DNA of 64,000 bases from Branchiostoma floridae (Eukaryota; Chordata; Leptocardii; Amphioxiformes; Branchiostomatidae): contig NC_049980.1 in the NCBI RefSeq assembly GCF_000003815.2, positions 12,906,560 to 12,970,559 of the forward strand, in the 5' to 3' direction. Made by a program: the position numbers and the translations under genes. The notes beneath the pieces are model-generated. The model was not told the DNA's origin, searched no databases, and worked only from the letters and a program-made list of their open reading frames with translations. Positions within the stretch are counted from its first letter, which is position 1, and the number at the start of each line of letters is the position of its first letter. This document shows, in pieces, positions 1 to 64,000 of this stretch.

Positions 1-1413
1 TAGCGTGAGGATTGAGATCAGTACGTTTATGTGAAATTTATTTACCGTTGTCCAAAGATAAGGTATGAAAAACAATGAGATTGGATCTTTTAAAAATCAA
101 TATAGTAGTAGAAAGTTTTTGGTGCAAGCTTGATGTGGAAACGACAAAAGAGACTATATTCATACATTCTCTTCAAGGCTAAACCGCTGTAACACCTAGG
201 AGCGCAATAAAAATAGTGGTTAGACCAGGACCCACGGTAAGCCCTAAGGGACATGTCCTGAGCACCCCTCAGTTCCACGGACGCAGTGGTGGCATCCATC
301 ATAAACACCGACACGGAAGTTTCGTCCCAGCTTTCGGGCTGACGTTTCTGACATATGGCGTGTTTTTATAACCCTACTCTTACACATGAAGCACCTGAGA
401 GCTCACCAATCACGGGGGTTCGTGTGAGGGCTTATTTCCAACCAGCCAGATATTGGTTTTGAGGCGGAATATTGTGTCATAAGTCAACCTTTGCCACAAT
501 ATCCGCGCGCTAGCGTGTCCCTAGATGGGCGGTTCTGAAGTCACCGCCCGTGAGGGTATTGCTTGTGTTTAACAAGTTGAGACAGAAAAGGTGTGACAAA
601 AGCCTGCCTGCTTTAAACGAAGCAATAAACAGGCTCCAAAGCGACTGAACTGCGGTATATGTGGGTCATGTCCCTCCTGGAAGCCAGCCCCACATTTCCC
701 ACGATATTGTGACACTGTGACACCGTTTGACGATTTGAGCGTCTCCAGAACGGTCCTTTGTGATGTACACATCAAACTCTCTTCATAAAGCAGAGATTCT
801 TCTCCAGCTTAATGGAGACCCTGACACACCCCACAATATTAGACAGGTGTTTGGCAACGGTTTGTGGTTAAAATCAATAGCAAAAGAAGTTTGTGTGAGT
901 TCAGGAAACGAAGTTAGCTTTTTTAAAACTTAAGATATGCACATGTCTGTACTTTTAACATAGTTCGTCCACGTACCATCATCGCAGTGAGATGGACATC
1001 CAACATGTTATTTGAGGTAGGAATTTAAGGCTACTTGTCCCGATGCTGAATGCAATTTTGTCTTGCCTAAAAGTATATTAAAAGTGATGCTGAAATTGTT
1101 TGCCATGATTTGTACTGGCGTTTTGTAATATTCACACATAACTTGGGTTCCAGATCCCTAGCTTATCAGACCCAAATTTTATACCCTTGTGAAAGGCATT
1201 TTACACCTATCTTTTCACTCAACTCAGTTTTAAAAATCGCCCTTGACCTTCGTCAACCCAGTTTATATCCACTTACTAAATATCATTACCAGAGGTTCTA
1301 AAGTTACGTTGACCACAAATATCTGGAAAGAAAACTCACACACAGACAGACAGTCGTCACACATGGATTCATTCCAGTGTGAGTGGACCAGACCTTGCAG
1401 CCCGGTCTTACGC
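1..1413. other. Gene-free stretch, nothing recognised
   Basis: No ORF here has recognisable domains. A short minus-strand run at 227-314 (starting MMDATTASVELRG and ending near a possible GTGGGT donor) has coding-like composition, but I cannot tie it to any gene, so it is not called. Confidence 0.4.
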
Positions 1414-1657
1414 ATACGCAGCTAGCCAATATGCCAATGATAGATATCCCTTAGATACACCTGTTAAGTCAATCACAGACCAATGATCAACGCTTGTTAT
1501 CCCCCTCTCTCTCTCACCCAGTCCTGTTATACCACATGTTAATGTTTTTTTTATTGTGCTCCAATGATGTATATGTATGAGCTATTGTGTATTATGCTGA
1601 AATATTGAATAAAGTTTGATTGAAAAAAAAAATTGAAAAAAAAAATACGCAGCTAGC
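1414..1657 (+). mobile_element. Retroposed 3' end with poly(A) tail and perfect 13-bp target-site duplication
   Basis: The 13-mer ATACGCAGCTAGC occurs at 1414-1426 and again at 1645-1657. Between the copies lies a 218-bp insert that ends in a polyadenylation signal (AATAAA near 1607) and an A-rich tail interrupted by TTG. A perfect direct repeat on both sides, a 3' poly(A) and no inverted termini are the signature of target-primed reverse transcription. The insert is most likely a 5'-truncated LINE 3' end or a retroposed transcript. No coding part of the parent is retained, so the family is unknown. The undamaged duplication suggests a recent insertion. Confidence 0.8.
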
Positions 1658-2140
1658 TAGCACCTTCTGCGAAAAACTAGTGTGCTCCACCAGGTATGCA
1701 AAACAAAAACAAACTTTCCGCGACTCCTTACCATGTGACTCACAAAAGTATGACGAAGGTCTAGACTTCATCTGTGTAAGCACCCATATTTTCAATAACA
1801 TATGTTTGAAACAAGCTTAAGACAAAACCGTGTGAGGTCAGCCATAGCGAACTAACATTTAATAATCAGATACAAGCTACTTTGATGATTATATACTCAA
1901 AACGAGATCACAAAGATCAAGACGAAAACGGCTTTAAGTTGGTGTATATTAGCTTCACTTGTATTTATATATATTTTATAAGATCTTATGATGAATACGG
2001 AAAACAAGCTTTATGGCTTGATTGTTCTATGAGGAGATGGCTCATGTCAAAGTTTGCTAGTTGTCCCATCTTTTTTACCTGCATGTATGCAGGTATGGTT
2101 TTGATGCTGGTGGGAACTTTTCGGTAGCCGGGGATGTAGG
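1658..2140. other. Gene-free spacer
   Basis: AT-rich sequence between the retroposed insert and the tandem array. Only short ORFs are present and none has recognisable content. Confidence 0.4.
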
Positions 2141-2142
2141 GC

Positions 2143-2745
2143 GCTGTATCTCGTGAACGGATGGTGCGAGCACGACGATTTTTGGTACGTGGGTTGGGGA
2201 TGGTAGCCTGACACTCAGGTGTGATTTTGGGCCTCCTGGCGCTTGACCTTAACATTGAAGGTGGCATTTTTTGTGTTTTTGGGGCACTTTTGGCGCTGTG
2301 TGTCCGGAACGATACGCGCGATTGCGACGATTTTTGGTGCATGGGTGGGGGGTTGTTGCCTGTTGCCTAGGATTGACTTTGGGCCTTGTCGCGTTTGAAC
2401 TTGACCCGGCAGGTCGAATTTTGTGTCCGGGAGGGGTGTTTCCGGAGTTATATCTTCTGAACGGCTGGTGCTGGCGCGATGATATTTGGCACATGTGTCG
2501 GCGGTGGCTGAATAATGCTCAATTTTGATTTTGGCGCCCTTGGTGCTTGAACTTGACATTTTAGGTTACCTTTTGTGCGGGCACGGGGCGTGCGCTGTAT
2601 CTCCGGAACGCAAGGTGCCATTGTGTTGCCATTTGGTACGTGAGTTGTTTGTGGTGTCCTGGTGGTCAGGTTTGATTTTGGGCCTCCTAGTGCTTGAACT
2701 TGATACTGTATAGGTTGACCCTGTTTTAGTGTGGTTGGGGCATCC
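2143..2745 (+). repeat. Diverged tandem repeat, period about 152 bp, four units
   Basis: The phrase GCTGTATCTCcgGAACG recurs at 2143, 2295, 2447 and 2594, giving spacings of 152, 152 and 147 bp. Each unit continues through a CGACGATTTTTGGTAC-like segment and a TTTTGGGCCTCCTGGCGCTTGAACTTGAC-like segment, recoverable in all four units with many substitutions. The ORFs of 81-118 codons here (2215-2559 -, 1986-2342 -, 2271-2528 +) are by-products of this GC-richer array. I cannot tell whether it is an old satellite or an expanded piece of a transposon. Confidence 0.75.
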
Positions 2746-5115
2746 TCCCAATATCTGCTTGGTTTTAAAAACAGATTATGGTTGGGTGTAGAACCATCAT
2801 CTGGCCTGGGCCACCTTCAATGTATCAGGTTACTTAGTGGCACTGACAGTTTGCCAGATGACGGGAGTGTACAAGAATATATATCTGTTGGTCAGGTATA
2901 ATTGAAGTTTGCTTATTACTCTTTGTGGTGTTTCTAGAGCTGTATAGTACTGAGTTTTAAGTTCCGGTACAAGTTCCTTTACCTTGTTGGCAATCATGGT
3001 TGAACTTGAACTTAAACAGAAGAAGATGCAATTTTCTAATGTGGAGGAGAACTGTATAGAGTGTGGGCATAAGAGAAAGGTATGTGTATGATTTGTCCTG
3101 TGTTTCTTTTTGTTTCTTTGGTAATGCCATTTCCATACTGTATACATGTAATTTGTTGTTTTGGGCTAGTCATATTCGCTTGGTTTTTGGGCCTGCTTAA
3201 TCTATGGTACAGGCAGGGTTAAGTGGTGGAGGCTTAGCTTTGTTCTGTTTTAAATTCAGTATCGTTTGTTGCATTTTGTCGCGGCAAATATATGATGAAA
3301 TTCCCCTTCTAAGCAACTGCTCATTGGTTTGCGGGGATGTTTGCTGGGTGTTTGCTTTGACTACAACAGCTTCTGAACTTTTCAAAGCTTCCATTGCCAG
3401 CAGCTTGCCATCTATAAATGGGATTGACAAGGACATTTTTCATAGTAAATTATGCTGTTAAATTTGGCTTAGATACTACAGGAGATTTAGGTTTGGGTTG
3501 GATGGATTGAATGAAAATATCATACCACCCTGGGGACTAACTGTTGCTGCTGCATGGGGGCGACCACTATTCATGTTGTCTAATGTCTATGGAACTACAG
3601 ATAAAAGTATCATTGGTCAAATTATGCGAGTAACATTCCGATGTCAAGTGAATAACACCCCAGAAATAAATCTTTAATGAATATCATTGGAAGAACACAA
3701 ACCAAGGAGACTTAGCAGCTGCATTAGGTCAGTACATTGAAATAGGAAGATATTAGTATATCATGTGACAGAGTAACTACATGTGCATGGGCCATCTGAG
3801 ACAAAAAAAGGTAGCGTCTCAACAACTTCAAAGTACTGTGGTTGGTTACATACTTAAGAAATCCAAAATAAGTAATGTTCATCCCTGTCCAAACTTACAA
3901 ATTCAGAAAATGGAATTTCAGAGTCAGACTTTTGCATGGTGCACAACCAACACAGTAAAAAGCTCATTTTTCCAACCACGTACCACAGACAAAAAGGCAA
4001 AAATACACAATAGGTCTACAGAAACCCAATACATTTCATGCAGGCCTGAGGTCTACGAACTCTTGTCTATTGTAGAAAAGCAAAGGAACTGTACATCCAC
4101 GTTTAAACCTGAAGATATATGCAAGCATCGAAGCATAACAATGAGCGATTGTGTTGCCAGCTTTACGAAAGCAAGCTGCTTGTTTCACAGCAATTGAACC
4201 TTCGAATTATCAATCAATATGCTGAACTCAACAAAACAAGCTTAGTGTACATGTGTGGTATTTGCATATGCCAATATGTACGCTACTTGATACGCTAAGG
4301 AGCTTAGACTTGTAAAACATGAAGAAAGAAGCCTTGTCGAGAGTTCTCGTCTCGATAAGACAAGAACCTAAGGCCAGCTGCCGAGAATGGCTTTTTACGA
4401 CATCATTTCATGTGTACAACCTTTTTGACGACAAAGAATGATCATCGTTGAAAATGCTGACATATCAGATATGATGGATGCCTGTGTAGTGCCTTGGTTT
4501 ATTTCTCTAAACTATGTCAGAAGCAGTGGTGCTAAACTTTCGCGGTTTTTATTTCCATCTCCAGAGCCGGCATGCTAGTCACGGCTGGTGCTGGCGGGAC
4601 CGTGCCCGGGAAAGGGCAGGGAAAACGCAGGGTGTGCAGATTTGACAGAAAGGTAAATTGATGAAGGGTTCATATCAACGATCACCGCACAATAACAAGT
4701 CAATGGCTTTTGAATGTATCGTGATCGTATTAGGAGAACTGTGAGTGGGATTATGGGGGTCATCGCAATTCACTAAGGCATGCTTGTAACCGAAGTCGTT
4801 TTGTCAAATTCAACAAGTTTGGGAGACAAACCGCAATTTTACAAACCGCTAAACTAAAGTAATCGATGTCATAAAAAAAAATGAAAAATAGATATAAAAA
4901 CTTGTAATGGAACACCTAATAAAACTTTTTTTTATCATTCATTTATAGAGGATGATAGTTACAATAAACTCCAGTATAGGATATTTCTTAGTAAGGTAAG
5001 CATAGTTGACATCATCGCCAAACGTTATCGTTAGGTAATCATTCTTTCAGAATCTTGTAGTGTATCGTGGTACATAGGGCAGAAAGTTTCCTTGCCTTTT
5101 CAGTACGTAGCAGTG
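2746..5115. other. Gene-free stretch, nothing recognised
   Basis: The longest ORF is 138 codons (3781-4197 +). It is low-complexity, lacks a recognisable domain and has no flanking splice sites that would extend it, so it is not called as a gene. The minus-strand ORF at 3197-3436 (79 codons) is equally unsupported. Confidence 0.4.
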
Positions 5116-5119
5116 TATA

Positions 5120-5320
5120 TTTTTTACCCTTAAGTGTTGCTCGAGGCACTTCCTCGAACACGGGACCCCGTTTTACGTCCCTTCCGAAAGACGGTAGCAG
5201 CCCCAATCAAGATGCCATGACCAGGATTGAACCGGGGGCTCACATTGCAATTACAAATTGTTTGGAACCAAGAGCTCAACTGAAAAGCTGATACCACTTG
5301 AGCTACAATGACGTCTGGTA
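5120..5320 (-). mobile_element. tRNA-derived SINE (pol III A and B boxes)
   Basis: On the minus strand there is an A-box-like TAGCTCAAGTGGTA (5292-5305 in plus coordinates). About 70 bp further is a B-box-like GGTTCAATCCTGG (5221-5233). A body containing GGGACGTAAAACGGGGTCCC and a hairpin-forming GAGGAAGTGCCTCGAG follows. Internal pol III boxes followed by a non-tRNA body indicate a SINE rather than a functional tRNA. The A-to-B spacing is too long, and no acceptor-stem pairing or anticodon arm can be drawn. The family name is unknown to me. Confidence 0.6.
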
Positions 5321-5325
5321 TAACA

Positions 5326-6440
5326 CGGGGAATTCCGGACCTTCCCTAACCCAATTGTCTTGCAGCCGCCCCTGTGAAAACCCATGGCCCGTCGCCGCTC
5401 GTTTTCTCCCCAAGTGGTGTCAAATTCACGGGAGCCCCGTATCGGTCTTTCCCGCGATTTATTGACCAAAATAATTAATTAACCGACTAGAGAGTTGATA
5501 ATACGCTCCAACTTGACCCGCTAACCTAGGTAGCATTAAACATTTAGGGCCCCAATCGCTATTCGATAAGAGGGAAATAAGAAGGAAATGAAGCTACCAA
5601 ACACAAATGTCAACTTGTATTTATCACAGAGGCAGTGTTCGCTGTGCCGATTACCACTGCAGCGCTTAAAAAGATAATGAGACCTTTACAAGGAACTAAT
5701 GCATTAAACCATACATCAACGTCGGTCCCTCGTCACTTCTCTGTACACAAACTAGTTTTGCAAGGAGCTATGAATATTGATACATAAGAGTGGCTAACGA
5801 GGAAATGATGGAGAGAGTTTATGATGAACCCCTTGTGGTGGTAAGAGATTTATAACATGTACCTTTGCCGGAGGCTGGCCCGCTCCTGGCGGCGGAGGAG
5901 TGGGGTAGAACCGCCAGCAGGACGCAGACGTACCGCAGCATCCACGGCAGCCGGTCGCGCGTCATCCCGCAGGTACACACGGTGGGCTGCTGGAGAAACC
6001 GCCTCGGCTCCGCCTTCTCTCAGGTGCTCAGCAAGGCTAATGCGTGTTGCCCACCTTCGGTCGATCCTATTTCCTGTACGGCACACGCGGGAAATAAGAG
6101 AGTGATTGTAGAGGTGAGCGGCCAAGCACTGTATTAAAGAGTGGCTGGGGGAACGTACCGTATGTGCGAGCATGCACACTGGAAGTAACGTGTCAGCCCC
6201 GCAAGATTAATACGGGGTCCATCCAATAGTCTTCATCATTTATGAGGCAGCGGCAGCCGAGATTGAGCGTCGCACTGGAGAGTGACCCTTGCACTCCGGT
6301 TAACTTCAAAACTCCCAGGGATATCAATAAAGGAAGCCCGATATTTTGTTGGAGGTTCTTTACTTGGTTACGGTCAATGAGCAAACAAGACCGAAGGTAT
6401 AATGAGTTTTGGTCGGGCGGTCTTTGCCAAAATCGCACAC
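5326..6440. other. Gene-free stretch
   Basis: No gene recognised. GC rises around 5,860-6,110, where overlapping ORFs of 82-109 codons run on both strands, as expected from base composition. A pyrimidine- or purine-rich strand bias is absent. Confidence 0.35.
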
Positions 6441-6479
6441 ACTGAGGTCCAACAGATCAACCTAATATTTTCTGTACAG

Positions 6480-6850
6480 CGATGATGTGGTTCTGGGATC
6501 ATAAACACAATAAAATGGCACCTTTCTGGGGTCGGCCATCTTTTCAACTGGCTTGTTTTCGCAGAAAATTACAGCGGAGCAATCTGCGGAGGGTTAGTGT
6601 TTGGGTTCCGGTCTGCTGCAATCATTACTCTGTGATAATGTGCACGCCTCGGATCAACCCCGCTTATTCGTAACGCCGCCGCTGACAAAGTAATCTTGTT
6701 TTAATCCGCAGCCGGAATAAATGGCGTACATGACTCACAGAAGCTGACAAGGGAGGCACGGAGCCGAATCTGTCATCCGTGCAGGCCGGGAAATGATGAA
6801 GAAAACAGCGCCGTGGCTGGCTGCCATTGATACCGCAGTGGCACAACTAC
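6480..6850. promoter_or_regulatory. Candidate cis-regulatory patch (unique, motif-dense)
   Basis: This is non-repetitive sequence within a MITE-rich region. It has homeodomain-type sites (TAATCC near 6,702, the Otx/Pitx class), a Sox/TCF-type ACAAAG near 6,686, and a GATA-type TGATAA near 6,634. No ORF is credible. The motif calls are simple word matches that occur often by chance, so this is only a place to look for conservation. Confidence 0.2.
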
Positions 6851-7735
6851 TCAGCGACAGGTGCTTGAAAAAGTTTCGTTTGAAGATCTCACGACTCCGC
6901 GAGTTTCTTGTATGTCTTGTAGTTCATTAATTTTGTAAACAGGGTTTTGATAAAGATTACCATGTGTAAATTGATCACTTTCTGTCACACCACGGTAAAT
7001 GTGACTACATGTATCACAATACAAACAGACGAACCAAGAACAGCAAGTCCCATAAATTAGTAGCCTTTTCTATTGACCATGGCCAAGTTTGATTAACGAC
7101 TAGTTCTACCACCTTTGATTCTACGTCGTGCCACTCAATTTCTGACCTTGGCGGTCATCTTGCCACTCATTGACTTACTGCCACCCTGATGACAGTGTAT
7201 TCAAATAACTACGGACACACACCGACACAAACAAACAGACACACGGAAATCAAACAGTCACTTATAGTTTTGTAGTATTTCATTTGCTGAAAAGTTTTCC
7301 AAAACAAATTCCCCAAACCAATGGTTACGGCCTATGCTCCCAACGATTAGAGCCTATGGCCATAGCTCCCAACAACACTCTAACTTGAATAGCGCCCCCC
7401 CCACACACACACAAACACAAACTCGAGGAACAGAGATACCTGTCATAACCTATTATTACATGCAAACTACCAGATCATCCTCATCATGCAAGCCGCGTCA
7501 TCTCAGTAGCAAATTCTAATGAAACCAAATGAAAAGCACACAGCATGAAATTGGCTCCAACACAAAAACAGAATGAGGGTATATAAACATGTGTGGTGTC
7601 TAATGCGTGTGACATCTGGAGTGAAGGCCTGATAGATTGTATTATGTCGTTTCACTGCCCATAAACAGAACAGGAAACGTACCCGTGTACCCGGCAGACA
7701 CGACACATTGTTGTGGATTAGGGCCTGGTTATATT
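6851..7735. other. Gene-free stretch with short simple-sequence patches
   Basis: It contains CA-rich patches near 7,210-7,245 and 7,400-7,425 and no supported gene. Confidence 0.4.
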
Positions 7736-7935
7736 CATTGTACGATCGTCGTAAGATATCAAAATGGGCGCATCATTCTCATACATATGTCACACAAATT
7801 TCAATCTTGTTAAAGAGTAGGCTGTCCTTGTCAGAGAATACATACTTGTCGGCGGTTGAGTCTATCAGAGCCTGCTCGAAAATTCCACGACAATAAAATC
7901 GTACGACGGCCTAGGACGGATGTGACCGCTTCGTT
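7736..7935. mobile_element. MITE copy, GTCGTACGAT family (degenerate)
   Basis: It starts with GTACGATCGTCGTAAGAT and ends with AATCGTACGACGGCCTAGGAC, inverted versions of the same terminus about 200 bp apart. Its interior contains a CTTGTCAGAG/GTTGAGTCTATC-type core. It is related to the intact copy at 26,842-27,040. The ORFs at 7831-8157 (-) and 7856-8143 (+) straddle its end and are not genes. Confidence 0.5.
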
Positions 7936-9743
7936 AGAGGGGAACCGTATAGGACTAGTGGGACTTGATGCCCCAAACATTGGCAAAGCCCTCTCCAATT
8001 CTAGCCTTATCCATGTACTCCGTGGTGTTTTGACCATGAAACTACACAGCCATGGTGTAGATTGTATTCTTAACATGAATTTGATATCAATGATTTTCAC
8101 GAACGATAAACTTTCCGGCGAGGTGCTACTTATAACCCAATGATATGACACTATCAAGGGGGAATGTTAGAATCACGGATACAACCTTAATACAACCTCT
8201 GAACTCCCACTCCCACAAGCCTGACCTTTGAAGTGACACCATGCCATCTTCCGACTTCCACTTCCTGTCACTCTACTGACAGTACTGACAAATAACTACG
8301 AACTGACACGAGCAGAAACATCTAGAAACAGCGAAATCAAATCCTCCATATACAAGTAGGCAAAACACGGAGGCAAATGTTTTCAAAGTTGGAATTATAA
8401 ACCTGTAAAGTCTAACTAAAGACACGGTCGATATCGAAGGCTTCTTGTACTTAACTTAAGGGTGTGCCGTTCGACCTTGAAACAATCTTGGGAGAAAGTT
8501 TTCTTTTGCTCCAGAGGAAGTATCGCTCTTGGTGAAAGCCATTCTGCTAATACATTCCGGCCCTAGCGCAATCACAATTTCACCAGTGCCGTATTGATCA
8601 CGGAAAGCTATCACCGTGGCGTTTAAGCTTAGATAATTATAAGATTAGGGGAACGTCTAACGATATCGATATTCCATTGAAAACGTAAGCAATTCTTTGG
8701 TCTTAACCTAAACCGCAATAATCATTAGGACTTAACTGTGAGTTAGAACTTAGAAATAGCTCAATAATAAGAACGCGTTGCCGGCAAAAACTTCTTTTCC
8801 TACTTCAAGGACAGACATGTATTGGAAAGTCAAACATAAATCACTTTTCGATGCGACCCATGTTATGAGCAAGCAAAGATTTTACCGATCGCTCAAGAAT
8901 TTTCACAGATATTCTATTTTTTGTCATACTTTTTGCATTAAATTCGAATAATGAAATCAAGGGTAACAAAAATCCAATTTGGTTGCTCAATGATCCCTCA
9001 GTGATCGCCGTCTGTTGAAAAGTGGGTAGTGATGGGTAGGTACTGTAGAAGAACGTGGTGAACTCCCAGTACGGGACTTTAAGACAAACCTTTACAAAGT
9101 GACAAGAAGCCAGTGAATACCCAACGAGTACAGCAAGCCTCTGGGTATGTGGTGGTAGTGGTAGCATATGAATACTAATGTCCCTTACTGCTCCCCACAG
9201 CCCGCAAAGGTCTGCGTTATGAAGAATTATTCCGGAGATTCCCGTGTAATTACATTATTGGTCACGCTCCGTGCGTAGGTGATATTCACAGCCACGTCCC
9301 TTCTGCCCGTTGTTCGTATTCACGGCCGCAGAACCATCAGTGCTACCTGCCTACAGGACTTCCTGGTCATTACAATACAGGAGATGGAAGTCGCGCCAAG
9401 ACTTCTAAATAACTTTCTCTTAATGTTTGCTAAGAACAAATCACGGTAAATTTCCTTTCCATCAGAGGTCTTGACGTACTACTCGTGGCAACCAAGCCGT
9501 GGCTCTGGTAAGCTGGAATTTAATAATCCTAAAGCAATTTATTAGTGATGCACGTCGTGAACTGAAAGGTCGACCGTGCCCTATTTATCACACGTCGTTG
9601 AGGTGTACTGTTCAAGAAAGAACGCCCATGAACCACAAGGTAAATTCCCATTCAAGCATGACAACTATTCAAGAAGACATTTAGCTACATGAGTCTATAG
9701 CTTACAGATAATTACCTACACGTATTTAAGTCTAGGACCGGAC
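7936..9743. other. Gene-free stretch, nothing recognised
   Basis: The longest ORF (8841-9167 -, 108 codons) shows no domain that I recognise and no splice-site support. The rest is unique-looking AT-rich DNA. Confidence 0.4.
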
Positions 9744-9920
9744 CTGTGCCTTAACTACTGCACCTGTACTGCACCTGTACCTGCACCTGTACCTAAACTG
9801 CTGCACCTGCACCTGTACTGCACCTGCATCTGTACTGCATCTGTACTGTACCTGCACGTAAACTGCTGCACCTGCACCTATACTGCTGCACCTGTACTTG
9901 CACCTGTAACTGCACCTGAT
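9744..9920. repeat. CACCTG-rich short tandem array (ten perfect E2-boxes)
   Basis: An irregular array is built from the words CACCTGTACTG, CACCTGCA and TGTACTGCATC. CACCTG occurs perfectly ten times, at 9761, 9772, 9784, 9804, 9810, 9821, 9869, 9889, 9901 and 9913. CACCTG is the core recognised by Snail/Slug and ZEB zinc-finger repressors and some bHLH factors (established knowledge). The array may simply be a decayed minisatellite. Confidence 0.7.
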
Positions 9921-11153
9921 AATTGTTCGGGTACACAGCCAGACTCAGTACTATTCACCCTCACCACATAATCGTGTTCACGTGAAGTAAAAGCAGAAAC
10001 CATACTAATACATTCTGACCACGGTAATAAGAATGATTATGACGCATATCGGCAATAGTTTGCAGAGTCAGTTCCTATGATCTATAATTGCTATCTTAAT
10101 ATCGCTCCAATCATCTGAACCTAGCGATGATTATACCTTCGTGTAATCCAGTTCCGAACGTGACAATGTTACATCATCGTTTAAGTGTCACATTCAGAAT
10201 AATGTTTCTGCCGATAAAAATTATCGAATATTTCAACAGTTAAGTTGTAATGATGTCGAAATCAACCAGTACTATTACATGCTACATCAGAACATTAATA
10301 GCAATGGTCACACGATCAAGTATGGCAAATCATGTAGAAATTATAATTGTACACTTTGAAATAGAATATGATATTATGAACAAGCCCGTCCTGGCAAAGA
10401 TTTCAGGTTGCCAAGTAACGTATATGGGTACAGTGCCCCTTTCAGAGAGAGAACAATGGAATTCAGAGGCGTTTTAAAGATCTCAAATCTAAAGTTTTAC
10501 ACGTTAATTGCTGAAATAATTTGGTTCATTAAAAACATTACCCAATTTGTTAATGGCCGGATTTCCTTTTTTTCTATTCTCCTAATGTTTCCTTACTAAT
10601 GAGTCCATTTTTATAACGATGCAAAAACATTTCTTTCATTTATCATCTCTTTCGATCATGCACAATAATACATACAGACCATACAAAAACGTCTTGAAAA
10701 GGCCGCCTATAGCTAGACCACCCATAGGTAGAAAGTAGACAGCGGCTAAGTTGATACAAATCGCAGGAAATAGCGCCAGTGTGTTTTACCGAGATTGAAA
10801 CAGTAGGGAGCTTACATTATACCACAATGGCTTCAGCAGGTGATGGTTTGTGTTGGTCCTTATAGCGGGCCCGAAGCCAAGGTCTATATGGACACACCTC
10901 GTTGGCTTAGGCTTAAGCGATGCTGAAAATGCGATTTTTATTGTGGCGTCGTATCCTATCTATTGGTTACGTGCCAAAGCCCACACAGTACTTCCCGACA
11001 TCTGTGTTAGCACTGCGGCTAGTGCAGGAAGTGTCAGCGACCGCTGGGCACAAAGTAAAACTTTCAATATCAACCACACAATCACAACAACAAACTATAT
11101 TTACCTAGAGTGGAGGTTATGTTTTGGCTATCTACTTTTGTGTTTCTGTTTTT

Positions 11154-11156
<3 letters not shown>
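9921..11156. other. Gene-free stretch
   Basis: AT-rich sequence with short ORFs only. Nothing is recognisable as a gene or a complete mobile element. Confidence 0.4.

Positions 11157-11193
<37 letters not shown>
11157..11193 (+). repeat. (GT)n microsatellite
   Basis: An uninterrupted run of about 18 GT dinucleotides. Confidence 0.95.
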
Positions 11194-11196
<3 letters not shown>

Positions 11197-12149
11197 GAAA
11201 CATCAAAATTGATATATTTGTAGCCCCTACTGGCACAAAAATCAGTGTAACAGCCAAAAAGTACATTCATATCTACCAAGGCTCCGTACTATTTCGATAA
11301 TGTGTTCTAAGTTTCTTACGTTAAGTGAATGTGTCTCCACGGGGGAAAAAGCAAAGTGAGCTAGTTTGTGGTTTTGTCTTCATTCCTGAGCACCGAATGT
11401 AAATAACGCCTATAACACCCCTTTCATCTGAAATATACCCCCAGTCGGAGCTTCGCCCCGGACTCTGCCACTTCCGTGGTCAATCGAATTACCAGTAAAT
11501 TAGTCGGCGGTCTTTCCCACACTCGGGAGGCCGCCACGGATTCGTCATCTTGTCAATACAGACCGCTGTGGTCAATAAAAACGACAATAATCAGTGCCTG
11601 GGCATACAGCTGCTCAATATATGCCTCACACTGGACACCATTAAGCCATGATGGCTCTGATTATGCATCTTTTATGGTTTAACGATGTCCACGGCTTGGT
11701 GGTGAACGCGCTGACGCCAGGTTGGTATCACGGCTCGCCACCAGACAGGCAAAGGTATCACCGTACTCCGGAGTCTTTACAGTATAAGGCATAGGAAAAT
11801 CAATATTATGTTTTCTATTACTTCGGTTCTCGAAAAAGCATGGTCGGTACTCGGTAGATATGCATATGGATTCCCTTTTCGTTTTTACATGCCAGCCGAA
11901 ATCATAACATGGTGTGAACATAAAAGGGATATAGGTGTGCTGAATCTGTCTATATGATATCACTTCTATTGCAGCAGACATAATGAGAACATTTCCGCAA
12001 CGATTTCCTCACTAAGATGTCAAATCGAAAATACTATGTCCCGTAGCATTTTGCCAGTGGTCGTCCGCACGAAAAGGCTAGGGTCGGTCAGAAAACTGGA
12101 AACACACCATTTTTCCTATGCACGACAACTCATGTTTGGGCAGCCTTCA
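11194..12149. other. Gene-free stretch
   Basis: No gene seen. The minus-strand ORF at 11679-11981 (100 codons) has no recognisable content. Confidence 0.4.
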
Positions 12150-12703
12150 TACGAGGGGCGTTCAAGAAGTAATCCACCTGACCCATTTCCCAAAGGAGGA
12201 GATTAATGAAACTTGGTGAAGTTATTAGTCTTTCTCTTCATAGGAATCACCCAGAGTTATGCATTTCTACCATCGTTTGATGCAGCTCTGTACACCGTTT
12301 TTGTAGGACGCCCCTTTGGCAGAAGAGGGACGACCAGGTCTGGGAGCTGTTTCCACAGACTTCCGGCCATGTTTGAATTCACAATGCCAGCGTTTTACAA
12401 GGTCATATGATGGGGAATCATCACCATAAGTTTCTTTTATTTCATCAAAAGTCTCATTTGGTATGCGTCCTTTCAAATACAAAAACCGGATCACTGCGCG
12501 ACACTCAACTGGCTCCATTTCACACCTGGTCCATTTCACACCTGACTCAGTTCAAACACCTTTAAATCATAAACCAAAATTAGTTCAGAGCTGTTTTTTG
12601 CAACATAACCCATAGAGATATGAATCATTACATATGCAAAATTTCATCTAGATCAGACAACTGGAAGTGGGTCAGGTGGATTACTTCTTGAACGCCCCTC
12701 GTA
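12150..12703 (-). mobile_element. Internally deleted mariner (Mos-type) element 1
   Basis: TA duplications at 12150-12151 and 12702-12703 flank a 550-bp element. Its termini are near-perfect inverted repeats beginning CGAGGGGCGTTCAAGAAG. TA target duplication plus a mariner transposase remnant inside place it in Tc1/mariner. The element keeps both ends and the first part of the transposase gene but lacks the DDE/D catalytic core. It is therefore a non-autonomous derivative that would need a transposase supplied in trans. Confidence 0.9.
12267..12539 (-). pseudogene. Mariner transposase remnant: HTH domain fused to C-terminal tail
   Basis: The frame carries the N-terminal helix-turn-helix of Mos-type transposases (MEPVECRAVIRFLYLKG, then the TYGDDSPSYDLVKRW segment). 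It continues to GRKSVETAPRPGRPSSA and then jumps directly to the GVQSCIKRW stretch that I judge to be the C-terminus of the full transposase. In frame after CIKRW a TAG stops the product, where the sister copy has GAG. The natural start is probably MEPVE; the upstream MKWTRCE codons come from the 5' leader. All catalytic aspartates are deleted. What remains is a roughly 85-residue DNA-binding-only product, if expressed. Confidence 0.85.
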
Positions 12704-12918
12704 ACAATGGCTACTACAGACCATAAGAAGAAGTCATCAGGTGTAGTGCACACGTGGCATTCTCGTTATTCCTTGACATGATGATACATTTTCGGTAGGA
12801 TTATCCATTTTACAGTCCCAAGTGTACTTTGATTGGTAACGATTATACCAGTCAGGCTCCATGACGTGGTAATGATCAAAGATCTGTAGTGTGCAGCCTG
12901 CATAACCCACGTGTATGA

Positions 12919-13500
12919 TACGAGGGGCGTGCAATAAGTAATGGTCCTGACCCACTTCCAGTTGTCTGATCTAAATGAAATTTTGTATGTGTAATAATTC
13001 ATATCTCTATGGGTTATGTTGCAAAAGACAGCTCTGAACTAATTGTGGTTTCTGATTTACTGGTGTTTGAACTTAGTCAGGTGCGAAATGGACCAGGTGT
13101 GAAATGGAACCAGTTGAGTGTCGCGCAGTGATCCGGTTTTTGTATTTGAAAGGACGCACACCAAAGAAGACTTTTGATGAAATAAATGAAACTTATGGTG
13201 ATGATGCCCCATCATATGACCTTGTAAAACGCTGGCATCCTGAATTCAAACGTGGCTGGAAGTCTGTGGAAACAGCTCCCAGACCTGGTCGTCCCTCTTG
13301 TGCCATTGATGAGGCATCAGTTGGAGGACCAACCTGGGGTGTCCTACAAAATCGGTGTCCAGAGCTGCATCAAACGATGGGAGAAATGCATAACTCTGGG
13401 TGATTCCTATGAAGAGAAAGACTAATAACTGTGCCAAGTTTCATTAATCTCCTGCTATGGGAAATGGGTCAGGACCATTACTAATTGCACGCCCCTCGTA
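12919..13500 (+). mobile_element. Internally deleted mariner (Mos-type) element 2
   Basis: TA at 12919-12920 and at 13499-13500 flank 578 bp. The inverted ends begin CGAGGGGCGTGCAATAAG, a variant of element 1 ends (TTCAAGAAG in the same position). It lies 218 bp from element 1 in the opposite orientation. The deletion endpoints differ from those of element 1, so the two did not arise by copying one deleted master. Confidence 0.9.
13104..13403 (+). pseudogene. Mariner transposase remnant: HTH domain, frameshifted tail
   Basis: It starts at MEPVECRAV and retains the helix-turn-helix through APRPGRPSCAIDEASV, about 10 residues more than element 1 before the deletion. After the junction the tail (the DNA for GVQSCIKRW and GDSYEEKD followed by TAA) is present but read out of frame. 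The terminal residues are therefore spurious. The catalytic core is absent. It is not functional as a transposase. Confidence 0.85.
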
Positions 13501-13680
13501 CCGCATTGAAGTTCGCGGGGATTTAATTTCGCGGTAGCGGGAAAAAAGTTCTGTTCGCGGTGGTTTTAAGTTTGCGGTAGCACTATATGCACTGCCATTC
13601 AAAAATGTTCACGGTGGTCTTGCAATTGAGTTCGCGGTGAATTTGCAACCACCGCGACAATTTCTGCATTTACAGTACTA
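13500..13680. repeat. TTCGCGGTGG-type dispersed repeat
   Basis: The words TTCGCGG(T)GGTTTTAA and TTCGCGGTAGC recur five to six times over 170 bp. The block ends with the inverse word CCACCGCGACAATT. It abuts the mariner element directly at TA 13499-13500. It looks like a small dispersed repeat with internal sub-repeats and has no coding content. Confidence 0.6.
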
Positions 13681-14178
13681 GTACCGCATGATTAATAGTG
13701 GTACCAGTGGCCACAAAAAAAATCAAAACCCCAGCATGTCCATGATCGGAAACAAAAACTGGGACTTCAACAGCAAAGTTCGACAGCGATGAGAACACAT
13801 GATAATGATATTCCGCACAAACACTGGATTTGTTAAATGTGCATACAAATAGAAAGAAAGGATTTTCAGCTCTTAAGTTTTGTATACCAATGTCGACGTA
13901 CACAATACAGACCCTTCAGTTCACATAAGCCAATTCAGTAAAGTAAATCCGGGCGCCTTCTACTCCAATAATCAGGCTCCTGGTGAAACAATCAAACTAG
14001 ACTCACCGGTCTGGAAACTACATGTATTGACGGCTAACGTAATGTTGTGCATGGTCGACAACGCGTAACAGGAAGTGTGTTTGTTGTTGACGAAGTTAAG
14101 TCGCAACGTTATAGGTCTATGCCACATAGCTTGATTCTACACCATGAGTAGTGGATAGAACGTGTTGCTTTTGTCGGG
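13681..14178. other. Gene-free spacer
   Basis: No gene or complete element recognised. Confidence 0.4.
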
Positions 14179-14179
14179 A

Positions 14180-14375
14180 AGAGTCACATGCGTCGTCCGA
14201 TCGTAGTACGATCGCCAAACTGAGTGTATTCTTGGGATAACGGTACAAATAAGTGTTCGCAAAATTCAGACGTCTTCTGGTGGGAAAGGCTGTCACAGAG
14301 CCGTGTTCTGCCACAGACATGCTTGAAACTTCTATGTCATCAAAATTGTGCGACAGCATACTACGAATGTGACCA
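14180..14375. mobile_element. MITE copy, GTCGTACGAT family (degenerate)
   Basis: The left end is GTCGTCCGATCGTAGTACGATCGC. The right end is ATCAAAATTGTGCGACAGCATACTACGAATGTGACC, which aligns with the right ends of the copies near 16,020 and 26,230. The interior carries the family word GTCACAGAGCCG. Substitutions in both ends show age. Confidence 0.5.
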
Positions 14376-15480
14376 CGCAACACCATATAAAACCGATAGA
14401 TGGATGTATTGTTGACTCCTGACGCATGCCACTTCAGTTTCTATACATGACGGAATAACCGCTGTACAAGCCTAAATATCTTTCCTACTACTAGAGTCCT
14501 GTAGCAAGCGACATCCGTGCATTTTTGGGTAGACTCGGGGAAACCCACTCCCCTTCATGGCGCGCTGAAGTACAAACACACCTCGCATCCAAATTGATGG
14601 GATCTGGGACATTCAATGACATTTCAATCTTGTAACACGCACAAAGAGCAAACCGCCCAAATTGGAGCAAAATGAGGCGGAAAGATTAGAGGCGATGTTT
14701 ATGGACTCACCTTCTAAAGGGGGGGGGGGGGACTTTCCTCCGGTGCGACTTGCTAGTCTATGTCCTTCTCTTGTTGGGAAGTAGAGCGAGAGTGTTGGAG
14801 TGTGCTTCCAGAAAAGCACTCACTAAAGACACGGAGGATAGTGTCTTCCTATGGATGCTTACACACTGGCATGCACCACCCACCCGCACTGCTCCTCGCG
14901 CTCAGAGAAACACTTTTCCACACACAGGGCGATGCCAAAGTAGCGGAAGGAAAGGGACCGACCGTTACTCACCGTAGTAGGTAGTAGCATATGACAAGAA
15001 CAGTAATCAGAATAAATCCATACGCCAAACTTTGTCAAACTTGTCACGCGCAATACCGAGGTGTACAGGCCTTTGTCGCACGCATGCTCAAGCGTGAACA
15101 ATATTGTACTTGGCCTCCGTTTCGCTATATAAAACCCTGTGGGCATTGTGCTATCGATTCGCAGCCTACGGGTACTCCAGGTAAGTTTTGTTTAAACTAT
15201 GGATTGAAGAAACAGCTAGGTGTAAGATGTTTAGACTTGGTTTTCTTAGATTGGGATTTCTTCAAGCACTGCGGGGGTGTTTTAATTTCCTTAGGTAATG
15301 TGACTGTCTATCGCGCTGGATAACCACCTTATCAAATACATTAGTATCTTCTTTTGTGACCAGAGGGATTACACTAAATATCATACACCTGGATAATTTC
15401 GAATTTTAGTCACTGCTACATTTTGATAACGCTGGCGATAATTTCCAGTTCACATTTGCGGTACGAACGAACTACGATCC
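14376..15480. other. Gene-free stretch with a 13-G homopolymer
   Basis: A poly-G run sits at about 14719-14731. The ORFs at 14859-15146 (-) and 14991-15323 (+) overlap on opposite strands and have no recognisable domain. Confidence 0.4.
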
Positions 15481-15481
15481 C

Positions 15482-15883
15482 TAGGGCCTACGTCACATTT
15501 CCAAACCGGGCCCGGTCGGACAGCTTTCGGGAACGAAAAGGATGATAAAAAGGACATACACCGAACTACACAAGACGTAAAGGGAATAGTCATGGGCATT
15601 ATTTGTGTAGATTTTTCGTATACATTTCTATTTTTCCTTTCCACAAATAGCCCGGTTTGGCAATGCCACATTAGCCTAAGGCCTACGTCACGTTTCAAAA
15701 CCGGGGCCCGGCCGGGCTGTTTAAGAAAACGAAAAATAGAAATGTATACTTAAAAATATACACAACCAATGCCCTCAACTATTCTCTTTACATCTCGTGT
15801 AATTTGGTGCCTTTCATATCATACTTTTCGTTCCCGAAAGCTGCCCGGACTGGCCCCTTTGTGGAAATGTGACCTTAGCCTAA
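15482..15883. mobile_element. Two abutting copies of a ~200-bp MITE (TAGGCCTACGTCAC ends)
   Basis: Three terminal sequences are spaced about 200 bp apart: TAGGGCCTACGTCACATTTC at 15482, the junction TTAGCCTAAGGCCTACGTCAC at 15671-15690, and AAATGTGACCTTAGCCTA ending at 15883. Each half begins and ends with inverted copies of the same terminus, which includes a CCAAACCGGGCCCGG segment. The two halves share a boundary with no intervening host DNA. The CTTTCGGGAACGAAAAG word inside the first left end is mirrored near 15825-15842. The flanking TA suggests a TA target, but this is not certain. Confidence 0.7.
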
Positions 15884-15959
15884 TTATTTCTGGGAGCATT
15901 CTGGGATGTTCATCACTTCGTGCATGTGTGATACAAGATTTCAGCTGTCTTGTTACCGA

Positions 15960-16075
15960 AGAGGCAGTGTTGGTACGGTGGTTGGTTCTGTCACAGCCGG
16001 ATTGAAATGTCTACGACATCAAAACCGTACGATATGCTGCAACGAATGTGACGGCGCCTTTACACACGGGCGGGC
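15960..16075. mobile_element. MITE fragment, GTCGTACGAT family
   Basis: The right-hand part only: GTTCTGTCACAGCCGG, then ATCAAAACCGTACGATATGCTGCAACGAATGTGAC. It matches the right end of the copies at 14,180 and 26,030. Confidence 0.45.
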
Positions 16076-16419
16076 ATGGCAACGGGCAGGTGGCAAATAA
16101 CGGGAACAGTGTGCCCCCCACCCCCTCCCCTCAGTCATGAAAAATAAGCAGGAGGTGACCGCAATGGCGGAGAGTGGGAAAGAAAGACACCAAAAGGCTA
16201 TAACACGAGACTCATACCTCTGTTGGGGATAATAACGCTACCTCTCAGGTAATAAGAGTCTGGGAGGGTGCCTTGCCCTCTAACATGAGCGATATGTCAT
16301 TTCCAGACGGACAGTTTGAACATGTCTACTCGCTTCTTTTTAATCTTACTACAAAGGCATGTATGCATGTGTTTTCATCATTACTAGAGTAAAACAACGC
16401 CAGGGACCAATACAATATG

Positions 16420-16553
16420 GTCTATGTGGACAGGTGGTCAGAATTCGCGCTGCTTGTGTTGATAGGAAAGGTCCACCAAAAACTAGTCAAATTGGCCAGG
16501 TGGTCCTGATGTAGTAGAGGTGGTCACTAGTACAGGCTTGACTGTATTCCAGC
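16420..16553. mobile_element. Fragment of GTGGTCAC / CAGGTTTGACTGTA element
   Basis: Contains GTGGACAGGTGGTCAG, GGCCAGGTGGTCCTGATG, GAGGTGGTCACTAGTACAGG and ends CTTGACTGTAT. It shares this ending and the GTGGTCAC phrasing with the fragments at 33,270 and 55,870, and with the termini of the Tc1-like elements at 30,314 and 52,706. It is an old, incomplete copy. Confidence 0.45.
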
Positions 16554-16782
16554 TTGTCCTGTTTGAATGGTATTTAATGCATGATAAAATAAGATACGAC
16601 AGCATGTAATTCAGTTCAACCTAGGTTGTGGTGTTCTGATGAAGATGAGATCGTTGTATGGCTCAGATCACATTACTCTGTAACTAGTGCCCCTTGTCTC
16701 CCACTATCATGTCTCTACAGCAGGTAGATCCCGAGGCGTACTTTGGACTGGAACCGCCAGGGTAAAGCTACGCTACAGGTAA

Positions 16783-16999
16783 CCACTAGACGGCGATCGC
16801 TGAGCGACCGTACAGCGACCGACATTGGATTCGTGTGACTGTTGATTTCATGATTTGAAATTAATGCAAGGTGTAAAAGTATGATTTAAAAGACAGCAAA
16901 ACACGAAAAACTTTAAAAGATTCGTTCCTTATCTATGCAAATCGTTGAGCGATCTTTGGTCGCTCAGTGGTCGCAGCGCCGTCGCGCCTAATGTGAAGG
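16783..16999. mobile_element. MITE copy 1, CCACTAGA/GGTCGCTCAG family
   Basis: The left end is CCACTAGACGGCGATCGCTG, followed by AGCGACCGTACAGCGACC. The interior has TTTCATGATTTGAAATTAATG and GTATGATTTAAAAGACAGC. The right end is TTTGGTCGCTCAGTGGTCGC. The inverted ends enclose an AT-rich core of about 100 bp with no coding capacity. At least seven related copies lie between 16.7 and 32.9 kb. Confidence 0.7.
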
Positions 17000-18228
17000 G
17001 GGTATTACTGCGAGGCAAAAGGGATGATACATTTATCCCCCGGAAAGGCTGCCGACCACCGGATGCGCCCTCCAGCCCGGTGTGGATGTGAGGAAACTAC
17101 AGGAAGCCGCTGGGAGCCGGAGATAAGACATCAAACATGACGTTACTTGAAAGACGGTCCCTATCTGCTGTTATCTACAGATGTCTTATTGTGGCCACAA
17201 CATTTCAGATTCCGCTGAATCATAGCAAAAATGAGACATGTAGGACATTTAATGATTCATGTTACATACATGGAAATGACGGTTCTATCAGGAAATAGAT
17301 TGTACCAGGAAAATCTTGAATTCAGTTTTCATTAGTACAGCGTGCGATTGATAAAAATGTCGCACGTTTAGCATTATAACAATTGTAAATGTCAAACGAT
17401 TATATCACACTGAATGTTTAAATTTTTGATAAACATTGTTCTACAATTGCGCCAAATATTTTTTTGCATGCATGTAGGGTCTGTAGTAATACAGCTGCCA
17501 GTAATGTTTCATCGTGTTAATCAAACAACTGATCTTTATCACATGTAGATGGTCTGATACAGAATAAAGAAAATTTGTCACGATGAGGAAAAAATTGTTG
17601 TCAACAATGTACAAGAACGTACGGAAGAAAACATAGAAATACTTACTACACACATATATATATCCTACGGTTCGTTGGTCGAAACGCGTATGATCGTAAT
17701 ATAATACTCACAAAACAAAGATAGCGTCGGGACGTCGGCCAATTCCATAATGTTACTAAAAACACATAGTATCAGCTGTTCTTTCATAATATGCTCTAAA
17801 AATACTGCTGAAGATCACGTAAGGACACCTGGATTTTACTGCAGCAGTGAATTATTCCCGTTAATTCCCATTATAAACCTTCCATTAAAGTCAACATGAC
17901 GTGAAATATTAAAAGCCAACTGAACCGCCAAGATCATGAATTTCCGGAATGAAACGGCTCCCTTGGTACGGTAGGACGGAAAGCGTAGTTAGCCAGGTTG
18001 TCAGAGGGAAGCGTACCTATGGTGGAAAGTGACAAATAGGTATGTTTAGTTGGGTGGATCAGTTTAATCAGTGTGAATTGCGTGATGAAGTGATGATCTA
18101 GTCACCCGTTAAGGTTGGCATAGTTTGTTTCCCTTCATATTTGGTTCGTGGTGTTATTTGGGTAAGGATAGAGTCTTTTGAATGATGTAGAGACGAGTAG
18201 TCCATGATATCCACTTTTTTACTAGAGG
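17000..18228. other. Gene-free stretch
   Basis: AT-rich, with short ORFs only and no complete element recognised. Confidence 0.4.
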
Positions 18229-18435
18229 CTACCTCCGCGCTGCGGCCACTGAGAGACCAACATTTTGACAGGCTGCTCAACGACCTTCGTGAAGGCAAAT
18301 TGATTGTTTGCGGCTTTTTTTTTAAAGAAAACTTTCAAAGAAACCTTTTACATGTAGATTCCAATCTTAAAATAAAAGGTCACACAAACCCAATTTTGGT
18401 CGCCGTACGGTCGCTCAGTAATCGCATTCTAGTGG
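18229..18435. mobile_element. MITE copy 2, CCACTAGA/GGTCGCTCAG family
   Basis: The ends are ACTAGAGGCTACCTCCGCGC and GGTCGCTCAGTAATCGCATT followed by CTAGTGG, about 207 bp apart. The internal GACCAACATTTTGACAGG and AATCTTAAAATAAAAGGTCAC words match the family in reverse orientation. Confidence 0.6.
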
Positions 18436-19818
18436 CAAGGTGATTCAACGCAATGGGCGGCAGTACTGCACACACTTCCAATGGCATTTACGGCACTAAT
18501 TGAATCAAACGGTTCGGAGAACTCGTGCACAGTACACTTTAGGTAGTGCGCTTTGTGAAACGAACTAAAACGGTATAACACACTGCTCTATTCGTTACAT
18601 TTCCCATCAGTTTAAATACTGACCAAGGAAATTCATTTCAAAGAATACATATTTCAAAGTCGTTAGTAAAGGTATCGTGATTATGTTGTGTGGTCATTTT
18701 GCGCTGCAATACGTAAGATCAATATCCGGACCGTGTTGTGACCTGTAGCGCTGTGATCCTGTTTCAGAAATTAGGCCATAGCAGGTGAATTGTATGGATT
18801 TCATTCTCTGTATATTTTAGGTCTGATGCAACAACGCGAAAAACAGGATGCATATGGCCCAGAAACTTGACTCAAGATGCCAGAGTTTTGAAATATTAGA
18901 GACAATAAACGTTGTAATAAAAAATTATTTTTTCTTGCAACCTACCTTCCTTGCTAGTGTCATTTCTACACCCAAGGCTAACACACTGCACCTTTATCTA
19001 TTTTCTTGCCATTTTTATTAACGTTGTCCATCACCGAAGTGGAAGCTCGAGTAAATTTCGCTTTTTTACAAGATCAGGCAAATATCAGTGCGAGCGTAGA
19101 TGTCATCAATAAAACTTACTTGAAATGGCCATTTGCTACAAATAAAAACTAGTTCGTGTATACTCTATGTGCTCTATTGTAAACATGCAAAGAAAAACAG
19201 ATTGCTTGGACAAAAATGTCCGTGCTCTACACGATGTCTTGATACCTGTAGATAAGTAATCCTGAAGTACGGGGTGGTGATGTTACTGGCCCATTGGGCT
19301 GAGTCTGGGCCTTACTTACTGACAGAGACAGATGGAGCGTTTACCCGCCGTTAGGGGGAGCCGACCCATCTTAACATTTGGGATCTCTATCATGCGCAGA
19401 AGGGCCGAGTTCTTACCAGCCATATTGATGATGTAATGAAGTGTAAGAAAAACTGATAACGATGGGAATCATTAGCCTACTGGAAATGAATATTTCCATA
19501 GAAAGTAGGGGGTTAGAAATGATTGTCATTCCTGATGTGATTGAACATTTTGGGACAAGTAAACAAAGATCTCATACCACAGCCAAAGATTTCAGTTTTT
19601 CTTGTTTTATTCATTATTGTGGATTTCTAGCTAATTGTATCTATTAAATGCATTTCCCCTCTGGCTCTCAAAATAGAACAGGACATGTATATTTCAGGAA
19701 ATGGAAGAGAGGAGGTGAGATAACCTATTTTGGGACCTTTGGCCTAACTTCCTGACCAATGTGCCTGACGTGCCTGCAATGTGAAACGACACACTCTTCT
19801 GTATACAGACACACAAGC
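18436..19818. other. Gene-free stretch
   Basis: A fragment of the GGCCACAGCAAGTAAA element family is suggested near 19,090-19,130 (GATGTCATCAATAAAACTTAC, then GGCC). Otherwise nothing is recognised. Confidence 0.35.
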
Positions 19819-19852
19819 GAACAAACAAACAAACAAACAAACAAACAAACAG
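19819..19852 (+). repeat. (CAAA)n microsatellite
   Basis: About eight tandem CAAA units. Overlapping minus-strand ORFs with VCLFVCLF repeats come from it. Confidence 0.95.
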
Positions 19853-22071
19853 ATCTAGACGGGGAAACACCAACAAAACCTCCGAAATAGAACTTAGATG
19901 AATAAGACAAAAAATTAATGTCCCAGTGTTTTTGTCAGTATTAGTTCCATTATCACTTAATTCCATTACCGTAGCGTGGCAGCATCACTACCTGAGACGG
20001 GGATTCTCCAGGCACAGGGTACCTGTGATGAATGGGACACGTCACGCCCGGATTTGCCCTTCTACTCTCTTTGGAACACAGACTGCTGCTGGCAGTGTGG
20101 TGAGTCGGCCCTAACAAGACTGTTCTAGCCCAGACTTGCAACTGCACTATGTTAAGCTTAGAAACGTACATACTAAGTATAAGATAATCAGTGTGTGATT
20201 GTCTAAGCCTGAGGGATAGTGTTTCTGGTAGAGGAGAAAACTCAATGCCGAAACCACTAACCTCTGGCCAGAGATAACCATTTACAGAATGTTTCAGTTC
20301 AACATAAGTCATTGCTTAAATCAACAATGTTTACCATATCTGAAACGGATCAAAGAAAACTCAAACTCACGTTGTTTCACGCTGTTAAAAGATTGGATCT
20401 CTGCGAATTGGATGAGTGTGAGCATCCATCCAGAATCTAACAGACTCTCGCCCAACGACACGCTGGCCCATATAGATGCATGCTCAGACCTAGTGAATAT
20501 GAGTGAATGAGCACATGTCCCACTATCTACACGTACTAGAGTTATGATGATACTTTTGGTGGAATTCGGCTGACTTTTGCTCTATATTCATGACGAACTT
20601 TGCAACTGTCTGCTCGAAACTATGTGTCACGTCACAGTACTCCTTCTCTTCAGTATGACACGTACTACTGTAACTCCCTTAGGGCCCAAAGTTTGCCATT
20701 TTGTCACGATTACAGAAATGTGGTATCTTCTTTCATGAAACGGGACATGAGATGGTGAGAGTTCTATGATTGAATATTCTTGTAGCAGGATACATTGCCA
20801 TTACATGAATATACCAGTACCATAACACGGATATCCCCGACATGTGGTGCATTTGGTTGGAGAAGACAGACGACCGTGCTAGATTTGTGTAGTTCTAGAG
20901 TTATGTACTTTGTAGTAGTTTTACTACATTGCTACATAAGTTAAGACGGGCGTTGAGATACCGTTAATGCTAATTTGAAGTGACAAACACTGTACTAGAT
21001 GTACTAGTAGTAGAACATCAATTTTATAGGTTTACGGTTGATAAGTTATCGAAAACGTTGTTACTCAGTCGACGATTTTTTTACTTCTTCTGACACAAGT
21101 GGACATATGTTTTATAACTGCCGAAAGAGTGCAGTGACACATCATAAACCTCTTTCCCAACTTCAGAACCTACTTGTAAGGGTGACTTGCTGGGCATGCA
21201 AATCATTTCCAACAGCATGTCTGTAATGTCAGACGGGTCAGGATCACTGGGAGACATTCCAGTGGCGCGGCGGCGGAGGGATATTAATGAGGGCGCGCTG
21301 TGCCCTGACCGCAGTGCCAGAGGGAGTCTTTCATAAACGCAGATTACCTCTTCAACAATATGTCTTCCGCGGCGCAGTGGTACGGAATAACTTTGCAAGG
21401 ATGATCTAAAACACAAAGACGACCATGCATCATTATTGTGGAGGCTTACGAGAGAAAAGCGGTTGCTTTGCACCTGTCCACTCCTAGCCAGAGATAACGT
21501 TAGGCCATGTCGAGTTGGCAAAAAAGTTGACAGCATTATGAACTCTAAGTGGTCAGGAAGTTTAAATACATGACTTAACACACATACAGAGTATGGTATT
21601 CCGAACAATTGATTCGTCATTTTGTTCTTTTACGTGCTCTTCCATGATATTATGATGATGTTTTATTGGAAATTGAACTCTACTTTAGCATTCTATGGCA
21701 TTAGTGTCTGTTTCTTTTTATTTTCCGATATCTTCATTTCAATTTACGGCATATATGTGCTCATTCTACAGCTGCTTTGTACGGTTTACAGTATGCTAGA
21801 AAATCTTTTTTATTGAAACGGCCTAAAATTGATGCGCACGTGGATGTCATCCATAAATCAAATCAACATGGCCTTAGCCGAGCGATTGCACAGTTGGTCG
21901 TTTACCTGGTCCTTGCTTCGGCTTATATAAATGTTCAAAGGAGAAAAAGAACGACAGTTTATAAGTAGAGATTCGATTCATAAACATGTCGCACTGTCGG
22001 TCTTTGAACGTCACAGTTTTAGTAGGTGAAGGTTTCTAGTCTCAAGAAAGTCCATGGTTCATTCTTTTTCG
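19853..22071. other. Gene-free stretch
   Basis: The largest ORF is 21081-21620 (-, 179 codons). It shows no recognisable domain, no repeats and no splice context, so I left it uncalled. A GC-rich patch around 21,225-21,330 (CATTCCA TEAD-type word, ATTAATGAG homeodomain-type word) could be regulatory, but this is weak. Confidence 0.35.
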
Positions 22072-22105
22072 CAAGGAGGTTGAAAACCTCTTTTCAACCT
22101 CCTTG
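22072..22105. repeat. Perfect 15-bp-arm hairpin (AAGGAGGTT type)
   Basis: CAAGGAGGTTGAAAA at 22072-22086 and its exact reverse complement at 22091-22105 are separated by the loop CCTC. Shorter hairpins with the same arm sequence occur near 58,386 and 61,078. Confidence 0.85.
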
Positions 22106-22880
22106 GTTTTCAGTTTTCTAATCAGATATTTGGAGTGAGGCGCTGCTCTGTCTCGATTCACCACGCTGTTTTCATCTGAATAGTGCACTATTGCAAATAT
22201 GTTAAGTTTTTTTAATGGAGTAACGATTCCCTACACTACTGTACTCCTATTTCAGTTGAAGCTGTTCTTAATTTTTATCTACTTGAAATTAATGAAACAA
22301 CGGCCTGTTGTTAACCATCAATGTAGATCTGACAGCTACCTATAGCAACACACATACTCTGCAAAGCAGTTGGCATTTCTCAGTCTCTTCATTATGAGAG
22401 ATAATCACCCGTAAAATCCAACGTGCAAAGGCAAAGATTCATCATTTAATTATTTGATTTAAAAAACAATTCAGACTGTGAGATTTGTTTTAAAAATAGA
22501 TAAAAGCCAGCCTAAAGTATTCTATGCCCAACATGCCAATCATTCTGCACACGCCCCCCGTGAAGTGATATATCGACCAATCACCGCTCCGTGTTCCAGT
22601 ACCGTCTGACCTATCTGTCAGTCATCCCCCACAGCTCCTTCCCAGAATGCCGGCACACCCCTCACCTGTGTGTCAATCTCCCCTGCCTGACTGATGCACG
22701 TAATTACAACCAACTTATCCAGATGAATCACCTTATTCTGGCAAGGCAATCAGCTTCTTGCAATATGTATATCCGCCATTAGCGGTGCTATCAGCACCAC
22801 CGTGACAGAACTTCATACACAACGTTAGAACAGGTGTGTCGTTTGACATTTCCCAGTCAGCGACAGGTGTGGGTTATTTT
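22106..22880. other. Gene-free stretch
   Basis: No gene or complete mobile element recognised. The GC-richer part at 22,550-22,700 is unique-looking. Confidence 0.35.
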
Positions 22881-22910
22881 GGGAAGCCTGGAATATGTTG
22901 GGTCACTGTG

Positions 22911-22950
22911 TTGCATTGCGCATGCGCAGTGTCATGCATTGTGGGTAATA
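22911..22950. promoter_or_regulatory. NRF1 palindrome next to ZNF143-like site
   Basis: TGCGCATGCGCA at 22917-22928 is the full palindromic NRF1 consensus. Six bases on, ATGCATTGTGGGTA (22934-22947) reads on the other strand as TACCCACAATGCAT, the ZNF143/THAP11-type word. This pairing is typical of CpG-type, often bidirectional promoters in animals (established knowledge). No transcript start or exon is evident beside it, so it may mark a promoter of an unrecognised non-coding transcript, or be coincidence. Confidence 0.35.
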
Positions 22951-23979
22951 TGCCATAATTGAAATCCTTGAGATATGAACAATTTAAATCACGACTAGAT
23001 ATGCAGAAATCAAGCATGGTCTAGGCAAGAACTGTTTACAAGTTAAGGGCATTCACCTTTGACATCGCAAACGCGCATTTCGTACAATGAACTCGCTTAT
23101 TCCTGGTTGTTGGGAAGTTACAATATTACCGCTGGTATTACCACGAGGGCTGGGTACAAGGAAACATCCACAATATCTTATCCAAAACTGTGCCCTTATC
23201 TAATTAACCGGCTAGTCTGGTATACGAAAGACTTCTTCAGGTGAATCCGCAAAATACAACAGTGTGGTGCCTTTCACCATAACATCAGTAAACATTTTCA
23301 CTAAGGCTAACATGTATAACTGAAATACATACAAGATTTTAAAAAGTTTACAACAATTAAGTTGATATACTTAACAAAATTAATAAGAGCAGCACGGCGG
23401 GATTCCGAATTCGGTCAATATCTTATTCTTGTAGTCCATATTTCCGTGTTATCATGGGCATTACACTCACATTTGCAACAAGAGCATTTCTGTTATATCA
23501 AATCAACTCAGAAAAAAATCCTCGAAACATTTGAAAAGGGAATTTTCAAAACTCCAAGGACATACTTCCAATAAAAAAATCGGCAGAAAAGTGGGATCCG
23601 GCAGTAAAACACTTTCCATTGAAGACATAGACAACAGACCAAGAAATCACGGAGCTCCATCGGCGTAACCGTCGACACCAGAGCTTGAAGTACCTCAAGA
23701 TTTACACAATCCTGTCACAGGCTCATACAATATGTTTGTTAAATGTTCCGGAACCAAGATCTATGAGGCAAGTCTTGTGGGAGCTTACGTGAACGAACCG
23801 TCATCTATAGTGTATTTTTTCGTAGACACATGCATGTATCACCGAGAAGGTAAGAGCGAGATGCCTAGCGGCAAATCAGCAGCAGAGTCCCGCACTGTGA
23901 TAGATTTCTTATCAGTTGAATACATCTCCTGATTCCAGTGTCCTCAGGTCGTGCTAAATACCAATAGATTCACTGTCCA
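22951..23979. other. Gene-free stretch
   Basis: Short ORFs only; nothing recognisable. Confidence 0.4.
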
Positions 23980-24189
23980 ACAGACGGCGACCTCTGAGCG
24001 ACCGTACAGCGACAAATACTGTATTTCTGTCACCCTCGATTTATTTCATAATTTGAATATAATACAAGATATAAAGGTATGACTAAAAGGACAACAAATC
24101 AGAAAACGGAACGAAAAGTCCTTTAGCTTTAAAGTTCGCTGAACAATCTGTCAAATCTTTGGTCGCTCAGCGGTCGCAGCCTCTAGTGG
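23980..24189. mobile_element. MITE copy 3, CCACTAGA/GGTCGCTCAG family
   Basis: The left part reads GACGGCGACCTCTGAGCGAC. The right end reads TTTGGTCGCTCAGCGGTCGC followed by AGCCTCTAGTGG. The core words TTTCATAATTTGAA and GTATGACTAAAAGGACAAC match copy 1, giving good pairwise resemblance across the element. Confidence 0.7.
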
Positions 24190-25369
24190 AAAAGGACATT
24201 GAACATGTGTACGATTTATCTCTGTAAAAGTTCATGGAGTGATGATTTGGGGGTTGCCAGGATGAGACGGAAAAAGAAGAATTCATCCATAGTATTTGTC
24301 TAGATTACACCAGACTGATCTTGACGTATGGTAGTGGCAAGAAAATATATGTTAGTAGGAGGGGGATATTTTACTGGAAACAGTATGGCGAGAACGTGAC
24401 GGGTTATACAATCGTGCCCGCTAGGTTGTCGAAAACGTGATAAAACCATGCAAAGTGTAATGTGACTATAAGACGGGTGCCTTACCCCCGTGTGCTGATT
24501 ACTAACCTGTGCATACATGATGATACCAGCAGATATGACGAGACTTTCCCGCGCTTTGGGTCACACCTTCTGCCAGCTCACAGAAGTCACAGAGGTGTCA
24601 TCCGTGTTCATTCGAAAGATTACGAAATAAAGGGTTTATTTTACAAGTATGGAAACTTGTCAGGATTCCGTGTCCAGTCCAGTTGAATGGCACAGAAATA
24701 ACGTACAAGCTTCCTCCTAAACCACTCAGCCAAACACGCATGAGGTTTCAACAAGTCGCAGAAATAATTGAAAGCAAAATGCCTGTGTGGCCCAAAAAGA
24801 CCGGACGAAGAGCAACTGGTAGCAGGTTGACTAGTATTCCTCAGACAACACCATCACCCCCCGAGGAATGAGTCATTAACACTGAGGCCGAGATTAATTC
24901 AATAATGGCTCGCTGATGATCCATTTTCCCGGAATGGAGATTGAAAGTCCGGGAATAAAAGGTTAATGATAGCTTGATCAGGACCTAATGACCTCATATC
25001 AGCTAATGTCCCGGATGGGTAACGGAGACACGAGCTACAAGATGATAGAATAATCGCTCTGACAGGGCGAAACATCGCCAATCTTCCGACTCCACGCACA
25101 CATATTAGCGGGGAGCATTCCATGTTTAATTGGTGTGTGTGGATTGGCAGTCTCTATCCTGACACATTCATAGACGACTAAAGATCACACCCCTGGGTAC
25201 TAAGATCGTTTCTAGAAAATAAACCTGCAAATAAAGCGTAGTGTTTTTATCCCCCTTGTACTTGGGCGGCTGCTGCACTATGACCGAAGAATTGGCAGAT
25301 GGCTAAAAGAGTATTTTGACGTTTTGTGTCATTTTTGTGTCGTATTGTGTCGTGATTATAAAACCAAGG
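24190..25369. other. Unique sequence; candidate conserved non-coding block at 24,880-25,140
   Basis: No gene recognised. The part from 24,880 to 25,140 is non-repetitive and rich in homeodomain and nuclear-receptor-like words (GATTAATTCAATAATGG, GACCTAATGACCTC). This resembles developmental enhancers but is not proof. Confidence 0.2.
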
Positions 25370-25431
25370 TACACAAACCCAATTGCAAGGTTGGTCGCTA
25401 TACGGTCGCTCTGTGATCACTGTCTAGTTAC
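25370..25431. mobile_element. Right-end fragment of the CCACTAGA/GGTCGCTCAG MITE
   Basis: ACACAAACCCAATTGCAAGG, then GGTCGCTATACGGTCGCTCTG and GTCTAGTT: the same order of words as the right end of copy 2. The left part is missing or too diverged. Confidence 0.5.
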
Positions 25432-25894
25432 AATCGAAACTCACTGATGTCGTCTAAACTCCCCCAGAGGCACATCGTTGCCCACATAGGTGCGATATCA
25501 ACCACGCACATTCAGACAAACGCTGACACCTTCCACCAGTCTTCTCCCTCTTTCTGTCAAACTGTCACATTCAGACCTGTAAACGGCAGATGTGAGCAAG
25601 GATAAAACGTCAGTCAGTGAGTGTGTTAGTATGACATAAGCCCTCTCAGCTTTAGTTGCCCATCAATACGGACGTCATGGATGTCCTTATCGTGACTTGG
25701 ACGTCTTTCTCGCGGCAGAAAGGTAGATCTACCCGTGCGACAAGGGATCAGGTGCGGCTCACATAATCCCGGGCCTGTCATTGCCAGAAACCGGGGAGTT
25801 TTGTGGTGTGACATGACACACTTTCTGCATGGACAACCAAGACATAAATGTCACGAGAGAAATAAAGAAAAATTGTTGTGTACATTTGTATCTT

Positions 25895-26270
25895 AGAGCC
25901 CAGTCGAATTTGTCGTACGATTGTCGTGCGATGGCAAATTCAGGGCTTTCTTTAGATACTCGCGCATATGTCGTGCTCTTCTTACGAAAAAGTTTGTGCA
26001 GAAATAATGTCGTGAGAGCAGTAGAATAATCTCGTATATTGATATCTGAGGGCCCCTGGTCTGTCAACTTTGTCGTACGATCGCGATACAATCACAAATT
26101 GAGGGCATTTTGGGACAGTTGCGTCGTACAAAATCAAGTTGTCTTATCAAGGATGGTTGCCATATAAGTTACAACCTTATCGGTGCTTGGTTCTTTCACA
26201 GCCTAGTTGAAAGTTTTGTGACATCAAATCGCACGACGACGGCCTACTACGTATGAGACCAGCAGGAAGT
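25895..26270. mobile_element. GTCGTACGAT-family MITE copies, nested or tandem (degenerate)
   Basis: GTCGTACGATTGTCGTGCGATGGC near 25,913, GTCGTACGATCGCGATACAATC near 26,071 and ATCGCACGACGACGGCC near 26,229 are three family termini. They imply at least one full copy (26,071-26,260) plus a partial one. The ORFs of 66-110 codons here are in the element and are not genes. Confidence 0.5.
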
Positions 26271-26278
26271 CGCCTGTC

Positions 26279-26471
26279 CACTAGACTGTGAGCGCTGAGC
26301 GACCGTTACGGCCACCAAAATTATGCATCCCTTGATTTCATTATTGGAATATTATGCAAGGTATAAAGTTTTGATTTAAAAGTCAACAAAACAAAGGACA
26401 CGGAAAACAATTGATTGAGCAATCTGTTAAAATTCACTTGGTCGCTGATCAGTGGACGCAGTCTGAAGTGG
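26279..26471. mobile_element. MITE copy 4, CCACTAGA/GGTCGCTCAG family
   Basis: The left end is CCACTAGACTGTGAGCGCTG, then GCGACCGTTACGGCCACC. The core includes TTGATTTCATTATTGGAATA. The right end is TTGGTCGCTGATCAGTGGAC followed by GAAGTGG. It directly follows the GTCGTACGAT-family copy. Confidence 0.6.
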
Positions 26472-26841
26472 AAAGGGGGTGTAATTAGCATGTAAAGATA
26501 GCCGTTCTATTATAATAATTACATGAGTTTAATGGGCCCGTGACAGTGAAATGTGAAAATTATTGGTGATGCTGTATACCACAAACCCAGGGCGCTGGCA
26601 AAAATCCCTAAACAAATTAAAGCAATCACTGAGAAAATGACGGTAAGCCACTTCCCCAAATGTACGTCTCTTCGTCTCCACCACGTGACATAATCCCATG
26701 TATTACTGCGTCCCCTGGTAGTCTCCTCAGCAGGCTCTACGAGTAAGGCCTTTGGAGGCAGTTTATATGTTCTTCTTCTGATGGCGTATCAGTTTAATGG
26801 CATGCGATTTCTTGTGGGCCGCCTCCGTAGAGTAAGGGCAC

Positions 26842-27040
26842 GGCCACATAGGTCGTGCGATCGTCGTACGATTTTGATACCATACGATTGTTACTTTAAG
26901 CAGGCCGTGACAGAACCAACCACCGACATGTATCCAAAACAGCATTTCGTGTACCAAGACAGTTGAACTTTGCAGGAGACGTACAAAATGCCCAAAGTTA
27001 GCGATCGTACGACGATCGCACGACCTATGGGACCACGGCC
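26842..27040. mobile_element. Intact-ended MITE, GTCGTACGAT family (type copy)
   Basis: A 199-bp element has 26-bp perfect inverted arms at 26847-26872 and 27004-27029 (starting CATAGGTCGTGCGATCG). Outside the arms the edges are GGCC in inverted orientation. The interior has the GCAGGCCGTGACAGAACCAA word shared with the other copies. The arms are themselves rich in CGTACG and CGATCG palindromes. There is no coding content. No unambiguous target duplication was seen, so the superfamily is undetermined. Confidence 0.8.
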
Positions 27041-27336
27041 TATCATGGAAGCGAGAGGAAGAAGCTAAAAAACCGGGTGCGATATGACTGATATGCAATC
27101 AGATATTAAAAAGTTTCAAAAACGACTCGTAGGGCCTGCCGGGGAGGCTACGTCCCTGTGGTCGTACTGTGGTTGTAGATAGCGGGGCTGGATCAGTTCG
27201 ACTTCAAGCCGGATTTGGCTTCTGATGGAAAGCGTCTGACATGATTGGACATCGGTAAAGACTGTGATATGACACATGACGTGGTACATGTAATCCCAAT
27301 GTCCCCCAGTAAACACTGTTGAGCCTTGCAGCTGGT

Positions 27337-27766
27337 AAGGCCACGGCAAATAAATCTTATGGATGACATCAGACACGCAGTCATATTTTCGCCAGATTTT
27401 GGTAAATAAAAACATGAAATTTCATTCCCATCCGGCGACGCTCATGCAACAAAATAATATATAGTCGTATTAGATAATAGGAAAATATGTCGCAAAATTA
27501 CATTAAATTTTATTGCAAAACGTCTAGAGGCCGTGACACTAAGTGTAGTAATCTTAAGAGTATACATAGTTGCAGTTATACTAGGCTACCACACAAGTGT
27601 CACTTATGCATTTCAATTCTTGTTGCGATGTTGGTATTGAAAATCCAGGCATCTTGTATTTTTTTTGCCCATCTAGTTTTCTTCGCGATTTGGTGATATA
27701 TAGTCGTATTAGATATGGAGTCTGCAAAACGAAAATATCATCCATACAATTTACTTGCTGTGGCCT
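27337..27766. mobile_element. MITE copy, GGCCACAGCAAGTAAA family (diverged)
   Basis: The left end is AAGGCCACGGCAAATAAATC, then TTATGGATGACATC. The right end is ATCATCCATACAATTTACTT, then GCTGTGGCC. The 430-bp element shares its ends with the better-preserved copy at 31,141-31,647, and also the internal motif TTTTTTGCCCATCTAGTTTTC seen there in inverse. Target duplications were not recognisable. Confidence 0.65.
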
Positions 27767-29030
27767 AGAGGGAAGATAATTGTCAGTGGTAGTCTATGTT
27801 TGAAAAACTGATTTTGCCAACTAAATGTCAGTTTTAATGGGCCATAAAACTGTAGTGGCTTTTCCACATACTGCTATATCTCAGGTGAAAATGAATTTTA
27901 AAGGGGGTAGAAATTTCATAAATGTTCTGTCCATACTCTACTCGACTTGATCATTTGAGTAGAGGTTTAACAAACGGTATCAGATTGCATGTTGATAGAC
28001 TGTGTGCGCATCTGCTGTTGGTTGATTTAATGCCTTTTCACAATTACGGTCAAAGGAGATTGATTGTAATGATCTTGCAGAACGCTAATATCATTCCCTC
28101 GTAATTTGTGATGGTGAAACGGCTGAATTACTCCCGCCTCTGGTGTCGTAATTCATCGGTGTCATGAGGTAATTGATTCTAAGTGAAAAGCAAAGGAAGA
28201 AGAGAAAGTGGTGAACTTAGAGGGTTTGATTCAATTTCATTTAATTCGTCGGCTGTATAGAAATCTAAATATACAGCTTGGGCTACTCAGATAGCTGAAG
28301 TTCATCACAAACGACTAGCCTTTGTAACAGTACACATTACATGCGGTTCAAGGCACATCCTGTATAAAGGCACTTATAAGGCATACTATACATGTATACA
28401 TAAGACGTACATTATACGGATTATACATAGAAATGAGTCATTTTAATGAGAGCCTATTTGTTTGGGTGTAAAATGTGAAACCCAGATTGGTTTGATTACA
28501 TATATTAAGACAGGAAGAGTGTGGTATTAGATTGGCGTGCAGCTCAGCCAGACCACCTAGCGGATCTTGAACAAATCGTTTACTAAGTGTTGGAAAATTG
28601 ATTCGGCACAAGATTGTTTTCTTAATATGTGCCGTTTGTTTTCTCACCGTGTGCTCAAAATGTAGACCAGTTTCAAAAATGCATTCCCAGGTCTCATTGA
28701 GAAAATGCGATTTGATTTCCCTTTGGTTTCTAATGATGCATACCTTATAGTCCATGTAGCAAGATTATCAGCTTATCATGTTAGCTCAAGGCTATTGCAA
28801 ACGGAGCTGGATGCAGCTGTATCATTGGTTGGTTGGCTCCAACTAATTGGATTGAATATTACCCAGCCGTGCTAGCTTGCCTACCGGACTATTCGACCTA
28901 GTTTAATATATATACAGCAAACATAAAGTATGCCCGAACAAGTCTTCGGCCCCGAATGGACATACAAAATGGGCTTTAAAAATGGTACGGTTATCAAAGT
29001 AATTAGTAAGATGGCAAACTTAACTTAAGG
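27767..29030. other. Gene-free stretch
   Basis: The longest ORF is 28438-28755 (-, 105 codons). It is not recognisable and not supported by splice sites. Confidence 0.35.
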
Positions 29031-29230
29031 TGGTCTTGTGGTTAGGGATGTTGACTTAGAATCCACCATCGCACTTATCGGAAAGGGTAGGGGCCCGTGC
29101 ATGTGTGAATGGATCGAACCTTACCGTCCGCTCTCACACAGATTGTACATACTGTACATGTACTCAGCTGATGTGTTTTGCCTAGTTATGTGAGTCAAAC
29201 GAACCAAGTGTTGCGAGCACAAATAAAACT
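29031..29230 (+). mobile_element. Possible tRNA-related SINE
   Basis: GGTCTTGTGGTTAGGGATGT resembles a pol III A box region. GGATCGAACCTT about 75 bp further on resembles a B box with one mismatch. Downstream is non-tRNA sequence ending in AATAAAAC. No cloverleaf can be drawn. Weak call. Confidence 0.35.
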
Positions 29231-29383
29231 TTCAGGTTTTCAAGGCACCATACGATAGTTTATCACGTAGCATTTACATGCTTATTTTTTGTATCAAAAT
29301 TATGATAGGAGTTCGAAGCTGTAGCTATATCTGTATGTATGCAGCTATGAGTTAAGAATCCTTTTTAGTACATAGTGGGGGTG

Positions 29384-29599
29384 CCACTAGAGGCTGCGAC
29401 TGCTGAGGCGACCAAAGATCGGACAGATTGTCCAGTGAATTTCATAGCTAAATTGCTCTTTGTTGTCTTTTTAACCATACATTGTAATTCGCATCAAAGT
29501 CCAATTATAAAATCACAAGGTCAAGGGCACACAAAAGTTCAATCTGCTCGCAAAAGTCAATGTAACCGTTATGGTCGCTCGGCAATCGCGGTCTAGTGG
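29384..29599. mobile_element. MITE copy 5, CCACTAGA/GGTCGCTCAG family (full length)
   Basis: CCACTAGAGGCTGCGACTGC at the left and GGTCGCTCGGCAATCGCGGT, then CTAGTGG at the right are inverted. The eight terminal bases CCACTAGA and TCTAGTGG are perfect. The orientation of the core (TTGTTGTCTTTTTAACCATAC) is opposite to copies 1 and 3. The 73-codon ORF here is spurious. Confidence 0.7.
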
Positions 29600-30311
29600 A
29601 AAAGGGGCCTAGTGTACAACCTATCATAGATTTGTTAACATATGACGTCATGTAAAGGTAAAGGGTGATATCGGTGAGTGGTACTTACACTTACCGTTTG
29701 GTTTCGCCCATATCTATTTCCGGGTTTGCATGCTGAAGTACGGTGCCTAAGATCCCGATCAGTGGAAGGTGACTACGAGTCTTTAATAAGTATTGATACA
29801 AGGTACGTACTAACGATCTAAGTTTTTTTTTTACCCGAAGCACTGTATCTGTCTACGATTTGGAACGTGCACCTATGTAGACTCGAGGCGTACAATGTAC
29901 CATTCGTGCTTGAGGCATGGTCAGTGGTCAAAGTCTGGAAGCATAATCGGGCACGTCATACTATATAAGTGTTTTGGTACATGTATTTTGTCCATGAGCT
30001 AGACGCCAAAAGCTTTTCTCTCTCTAACAATTCTTCGTTCGTCGCAGTAGATTCCTACCACCGGAGTCCCTACCACAGTGCCTCATTTTATAAAACCAGC
30101 GGCGGAAAAACTCAACGACCGTAGTTTATTTGTACAGCTTTAAACCTCCGTTATAGATTATGACAACAATACAGGTTTTCCCCAATACGTCAACACAACA
30201 CTTACTGGTTCAACAAGAAAGATCGAGTGTCATTTCCCCAAGCTAGAATCTGTGTGTTGGAAACGTTAAAGCGAGTAAAACCTGCCTGTTGACACGTAGT
30301 CTCCCTAAGCG
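29600..30311. other. Gene-free spacer
   Basis: Nothing recognised. Confidence 0.4.
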
Positions 30312-30313
30312 TA

Positions 30314-30809
30314 CAATCAAACCTGTATTAGCGGCCACCTTTGCATAGCAGCCACCTGGCCATAGTGGCCACTTTTTGTCGGTACCGGTCCCTTGGATTC
30401 GTAATGATTTAGAAATAGGCTTAGCGGCCACCTGTCCAACGCGGCCACGGCCACACGATTTCCGGTCCCGTTGATGCAGAAACACTGCCTATTGCAACCA
30501 TACTGCAGCCTTATGTCACCCTGCACCTAGTTTGAAATTGTAGTTTGCGAGGATTTGGAGTTCCTTACGGGGTCATTTTTGGCGGTAGCAGAAGGTATGC
30601 ATGCCTTGAGTCTTTGTCGGTGAATTTACCGATCGAGACAATGTTTCTTGGTGAGAAAGATTAGTGGGGAGTGGGAACTGAAATCATGTAAAGCTTGCTC
30701 ATGCGTCATGGTCAGTTGATCAACATTTTCTCTATCCTATAGTGGCCACTGTCTATAGTGGCCACATTTCTCCAGTCTCTTGAGTGGCCGCTATAGGCAG
30801 GTTTGACTG
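30314..30809. mobile_element. Non-autonomous Tc1-like element 1 (GCGGCCAC ends)
   Basis: The ends are CAATCAAACCTG and CAGGTTTGACTG, inverted and each bordered by TA (30312-30313 and 30810-30811). Subterminal sequence is dense in (A/T)GTGGCCACT and GCGGCCAC words on both sides. Internally, TTGGATTCGTAATGATT and GGCCACACGATTTCCGGTCC are shared almost identically with the copy at 52,706-53,614. CAGT-type ends plus a TA duplication indicate Tc1/mariner. No transposase is present. ORFs of 69-80 codons in it are incidental. Confidence 0.8.
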
Positions 30810-30811
30810 TA

Positions 30812-31140
30812 CTAGTCATGGATAACTGAGCAAGCAAGCTCGCGAGAGAGCCAGTGGTAAGGGTTAACACTTCCCTTTGGAAGATAGCGGGCAAATGAAA
30901 GCCTTTAGTGACCAATCTTCCCTCACATATTTCTCTCAATCTGACTTTTCCCTTTTTCAGTTTCAGCCAGCGTAGTTAGTCTGGTCCAGACCAGGCCGAC
31001 AGTGTTGAGTGTCTGCACTTGAATCTCCAACTTACTTCCTCCATGGTTAAGGTAAGATTTACTCGACGTGTTTGTTCCGCTTTGTAAGTTTGTGGAAATG
31101 TAAACAATCTATGACGTCGGGAGCTCATTTGAAATGAAAG
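30812..31140. other. Gene-free spacer
   Basis: Contains a GTCTGG-T-CCAGAC odd palindrome near 30,979. Nothing else recognised. Confidence 0.4.
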
Positions 31141-31647
31141 CTAGGCCACAGCAAGTAAATTTTATGGATGACATCCTCTGCAGACTGCAAAAATAATGAG
31201 ATAGGGCGAAAAAAAAACAAGATGGGTAAAAAAAACAAGATGGCAAATTTTCAAAATAGACGTTGTAACAAGACTTGAAGTGACAAAATATGGCATCACA
31301 GCCAACAAGGCATTCATTCCTGTATTTAAGAAGTGCACCAGTGTAGTTAAAGTGACACTAGTGTGGTAGACTGGTATCATTAACCATGTTGGCAACTACA
31401 CTCATAGCTTCCATAAATGTGCCACTTTTACAACTATCCATCAAGTTGCACCTCTGCAACTACAGTCAATGCTACAGAGTCTCTAGTGTCAATTCCACAT
31501 TCAGTTATTAGGTTACAACACAACCTTTACCAATTTTCGTCTATCCGGCCTTCCCTGAAGAAGAAAAAAATTCTTGTTTTTTCTGAAATCAGGCGAAAAT
31601 TAATGAGCGCGCGGATGTCATCCATAAAATTTACTTGCTGTGGCCTT
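31141..31647. mobile_element. MITE with 33-bp perfect inverted ends (GGCCACAGCAAGTAAA family)
   Basis: Arms at 31144-31176 and 31613-31645 are perfect reverse complements over 33 bp. The 7-bp direct repeat ATGAAAG lies immediately outside on both sides (31134-31140 and 31648-31654), which I read as the target duplication. The interior is AT-rich with AAAAACAAGATGG words and no coding capacity. A 7-8-bp duplication with short TAGG/AAGG ends would fit a hAT-type origin, but that is inference. Diverged relatives lie at 27,337 and, as single ends, near 19,100, 21,835 and 39,225. Confidence 0.85.
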
Positions 31648-31689
31648 ATGAAAGAAAGTCGTCGTTGGAGTGGAGCCTCCAACATATTA

Positions 31690-32165
31690 AGGCCCACTTT
31701 CACGTAGACAGGAAACGGATTTTTGTAACACTTGATTTTATCAAATGGAATTTACATGGTTGACACGATGTTAAAGTATGATTCAAAAGACAACAATACA
31801 TACAAAACGTAAACAGATATAATATGTCTATGACCGTGTTGTCTATCTGTCTGTGTTGTCTTTGAAAATTGCTGAGTAACCTGTGAAATGTTTGGTCGCT
31901 CATTGGTCGCAGCCTTGAGTGAAAAGGGGCCAATCAATTACGTCTCTGGCCACTAGGCTGAACCCGAGAAGGATTATTGATTACAACCACTTTCCACTAA
32001 AGACTGCAGGCGTTCTGCGTCCGCTGAGCAACCAAATATTTGATTATTCATTTAATCATTACAATTTTCAAAGACGAATTTTTTACTTTCATGTCTTTTG
32101 AATATACAATCAAGCGAAACACAAACTTTAGCCAACTTTTGGTCGCTGTAAGATCTTACTACAGA
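31690..32165. mobile_element. Two degenerate CCACTAGA/GGTCGCTCAG MITE copies
   Basis: The first ends near 31,920 in TTTGGTCGCTCATTGGTCGC, then AGCC. The second runs from CCACTAAAGACTGCAGGCGT near 31,998, then GCTGAGCAACCAAATATTTG, to TTTTGGTCGCTGTAAGATC. A third weak copy occupies about 32,680-32,835. The 156-codon ORF at 32040-32510 (+) begins inside the second copy and is not a credible gene. Confidence 0.5.
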
Positions 32166-32835
32166 AGTTTGCAGTTTCCTCTTGAAGTGATTTGTCTAAT
32201 TTCTCGAGGACCCGCATGTGCTAATAGAGTAGGACCTTCGCCTTTACCCTACTTTGTTCAAAAGTGCGGAGGTCGCTACCTGTCCAATAAAACAAACTGT
32301 AAACAATGCATGAGGTCGGCAAGAGGTCAGTATCATGTAGCACTGCAAACGATTGAGATATCCTCCAAGCAGATGTTAGGCTATGGCTTGTTTTGCCTCG
32401 TTTTTCAGTTGTTTCTATCGGGCTCAGTTCTACACTATGTACTTTGCCAGGTTTCCATTTTGCCTTCCACCCAAGCAGAAAACGGATTGACAAAAAGATG
32501 TGAAAAATAAGCCAGTGTCTATCATCTGCAGAGTAAGCCGAGACACAAGAGTGTGGTTATAGTACCGTGACGGTAAATACAGACAGTGGTGGGCGTTGTG
32601 TGGGCTCAGAGGAGTGGTCAATCTATTATGCTTGCTTTGGTCAAACGTATGATCAATGATTTACAAGTTAGAAAACAGAGAGGGTGTCGCTGACTGACCA
32701 AAAATTGGCAACATACAAGGAGAAGAAATTTGTCTACGTTTCGTTGTCTTTCAAATCACACTTCATAAATCGTGCATCATATTCAAATTGTGAAATCAAG
32801 GGTCGCGCACATCCACGTTTGGTCAAGCAGAGGTC

Positions 32836-33984
32836 AGTTCTCATTAATTGTATTCATGATGTTCAATTTTTTACATTAACTGATTACTAACACCACACAA
32901 ATACTAGTAGCTCGATGTTTTCTGAATCTATGCGTGCCAAACACTCCAAAGCACACATCAAGTAAGTCATTCAAGTAATTCAATCAAAAGTCACAGATTA
33001 TCGAGTCACAGTGGGATATAAATGAAAAAAGGTAGCCTTGTAATAAATTGTTTATTTTGAAGCAAGACAAAGTTTTTAGATACACGTATACGATGTATAT
33101 ATCTTTAGAGAATTTTCTATACAGTGGTGTGATTCAAAACATCATAAAGTGATGTTGTTGAAGACACTTTTTATGGCAGAATCCCAACCACAAATTTCAA
33201 AAATATTTTTTCCCTTAAAATCTCATACACCTGCCAACACTGCCTGGTACCATTGGGGATTGATAAAATCTGATCTTTTTTGGACAGGTGGTCACCATAG
33301 ACAGGATTCGTCAATGCTTGTGTCAATGGGAAAATAAATCTTAACAACACATACAAGTGGTCACATTGGCCAGGTGGCCCTAATGCAAAGGTGGCCACTT
33401 GACCATGTTTGACTGCATATATCTGCATTCCAAATTAAAACTTTGCTAGATGGTAAGGTAAAGTCAGATGTTCAATGTGATTAGAAAATGCAATTATTAG
33501 ACATGACAAAAAAAGTCTGCCATCGGGTTAGAATCTATGACATCAACAATGTCCTTGTGGCTGTATGGATACCAGGGAACATCCCATTTAGAACACAGTA
33601 AATTCTTTATAATATAAAGGTGGATAAAAACACAGTAAAGGATGTATATGGTATTATTTCTGACTATTCAGATTGAGGCAACACTGTATCTAGCCTTTTG
33701 TACTTGAAATCATAGTTATGTGTTTTAAGTTTCACCCAAGATTTTTGACATGATTCGTAGTTGCACATGATACAGGAACATACACATGCTACCTTCCAAA
33801 CTGACTTTAGAATAACGGTCAATAACCTTTCAAGACTTTTTCTCGGTAAAAGTGATATCTACCAGCAAACTGATTAAACAATCCTTGCATAAGAAGGAGT
33901 GTTCAAACAATTATACTCCATCTGTTGACTTCTCAAACAGTTTCTGGCACGACAGATGTCATAAAGAGTTCACACTGACCTTTG
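32836..33984. other. Gene-free stretch with one GTGGTCAC-type fragment
   Basis: At 33,280-33,417, GGACAGGTGGTCACCATAGACAGG and GGCCAGGTGGCCCTAATG, then GTGGCCACTTGACCATGTTTGACTG, are remnants of the Tc1-like GCGGCCAC/GTGGTCAC group. The rest is unrecognised. Confidence 0.4.
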
Positions 33985-34370
33985 CAGGGCTCAAAATTCA
34001 TTTTTGGGAATAGACATGTAGGTGTACTGGTGCCCCAAGGCTAAGATAAGTAAGAATTTTGGGTGCACAATATAAAAAAAATGTCAGCCAGAGCTTATTC
34101 CAAACATGCTGCATCTCTTCTGAGTTTGGATCAGAAAGTCAATGGCTAACATTTGAATGTTAACAATGTACACTGAACATTAACTTTATCCCAACAATAA
34201 TTTGAACATTCAATGTTATTTCTAATTTACATTCAAAGTCAAATGTCAGGATTATTTTCTTAACTAGTGTACATTAACTTTTTTTAGAGGTTCACCTAGT
34301 CAAAAATAAGGTTCAAAGCTAGCTTGGGTGCACAAAAGTACACATGCACCCAGTAAATTGAGCCCTGCTG
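33985..34370. mobile_element. MITE copy, AGGGCTCGAAATTCATTTTTGGG family (diverged)
   Basis: It starts AGGGCTCAAAATTCATTTTT, then GGGAATAG, and ends CCCAGTAAATTGAGCCCT. The inner words are GTGCACCCAA- or GGGTGCACAA-like. It is the same family as the two copies that flank the minisatellite at 40,545 and 42,548, but clearly older. Confidence 0.6.
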
Positions 34371-34877
34371 TGTTAAATGACAGAAGTCACGAGTCCAACT
34401 TGTTCCAATAAAGCACATGCTCATGGTAGGACTGGGGAAATGTGGTCAAAGTCTATATACATACATGCAATCTAAAAGGGTTGGACAAGTGTCAGAAGCA
34501 GTCATATTCTCATGGATATACTGAGCTATTGCAACTTTACATGTATGCTGTTAATCTCATTCAGTGACTTTGATTATTTCATCTTATTTATACATGAACT
34601 TGTATTAAACCAGGAATTTGGATCAGTGTTTGTTGGGATTGTATTTGTTAATGATGTTTACTGTAATTGTGCTGGAACATAGGTTCTGAAGTACTGGATT
34701 ATAGGGGTGTTGGAACATGGTAGGGGAGTCATCGTGTTGCCACATGCTTGCACATTTGGTTAGATACAAGATCAATCAATTCAAATACAGTCTAGAAACC
34801 TAATGAAAATTCCTGTCAGGAAAAAAAAATTGATGAAAAAAAAATCATATTCATGCTGTTGTTTTTCATTCATTTAG

Positions 34878-34944
34878 GCACATTAAAGAGGTTGTAACTG
34901 AGTCCTCCCGAGGTTGTAACTGAGTCCTCCTTTGTGATGAAACC
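34878..34944 (+). promoter_or_regulatory. 5' leader of the UNC5CL-like gene: 21-bp tandem duplication and overlapping uORF
   Basis: GAGGTTGTAACTGAGTCCTCC is present at 34888-34908 and again at 34910-34930. An upstream ATG at 34937, in a different frame, opens a 38-codon ORF that runs past the main start and ends at about 35053. Ribosomes starting there would miss the main ATG, so it could dampen translation. The main ATG has the stronger context. Confidence 0.5.
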
Positions 34945-37721
34945 ATGGGTACCAAGGCGCCTTCAAGAGGTGATCATGATGACAAGGACGGTATTTCGGA
35001 AAAGACCCTCCTATTCGGTGTGGTTACAGCTGTGGCGATATTTCTCTTACTAGTAGTTCTTCTATTACTCTGTTTGAAGTACAAATGGTGGCAGTCTCTG
35101 AGCAAGAAGTTCTCCACTTCCTCAATCTGCAGCCGTGTGGAGGAACCAACTACCGACCTATCTGTGTGGCCCGTGTACAGAAATGGTCAGACATTGTCTC
35201 TCGGATATCCTGCGTTGAACATCGGGCGCTCCCAACACTTTTCCTACACCAATGAAGCAGCTCACTTCCAGACGTACACCTATGAAGGTAGAGTATCTGG
35301 TGATTTCTGTAGTGGAGTGCAGGGGGAGAACTCTTTACCGTCCACTGTCATCCCTCCTCCTGTTTCCTCGGTTGACTTCTGTGACAGGAGAGGAATCCCG
35401 GATGACTTCTTGTACGACTTGAGAAAACAGGAAGACACCAGTAAAATCAAGACTGTTCATGGTAAGCTGGTTGTTTGTGTGTCTAGATGGGTGGATCACC
35501 GCGGGGCCGTGCTCATGTTAGACTGCATGGGCATCTCACTCACCATCCCCCCCGGGGCCCTGGAGTCATCGCGCAGGGAACTCATCTCACTCACGCTGGT
35601 CTGGGATTTGAACGACGGACCAAAGTTGACGGAAAAACAAGGTCTGGTCAGTCCTGTAGTTCACTGTGGGCCCCATGGACTCACTCTAAAACGTCCATGC
35701 ACGCTCACATACAAACACTGTGCGTTTGAGCCCACTTTGGTGTCCACATGGACCAGTGAAACACATCTGTTCGGTGATAAGAAATGGAGAATGCTATGCA
35801 AGAAACGAGACGCAGACCGTCAGTGTTCCTTTCTTGGGGACGAGTGCATTGTCAGGTTGAACCACTTTTCTCTGTACACCAGTATCATGACGGCAGAAGA
35901 TGGTGGCGTTGTCAGGAAATGGCTACAGATGGTACCTTTCGCGTACGCTCTTCGAGACGGGCGCTTCTACGAGGTGAGGGTGTACCTCCTGAACAACACC
36001 CCTTGTGCGCTGCAGTTTGCTCGGTACAAGGAAGGAGAACTAGGCGGCAGACAGTGTAACGCTGAGAAGCTCCTGCTGTTTGAAGGGGATGGCAGCAATC
36101 TCAAACTTGAACTCACCACGCTGTGTGAGGGGTGGACAAACACTGATGCCCCCAAAGAGGACGTACAGTTTGTCCAGCTGTGGCACAACCTCTGTCCGTA
36201 TGCATCCTTTTGTTTCCAACGCGATAACCCTACAGTATCTGATATTAGTCTTACCATTGTCGCTTACCAGCGCAACCGAATGGAAGATTCTGCAAAACTG
36301 CGAATCCTGGCTGCCACTGAGGCAGGCCAATGCACATGGCCTTCTGATGCCCAAAACTCTTCCAGACCTGGCTCCAGCCGCTCAACGATGCCCTCTTCTG
36401 AGAAGGATCCGAACAGCAGCCAGATAGGTACTCCACTCCTGGGGCTTCCCGGCCCGAGGGTGCCACGGATTCCCCACCCCCTGAGGATGAAGTTGCAGAT
36501 GCTGTTAGACGCACGTTCCACCCTTGGAAATGATTGGAGGGCTTTCGCTGGCAAACTCAACCTTGACCACTGCATACGCTGGTTGGAGACTCAGGTATAA
36601 TGTGTACAATATCCCACATAAAACAGTATATTGATAATACTAAATGGAATAAATAAAATGTGTGGGAAAAACAACAGCTTATAATAGGGAAGTTGTTGTG
36701 CAGTTTCCTACAGTATCATTTCATCCTGATAGAAGTCTCTTTAAGGATTAGAATAATTCATGTGAGATTGCTTCATGCAAGCTTACAATCAACAGAACTG
36801 ACTGATGTCAAAATTTATCATATGTTTGAAAGTCAACAGAAATTTTGTTGTTTTCTAAATAAACTGGCGTAAATCAATGGTTTTAATCAGTAAAAAAGTT
36901 CCTTCTATCATGAAATGAGCCACAAAAAGCAATTGTAAAGGCACGAGAGCACTTTGTTGGAAATGAATAGGGTGGGTGGGTTGGCTTAGTTGTTAGGATC
37001 ACCTGGCCGATCATTCTGGCGTGCCGGATTCTGGTATGCCGGACTCTGGCATGCCGGATTCTGGTGTGCGATGTGAATGGCCATTTGAATAATTCATTTA
37101 TATAATTCTGAATATCATATATGATTCTGGTGTGCTGGATTCTGGTGTGCGATGTCAATGGCCATTTGTACAATTCATTTACATAATTCTGAATATCATA
37201 TATGAATAGCAATTTGTATAATTCATTTATATAATTCTGAATATCATATATGAATAGCAATTTGTATAATTCATTTATATAATTCTGAATATTATGTAAA
37301 ATGGAAAGGGATGGACTGTCACATGTCCAATGTATTATATATTCTATGAAAAGATACAAGAAGAAATTTATAAAAACACTGAACTCTTGTTTGATGCTGT
37401 ATTCCCTAGCCCAGCCCTATGGCCATTCTGCTGGACAGGTTTGAGGAGGAGGGCCGTACGGTGCAGGACCTGGGCTGCCTCCTGTATCAGATGGAGAGGC
37501 TGGATGCTGCAGCTACAGTCACGGACCACCTCAAGGAGACGGAACCACGCAGGGGGTCTGATCAAACCACCGACAGTAGCAGTGATGTTACCATGGCAAC
37601 AGCAGCAACTGGTACAGATGATACTACTGCCTCAGAGGGAAGGGTCGTTGGCATGACAACAGAAGATGCCCTGGCAGATGACCAGGCTATCAGTGAGGAT
37701 GAGCAATCTACAGACCTTTGA
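34945..37721 (+). CDS. UNC5CL-like: UNC5CL-like membrane protein (TM, ZU5, UPA, death domain)
   Basis: There are two coding exons, 34945-36594 and 37410-37721, joined in phase 0 (CAG/GTATAA donor, CCCTAG acceptor), giving 653 residues. There is no signal peptide. A single transmembrane helix lies at about 21-44, ZU5 at about 185-320 (conserved LTIPPGAL), and UPA at about 325-460. A death domain spans the splice (about 510-590: GNDWRAFAGKLNLD, then PSPMAILLDRFEEE). An acidic 60-residue tail follows. This matches vertebrate UNC5CL (ZUD), which keeps the UNC5 cytoplasmic half without Ig or thrombospondin domains and activates NF-kB through its death domain. The ATG has a good context (ACCATGG), and an in-frame TGA at 34921-34923 in the same exon rules out an N-terminal ectodomain from this exon. 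A non-coding upstream exon is likely, because an acceptor TTTAG ends at 34877. A true UNC5 receptor is unlikely. Confidence 0.88.
36598..36657 (+). terminator. Intronic stop plus twin AATAAA polyadenylation signals
   Basis: Reading through the exon 1 donor adds one valine and hits TAA at 36598-36600. Two overlapping AATAAA hexamers follow at 36648-36653 and 36652-36657, with a G/U-rich TGTGTGGG just after. Together they could produce a shorter mRNA whose protein ends in the middle of the death domain. Confidence 0.45.
37015..37300. repeat. Two short tandem repeats in the UNC5CL-like intron
   Basis: At 37,015-37,065 a 14-bp GGATTCTGGTATGCC-like unit repeats about four times. From about 37,080 to 37,300 an approximately 48-bp unit containing AATTCATTTATATAATTCTG and AATATCATATATGAA repeats four times, with the last two copies nearly identical. 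The 158-codon minus-strand ORF 36883-37359 is generated by these repeats. Confidence 0.8.
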
Positions 37722-39029
37722 CAGTAGTACCATACTTAAGGGTTAATGAGCCGCCCCGAGGTGTATATGGTGTCATAACGCCTGGTCCTTTGCTATAACC
37801 ACCGAATGAAACCACCGAGTGAGCAAAGCGAACGAGGTGGTTTTATGAGAGGGAGGATACACACCGGCCTGGCCGGAATCTAAGCTTTACGGCGTCATAA
37901 CCAACGTGGAACGTGGCTTTCTGATTGGTCCGCGGCGCCTGGCTATATGATAATAGTCTATAGTGATCTTTCATCAGCGCTATATGCAAAATGGATACTG
38001 TCATCCGTGTATATGAAAAAATTACTTTTTCTACACATAAATTTTGACTAGATGTTTAATACACTTTTTAAAAACCTTTTTGGAATATAAATCATTCCTA
38101 TTATTTTCCACTTTACATTGTATTAAGGATTGTACAAAAATGTTTCAAGATTACAGGCAATTCAAATTGCTTGGTAATCCTATGTGTACTTGTACACAAG
38201 CATGTATAAAGATTTGGACTTGAATTCTTCCAAAACAAATAGCCTTATTGTAATGTACATACAACTACTTTCTACATGTACATATATGTTACAGACTTGA
38301 TGACACTTCCAAAGATTTGTAATACCGGTACAAAGCTTTGATAAGTTTGATTTACAACTTTTAACTTTAACAACAACAAAAAACGAGTACAGAAAACAAG
38401 TTTATATAAGACTTTAACTGTAAGCACAAATGGCTACCAAGAATGTGATATCTAGATAATCACATAAATACACTGATCAATCTGAAGAATCCCATCTAAA
38501 TCTTCACCTACATGAATAGCAAACAGAGTATTCCTATAGACTACATGTAGTTCTACCACAGAGTATTCATGTGACATATTGTTGTTATTTACAGGCTGCC
38601 TTGTACATATCTACCTCTTCTTACTAGTAACAAACTCACCATGTGATTTGTTTGTATCTCAGATTAATACTTGAATACTGGTACTGTGCAATAGGTAGGC
38701 AGGCATGCACATCTAATAGTACAAAATGATAAAATTTCAAGAACATGCTTTTGTTACTTAAAGTTAAAATCTTTCACATTGTGAAAAAAATGAAGACAAG
38801 CTAATCAGACATTAGTGTGGCATGTTCCTGATGGTATCCATATGTGTACTGTTGATAAACTGTGAAAACTGTGAAACAGTGAAAACTGTCTTATTTTGAC
38901 AAGGAATAATGTCACCATACAGGTAACCAGTCTAACAGACTGAAACAAAGGTGAAAGACTCGGATCTCAGTAGGCATGTACAGCTAGACAATGGCAGCAT
39001 TCTTGTGTTGTATTCCCTGGCTGTCTGCA
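37722..39029. other. Convergent intergenic region between UNC5CL-like and CENP-W
   Basis: It holds the 3' UTRs of both genes. Near 37,797-37,848 there is a fold-back of AACCACC and GGTGGTT around GAGTGAGCAAAGCGAACGA. The near-palindrome CCGGCCTGGCCGG lies near 37,865. A CCAAT box on the minus strand lies near 37,922. I see no coding sequence and no strong AATAAA close to either stop. Confidence 0.5.
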
Positions 39030-42000
39030 TCATCCTTTACTTGCTTTTAGGACATTCTAGAAAAAATAAAATCAATGAAAAGGACTTTTGATGAAGTCAC
39101 TTCTTTAATACTACTAGTAAGTATAGTTTGATGTGTCCAGGAAATGCTTGGATTGATTCTATGATTTCAGGGAGTACAACAATTCACAGCAGTACACTTG
39201 TATGCAAATCAGTACTAGTACATGCACAGATGTCATCCATAATATTTACGAGGTGTGGCCTTCTAGCTTCTAAAACAACATGTAGTAAGCAGCCTTGTCA
39301 CAAACTTTTAGAGTAGGGGGCTAATATATGAAAGTAGCAGGCAAGGCGCGTAGTGGCGAGCAGGGGGTAGGAATAGGAGGGGGGGGTCCCCCCGTCCCGT
39401 AGGGGGGGGGGGCTGGGGGGCCTCCCCCTGGGAAAATTTTTTAATTTAGACCCCTAAATATGGTTTGGGGGTGTATTTTGGGTAACTTTTATTGTTATCT
39501 TTAAACTTTGAATTGACAAAAAAATCCTGAATTTCAAAAAAATTTGGCTACCACTGAGGTAAATATCAAAACAAATTGCTGGGGGATTTTGTAACGGGGA
39601 GCACTGGACTTAAACTTTTATTTTTTGAAATTCTACCCCAAAGTAGCCGGCTGGAAAAATTTAAGTAGGTGGCTAAAATCGTCGCCTGCCGCCTTGTTTT
39701 GACAAGGCTGAGTAAGAATATGCTTTGGGGAGGTAGGTAAAAACAGACAGTAGTGTCTAGCTTGTTGGTTGTGAATGAGTGAGAAAATCAGACAGTATCG
39801 GTACGTCACACTGCCCTACTAAGTACTTGGCCCAAAGAATGCTTTGATTACTGAAGTACAATCAAATCATACGTAAACCTTTTCAGCAAATTCAGGCTGT
39901 CCTGAAGAAATATCATTTCCAGCTTTTAGTGAATATCACTCCTGACTGAATCGTACAGAGACACTTTTCGGAGGCAATAAGAAAATTAAGATCAACCTTT
40001 CTTGCATACCTTGAGGACTTTCTTGACATGCTGACCGGTCACAGTCTTCTGTCTGTCCTGCTGTGCTTCCACACACGAGGCAGCAGCCAGGCGCTTCAGG
40101 AATAACATGTAGCTCAGGAACACCTGTTGGACAGAAGTACACAATGCTTCAAACTCCATGCCAAGCATGATGTAGTAATGAAAAGTCATCAATTACATGT
40201 AACTAATTATTCAATAATATAAGTAATTTGTTTGTAAGTTAACATATGGAGAATTGAATGAATGCAAAGGAAAAATAATGTGTCCTGTGTGGTAAGTATT
40301 CATTTGTAACTTCACCATTCGAGAGTATCTCATACAAGACTTTATTATAAAGTTTATATCCAACCTTCAACAATTTTCTCCACACTACAGTACTTTATTT
40401 ACCCCCAACATACTATATTTTCCAAACGGTTCAACATCCGGTCCACCAAATTTTTTCAGGTCTGTTTTTTCTGAACCGTTCCAATAAGAAAAAACGGTTT
40501 TGTACTGGTACACTGACTGTACCGGTACCCACCCCTAGTAAACACAAACTCGAATTTCATTTTTGGGAATAGGTGCACTGGTGCACCCAAATTAGAAAAT
40601 TGGGTGCACCAAAGTATTTTTGGGTGCACCACATAAAATAAAGTAGAATATCAGAATAACATAATTGCAAACCTACTAAATTGGTAATTTGAACGGAGCT
40701 CTTCAGAAATCGGAAGTACTATGACAGTCATTTTATTGTCTTTCTAACACACAGATGTCAAGAATATGGTGTTTACTTAGTATACTGACATCTTAACATA
40801 CATATGCATATCAAAATAGTGCACCCACAGAAAAAAATTGCGTGCACAGCTCCAATTTAGGATGCAACTGGGTGCACAAAACCCCAGTATTTCGAGCCCT
40901 GATCTGCTTCTGTCTTGCGCATCTGTTTCTCTCTTGCGCACCTGTTTCTCTCTTGCACACCTGTTTCTCAATCGCGCACCAGTTTCTGTCTAGCGCCCCT
41001 GCTTCTCTTTTGCGCATCTGTTTCTCTTTTGTGCACCTGTTTCTCTCTTGCACACCTGTTTCTCTCTTGCGCATCTGTTTCTCTTTTGTGCACCTGTTTC
41101 TCTCTTGCACACCTGTTTCTCTCTTGCGCACCTGTTCCTCTTTTGCACACTTGTTTCTCTCTTGCGCATCTGTTTCTCTCTCGTGCACCTGTTGCTCTTT
41201 TGCGCATCTGTTTCTCTCTTGCACATCTGTTTCTCTCCTGCGCATCTGTTTCTTGCGCATCTGTTTCTCTCTTGCGCACCTGTTTCTCTCTTGCGCACCT
41301 GTTTCTCTCTTGCGCACCTGTTTCTCTCTTGCGCATCTGTTTCTCTCTTGCGCATCTGTTTCTCTCTTGCGCATCTGTTTCTCCCTTGCGCACCTGTTTC
41401 TCCCTTGCGCATCTGTTTCTTTTGCGCATCTGCTTCTTTCTTGCGCATCTGTTTCTCTCTTGCGCATCTGTTTCTCTCTTGCGCATCTGTTTCTTTTGCG
41501 CATCTGCTTCTCTCTTGCGCATCTGTTTCTCTCTTGCGCATCTGTTTCTCTCTTGCGCATCTGTTTCTCTCTTGCGCATCTGTTTCTCTTTTGCGGACCT
41601 GTTTCTCTTTTGCGGACCTGTTTTTCTTTTGCGCATCTGTTTCTCTCTTGCGCATCTGTTTCTCTCTTGCGCATCTGTTCTCTCTTGCGCATCTGTTTCT
41701 CTCTTGTGCATCTGTTTCTCTCTTGCACATCTGTTTCTTTTGCGCATCTGTTTCTCTCTTGCGCATCTGTTTCTCTCTTGCGCATCTGTTTCTCTCTTGA
41801 GCACCTGTTTCTTTCGCACATCTGTTTCTCTTTTGCGCATCTGCTTCTCTCTTGCGCATCTGTTTCTCTCTTGTGCATCTGTTTCTCTCTTGTGCACCTG
41901 TTTCTCTTTTGCGCATCTGTTTCTCTCTTATGCATCTGTTTCTCTCTTGCGCATCAGTTTCTCTCTTGCGCATCTCTTTCTTGTGCACCTGTTTCTTTCG

Positions 42001-43723
42001 CGCACCTGTTTCTCTCTTGGCATCTGTTTCTCTCTTGCGCATCTGTTTCTCTCTTGCGCATCTGTTTCTTTTGCGCACCTGTTTTTCTCTTGCGCATCTG
42101 TTTCTCTCTTGCGCATCTGTTTCTTTCGCACATCTGCTTCTCTCTTGCGCATCTGTTTTTCTCTTGCGCATCTGTTTCTCTCTTGCGCATCTGTTTCTCT
42201 CTTGCGCATCTGTTTCTCTCTTGCGCATCTGTTTCTCTCTTGTGCACCTGTTTCTCTCTTGCGCATCTGTTTCCCTCTTGCGCATCTGTTTCTCTCTTGC
42301 GCATCTGTTTCTCTCTTGCGCACCTGTTTCTCTCTTGTGCATCTGTTTCTCTCTTGCGCATCTGTTTCTCTCTTGCGCACCTGTTTCTTTTGCACACCTG
42401 TTTCTCTTTTGCGCACCTGTTTCTCTCTTGCGCATCTGTTTCTTTTGCACACCTGTTTCTCTTTTGCGCACCTGTTTCTCTCTTGCGCACCTATTTCTCT
42501 GTCGTGAACCTGTTTCTGTTGCGCACCTGTTTTTGTCGAGCATCTGCAGGGCCGAAATTTATTTTTGGGAATAGGTGCACTGGTGCACCCAAACTAGAAA
42601 ATTTTACTTACACATAAAATAAAGTAGAATATCAGAATAACATTATTGCAAACCTACTTATTATAATTAGTAATTTGAACAACTCTTGAACAACACGTAC
42701 AACTCTTCAGAAATCGGAAAATCGGACAGTCATTTTATTATCTTTCTAACACAATGTCAAAAATATGGTGTTTACTTAGTATACTGACATCTCAACATAC
42801 ATAAGCCTATCAAAATATTGTGCACCCACAGAAAACAATTGGGTGCACAGCTCCAATTTTGGGTGCGTGGTGCACCTGGGTGCACAAACCCCCAGTATTT
42901 CGAGCCCTGAATATAGAAATAGAAGAACTTTGTTGTGTGGCAATTGTAACAGGTAGAATGTATGGCAATCTGTATATACATGGGAGTTGAGCTACATAGC
43001 TATTGCAACTATTGCAAGTTCATGTATCTAAGAACTAATATAATCTAAATCATGTTACAGTATAAACAAACAAATGATGCATATTATTATCTTGCATATC
43101 AATGCTTTCCTTATGGTCCCCAGCCTGAGCAAAAGTACAAGACGTATGTATTTGTTACCGATACATATACAGGGTTCTCCCCAGAATTTTTTAGTATAGT
43201 GGAGGGGCTGGCAAAAATATAACCCGAACTTTCATGACAATGGGTTCATTTTGCATAACAGAGGGTGTCAAATACTTCAAGTAAAATGTATCATAGTCAT
43301 AATATTGTTGTGAAGTGGCAAAACGATTATTGTTTTGATCATCGCCCAAAATTCACAAGTTTTTGCATACAATGCTGACTGGAAAAGTGATGTCACTTTG
43401 CACAAAAATCTGTGAATTTCCATTAATACTAGCAAAACTAACCAAGAAAATAGGGAAGAAACACACTAAATTTCAATAGTAGTATAGTGGAGCTGGGCTA
43501 GGGGTATAGTGGAGGGCCTCCGTTATTCCATCCTCTGGGGAGAACTCTGATATACCATGGAGTTTTATCGTGCTTGCATATACAGATATAAAAGAAGTCT
43601 GAATCATGATGATGTAGGGAGGGGGGTACGTACAACAAGCTCGGCATTTTTGCTCAGCTTCGCGTTCGTCTGGTATCTCTTCACAACAGCGCGGACCCTC
43701 GCCCTAGGACAGCTTCTTTTCAT
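39030..43723 (-). CDS. CENPW: Centromere protein W (CENP-W), three exons
   Basis: The coding exons on the minus strand are 43723-43634 (30 codons), 40123-40010 (38) and 39056-39030 (8 plus TGA), all phase 0, with donors GTACGT and GTATGC and acceptors CAACAG and TTCTAG. The spliced 76-residue protein starts MKRSCPRARVRAVVKR. It has the histone-fold core KNAELV/VFLSYMLFLKRLA (human: GDLLVHLNCLLFVHRLA) and ends GQHVKKVLK/NVLKASKG (human: KEHVLAAAKVILKKSRG). Length and spacing match residues 13-88 of human CENP-W, as I recall that sequence, without a gap. CENP-W pairs with CENP-T through histone folds in the CENP-T-W-S-X complex that builds the kinetochore. The 3.5-kb first intron carries the minisatellite and three MITEs. 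Reading through the second donor would give VCKKG-stop, but exon 3 fits the family better. Confidence 0.9.
39290..39710. mobile_element. Non-autonomous transposon with CAGCCTTGTCA ends and 6-bp target duplication
   Basis: CAGCCTTGTCA at 39290-39300 and its reverse complement TGACAAGGCTG at 39700-39710 define a 421-bp element. AGTAAG directly borders it on both sides (39284-39289, 39711-39716). Inside, a second imperfect inversion (GCAGGCAAGGCGCG versus CGCCTGCCGCCTTG) lies near the ends. The region at 39,375-39,432 is an extreme G-rich/C-rich block. There is no ORF. It lies in intron 2 of CENP-W. The superfamily is unassigned; a 6-bp duplication is uncommon. Confidence 0.75.
39375..39432 (+). 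repeat. G-rich block with quadruplex/hairpin potential
   Basis: Runs of 8, 11 and 6 G separated by short spacers, with a C-run TCCCCCCGTCCCG between. It can form either a G-quadruplex or a G/C hairpin. It belongs to the 39,290-39,710 transposon. Confidence 0.7.
40545..40901. mobile_element. MITE copy, AGGGCTCGAAAT family, left of the minisatellite
   Basis: The left end, ACTCGAATTTCATTTTTGGG, is damaged; the right end is CCCCAGTATTTCGAGCCCT. Inside are TAGGTGCACTGGTGCACCC, AAAATAAAGTAGAATATCAG and TAGTATACTGACATCT. It aligns over its length, in the same orientation, with the copy at 42,548-42,908. Confidence 0.8.
40903..42545. repeat. Minisatellite, 19-bp unit, about 85 copies, open in all six frames
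   Basis: The unit is TTGCGCATCTGTTTCTCTC (plus strand). Variants include GCGCACCTG for GCGCATCTG, TTTTG for TCTTG and a few shortened units. Because 19 is not a multiple of 3, every frame cycles through the unit three times. The unit contains no stop in any of the six frames. Uninterrupted ORFs of up to 591 codons (+) and 517 codons (-) result, with 19-residue protein periods (RICFSLAHLFLSCASVSLL or REKQMRKRETDAQERNRCA). These are artefacts. The array sits in CENP-W intron 1, whose transcript carries the purine-rich strand. Confidence 0.95.
42548..42908. mobile_element. MITE copy, AGGGCTCGAAAT family, right of the minisatellite
   Basis: It begins AGGGCCGAAATTTATTTTTG and ends CCCCAGTATTTCGAGCCCT. 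It is very similar to the left-flanking copy over about 350 bp, and both point the same way, so the minisatellite is bracketed by direct repeats. It lies in CENP-W intron 1. Confidence 0.8.
43171..43549. mobile_element. MITE with AGGGTTCTCCCCAGA ends
   Basis: The left end is AGGGTTCTCCCCAGAATTTT and the right end TCCTCTGGGGAGAACTCTG, inverted. Subterminal TATAGTGGAGG words occur on both sides. ATATAC flanks both ends (43165-43170 and 43550-43555). The CAGGG-like end is reminiscent of hAT elements, whose duplication is normally 8 bp, so the assignment is tentative. It lies 85 bp inside CENP-W intron 1. Confidence 0.7.
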
Positions 43724-44338
43724 GGTCGACACGAACGTCTTTCCTTGCTACGAAGGTCAGAGACGACTTCACCAAGCAAGTGACAGCTCAAATATTTCAC
43801 ACAACAAAATTAACCCCACCGTTCAAATTTGGAGCCAAAGAGTACTACGTCATGGAAGGGATCACATAGCCAAGGGGGAGTAGGCAAAAATTACAATAAT
43901 TATTATAGTACTACAACAGAAACATCTGTTGTCATATAACTACAATATGAAATAAATATTTTGATTATATTACTCTAATTGTTTTTTTAGTTTGATTAGA
44001 TGTGTTTGGTTTGAAGTAATATTAGATATTTTAACCCCTTCTTATCAAAGTGTACAAGCCCAAAATTTGAATGATGGGAAGGAAGATTAGTTATTGTTTT
44101 TTTACTTGAATTTGACAAAAACTTTTATTTTTAAATAAATGACTTTCTTTATATATTGTTTTGAAAGTTATGCGTGGAAATAATAAAGAGCACTTCAACA
44201 TTTACCGTTCTGGCAAGGTTTTTAAAGGTTCTTTACCTTTGACCTTTCGTCCACGAGGTTGTCCAGCTGCAAGCCAGAACTTGGCGTTTTTGTCCGACCA
44301 AACAACACTGAAACCGTGACAAGAAGCAAACAGCAGAA
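43724..44338. promoter_or_regulatory. Divergent promoter interval of CENP-W (-) and GNL2 (+)
   Basis: The two start codons face away from each other across 615 bp. On the CENP-W side, read on the minus strand, a CHR-type TTTGAA (43822-43827) lies about 100 bp before the ATG. TTTGGC, an E2F/CDE-like half-site, lies 6 bp upstream of it (43834-43839), and TGACGTA, a CRE-like half-site, lies at 43846-43852. CHR elements with a nearby CDE recruit MuvB/DREAM to G2/M genes, including centromere genes (established knowledge). The middle (43,900-44,200) is AT-rich. The transcription start sites are unknown. Confidence 0.5.
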
Positions 44339-47300
44339 ATGGCGAAGACGGTACAAAAGAAGAAGAAAGTGCAGAATCGAATTAAGAAGTCCAATTCGAG
44401 CACAAATCCTGGTATGTATAGATACTATGGTAAATTTGACCAGAGTGGGGAGGGGGGCACAACTCGGGATACGAGTCTAAAACTGCGTAACATCTTTTCC
44501 GTTCTTCCGACCGCCCCCTCTCTTCTCTTCCTTTGGAAGTGACCGCAATGAACAATTTTACTTGTTTATTCATGATATGAGATACGCAATTCTGGGCCCT
44601 TCGATCTAACTAGACGTCAGTGTCCAACTGGTCTTCTGAATCTTAAATTTTGGCAACTGTTATCAAGGAGCTTTTATCACTAATATCAGGGAGCTTTTAA
44701 AAGCTCCTTGCTGTTATAGTACAGGTCATGGTCCAACTCGCCCTGGCAAATGAATTTTAATAGATAATGTTAGTACCAAGTCGCGTAGCTTTTATAAAGG
44801 TTCACCCCTAAAGTCAAAGACAGCTGTCCTATATTTTTTAGTTTTAAATTATGTACTAATACCCTACTAAAGCTTTGTGACTTTGATATAACACTGATTT
44901 TATCCTTCGCTGTATGTCGATCGTCAGAACTCTGGGGGCCCTAGCAGGCCATCATGTTGTCATGACGTCTTCCTGCCATGTATATCGTTTGTAATCTTAC
45001 ATGGTGGAAACGTGACATCATAACATGGCAGGTGCAACTGCAAGCGCCCCCAGAGTTTTTCAGCACAAAATACGTCCTGAGCAAAGATAAGTTAAAGTTA
45101 TGTACAGACAAAGGGTTTTAGAAGTGTGTTAAGTGCAAAGTAATAAATCTTAAGAAGGATATCTTCGTATTCTATGCAGCGAACAAGAACCTTTATAAAC
45201 CTAGGGTGACTTGGTAGTAAATTTATTAGGGTGAGTTGGCGACCTCAAATTTGACTGTCAATCAGATGTATTCATCTGTCAATCTGATGTATTCAAATTC
45301 AAGTAAACATACACCTCCGTTACAAAACTTTGGTGCACGAAGGTAAAAATGTTTGTTGTATTTTAGATTTAACAACTATACCATATCAGATTACCTGATT
45401 CCCTGTGTCATATTTCTCCAGACCGAGTGTCTGGATCTGCACCTGGAGGTAAAAACATGCGAGACAAAACCACCATCAAGCGGCTGCTCATGTACAGAGG
45501 GGGCAAGCCAAAGAGGTAACTGTTGTGTTGTCCTATGGTAGATTAGTTATGCATATAAATCATGAGAAATTCTGTTATTGAAATGTTTGTATGGCAATTT
45601 TTGTACATGGGACTCAAGGAGAAAGTTTTAAGATATTTTAAAACTATATCATCCTCATGGAAACACAAATTAGAATCTATTAAACTTATTTTCTATTAAG
45701 GATATAGACTTGGACTGGACTATTGCTCTGAATGAAATTTGTTGAATTGAATGTAATGTTGTAGTGTTCTTTTGTAGCCTCTAAGCTTTAGCAACACTGA
45801 AATCAGAAGTTTCTTCCCTCAAATTTGCTTGCTGTAAACCTGTAACAAATTTACTTCACAAGAGCCTGCCAAAAATTGATTCTTGTTGAGTAATAGTTTT
45901 GAAAAAGAAGTCAAAATGCATTTGATTTCCCTTGACTGACAGGAACCGGGAGGGAAAGATAGTTCGTCCAGCTGTGTTCCAGGGGAACCTACCATCTGGT
46001 TCTATGGCCAGGGTGGAACCAAACAGGAGATGGTTTGGTGAGTTTGCAAGCTGACCTATTTACAGCTTCACAATAGCAGAACCTGCTGTTCGGTCTGTCT
46101 GGACAGTCAGTCCAGTCTGTCTGGTCCTGTGTTTGGGTCGTCAAGACATTTTTTTAATGGACCAGGCCAGACCAAATAGACTGCGCCAGACAGACCAGAC
46201 CTGATGATATGGACCAGATTGGACCAGACAGACTGGATAGTCTTGGCCATTCTCAAAAAAAACTTTTGTGCACTTTCTTGCCAAAATTGATATTTGATGA
46301 TTAATCAAATCCATAATCAATTAAAACTGTTTCCAAACTGTTTTGTGTTGGGTGTACAACTAATTAAGACATGATGAACTAAAAAAATACCTACACCAAG
46401 AGACTTAAATTGCTTTTTTTATGTCAAATAAATGCAAAATTAATTTTCATGCAGTTCACAATGATCTATGATCTAATTATAAGTGTTCTGTCTATCTGTA
46501 TTTTCTTTTTAGGAAATACAAGAGTAGTTACCCAGAATGCTCTACAGACGTTCCAGGAAGAGATGGGTAAAGTCGTGAAGGACCCGTACCAAGTGGTGAT
46601 GAGGCAGAGTAAACTCCCTCTGTCACTGCTACATGACAGGGCTAAGGTTGGTACATGTGTCAGAGTAAAGTTCCCCTGTCAAGGCTTAGTTATTTTTTCT
46701 AACACTTGAATGTCAAAATTTGTTGTATACAAACATGTATGTAACAGTGACAACAGGTAAAACCTACAGAAGTACACGCATGTACATGTAGGTGCACTGA
46801 TTCACCTACTGTCAAAAATTAGGTGTACAGCTTTAATTTTGGCTGCACAAAAGTGAATGAATATATTTTAAGTAAGAAAGAAAGAAATGTAGTCCTCACT
46901 GTCAATGGGCCATTTCACATTGCTCTATCTGATTACATGTACAATGTATATAACAAAGTAGACCCACTCTCGATGTACATTAATTTGATCTGTCTGTCTG
47001 TCCCTTTCCAGACTGCTCGTGTTCACCTCCTTGACACAGAGAGTTTTGAAACAACCTTTGGTAAGAAAGCTCAGAGGAAGAAACCAAGTTTGAAGGTGGC
47101 AGATTACCAGGTGATGATATATTTATTACCTTGACTTTCTCCACTATGGTGATGAGCATTGGCAGAAGTAAAAAAGATGCAGTGCTAAAAATATTCTATT
47201 CAACTTGAAAACCATGTAAAAATACCTTTCTTTTGAAATTGTGACTGGAGGATTGCAATGTTGTACAATGTACTTCATTCCTGTGCAGGGACTTATGAAT

Positions 47301-48814
47301 GTTGTTCAGGAGTCCACAGACAAGTATGACGAGGAGAAAGACAAGGACTTGGAGATGGAAGATGAAGGAATCAGGTGTGATCATATTGCTTGAAGATAAA
47401 GAGTACTGGTAACATATGTTGTACATGTACATTGTAGCACTCTTTCATGAGCCTGGTATTCAGCCATATTATAGCTCCCAAGTCTCTTCAGTCTTCTCTG
47501 CAAACCAGCTGTATCATAGCTCCTTAATAAGTCTCTTGTCTCGGTTTTTTTATATTTAATGATTTAGGGCCGATTTGACTGTCTCTCAGAAAATCACTAG
47601 CGCTTCTCAAAACATCATTTTTCAGACAGTTCAATTTTTCCAATAAAAAGGGATGCCTTGTTGCTAACCGACAGACACAGTTAGCATTTTCTGTAAAAAT
47701 GTTATTTTTGGTAAAAACCATCAAAAGAGTAAATTTTCACCCTAAAATTGTTGGTAAAATTGTCTGATGCAGGTAATTTTCAATGTTACCTGCACCTGGC
47801 TATAATATGGGCTGGATGAGTGAGTGAGTGAGAGAGACCAGAGTGCTGCAATGCACATGTGGGTGATAGCTTTATATACTGCAGTACCACCACCAGTCAC
47901 TATGAGGCGCTGCTCACCAGACAGGGTTAACAACAGCTCCATTTACTTTCCATTGTTTAACCATCAGAATGCTATTTACAAGTATAAGTAGCCAGTTACA
48001 ATCAGATTTGTATTAGTTATGGGGTCAGGCAGCAGCCCAAAGGTTAATAGATTACAGTAATACATGTATTTGTTCCAGGGATGAGGCAAGAGAACCCATC
48101 TTCAGCAAGGGCACATCCAGAAGAATATGGGGAGAGCTTTACAAGGTAACATTTCTGACAGCAAAATCTAAATAATCAGTTTTCTGTGCATCTATCATGG
48201 GTGATAGAAATGCAATCTTCTTCTACATCTCAAGGTATTTGATTGACTGATTTCACTAGTCCCTTAAAGGTATTTTTGTACTATGTTTTATTCTATTTTC
48301 CTGCTTGTAAAGAATGGCATATCTTAAATTCCTCCAAGTTTGTTCTTGATGAGTTGAAGTGTTATGGAGTTGAGAGTAATAGCTATCCCAGACCAAATGT
48401 ATGTACAGTCAAACCCGTACCACGTCTACACATGGACCACCTTTCATGTGACAACTTTTTGATGGTCTCTTGGTCTCTTACTTAGATAATTTTTCCCTTT
48501 GACTCATCCTGTCGATGGTGACAACATATTCAAGTAGACTAGACTTTCTTGGACCCCTTGCCGAGTGGTCATCTTGGTCAGTTTTGCTGTATTTCTATTA
48601 TGTGTATCGTTTTCATAAGAAGCAATGTTTGTGATGACTTCCTACCTCTATCCAGGTGATAGACTCCTCCGATGTGGTGATACAAGTCCTGGATGCCCGT
48701 AATCCCATGGGGACTCGCTCCAAACACATCGAGGACTTCATGACTAAAGAGAAGAGCTACAAGCATCTCATCTTTGTGCTCAACAAATGTGATCTTGTCC
48801 CCACCTGGGTTACA
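44339..48814 (+). CDS. GNL2: Nucleolar GTP-binding protein 2 (GNL2/Ngp1), 5' eight exons only
   Basis: Coding exons: 44339-44411, 45422-45515, 45943-46037, 46513-46646, 47012-47110, 47289-47374, 48079-48145, 48656-48814. All have GT-AG borders and compatible phases, totalling 269 codons. The product follows human GNL2 residue for residue: [82 protein letters not shown]. It includes the DARNP motif (about 229-233) and the circularly permuted GTPase G4 motif NKCD (259-262). GNL2 is a nucleolar GTPase of the YlqF/RbgA type needed for 60S subunit maturation and export. The P-loop (G1), G3 and the C-terminal half, about 460 residues in human, are missing from the window. The ATG is taken from the N-terminal match. 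Confidence 0.93.
44664..44710. repeat. Hairpin, CAAGGAGCTTTT arms
   Basis: CAAGGAGCTTTT at 44664-44675 pairs perfectly with AAAAGCTCCTTG at 44699-44710. An alternative inner palindrome, GGAGCTTTTAAAAGCTCC, occupies 44690-44707. It lies in GNL2 intron 1. Confidence 0.8.
44928..45057. mobile_element. 130-bp MITE (AACTCTGGGGGC ends) in GNL2 intron 1
   Basis: AACTCTGGGGGC at the left and GCCCCCAGAGTT at the right are perfect inverted 12-mers. Imperfect complementarity continues inward (CATGTTGTCATGACGTC versus CGTGACATCATAACATG), so the whole element can fold back. No clear target duplication was found. Confidence 0.65.
46094..46245. repeat. GTCTG/CAGAC fold-back in GNL2 intron 3
   Basis: TCCAGTCTGTCTGGTCC at 46111-46127 and its exact reverse complement at 46221-46237 enclose further CCAGACC and CCAGACAGACC words. 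The result is an extended imperfect hairpin with about ten CAGAC or GTCTG pentamers. CAGAC is the SMAD core site, but here repeat structure is the simpler explanation. Confidence 0.75.
46760..46855. mobile_element. Fragment of the AGGGCTCGAAAT / GGTGCAC MITE
   Basis: TGTAGGTGCACTGATTCACC, AAAAATTAGGTGTACAGCTT, then TAATTTTGGCTGCACAAAAGTG match the internal and right parts of the family. It lies in GNL2 intron 4. Confidence 0.45.
48406..48589. mobile_element. Short Tc1-like non-autonomous element in GNL2 intron 7
   Basis: The ends CAGTCAAACCCGTACCACG and GGTCAGTTTTGCTG are imperfect inverted repeats with TA just outside (48404-48405 and 48590-48591). The body has GGACCACCTTTCATGTGACAA-type words, like the GTGGTCAC group. 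It is about 184 bp with no ORF. Confidence 0.5.
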
Positions 48815-50342
48815 GTGAGTATTGATTATTGTTGTAGGATTTTTTTTTAAAGATTATGGTAGAGTTATGCAATCTAAGTTAAGTTAAAGGCCTGATATCC
48901 AGTACCAGATATTGAATAGGGTGTCATCTATCTCCATTTCAACAGCCCTTGGGCCATACAATTTTGTGCAAATACTACAGCAGGGGGCTAGTCTACTGGT
49001 AGTGGTCTCTGTGTTCAACTCCTATACTCTTCCAAATACTGCATGTACCATTTCAAAAGTCTTTGGTATAACATACCTGGGGATCAAACTTATGGCCTAC
49101 CGAATACAAGGCGAACATTTTCCTACATGTACTTGGCCATTGCACAGGTGAAATGTCAAATAGTAGAATTGTTCAAATAGGCATTTAAAAAAATCTGCAT
49201 GCTTTTCAAGTTCCTCATACTAAGTTTCTGAAGCCTAACAATAATTCCCATTCTGATGTCGATATTTGTACCTGATACACATGTTCCTCGATATTTTTCA
49301 AATACGCTTCCTGTTTGTCAAGTACAGTAGTGTTGTAGTGTTCAAATTACAAAACTGTGTCTAAACAAATGTTGCTATCGTGAAAGTTAAGCCTTTCTAA
49401 AATATCTAGGTAGAGGAAAGGTAGTCAATCTAATAATCATGCTCACACACATCCAAGACACATAGATGAGCTCTTTCCTTTTATCTTATTTTATTTTCCT
49501 GAAGCTGTATTTGTGGTAACTGTGTGACCTAGCTACATGTTTTTCTGGTCAGGATTGACCTACTCCCAATATTACTGCACACAATGATAATCATATTTAC
49601 GATGATATTATACATTTGTTTTAAGTAGAATAGAATATGGCTTGATATGCACACATAATTGTCAGGATATGCCCTCAAATCTGATATAAATACAGTTCAG
49701 TATAGATTGACTAAACCGAAATGCATAAAGTAAAAAGTTTCAATACAATTTAGTTACAGGTATGCTCTAATAACACTGCATGTGGTTTCTTTTCTGAAAT
49801 CTGTGTTTTTTTATCAAATAAGTTGTTGCTTCTGGTCGTCTATATCTTGTGTTTGCTGTAGAATAGATGGTACAAGAAAGGCACAGCACTAACCAGAATA
49901 AGAAGTTTGAACTACCTATCTTTGCTTTGATGATTTTTGACAACATTTGAGATGTAAGTTGTAACCCTCTAACTGAACATTTACCTTTGAACAAGACCAT
50001 CACATCACACTCGGTACAGAACAGACTTGGTATCGTATCTTCACAGTTTCTACGGAATCATGTATATCTTTAGTATTCATTACTTATTACTGTGTAGAAA
50101 AATGGCTACATTATAAGATGTTAGGTATCTAGGTTTCTTACAGTGGTACATTATATTACTTTAGACATTTGCTAAAGGAATACCATTATTTTGTTGTTGT
50201 TGGTAATGGTATTATTGATCATAAGAGATAACTGAATCCTTATTGTTGGTTTCCAGGTTAGAGCAGTGGAAAGGTTAGATTTACCTTTCTTGATTATAAT
50301 ATGGCAAGCCTTTTGTTGAACGTATTTGTCCGTGTACAGTGC
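48815..50342. other. Region after the last visible GNL2 exon; 3' flank of the LRR gene
   Basis: I searched by eye on the plus strand for the next GNL2 segment (KRWVAVLSQDYPTLAFHAS-like, then the P-loop GYPNVGKSS-like) and found none. A minus-strand AATAAA near 49,490 (TTTATT on plus) could end the LRR gene transcript. Otherwise AT-rich. Confidence 0.45.
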
Positions 50343-53300
50343 TTACAGTGCAGTTACCATTTCCTTTTCTGTGGTCTGACTGTCTGGCTGTAGCTGGCTG
50401 CCATTTTGTTTTGGTGCCTCAGAATGGCGAGAGTTATCAGTCTGTGTGCTGTGGTTGTGTTGGCTCGTGCAGCTCTCCTCACATCTAGAGCTTCTCTGGA
50501 GATTCCTCAAAGCTTCCCGAAGTCTTTCTTCCCTAGCAGCACGAGATTGCTTAGTGGACACATCACTCAGACCACTACATTCATCACCAGGTCCTTCTGC
50601 TGTGCCACAATGTGAGCTCTGACTCTCCTGTGGTGTGAGACTATCTAGTGGTGCTGTTCCTCTCTCCTCGGGTCTCTCACCACTGTTCCTGTCAAGGCTT
50701 ACACCATTGTATGACCATCCTCGGTAGTGTCTCAGAGATCGCCTCATGTGTGCCCCTTGCCTGGTGGTTACATGGAGGTCGGGCGTACTGCTGCCATTAT
50801 CACTGGAACTCGATGCGTGAAAACTGTGCCTTTGTCTCTGTTGCAAACTGCGTAAGGCTCTCCTCAGGCTCTCCTCCCGAGTAAGTTGTTTGGGCTGTGC
50901 TTGAGGTTCTTCAGAACTCTGGCTGACGGGTGTGTCCAGCACTTGTGATTGTCTTTGCAGATCCCTCAGGGCATGACGTAAACTTTCTTCTCTGTTAAGT
51001 CTGCCTGCCCCTGTGTCCATCTCTGCAAAACTGTCCCTGTCCCCTGATGGCCTACCCTGAAGGATTCTTCTAGCTTGCCTCAGGCTTTCCTCTCTTGTAA
51101 GTTCTGTGTGCATAACCGTCTCATCCAGAAAATTTTCACTGCAGTCTACAAACACATCCGAAGACTCACTCTCAGTATCCACACTCTCTAAACTTCTGGT
51201 GAAATCTTTTTGTCTTGTGCTGTCTTGTGGGCTTGATGATATGTGTATGCTTCCATTACTTCTTGGAGTGTTACTTTGCACTCGCCTGATTGCCATGTCA
51301 CTGTGCTGTTGTTGATCAGCAGTTATGGACTCCCCGATGCTGCTTATCTGTAAGTGTATAATTTGTGGAGCCTCTTGGTCACTTGACTGACTGTTGCTTC
51401 TCTGATGTAGCTGGACTTGAACTGTTGGTGGATCTGTCTGTTCGGCGGTCTCTGTGTACTGTGGTGGCGGCTCGTGTACCCAGTATGGCGGGAGGTAACT
51501 TCTACGAACCTGTGTCTTGATATACCGGAACAAGATGGCGTCATTCCTCTTCTGTTTTGTCAGTACCTTTCTCTCCCTCCAGGCCTTCCTCAGCCACACA
51601 GAGGCACACCCCAGTAACACCAGAAACACTGCAGAGGCAGCCACAGATGCACACACCGTCACTGCAAATTCTTGGAACTCAGTAGAATGGATATCAGTCA
51701 AGCCCCCTCCCCCTGCAAGCACTCTTGTTCTGTCCTGAACACCCCACTGCGTAGTGTCTGTGGATATTGTAAATACATCATTTCCATATCCTCCCATTCC
51801 CTCGCACTTGAATGCACCTGCCCTGAGACTGTGCACCGGGAACCCCTCGTACAGGGCGGGTGTCATGCATTTGATGTCGTACTGGTAGACGAAAGTCGTG
51901 TTTGTTATCGACATCCAGTACCACAGCCACTTCAACCTGCAGTCACACTTCCACGGGTTACTGTACAGCCCAACCGCCTGTAAGTCCTTGTTCTTAAACA
52001 GGTTAGAGTCTATAGTCTGCAGGCTGCAGTATCCGATCATCAGTGTCCGCAGACTTGTCAGGTCCTTGAAGGCGTCCTTGTGGATGTAAGACAGTTGGGG
52101 ATTACTCAGTAAGACCAGATCCTGGAGGTTGAAAAGTCCACGGAAGTCGCTCGCGGACACAGACTTGATGCGGTTAGCCTCCAGGTATATGTACTTCAGG
52201 TTGTACAGGTGCCTGATTGCCTTGGGGACAGCCGGGAGCTGGTTACTGCTGAGAATCAGACGTTCCAGCAGGCGGTTGGACTGGAAGGCGGTCTCGATCA
52301 GTCCTGGGATCTGGTTGGAGCTCAGGTCCAGGGTAAGAAGGTAGGGGAGATTTGCCAGAGAGGAGCTGGAAATGATTCTGATCCTGTTGTGGTGGAGGTT
52401 CAGATTGGATGTGGTGACTGGGATTGCAGAGGGCACCTGAAGGGAAACAAAGTAAACTGTGCTTAGATGTGACTTTTTTAGACTGAGTATTATCCTTGAT
52501 CCCCCATAGGGCGATATGACAAACAACATATTGTGGTGAAATAAACCTTGCTTTGACTTGAATTCAGTGCATTAAACTGGAGTTGAATTGAAGACAATTG
52601 TTGTGACAAGGCAATAAGAGATAGCAGATTTCATGCCCTCCTGAGCACTCTCACAAAACAGACAGAAACTGCAGTAGCTTACAGAGACTGGCAAACTTGA
52701 AGCTACAGTCAAACCTGCATCCATTAGCGGCCACCTTTGCATAACGGCCACCTGCCCATAGTGGCCACTTTTTGTCGGTCCCTTGGATTCGTAATGATTA
52801 AGAAATAGGCTTAGCGGCCACCTGTCCAACGCGGCCACGGCCACACGATTTCCGGTCCCGCAGGTACAAAAACACTGCCGATTACGGCCACGCGGACCGC
52901 TGATCTATGTTTCGGCACGCGTTCGGCCATATACAGCTGCCGTATCGTCACCCTATGCCGGATTTAAAACCTCTTTGATCTATTTTCAAAACAAAACTTC
53001 GTAAACTGGCGCTACCCATACCCGCCGACAAGCGATGTCATATAAGGTCAATAGACGACACCAATATTACAGAGGTAAATTGCGTTAAAGTTACGTTCTA
53101 ATACACTATCGCTTAGGTTAATTTTTATCACAAAAACTTTCTAAATGAATTGTTACAAAGACAAAATGATATGAACTTCAGACTATGGTGGATTTTATTC
53201 TTACAGTTATTAAGAGATAAGTCTAAAATGACGAGACTTTTCTTGTGAGTACCACATTAGCATAATAGGCGAACCTGACGTGTGAACGCGGGAGGGAACA

Positions 53301-53954
53301 CACGGACGGCGAAGTATCAAAGGATACAAGACGAAAGATCATAGAGATATGACGATACCGGTCTCTTCAGACAATATCAACTGTAGAATATTTAAAACTT
53401 TTTATAGCTTTTGTTTTCTTAATACATATAGTGTAAAATCATTGCAGTACATGTACAGTACTGTATTATGTGAATAAAGATCAGTGGGTACTAAAACCAT
53501 GTGTAACTTATTGCTTGTGGTCAATTAATTAGCATATTCTCTATAGTGGCCACCTCTCTATAGTGGCCAATTTTGACCAGTCCCTTGAGTGGCCGCTATA
53601 GACAGGTTTGACTGTATATTTCATTCTTCAGTATTTAAATCATCCTATATACATTTGCGAGTTGCTAACAGACATCTGCTTGCTCATAGATTTTAGGAAT
53701 TTTACCATAGTATGATACATGTACATAGATATTCTTTACTTGTCTCTTTTCAACATTTCAACATGATAAGCTTTAAGCTTGGTCAGTAGAAGAAGACAAG
53801 TTGTACAAACCTCTTCTAGCTGTTGTGCAATGCAGCTGACTTGGCTATCTGAACACCTGCATTTTTTGGGGCAGTCGGCAGCACATTCCGTCAGCCATAC
53901 AGCCATGTAGACCAGCAGCCATGCCTGTGTGTGTAGGAATGACCTTGGCAACAT
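50343..53954 (-). CDS. LRR type I transmembrane receptor with fourfold REESLR cytoplasmic repeat
   Basis: Exons are 53954-53811 (48 codons) and 52436-50343 (697 codons plus TAA), phase 0, CAG acceptor, for 745 residues. In order: signal peptide (about 1-26), cysteine-rich LRRNT (CPKKCRCSDSQVSC, about 28-41), six LRRs (about 57-205), and LRRCT (NPWKCDCRLKWLWYW, about 208-262). The transmembrane helix is at about 305-329 and the cytoplasmic tail has about 415 residues. The tail carries a PPQY motif (about 372-375), four copies of REESLRxAxRxLQ (about 495-508, 529-542, 567-580, 682-695; the last is REERLREALRNLQ), an LC8-type TQT (about 711-713) and a C-terminal TAL that fits a class I PDZ ligand. 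The ectodomain resembles the LRR-only adhesion/receptor group. I cannot assign an orthologue; no Ig or TIR domain is present. A 5' UTR acceptor lies at 54001-54002, so there is an upstream non-coding exon. Confidence 0.88.
52706..53614. mobile_element. Non-autonomous Tc1-like element 2 (GCGGCCAC ends), 909 bp
   Basis: The ends CAGTCAAACCTGCAT and GACAGGTTTGACTG are inverted, with TA on both sides (52704-52705 and 53615-53616). It shares long near-identical left and right portions with the 496-bp copy at 30,314, but has about 400 bp more interior. It fills most of the LRR gene intron. No transposase was seen. Confidence 0.8.
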
Positions 53955-54002
53955 TCTGCAATGGAGAGGTCACTTCACTGATGATTCGTTGGTGGCAGAC
54001 CT

Positions 54003-57000
54003 GGAAGATATGGAGTAGAAAAACTGTCAGTCAATACTGGATGTTGGCTTTGAGTCTGGGTGCTCTAAAAGAGCACTTACAGCAGTGATACGACTGTCTT
54101 CTTTTAGATACCTACCTATGTTCACTGGTCATTGAGCACAGAAAAGATACTGGTGAAAAAATTTGCTTCACTCACAGGCGATGCCAACAATCAGTGACCT
54201 TCTGGAGATCAATAAATTGCATCTGAAGGTTGTTGAGAATGTGATTTGGCCCCCTTGAAGAGTTGATATAATATAATGATACAAGAGAGTAGTCATGACC
54301 ACTGGCATGCAATGTCACTGCACAGCCTGCCGTACAGATTAACAAGCTGGAAAAGGGCACGTACTTGGAGACCTGATTGATTGGACAGAACTCGGCTCAT
54401 GAATTATTCCCTGAGAAAAACTCAGTCAGCATTTCCATTTCAATTAGGCCATTCTGATTGGATTATATGGATGACATCCCCAGAGCATCCCAAAGCCAAT
54501 GACAGCGAGACAGAAAAAAGGCTGGACCAATAAAGTAGCCGTTATCAAAAATCTAAGTGGCCAAGAAGGTTGAACAAATGATGGATCACATACACATCAC
54601 ATGTATACCAAAGTGAACAATAAATTCTAAATTCTTGTTCTTCTTTCAATCTGACTTGGAAAGACTTTGCTTATGGCTTGAAATACATTTTTCAGCTTAG
54701 TTGTACTGATACAGAAATGATAGGAAAGGAGGCATTTTAGGGCATAAGTATCATTCTGTTTCCCAATATTCTTTTGCAATTTACAGCATATAATTTTGTA
54801 GCTTATCTGTGTTTATACACTGTTTGTTCTTTTGAAACAGACAAAAACTGATGCATGTGCTGATCATGATGCCATCTATATAATCAAGTCATTGTGGGTT
54901 TTCTTTGTGCTGATGAGAATTTGGAAGAGGGAAATTGCCAATGTAGTTAGATTGGCATTTACTTCCCTTGCAAACTCTTTCATCACCGTGTCTGTTATCA
55001 GCAGAGCAACTCTACGTGGTATTTCAGCATCACAGACTAACATTTGAGGCTGTCTGATGGCCCATTCAGTCAGTAAGCAAATGGACACCCAGAAAACATG
55101 GGAAGGTACCAAGGAATACTCTTGTGGATGAGATTGAATAGAATATACTGTATGGTAGTGATACGTAATAAAAGGCAAAAAATTTTTGGAAATCAATTGC
55201 AAGCATTGGCATCTTTTCCATCAATAATGTCATTAATATCTTTAAATGATCTTATCACACTCTGACTCATTTTTTGTGGAGAATATCTTATAACAGTTCA
55301 ACTACAAACAGTTCAACTACATCTGAGTACATGAGGTTCTTTCCTATAGCTAATATGTTCCAGGTTATTTACTAGTATTGAAGAGAAAGTTGATTGGCAT
55401 TGGTGTACTCCAATTAGATCCTTTCTGCATTCTATTTCTAATCAATAGATTCCATCTGGCGCTGGTTAAGTGCGTCAGGAACAGGTACACGTGCATGTGA
55501 CAAATGGTGTTGTCAACAAGTTGTCTGTACTGATGGCATCAGCAATATTACCTATAGCTAACGTATGCCCATCCTCATGTGCATGAATAGCAACAACTTT
55601 ACATGTTCCACCCCCCTCCCCCTTCCAGTATGGTCTATGACTGCTGAGGTACCCAATCGACAAACTGCTTATTCAAGTTATTGTCAATAGATTTTATGGA
55701 CAAAGAACAAAAGTTCCCATTGTTTTATTGTATTTTATATATCTTATTACAATCATTGGAGTGACATGAATCCAGTTTAGCTCGCCTTAGTCTAATAGTC
55801 AAACTCAGGATCGCAGTTTAGTGTAAAGGGGCCTCAGAAGAATACGTCACCTACATTGAATTAAAACTAAAACAGGTCAATGTGGACGAGTGGTCACTAT
55901 AGGCAGGATTCTTAATGGTTGTAATTGTGTCACTGGAAAAAAATTCTCTAAGGGACCACCAGCAATTGGTAATATTGACAAGGTGATATTTATGTAGAAG
56001 TGGTCACTTACAGGTGTGACTGTGTCATTCATGTCCTTATGGTATCCCAGTTATGTTACACATTTCCTGCCTTGAATATTCATGAACAACACCTGGTTGC
56101 TGTGATTGTGGCACTGACATAGTTCAAGGTTTTGTACCAAACAGTAGCAAGAAGACAAATATCTCTAACCTAAAGTATTGTATCCTTTCATCTGTTCGTA
56201 AATAGAAATTTTGTCATGAATACTGAATTATGATGCAAACATTTAAGTCTTTAAGTATGGACTTTCAGATACAGATGGCAAAAGTTTCAAAGGCAGAACA
56301 CACACTGTGTAGGCGGAAGGTGGAAGTATTCCAGAAACTTTAACACACATACCTGACTTTAATTTGAATATTTGGTAACAAACAATGACTCAGTGTACAG
56401 CATGCCAAACCCTCCAGTGATTGTTCACAGCATATCTTGTTGCAAATTTTCCAACTTGTGTCATGACCCAGATGGTATTGAAACTATTGATGTAGATGTG
56501 GTCACCTGTACAGGATGACTGTGGATGTAGGCTGGTATATTGCCTTTGATTTGTCACCAGAGCAAACCCCATAAAACATCAGAAACATTCTAATTTTATT
56601 TACGGATCATGATGATCCAGCCAATGCGATAATTTTCCCCATTGACACAAACATGAAGAATCCTGTGTATAGTCAACCACCTGACCATATCAAAGATCCA
56701 ACTCTATTCCCATTAGTTGTCTTCTTAGGCAGTTTTGACTTAAGATCTTCTTAGATAAAATTTGTTTTATCCCTCCAGGCTGCAAAACAAATGCTTAAGT
56801 CATTGTTACTTGTCACTTTGGATCTTGCTGTGTCAACACATGAAGTTCTAAGCTGTGAAAACTGTTTCTTTTCTTCTTCACCTAGCACAGAAGCCCTATG
56901 GCACAATCCATTGTCCTGAACTGTGAAAACACATTTCTTTCTTCTTCTTTTACCAGCAGAACTTCATTGTTTAACTAATTAATGACATAACGTGGGATTT

Positions 57001-57789
57001 ACAGTATACTATAGTAAAAATTCTACCTCTAACATGTTTCAGGAAGGTCCAATATCTAACAACACTAACCTGTTTCTTCTGGACAACCTTTCTCTGCTGC
57101 AAAAGCTCAAATGTGAAATCATCCCAACGGCTGTCAAATTTATAGGCAGCATCATTAAGGGATTTAGGGGTTTAGGTTTTCAAGTCTTTTATGGAGCGAA
57201 AATTGAATTTTCCATAACAATAAAACATCTATAAACTGGTGAAATGACCCAATCCCTTTTCTCTCCCCTCTCAATGAATCCCAAAAGTGTTTGGATGAAG
57301 TGATTATGGGATTTAAAGTGATCATTGTCATCATGCTGAAGTCATGTTAATGTTGGTCCATTTTTTCATTGTAGTGACATGGGCTAAATTGACTTGCAGT
57401 TGAATGAGAGGCTGAATAATTCAGTGCCATGATGCCATCTGTGGAGGAATCTGGCTGTTTTTTTTTTCCCTCACTGGCTTCTTACCTCTGGGAATGATGT
57501 AACCTCTAACGGGGGGACTGTTTTTGGTTGTGTATGTCTGTTGGCAATTGGCATATTTGTTTAAAAGATTTGTATAACTTTTGATTCAATGTGAGTTGTT
57601 ATTCAGGTCTCAAAGAAACATGGCAATTTTGGGCCCCATAGCTATATTTCATGTGAAACAGCCTGACAAACCAATACACCTTCCTGAATGTAGTGTGATA
57701 TAGTCCATTCTACCAGCTGTCGCATGTTTGATACATGTTCTAAATCTAATGGAAGGAAAATGAACATCGTTAGTGAGATAAGCAAATCA
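54003..57789. other. Non-coding region upstream of the LRR gene
   Basis: ORFs on both strands at about 54,832-55,202 (71 and 108 codons) overlap and have no recognisable content. GTGGTCAC-type transposon fragments are at 55,870-56,025 and 56,460-56,530 (GTGGTCACTTACAGGTGTGAC, then TGTG). No GNL2 exon was found. Confidence 0.4.
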
Positions 57790-57930
57790 CATTTATTTAT
57801 TTATTTATTTATTGGTTTGGCTGCACCGAACACACAGCCAGGGCTGCCCAACTAGCCTATGGCTATTACAAAGGGCTAGCCCTGCTGACAAACACATAAA
57901 CAATACAAATTAAAAAAAAGAACATTTGTA
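57790..57930 (-). mobile_element. 3' end of a non-LTR element with (AATA)n tail
   Basis: On the minus strand a segment reading AGGGCTAGCCCTTTGTAATA, then GCCATAGGCTAGTTGGGCAG and GTGTGTTCGGTGCAGCC ends in six AATA/AAATA units (57790-57813 on plus). A short unique 3' end plus a microsatellite tail is typical of CR1/L2-like LINEs or their SINEs. The family is not established. Confidence 0.45.
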
Positions 57931-58385
57931 TGTACATGGTGTAGGATAACTTACATATCATCTAAAATGGAGTATATAACATCATATCATCGACAACAAT
58001 ATTTGCAATGAGAGGTCAGGGTCTGTATATACACGTTTATCTTTTTGTATATCAAGTATTAGTATAGCTTATGGATAATTTATCCTCAGATCATAGTCAG
58101 ATAACTGAACTGCATATTGTCAATGTCGAGAATTTGCTACGAGAGTTCACTGCAGACTAAGATCAAGAAAATAGAACCCAGTTTTACAGACTCCTCCATT
58201 TAAGTGTTCTTGAAAAGATAGAAAACAATAGATTCCATGTACTACATTTTGTACTACAACAGACAATTGTTAACTGGTACATATTACTAAAAATTACTTA
58301 GTTGTTATATTATACTTATAGAGAAGGCCGCCGATGTATTGTAAGTATGGTAGATCCATGTTTTGATAAGGTGAATTTACTGGAA

Positions 58386-58409
58386 CAAGGAGGTTTTTTA
58401 ACCTCCTTG
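58386..58409. repeat. Hairpin, CAAGGAGGTT arms
   Basis: CAAGGAGGTT, loop TTTT, AACCTCCTTG: a perfect 10-bp stem with the same arm as the hairpin at 22,072. Confidence 0.8.
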
Positions 58410-61077
58410 ACTGGAACAAATAAAAGAAATGCTATCAAGTATCAGATAAGAATTAAGCTTGATTGCTGATCTTTGCTGCACGATTATTAATTGTTCTGTT
58501 GCAAATGGCTTGTTTGTACATGATAGTTATATTGCTGAGGTGATGACATACTGCCCATCTAATTGATTGCTGTCTTTTATAAAAGTGATATGGGTCTCTG
58601 AATCTAACACCATGGGGGTGTTACAAGTAAAAAAAATGCTAATTTTTCAATTAGTCACACCTCGTTGTGATGCAAACAGCGCTATTTAGTACTGAAAGTG
58701 ATTGAAGCACACTGTTTTTTTCTCCCACGGGTGTGTAAAAAAATAATTTTTCTTTTATGTTGTATTGTTCAGTTTGTTTTTTTATAAACTTCAGTGTGGC
58801 GATAAAATTTGGTGTTGTTTTCATACATGTATCTCAAACTCTCATTTTCTTTTCACAAAATTGTCTGACAAATACAAAAGAGCACAATACACACCTGCAA
58901 TATCACATATTATCAGGCAATTATAAGTTGCTTCAAAGCAGCTCACAGTCTGATGATTATGCAAAATACTTAGATTAGCATTGCAAATGAATGAGGTAAC
59001 TGGGAAGATGTGCAAATTGCCAGGTAAAGCTAAAAGTAATTGGAGCATATCAGTTAGCACTGACTCATACCTGGCTTTGCATAGAGCTAAATTATATCAA
59101 TGGGTACATGTGCACTTCAGTCTGTGCATCCAAAATTAGAGCTGTGCACCAAACTTAGAAGTACATTTAAATATCACAAAAAAGACAAAACTTTCAACAT
59201 TTTGTTGTACTTCTTACGTATAATTTCATAGTAAGCTATAAAATTATTGATTTAAACTCAGAAGGGAGTCAAAAAGGTTTGTTATAGGGTTTTGCTGACA
59301 GTTGACTTTATTGTATTTTTTTGTGTGCACCTATTCCCAAATTGACTTTGGAGCCATGCAGATAGCTTTGTCCCATACCTGATGACCTGAGAAAATGACC
59401 TTTTACATCACTGGTCATTCATTTGACCTTTTGTATTGTATTGTCGGGTGTGACAAAGAGAGGCAGGCTTCCTTCCGCTCCTCTAATGTCCTGTCTTTCA
59501 CTGGCTATCATTAATGACAATCACACCTTCTTTGAGGATCCGCAGTCAGCAGTCAGGTGAAAGCAATTGCCAGTAAGCCAGTCTTAGATCTTCCGTGCTT
59601 TCTTCAGAAAAAGGTTTTGCATGATGTCAGAAATGTCAGACAATCACTGTGACTGTAAGTTCATTTACTTTTGCTGTGAGTTTTATTTCACGGTATAAGG
59701 GAGAAGAAGGTTTCGGCTGTATAATGAAAAATATATAAATTTGCAGTTGAAAACTAGTCATACAAGGGAGATGGTACCCCATGAATTCACAGTTTTAATT
59801 CTTTGTTGCTTTTTACAGTATGGTACAATTGACCACAATGAAAATTGGCATGATTCTTGTTATATTGCTTTTGAAAGACAAGATTAGATGTGACAGCAGC
59901 TTTTTCATTGTAGGGCTCATACTCATAGTTTAATGTAGATAAACATAACCTGCCTTGTGATTCAACCTCTCTTGAAATGGTTTGCAACTGTCTTTAGAAT
60001 AAGTTAATGTTACATGAAAATGTTAGTCAAATGTTGTGGGAGGATAAACAAGTACTCAGAAAAGTTATTTAGCTTCAGTGCTAAGGCTACTCAATCGTGA
60101 ATATTAATCTATTGGACTATGTAAGTGTGTGCCATTGGACTATTATTAAACTGATTCGCCGATAAGCACTCAACAGACTCATATTAAAGTCACAATCATA
60201 TATTGAAATGCTCCATCCATTTTTGGTAAATTGGGGACCACCAGTTTCATACTTGGGCCATGGGTTAAATAAGAATGCTGGAGAATGTGTGGCTCTTTGG
60301 CTATGCCTTTCATGTTGACGTGCTTAGCTTCTTGTTGGAAATTTAGGTCTTGCCCTAACACTGTACTCTAACATAGCGGCTGCAAAGGCATTTGTAAACA
60401 GATGTATAAATAGATGCTACATATATAAGTACTAGTATATCCAGTGACAAATGCTTATGTAAGAAAGGACTGACATATGACATGTCATATCATTTAATTT
60501 GAAGAAGAATTTGGGTATAATGAAAAATCCAAAATGGGTGCTGGTCAAATAACCTTTAAATCCAGAAATTAGAAGTTGGCATGCAATAGTAACTGTTGTA
60601 GTAACTAGTATACTTTGTGAAAATTGTGCTTATTGAGAATTATACTGGATGGATACATTGTGTTTTAGTAAATCATAAGCATAATTCATTATGATTTAAT
60701 GGTTTGCATTCAATATTTATAGGATAGATTTTAAGTATAGTACATCAGCCATCTGAGAGAACAGCTGGTTTTAGAGATAAATGTGTAAATGAATGCTGTC
60801 ATTTCCTGTGCATCCATGTCAGGAAACTTTATAGGGACTGTAGCTATCAGGATCCTGCCCTTTTTCTCTGGGTTTGCTGTTATCTGTGCTAATTGCATCA
60901 GACAAAATACATGCTACACTTACAGTAGATATACCTTGATACTACTATCTCCAAATTTGGAAATCTTAGTTATTCAAAATATTAGTCTCAGCTGCTCTTT
61001 TCTCTGTATAACTGTAAGAATGGGAGCAGAAGTAAGAAATTAGTATGCAGCATACACGACTGTCTATATCAGTCTGC

Positions 61078-61104
61078 CCAAGGAGGTTCCATTCAACCTC
61101 CCTG
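61078..61104. repeat. Hairpin, CCAAGGAGGTT arms (one mismatch)
   Basis: CCAAGGAGGTT, loop CCATTC, AACCTCCCTGG. A third member of the AAGGAGGTT hairpin set. Confidence 0.7.
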
Positions 61105-61265
61105 GTCAATTCCTGTTCCCCAGTAAGTCACTAGATATAAATTTATTTTGTATTCATATCATCCTTGTTCACTACTGGCACTATTCAAATATTGAGCCTC
61201 CCTTTAACAATAATACACAAAGCTATGTTGATAGAGAAGAAAAAAATCAAATTGATTTTGCCAGT

Positions 61266-61780
61266 TAGGCCACACCAATTGAATTTCTTGGTTCACGGAT
61301 TTTTTCATAAAAAATATGGAGCGACAGGGCGGAAAAAAATTGTAAAATGGTTGGGGTCAAGATAAGGGCTAATCCAAAACATAAAGAATAAAAAGTTTTC
61401 AGCTTGAAAAAAGTACAAAAACACTGCTTACTTGCTTAGGGCTGTCCGTCGTTGCCGACGATGACGTCACGTTCGGTTGACCGCATGTCACAAAAACACT
61501 AATACTGTAGAGTAACAGCACCTGTTCGTTGAAAATTACAAAAGTAGTGTCAGTTTTTATGTTTGTCCCATTCTTCATGAATGAAAAATATAACTGCAGT
61601 AATAATACCCACATTTTAAGGAGCTTATAATATAAAGGCCAATTTGCTACACCAGAAAGTTGGTGAATGGTTTCATTAATGGTGAAAATTTGCAGAGTGG
61701 TAATTTTTTTTTTTTTTTCATTTTCCAAAAAATAGGAGCGAGCGAATCCGTGAACCAAGAAATTAAATTGTTGTGGCCTT
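61266..61780. mobile_element. MITE with ~35-bp inverted ends (AGGCCACA ... CTTGGTTCACGGATT)
   Basis: The left arm at about 61267-61301 and the right arm at about 61746-61780 are inverted over about 35 bp with two mismatches (both contain AATTTCTTGGTTCACGGATT). The outermost AGGCCACA is shared with the element at 31,141-31,647, which suggests related transposases. The interior is AT-rich. The 139-codon minus-strand ORF 61399-61818 crosses the right arm and is not a gene. No clear target duplication. Confidence 0.75.
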
Positions 61781-64000
61781 ATCTCTGTGTGCAACATGCT
61801 AGCAAAAGGTTGCTGCATATACCTTATAGTTATACCTAAGCGACAAATGTATTGATATTATGCTGCAATTATTCTGTTTGGCCAAAAAAGAACATAGCAA
61901 TTCCATGCATATGAGAGTGCTTACATATTTTAAGAATGATGTATTCTGATGCTCCCTTTATCATGATAATTAGTGATATCAGATTGCTTGCACACATCTG
62001 GTTATTACATTTTCCTTTCCCTGGGGTCTTTTTTGAAAAGGCATAATTAGGGCCATACCACAGGCATCATTTGGAAGCATCCAGTTGAACACTTGTCTCC
62101 CACACATAATATGTCATTTTTATGGTCTATGCACCATCTATACACTGACTAAAAGCCTGTCATAAATGTAGAGTATGGTAGGTCTAAATTTATGATAATC
62201 TAGTACTAGTACAAGTCCACAGCAAACCATTGACATTGCATGTGTGTTGATGTCCTTTTTTTACAGGTGGAGAATATTAAAATCAGCCCTTTTAATTTGA
62301 CATGATTCTTAGCCAGGAGGTTCAAGTCTCAATCTGAGCAATATTAGAGCAATCTGATGTATAATCTGATGTCCGAGTTAAGCATAAAGCAAAGGCAGTC
62401 TACAGAAGGTAGCATATTGCATTATTGAGAATTAGCATAGGGCATTCAATTTTACAGTTTCCTCTCATGCAGGCCCCCATGAAATGTATTGGTGGACGAA
62501 ATTAGCTTTCCCAATGCATGTGTATGTTTGGGAATTATGTATAAGTCAGTTACTTCAGTCCATTAATATTACACGATACTAATTGCAACAAATGTAAAGA
62601 TATTGATATCAAATGATGGAACACAGTGATAAAATTGCACTTGTTATTGACTGAATGTTTGTCGAGATGTTGATATATTACAATGGAAAAATACACCGAG
62701 TCTCTTACCTATGAATCACCAATCATAGAAATGTGCAGATATTCAATATTTTCCTACCTAGACACCCCCACCCTGTATATTAATCTTTCTTTGAAATTAT
62801 GAGTTGCATACTGAAAACTTGAAATGACTCATCTGAAATGACTAACGGATCAACATCTGGTAGACTGTATTTGTTATGGCGATTTTGTCATTCTTCTGTC
62901 CTTCAGTACATGTGTACATGTTGATACTTTAAGCTTAACAGGTTTTGCTGGCCACAAAATAGGTGCTAGACCTGCAGCCAGTTAGAGTAATTAGAGCCGG
63001 GACAATAGAATCGGATACAGAATGACTCATGCCGCTCCGGGGCATCAGGGATCCATACAGTCTAGTACCCAGTAGACCAGGTAGATCCGAAACGGTAACC
63101 TGTGAAGCCCATGATTTTCCACTCTGAATTTTCCCCTTTTCATTACAAGTGACAATAGTGCGGCCCATTTATATACAGATCAAGAAATGTTTCTGCATGC
63201 GGTTTCTACATGCAATTGTCAGTGATCGCATGTCAAACGTTGTGCTACTGGGTTAGTGAGCATTTGCCATAGTTACACATTATACAGCCACAGATATTAT
63301 CTATATACCGGTGATGTATATTTTTACATTATAAGATTACATTTTTAGACCGTAGATGAAATAAGATAATGAAATAACAAGGGCATACATTATTTGCCAA
63401 TGAATGAATAAACACTAAATGTACTTGGGTGAAGACTTGGTTGTCAAGGAGATATCTTTGAAATAACATTAGTACACTGACTGAAAAAAAATGCTGAATA
63501 CCAGTGAATGGAACACAATGAATCTTCATTTCTAATATACAAATATGTTGTACAAAAATTTGTATGTTCTGTTTGAACCTTGTAAAATGCTTATTAAGAA
63601 TATGTAACTATTGTTCAACTTGACATTAAGTCCTTTGGAAGGGAATGATTGAGTATGATATGCCAATATACATGTATACAACTTACACATTATACAGAAT
63701 TCCCAGAAAGAAGGTGCGATATCAGAAATGTTTGCTTAAAATCTGCTGGAGTAAGGTTGGCAACAGTTCTGTACAACATGTCCTTGTTGCTTGTCCATTG
63801 ACATGTATGTGTTATGGATCATGACACCACTGTACACAAAAGGGCATGATAACATGTTGTCAGCCGGTCTGTAGATCAATGTATTCACTCTCACTAGTTA
63901 CTCTGACAAAAATGTAACACTTGGAAATCCATTCAATAAATGATCACCACCATTACAGCTTACCTTCCATCAAACAGCTCCTATGCATAGTTAGGATGTC
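61781..64000. other. Gene-free stretch to the window end
   Basis: AT-rich. The patch at about 62,970-63,170 is GC-richer and unique, with an AP-1/Maf-type TGACTCATGC word near 63,024. Its 77-codon minus-strand ORF is not recognisable. No gene called. Confidence 0.35.

Follow-up and report, generated by a model that had tools for sequence, protein, structure and literature searches.

Proteins of the CENP-W family are described as pairing with CENP-T, binding DNA together with CENP-S/X and linking to the outer kinetochore (PMC7729030, in the part of the article available). In zebrafish, the CENP-W gene (cug2) has three exons and encodes 75 residues (PMC3171718), and three exons have likewise been reported for mouse Cenpw (PMC4619696), in both cases according to the accessible sections of the articles. 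The reverse complement of the zebrafish exon 1 donor oligo, as given in those sections of PMC3171718, reads LM|VS-stop, a frame that fits the published premature stop and, as read from this oligo, implies a phase-0 first intron. The same source names TRMT11 and RSPO3 in the neighbourhood of vertebrate CENPW. Minisatellites are also known from inside lancelet genes, namely the amphioxus 'mirages', which duplicate an exon-intron boundary (PMC3087553, available sections). A literature search that covered few subscription papers found no paper on CENP-W from amphioxus or Branchiostoma floridae, only one on CENP-M, and the gene may already have been reported.

In a 64-kb window of the B. floridae genome (the whole stretch of DNA analysed here), three short exons on the minus strand make up what is, very probably and as judged from its sequence, the only CENP-W gene (CENPW/CUG2) that this genome has, and one that looks intact. 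Exon 1 (43634..43723, codons 1-30) is an open frame running from the start codon at 43723-43721 to the donor GTACGT. It is followed by intron 1 (40124..43633, 3510 bases), by exon 2 (40010..40123, codons 31-68), which is open between the acceptor CCAACAG and the donor GTATGC, and by intron 2 (39057..40009, 953 bases). Exon 3 (39030..39056) carries codons 69-76 and the stop codon behind the acceptor TTTTTTCTAG, and four of its eight residues are the same as in the human chain. Both introns are phase 0 with GT-AG borders, the four borders reading, in order, CTTGTT|GTACGT, CCAACAG|GTGTTC, CTCAAG|GTATGC and TTTTTTCTAG|AATGTC. The spliced frame is open over 76 residues (30 + 38 + 8 codons), and if intron 2 were left unspliced it would stop after VCKKG. 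An upstream in-frame stop codon begins 27 bases 5' of the ATG; thus, barring an upstream exon, the 76-residue frame begins at this ATG. An earlier note on this DNA had claimed the same exon coordinates, codon numbers and phase-0 joins, and all of these, together with the GT-AG borders and the stop codon, were confirmed. Two further claims of that note, a plus-strand ORF of 108 codons across exon 1 and a minisatellite within an intron, correspond to an ORF at 43557-43883 and to a Tandem Repeats Finder array at 40902-42532, wholly inside intron 1.

In the minus-strand stretch 37000-39056, two signals were looked for: AATAAA is absent, and ATTAAA occurs once, at 38060. A TTTGAA-type motif 5' of the ATG was dropped as a candidate, with four occurrences in 615 bases against 95 on both strands of the window. 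Scans of the 64-kb window for Rfam families (at gathering scores) and tRNAs matched nothing.

The Pfam CENP-W profile (PF15510), proposed in the earlier note as a check, matches the spliced protein at 41.8 bits (cut-off 25; 1.3e-10), the match covering protein residues 1-76 and positions 13-88 of the 88 in the profile. In a search of solved structures, the first four ranks are taken by CENP-W chains (E 8.3e-11 to 9.3e-8); for the solved chains 3vh5_W, 3b0c_W and 28op_W, the species are presumably chicken and human. Alignment with the 88-residue CENP-W chain, which we take to be human, is gap-free up to the last residue, in agreement with what had been claimed for the 76-residue protein and the human histone fold. 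Identity amounts to only 26 of 76 residues with this chain and to 25 of 75 with the chicken chain, and the human and chicken chains, if these species labels are right, have 46 identical residues between them. In length and in the gap-free alignment to its end, the lancelet protein is therefore like vertebrate CENP-W. It differs in that the match to the human chain begins at residue 13, which indicates that the lancelet protein is without the 12-residue N-terminal part of the human chain.

The gene structure is also shared. Three exons are found in the lancelet as in the zebrafish and mouse genes, and at the first intron zebrafish LM|V stands against lancelet LV|V, the equivalence of the two positions being read from the motif. 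If residue 31, where the published stop falls, stands for the stop codon, zebrafish exon 1 would have 28 codons, compared with 30 in the lancelet. Given three exons and a phase-0 first intron in zebrafish and three exons in mouse, as far as the available parts of the sources go, the split layout is probably ancestral. Of the 'hidden three-exon gene' in the earlier note, the three exons stand; 'hidden' was overstated, since the layout is already on record for zebrafish and mouse in the accessible sections of PMC3171718 and PMC4619696. A possible further difference is the 3.5-kb first intron of the lancelet gene, which is filled with repeats.

Exons as short as these allow many joins, and a spliced-alignment control was therefore used to weigh the possibility that three open stretches with no relation to one another had been joined by chance. 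One CENP-W chain (u57069, which we take to be chicken) was aligned locally and without gaps, with phase-0 GT-AG introns only and a soft length penalty. The minus strand of the 64-kb window scored 114.6 and the plus strand 67.8, whereas 100 dinucleotide shuffles of the 64 kb gave a mean of 58.2 (sd 5.2) and a maximum of 72.3. Stretches of 10 kb from the same genome scored at most 63.3 on the 38 of 40 strands that were usable, the other two belonging to one stretch that reads all N; these stretches have less sequence than the window and are a less fair control than the shuffles. The junctions of the gene model, when scored directly, equal the optimum (114.617), and the optimal path stops at 39033, the final base ahead of the stop codon. 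The match to CENP-W thus exceeds chance, and a fortuitous join is hardly credible. Spliced alignment can recover a micro-gene of three exons even when one of its introns is 3.5 kb long and rich in repeats. Just as improbable as a fortuitous join is a different small histone-fold protein, such as one of the NC2 alpha, NF-YB or CENP-X type. With the general CBF/NF-Y fold model, the spliced protein does score above the cut-off (36.1 bits), and NC2 alpha follows the CENP-W chains among the solved structures at E 0.008; however, the CENP-W profile scores higher and spans the whole protein, the CENP-W chains reach 35.4-45 bits, whereas NC2 alpha has 19.9 and CENP-X 13.6, and CENP-X has its own gene in the same genome.

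It could further be argued that the locus is a CENP-W pseudogene or relic, whose exons persist after expression or splicing was lost, and the 2.4-kb repeat block in intron 1 would be in keeping with such decay. We consider this very improbable, though not quite to the degree of the two readings above, because all three exons are open and the four GT-AG borders intact, and because a protein search of the genome, which does have CENP-T and CENP-X, yielded no further copy that could carry out the function. When the spliced protein was searched against its own genome (513-Mb assembly, 431 contigs), exon 1 was matched at E 2.7e-11 and exon 2 at E 2.9e-17, and among the best candidates scored there were only two other matches, at E 1.7 and 4.9. 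Thus, in this single protein search, limited to the best candidates, neither a second or processed copy nor a rival CENP-W locus was found; a better locus elsewhere had been named in the earlier note as grounds for giving up the gene. Searching the genome for the family (PF15510) gave no match, and 14 control genomes were equally silent, probably because exons are scored one at a time. Taken together, the profile, the best solved-structure matches, the lack of a rival copy and the zebrafish-like gene structure support CENP-W as the identity of the predicted protein, and the gene is probably an ordinary, functional CENP-W orthologue.

The same genome also encodes the partners CENP-T and CENP-X. 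For CENP-T, the profile search returned two exons on C6, one over the cut-off (4.5e-8) and one below it (0.0128). Joined across GT-AG borders, they match Pfam CENP-T_C at 68.8 bits (cut-off 28.1), and their four best solved structures are CENP-T chains (E 2e-22 to 4.2e-18). The single-exon CENP-T profile is unspecific: 28 of its 60 matches lie over the cut-off, and three archaeal control genomes match as well. Since 27 other places exceed the cut-off, it is the joined exons that carry the argument for CENP-T. Dozens of the profile's matches are clustered histone-fold frames (L002, L004 and others), chiefly on C13, C15 and C19, and these other matches are probably core histone arrays. CENP-X was found on C13 by profile search of the genome (83 bits, E 8.6e-21).

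By analogy with the family, the CENP-W histone fold would pair with the C-terminal fold of CENP-T, and the pair would join CENP-S/CENP-X, bind DNA and link centromeric chromatin to the outer kinetochore. The presence of CENP-W, CENP-T and CENP-X in the lancelet fits a CENP-T/W-type inner kinetochore that predates vertebrates, and CENP-W biology at this locus is as expected.

Intron 1 holds a composite block (40549-42908) in which inverted-repeat elements lie on both sides of a 19-bp minisatellite. In minus-strand order, the block consists of element copy A (42546..42908, about 363 bp), with CAGGGCTCGAAAT-type ends as judged by eye, the minisatellite of about 87 copies (40902..42532), and element copy B (40549..40903, 355 bp), which has the same orientation as A and adjoins the array. 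The two element copies are 78% identical, and at the far side of copy B the inverted end is incomplete, its final CCCTG being absent (by eye). No target duplication was established by eye for any element copy.

The minisatellite is not confined to CENP-W and belongs to a dispersed repeat. Exact matches to a 44-base segment of the array number 104 in the genome and none in a backward control, and the 19-bp unit is present at at least 18 genomic sites, the CENP-W intron included. The element family is large: copy A has at least 41 genomic matches, its own locus among them, with 40 scored out of 1654 first-look candidates. At five of the six other array sites examined, a related element lies directly at the array end: four have B-type copies (90.7-95.5% identical) adjoining the array, and the fifth has a partial B-type copy in two pieces (90.6% and 72%). 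Both full element copies are present at C1:19.19 Mb; C5 has one full copy and a 75-82-bp piece, C15 and C17 have one full copy each, C6 has the partial copy, and C1:4.21 Mb has no element at E 1e-10. An arrangement of two elements at every array was rejected, as both full copies occur at only one of these six sites. Conversely, the element is without an array within 1.5 kb at five of nine loci outside the window (a single site accounting for two of the nine). Adjacency of array and element at several sites, together with the element alone at others, suggests that the two have spread together in part.

On this evidence, the repeat block in intron 1 is read as a mobile-element insertion: the intron may have been enlarged by an inserted composite element carrying the 19-bp minisatellite, and the inserted element would be removed by splicing. 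A more far-reaching proposal is possible, although on balance we lean against it. A composite non-autonomous element, made up of the 19-bp minisatellite and of the 355-363-bp inverted-repeat unit, which at some sites flanks the minisatellite on both sides, would spread as a unit through the lancelet genome and seed new intronic minisatellites. One copy would have come to lie within an intron of a kinetochore gene that is essential, where it might affect splicing or length polymorphism. Like the mirages described in the available sections of PMC3087553, the array is a minisatellite inside a lancelet gene; unlike them, it keeps a distance of 778 bases or more to both exons and is also present at other places in the genome beside an element. 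Duplication of a boundary in the manner of the mirages was rejected, as the array (40902-42532) is entirely within intron 1 and spans no exon-intron boundary.

Several other features were observed in the window. None of the 8 frames, out of 53 listed, that were put through Pfam was of the TRMT11 or RSPO3 type. A GNL2-like gene lies on the plus strand at 44339-47134, head-to-head with CENP-W, and has an NGP1NT domain in two frames; its first exon is presumably the one at 44339. From the CENP-W start codon to this probable start there are 615 bases with 35% GC. On the other side, tail-to-tail with CENP-W, is a plus-strand UNC5-like gene at 34924-37721, with ZU5 and UPA domains in 34924-36597. 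Its end near 37721 is our guess, and the part after 36600 is assigned from resemblance; the frame at this presumed end had no match in Pfam. Further away, a large open frame with leucine-rich repeats occupies 50343-52571 on the minus strand, and an open frame at 13077-13403 contains a helix-turn-helix (HTH) domain of the Mos1-transposase type and is probably a mobile-element relic. Finally, overlapping tandem repeats of 15, 81 and 48 bp lie at 37013-37292, in the interval from the UNC5-like exon to the plus-strand frame that follows it.
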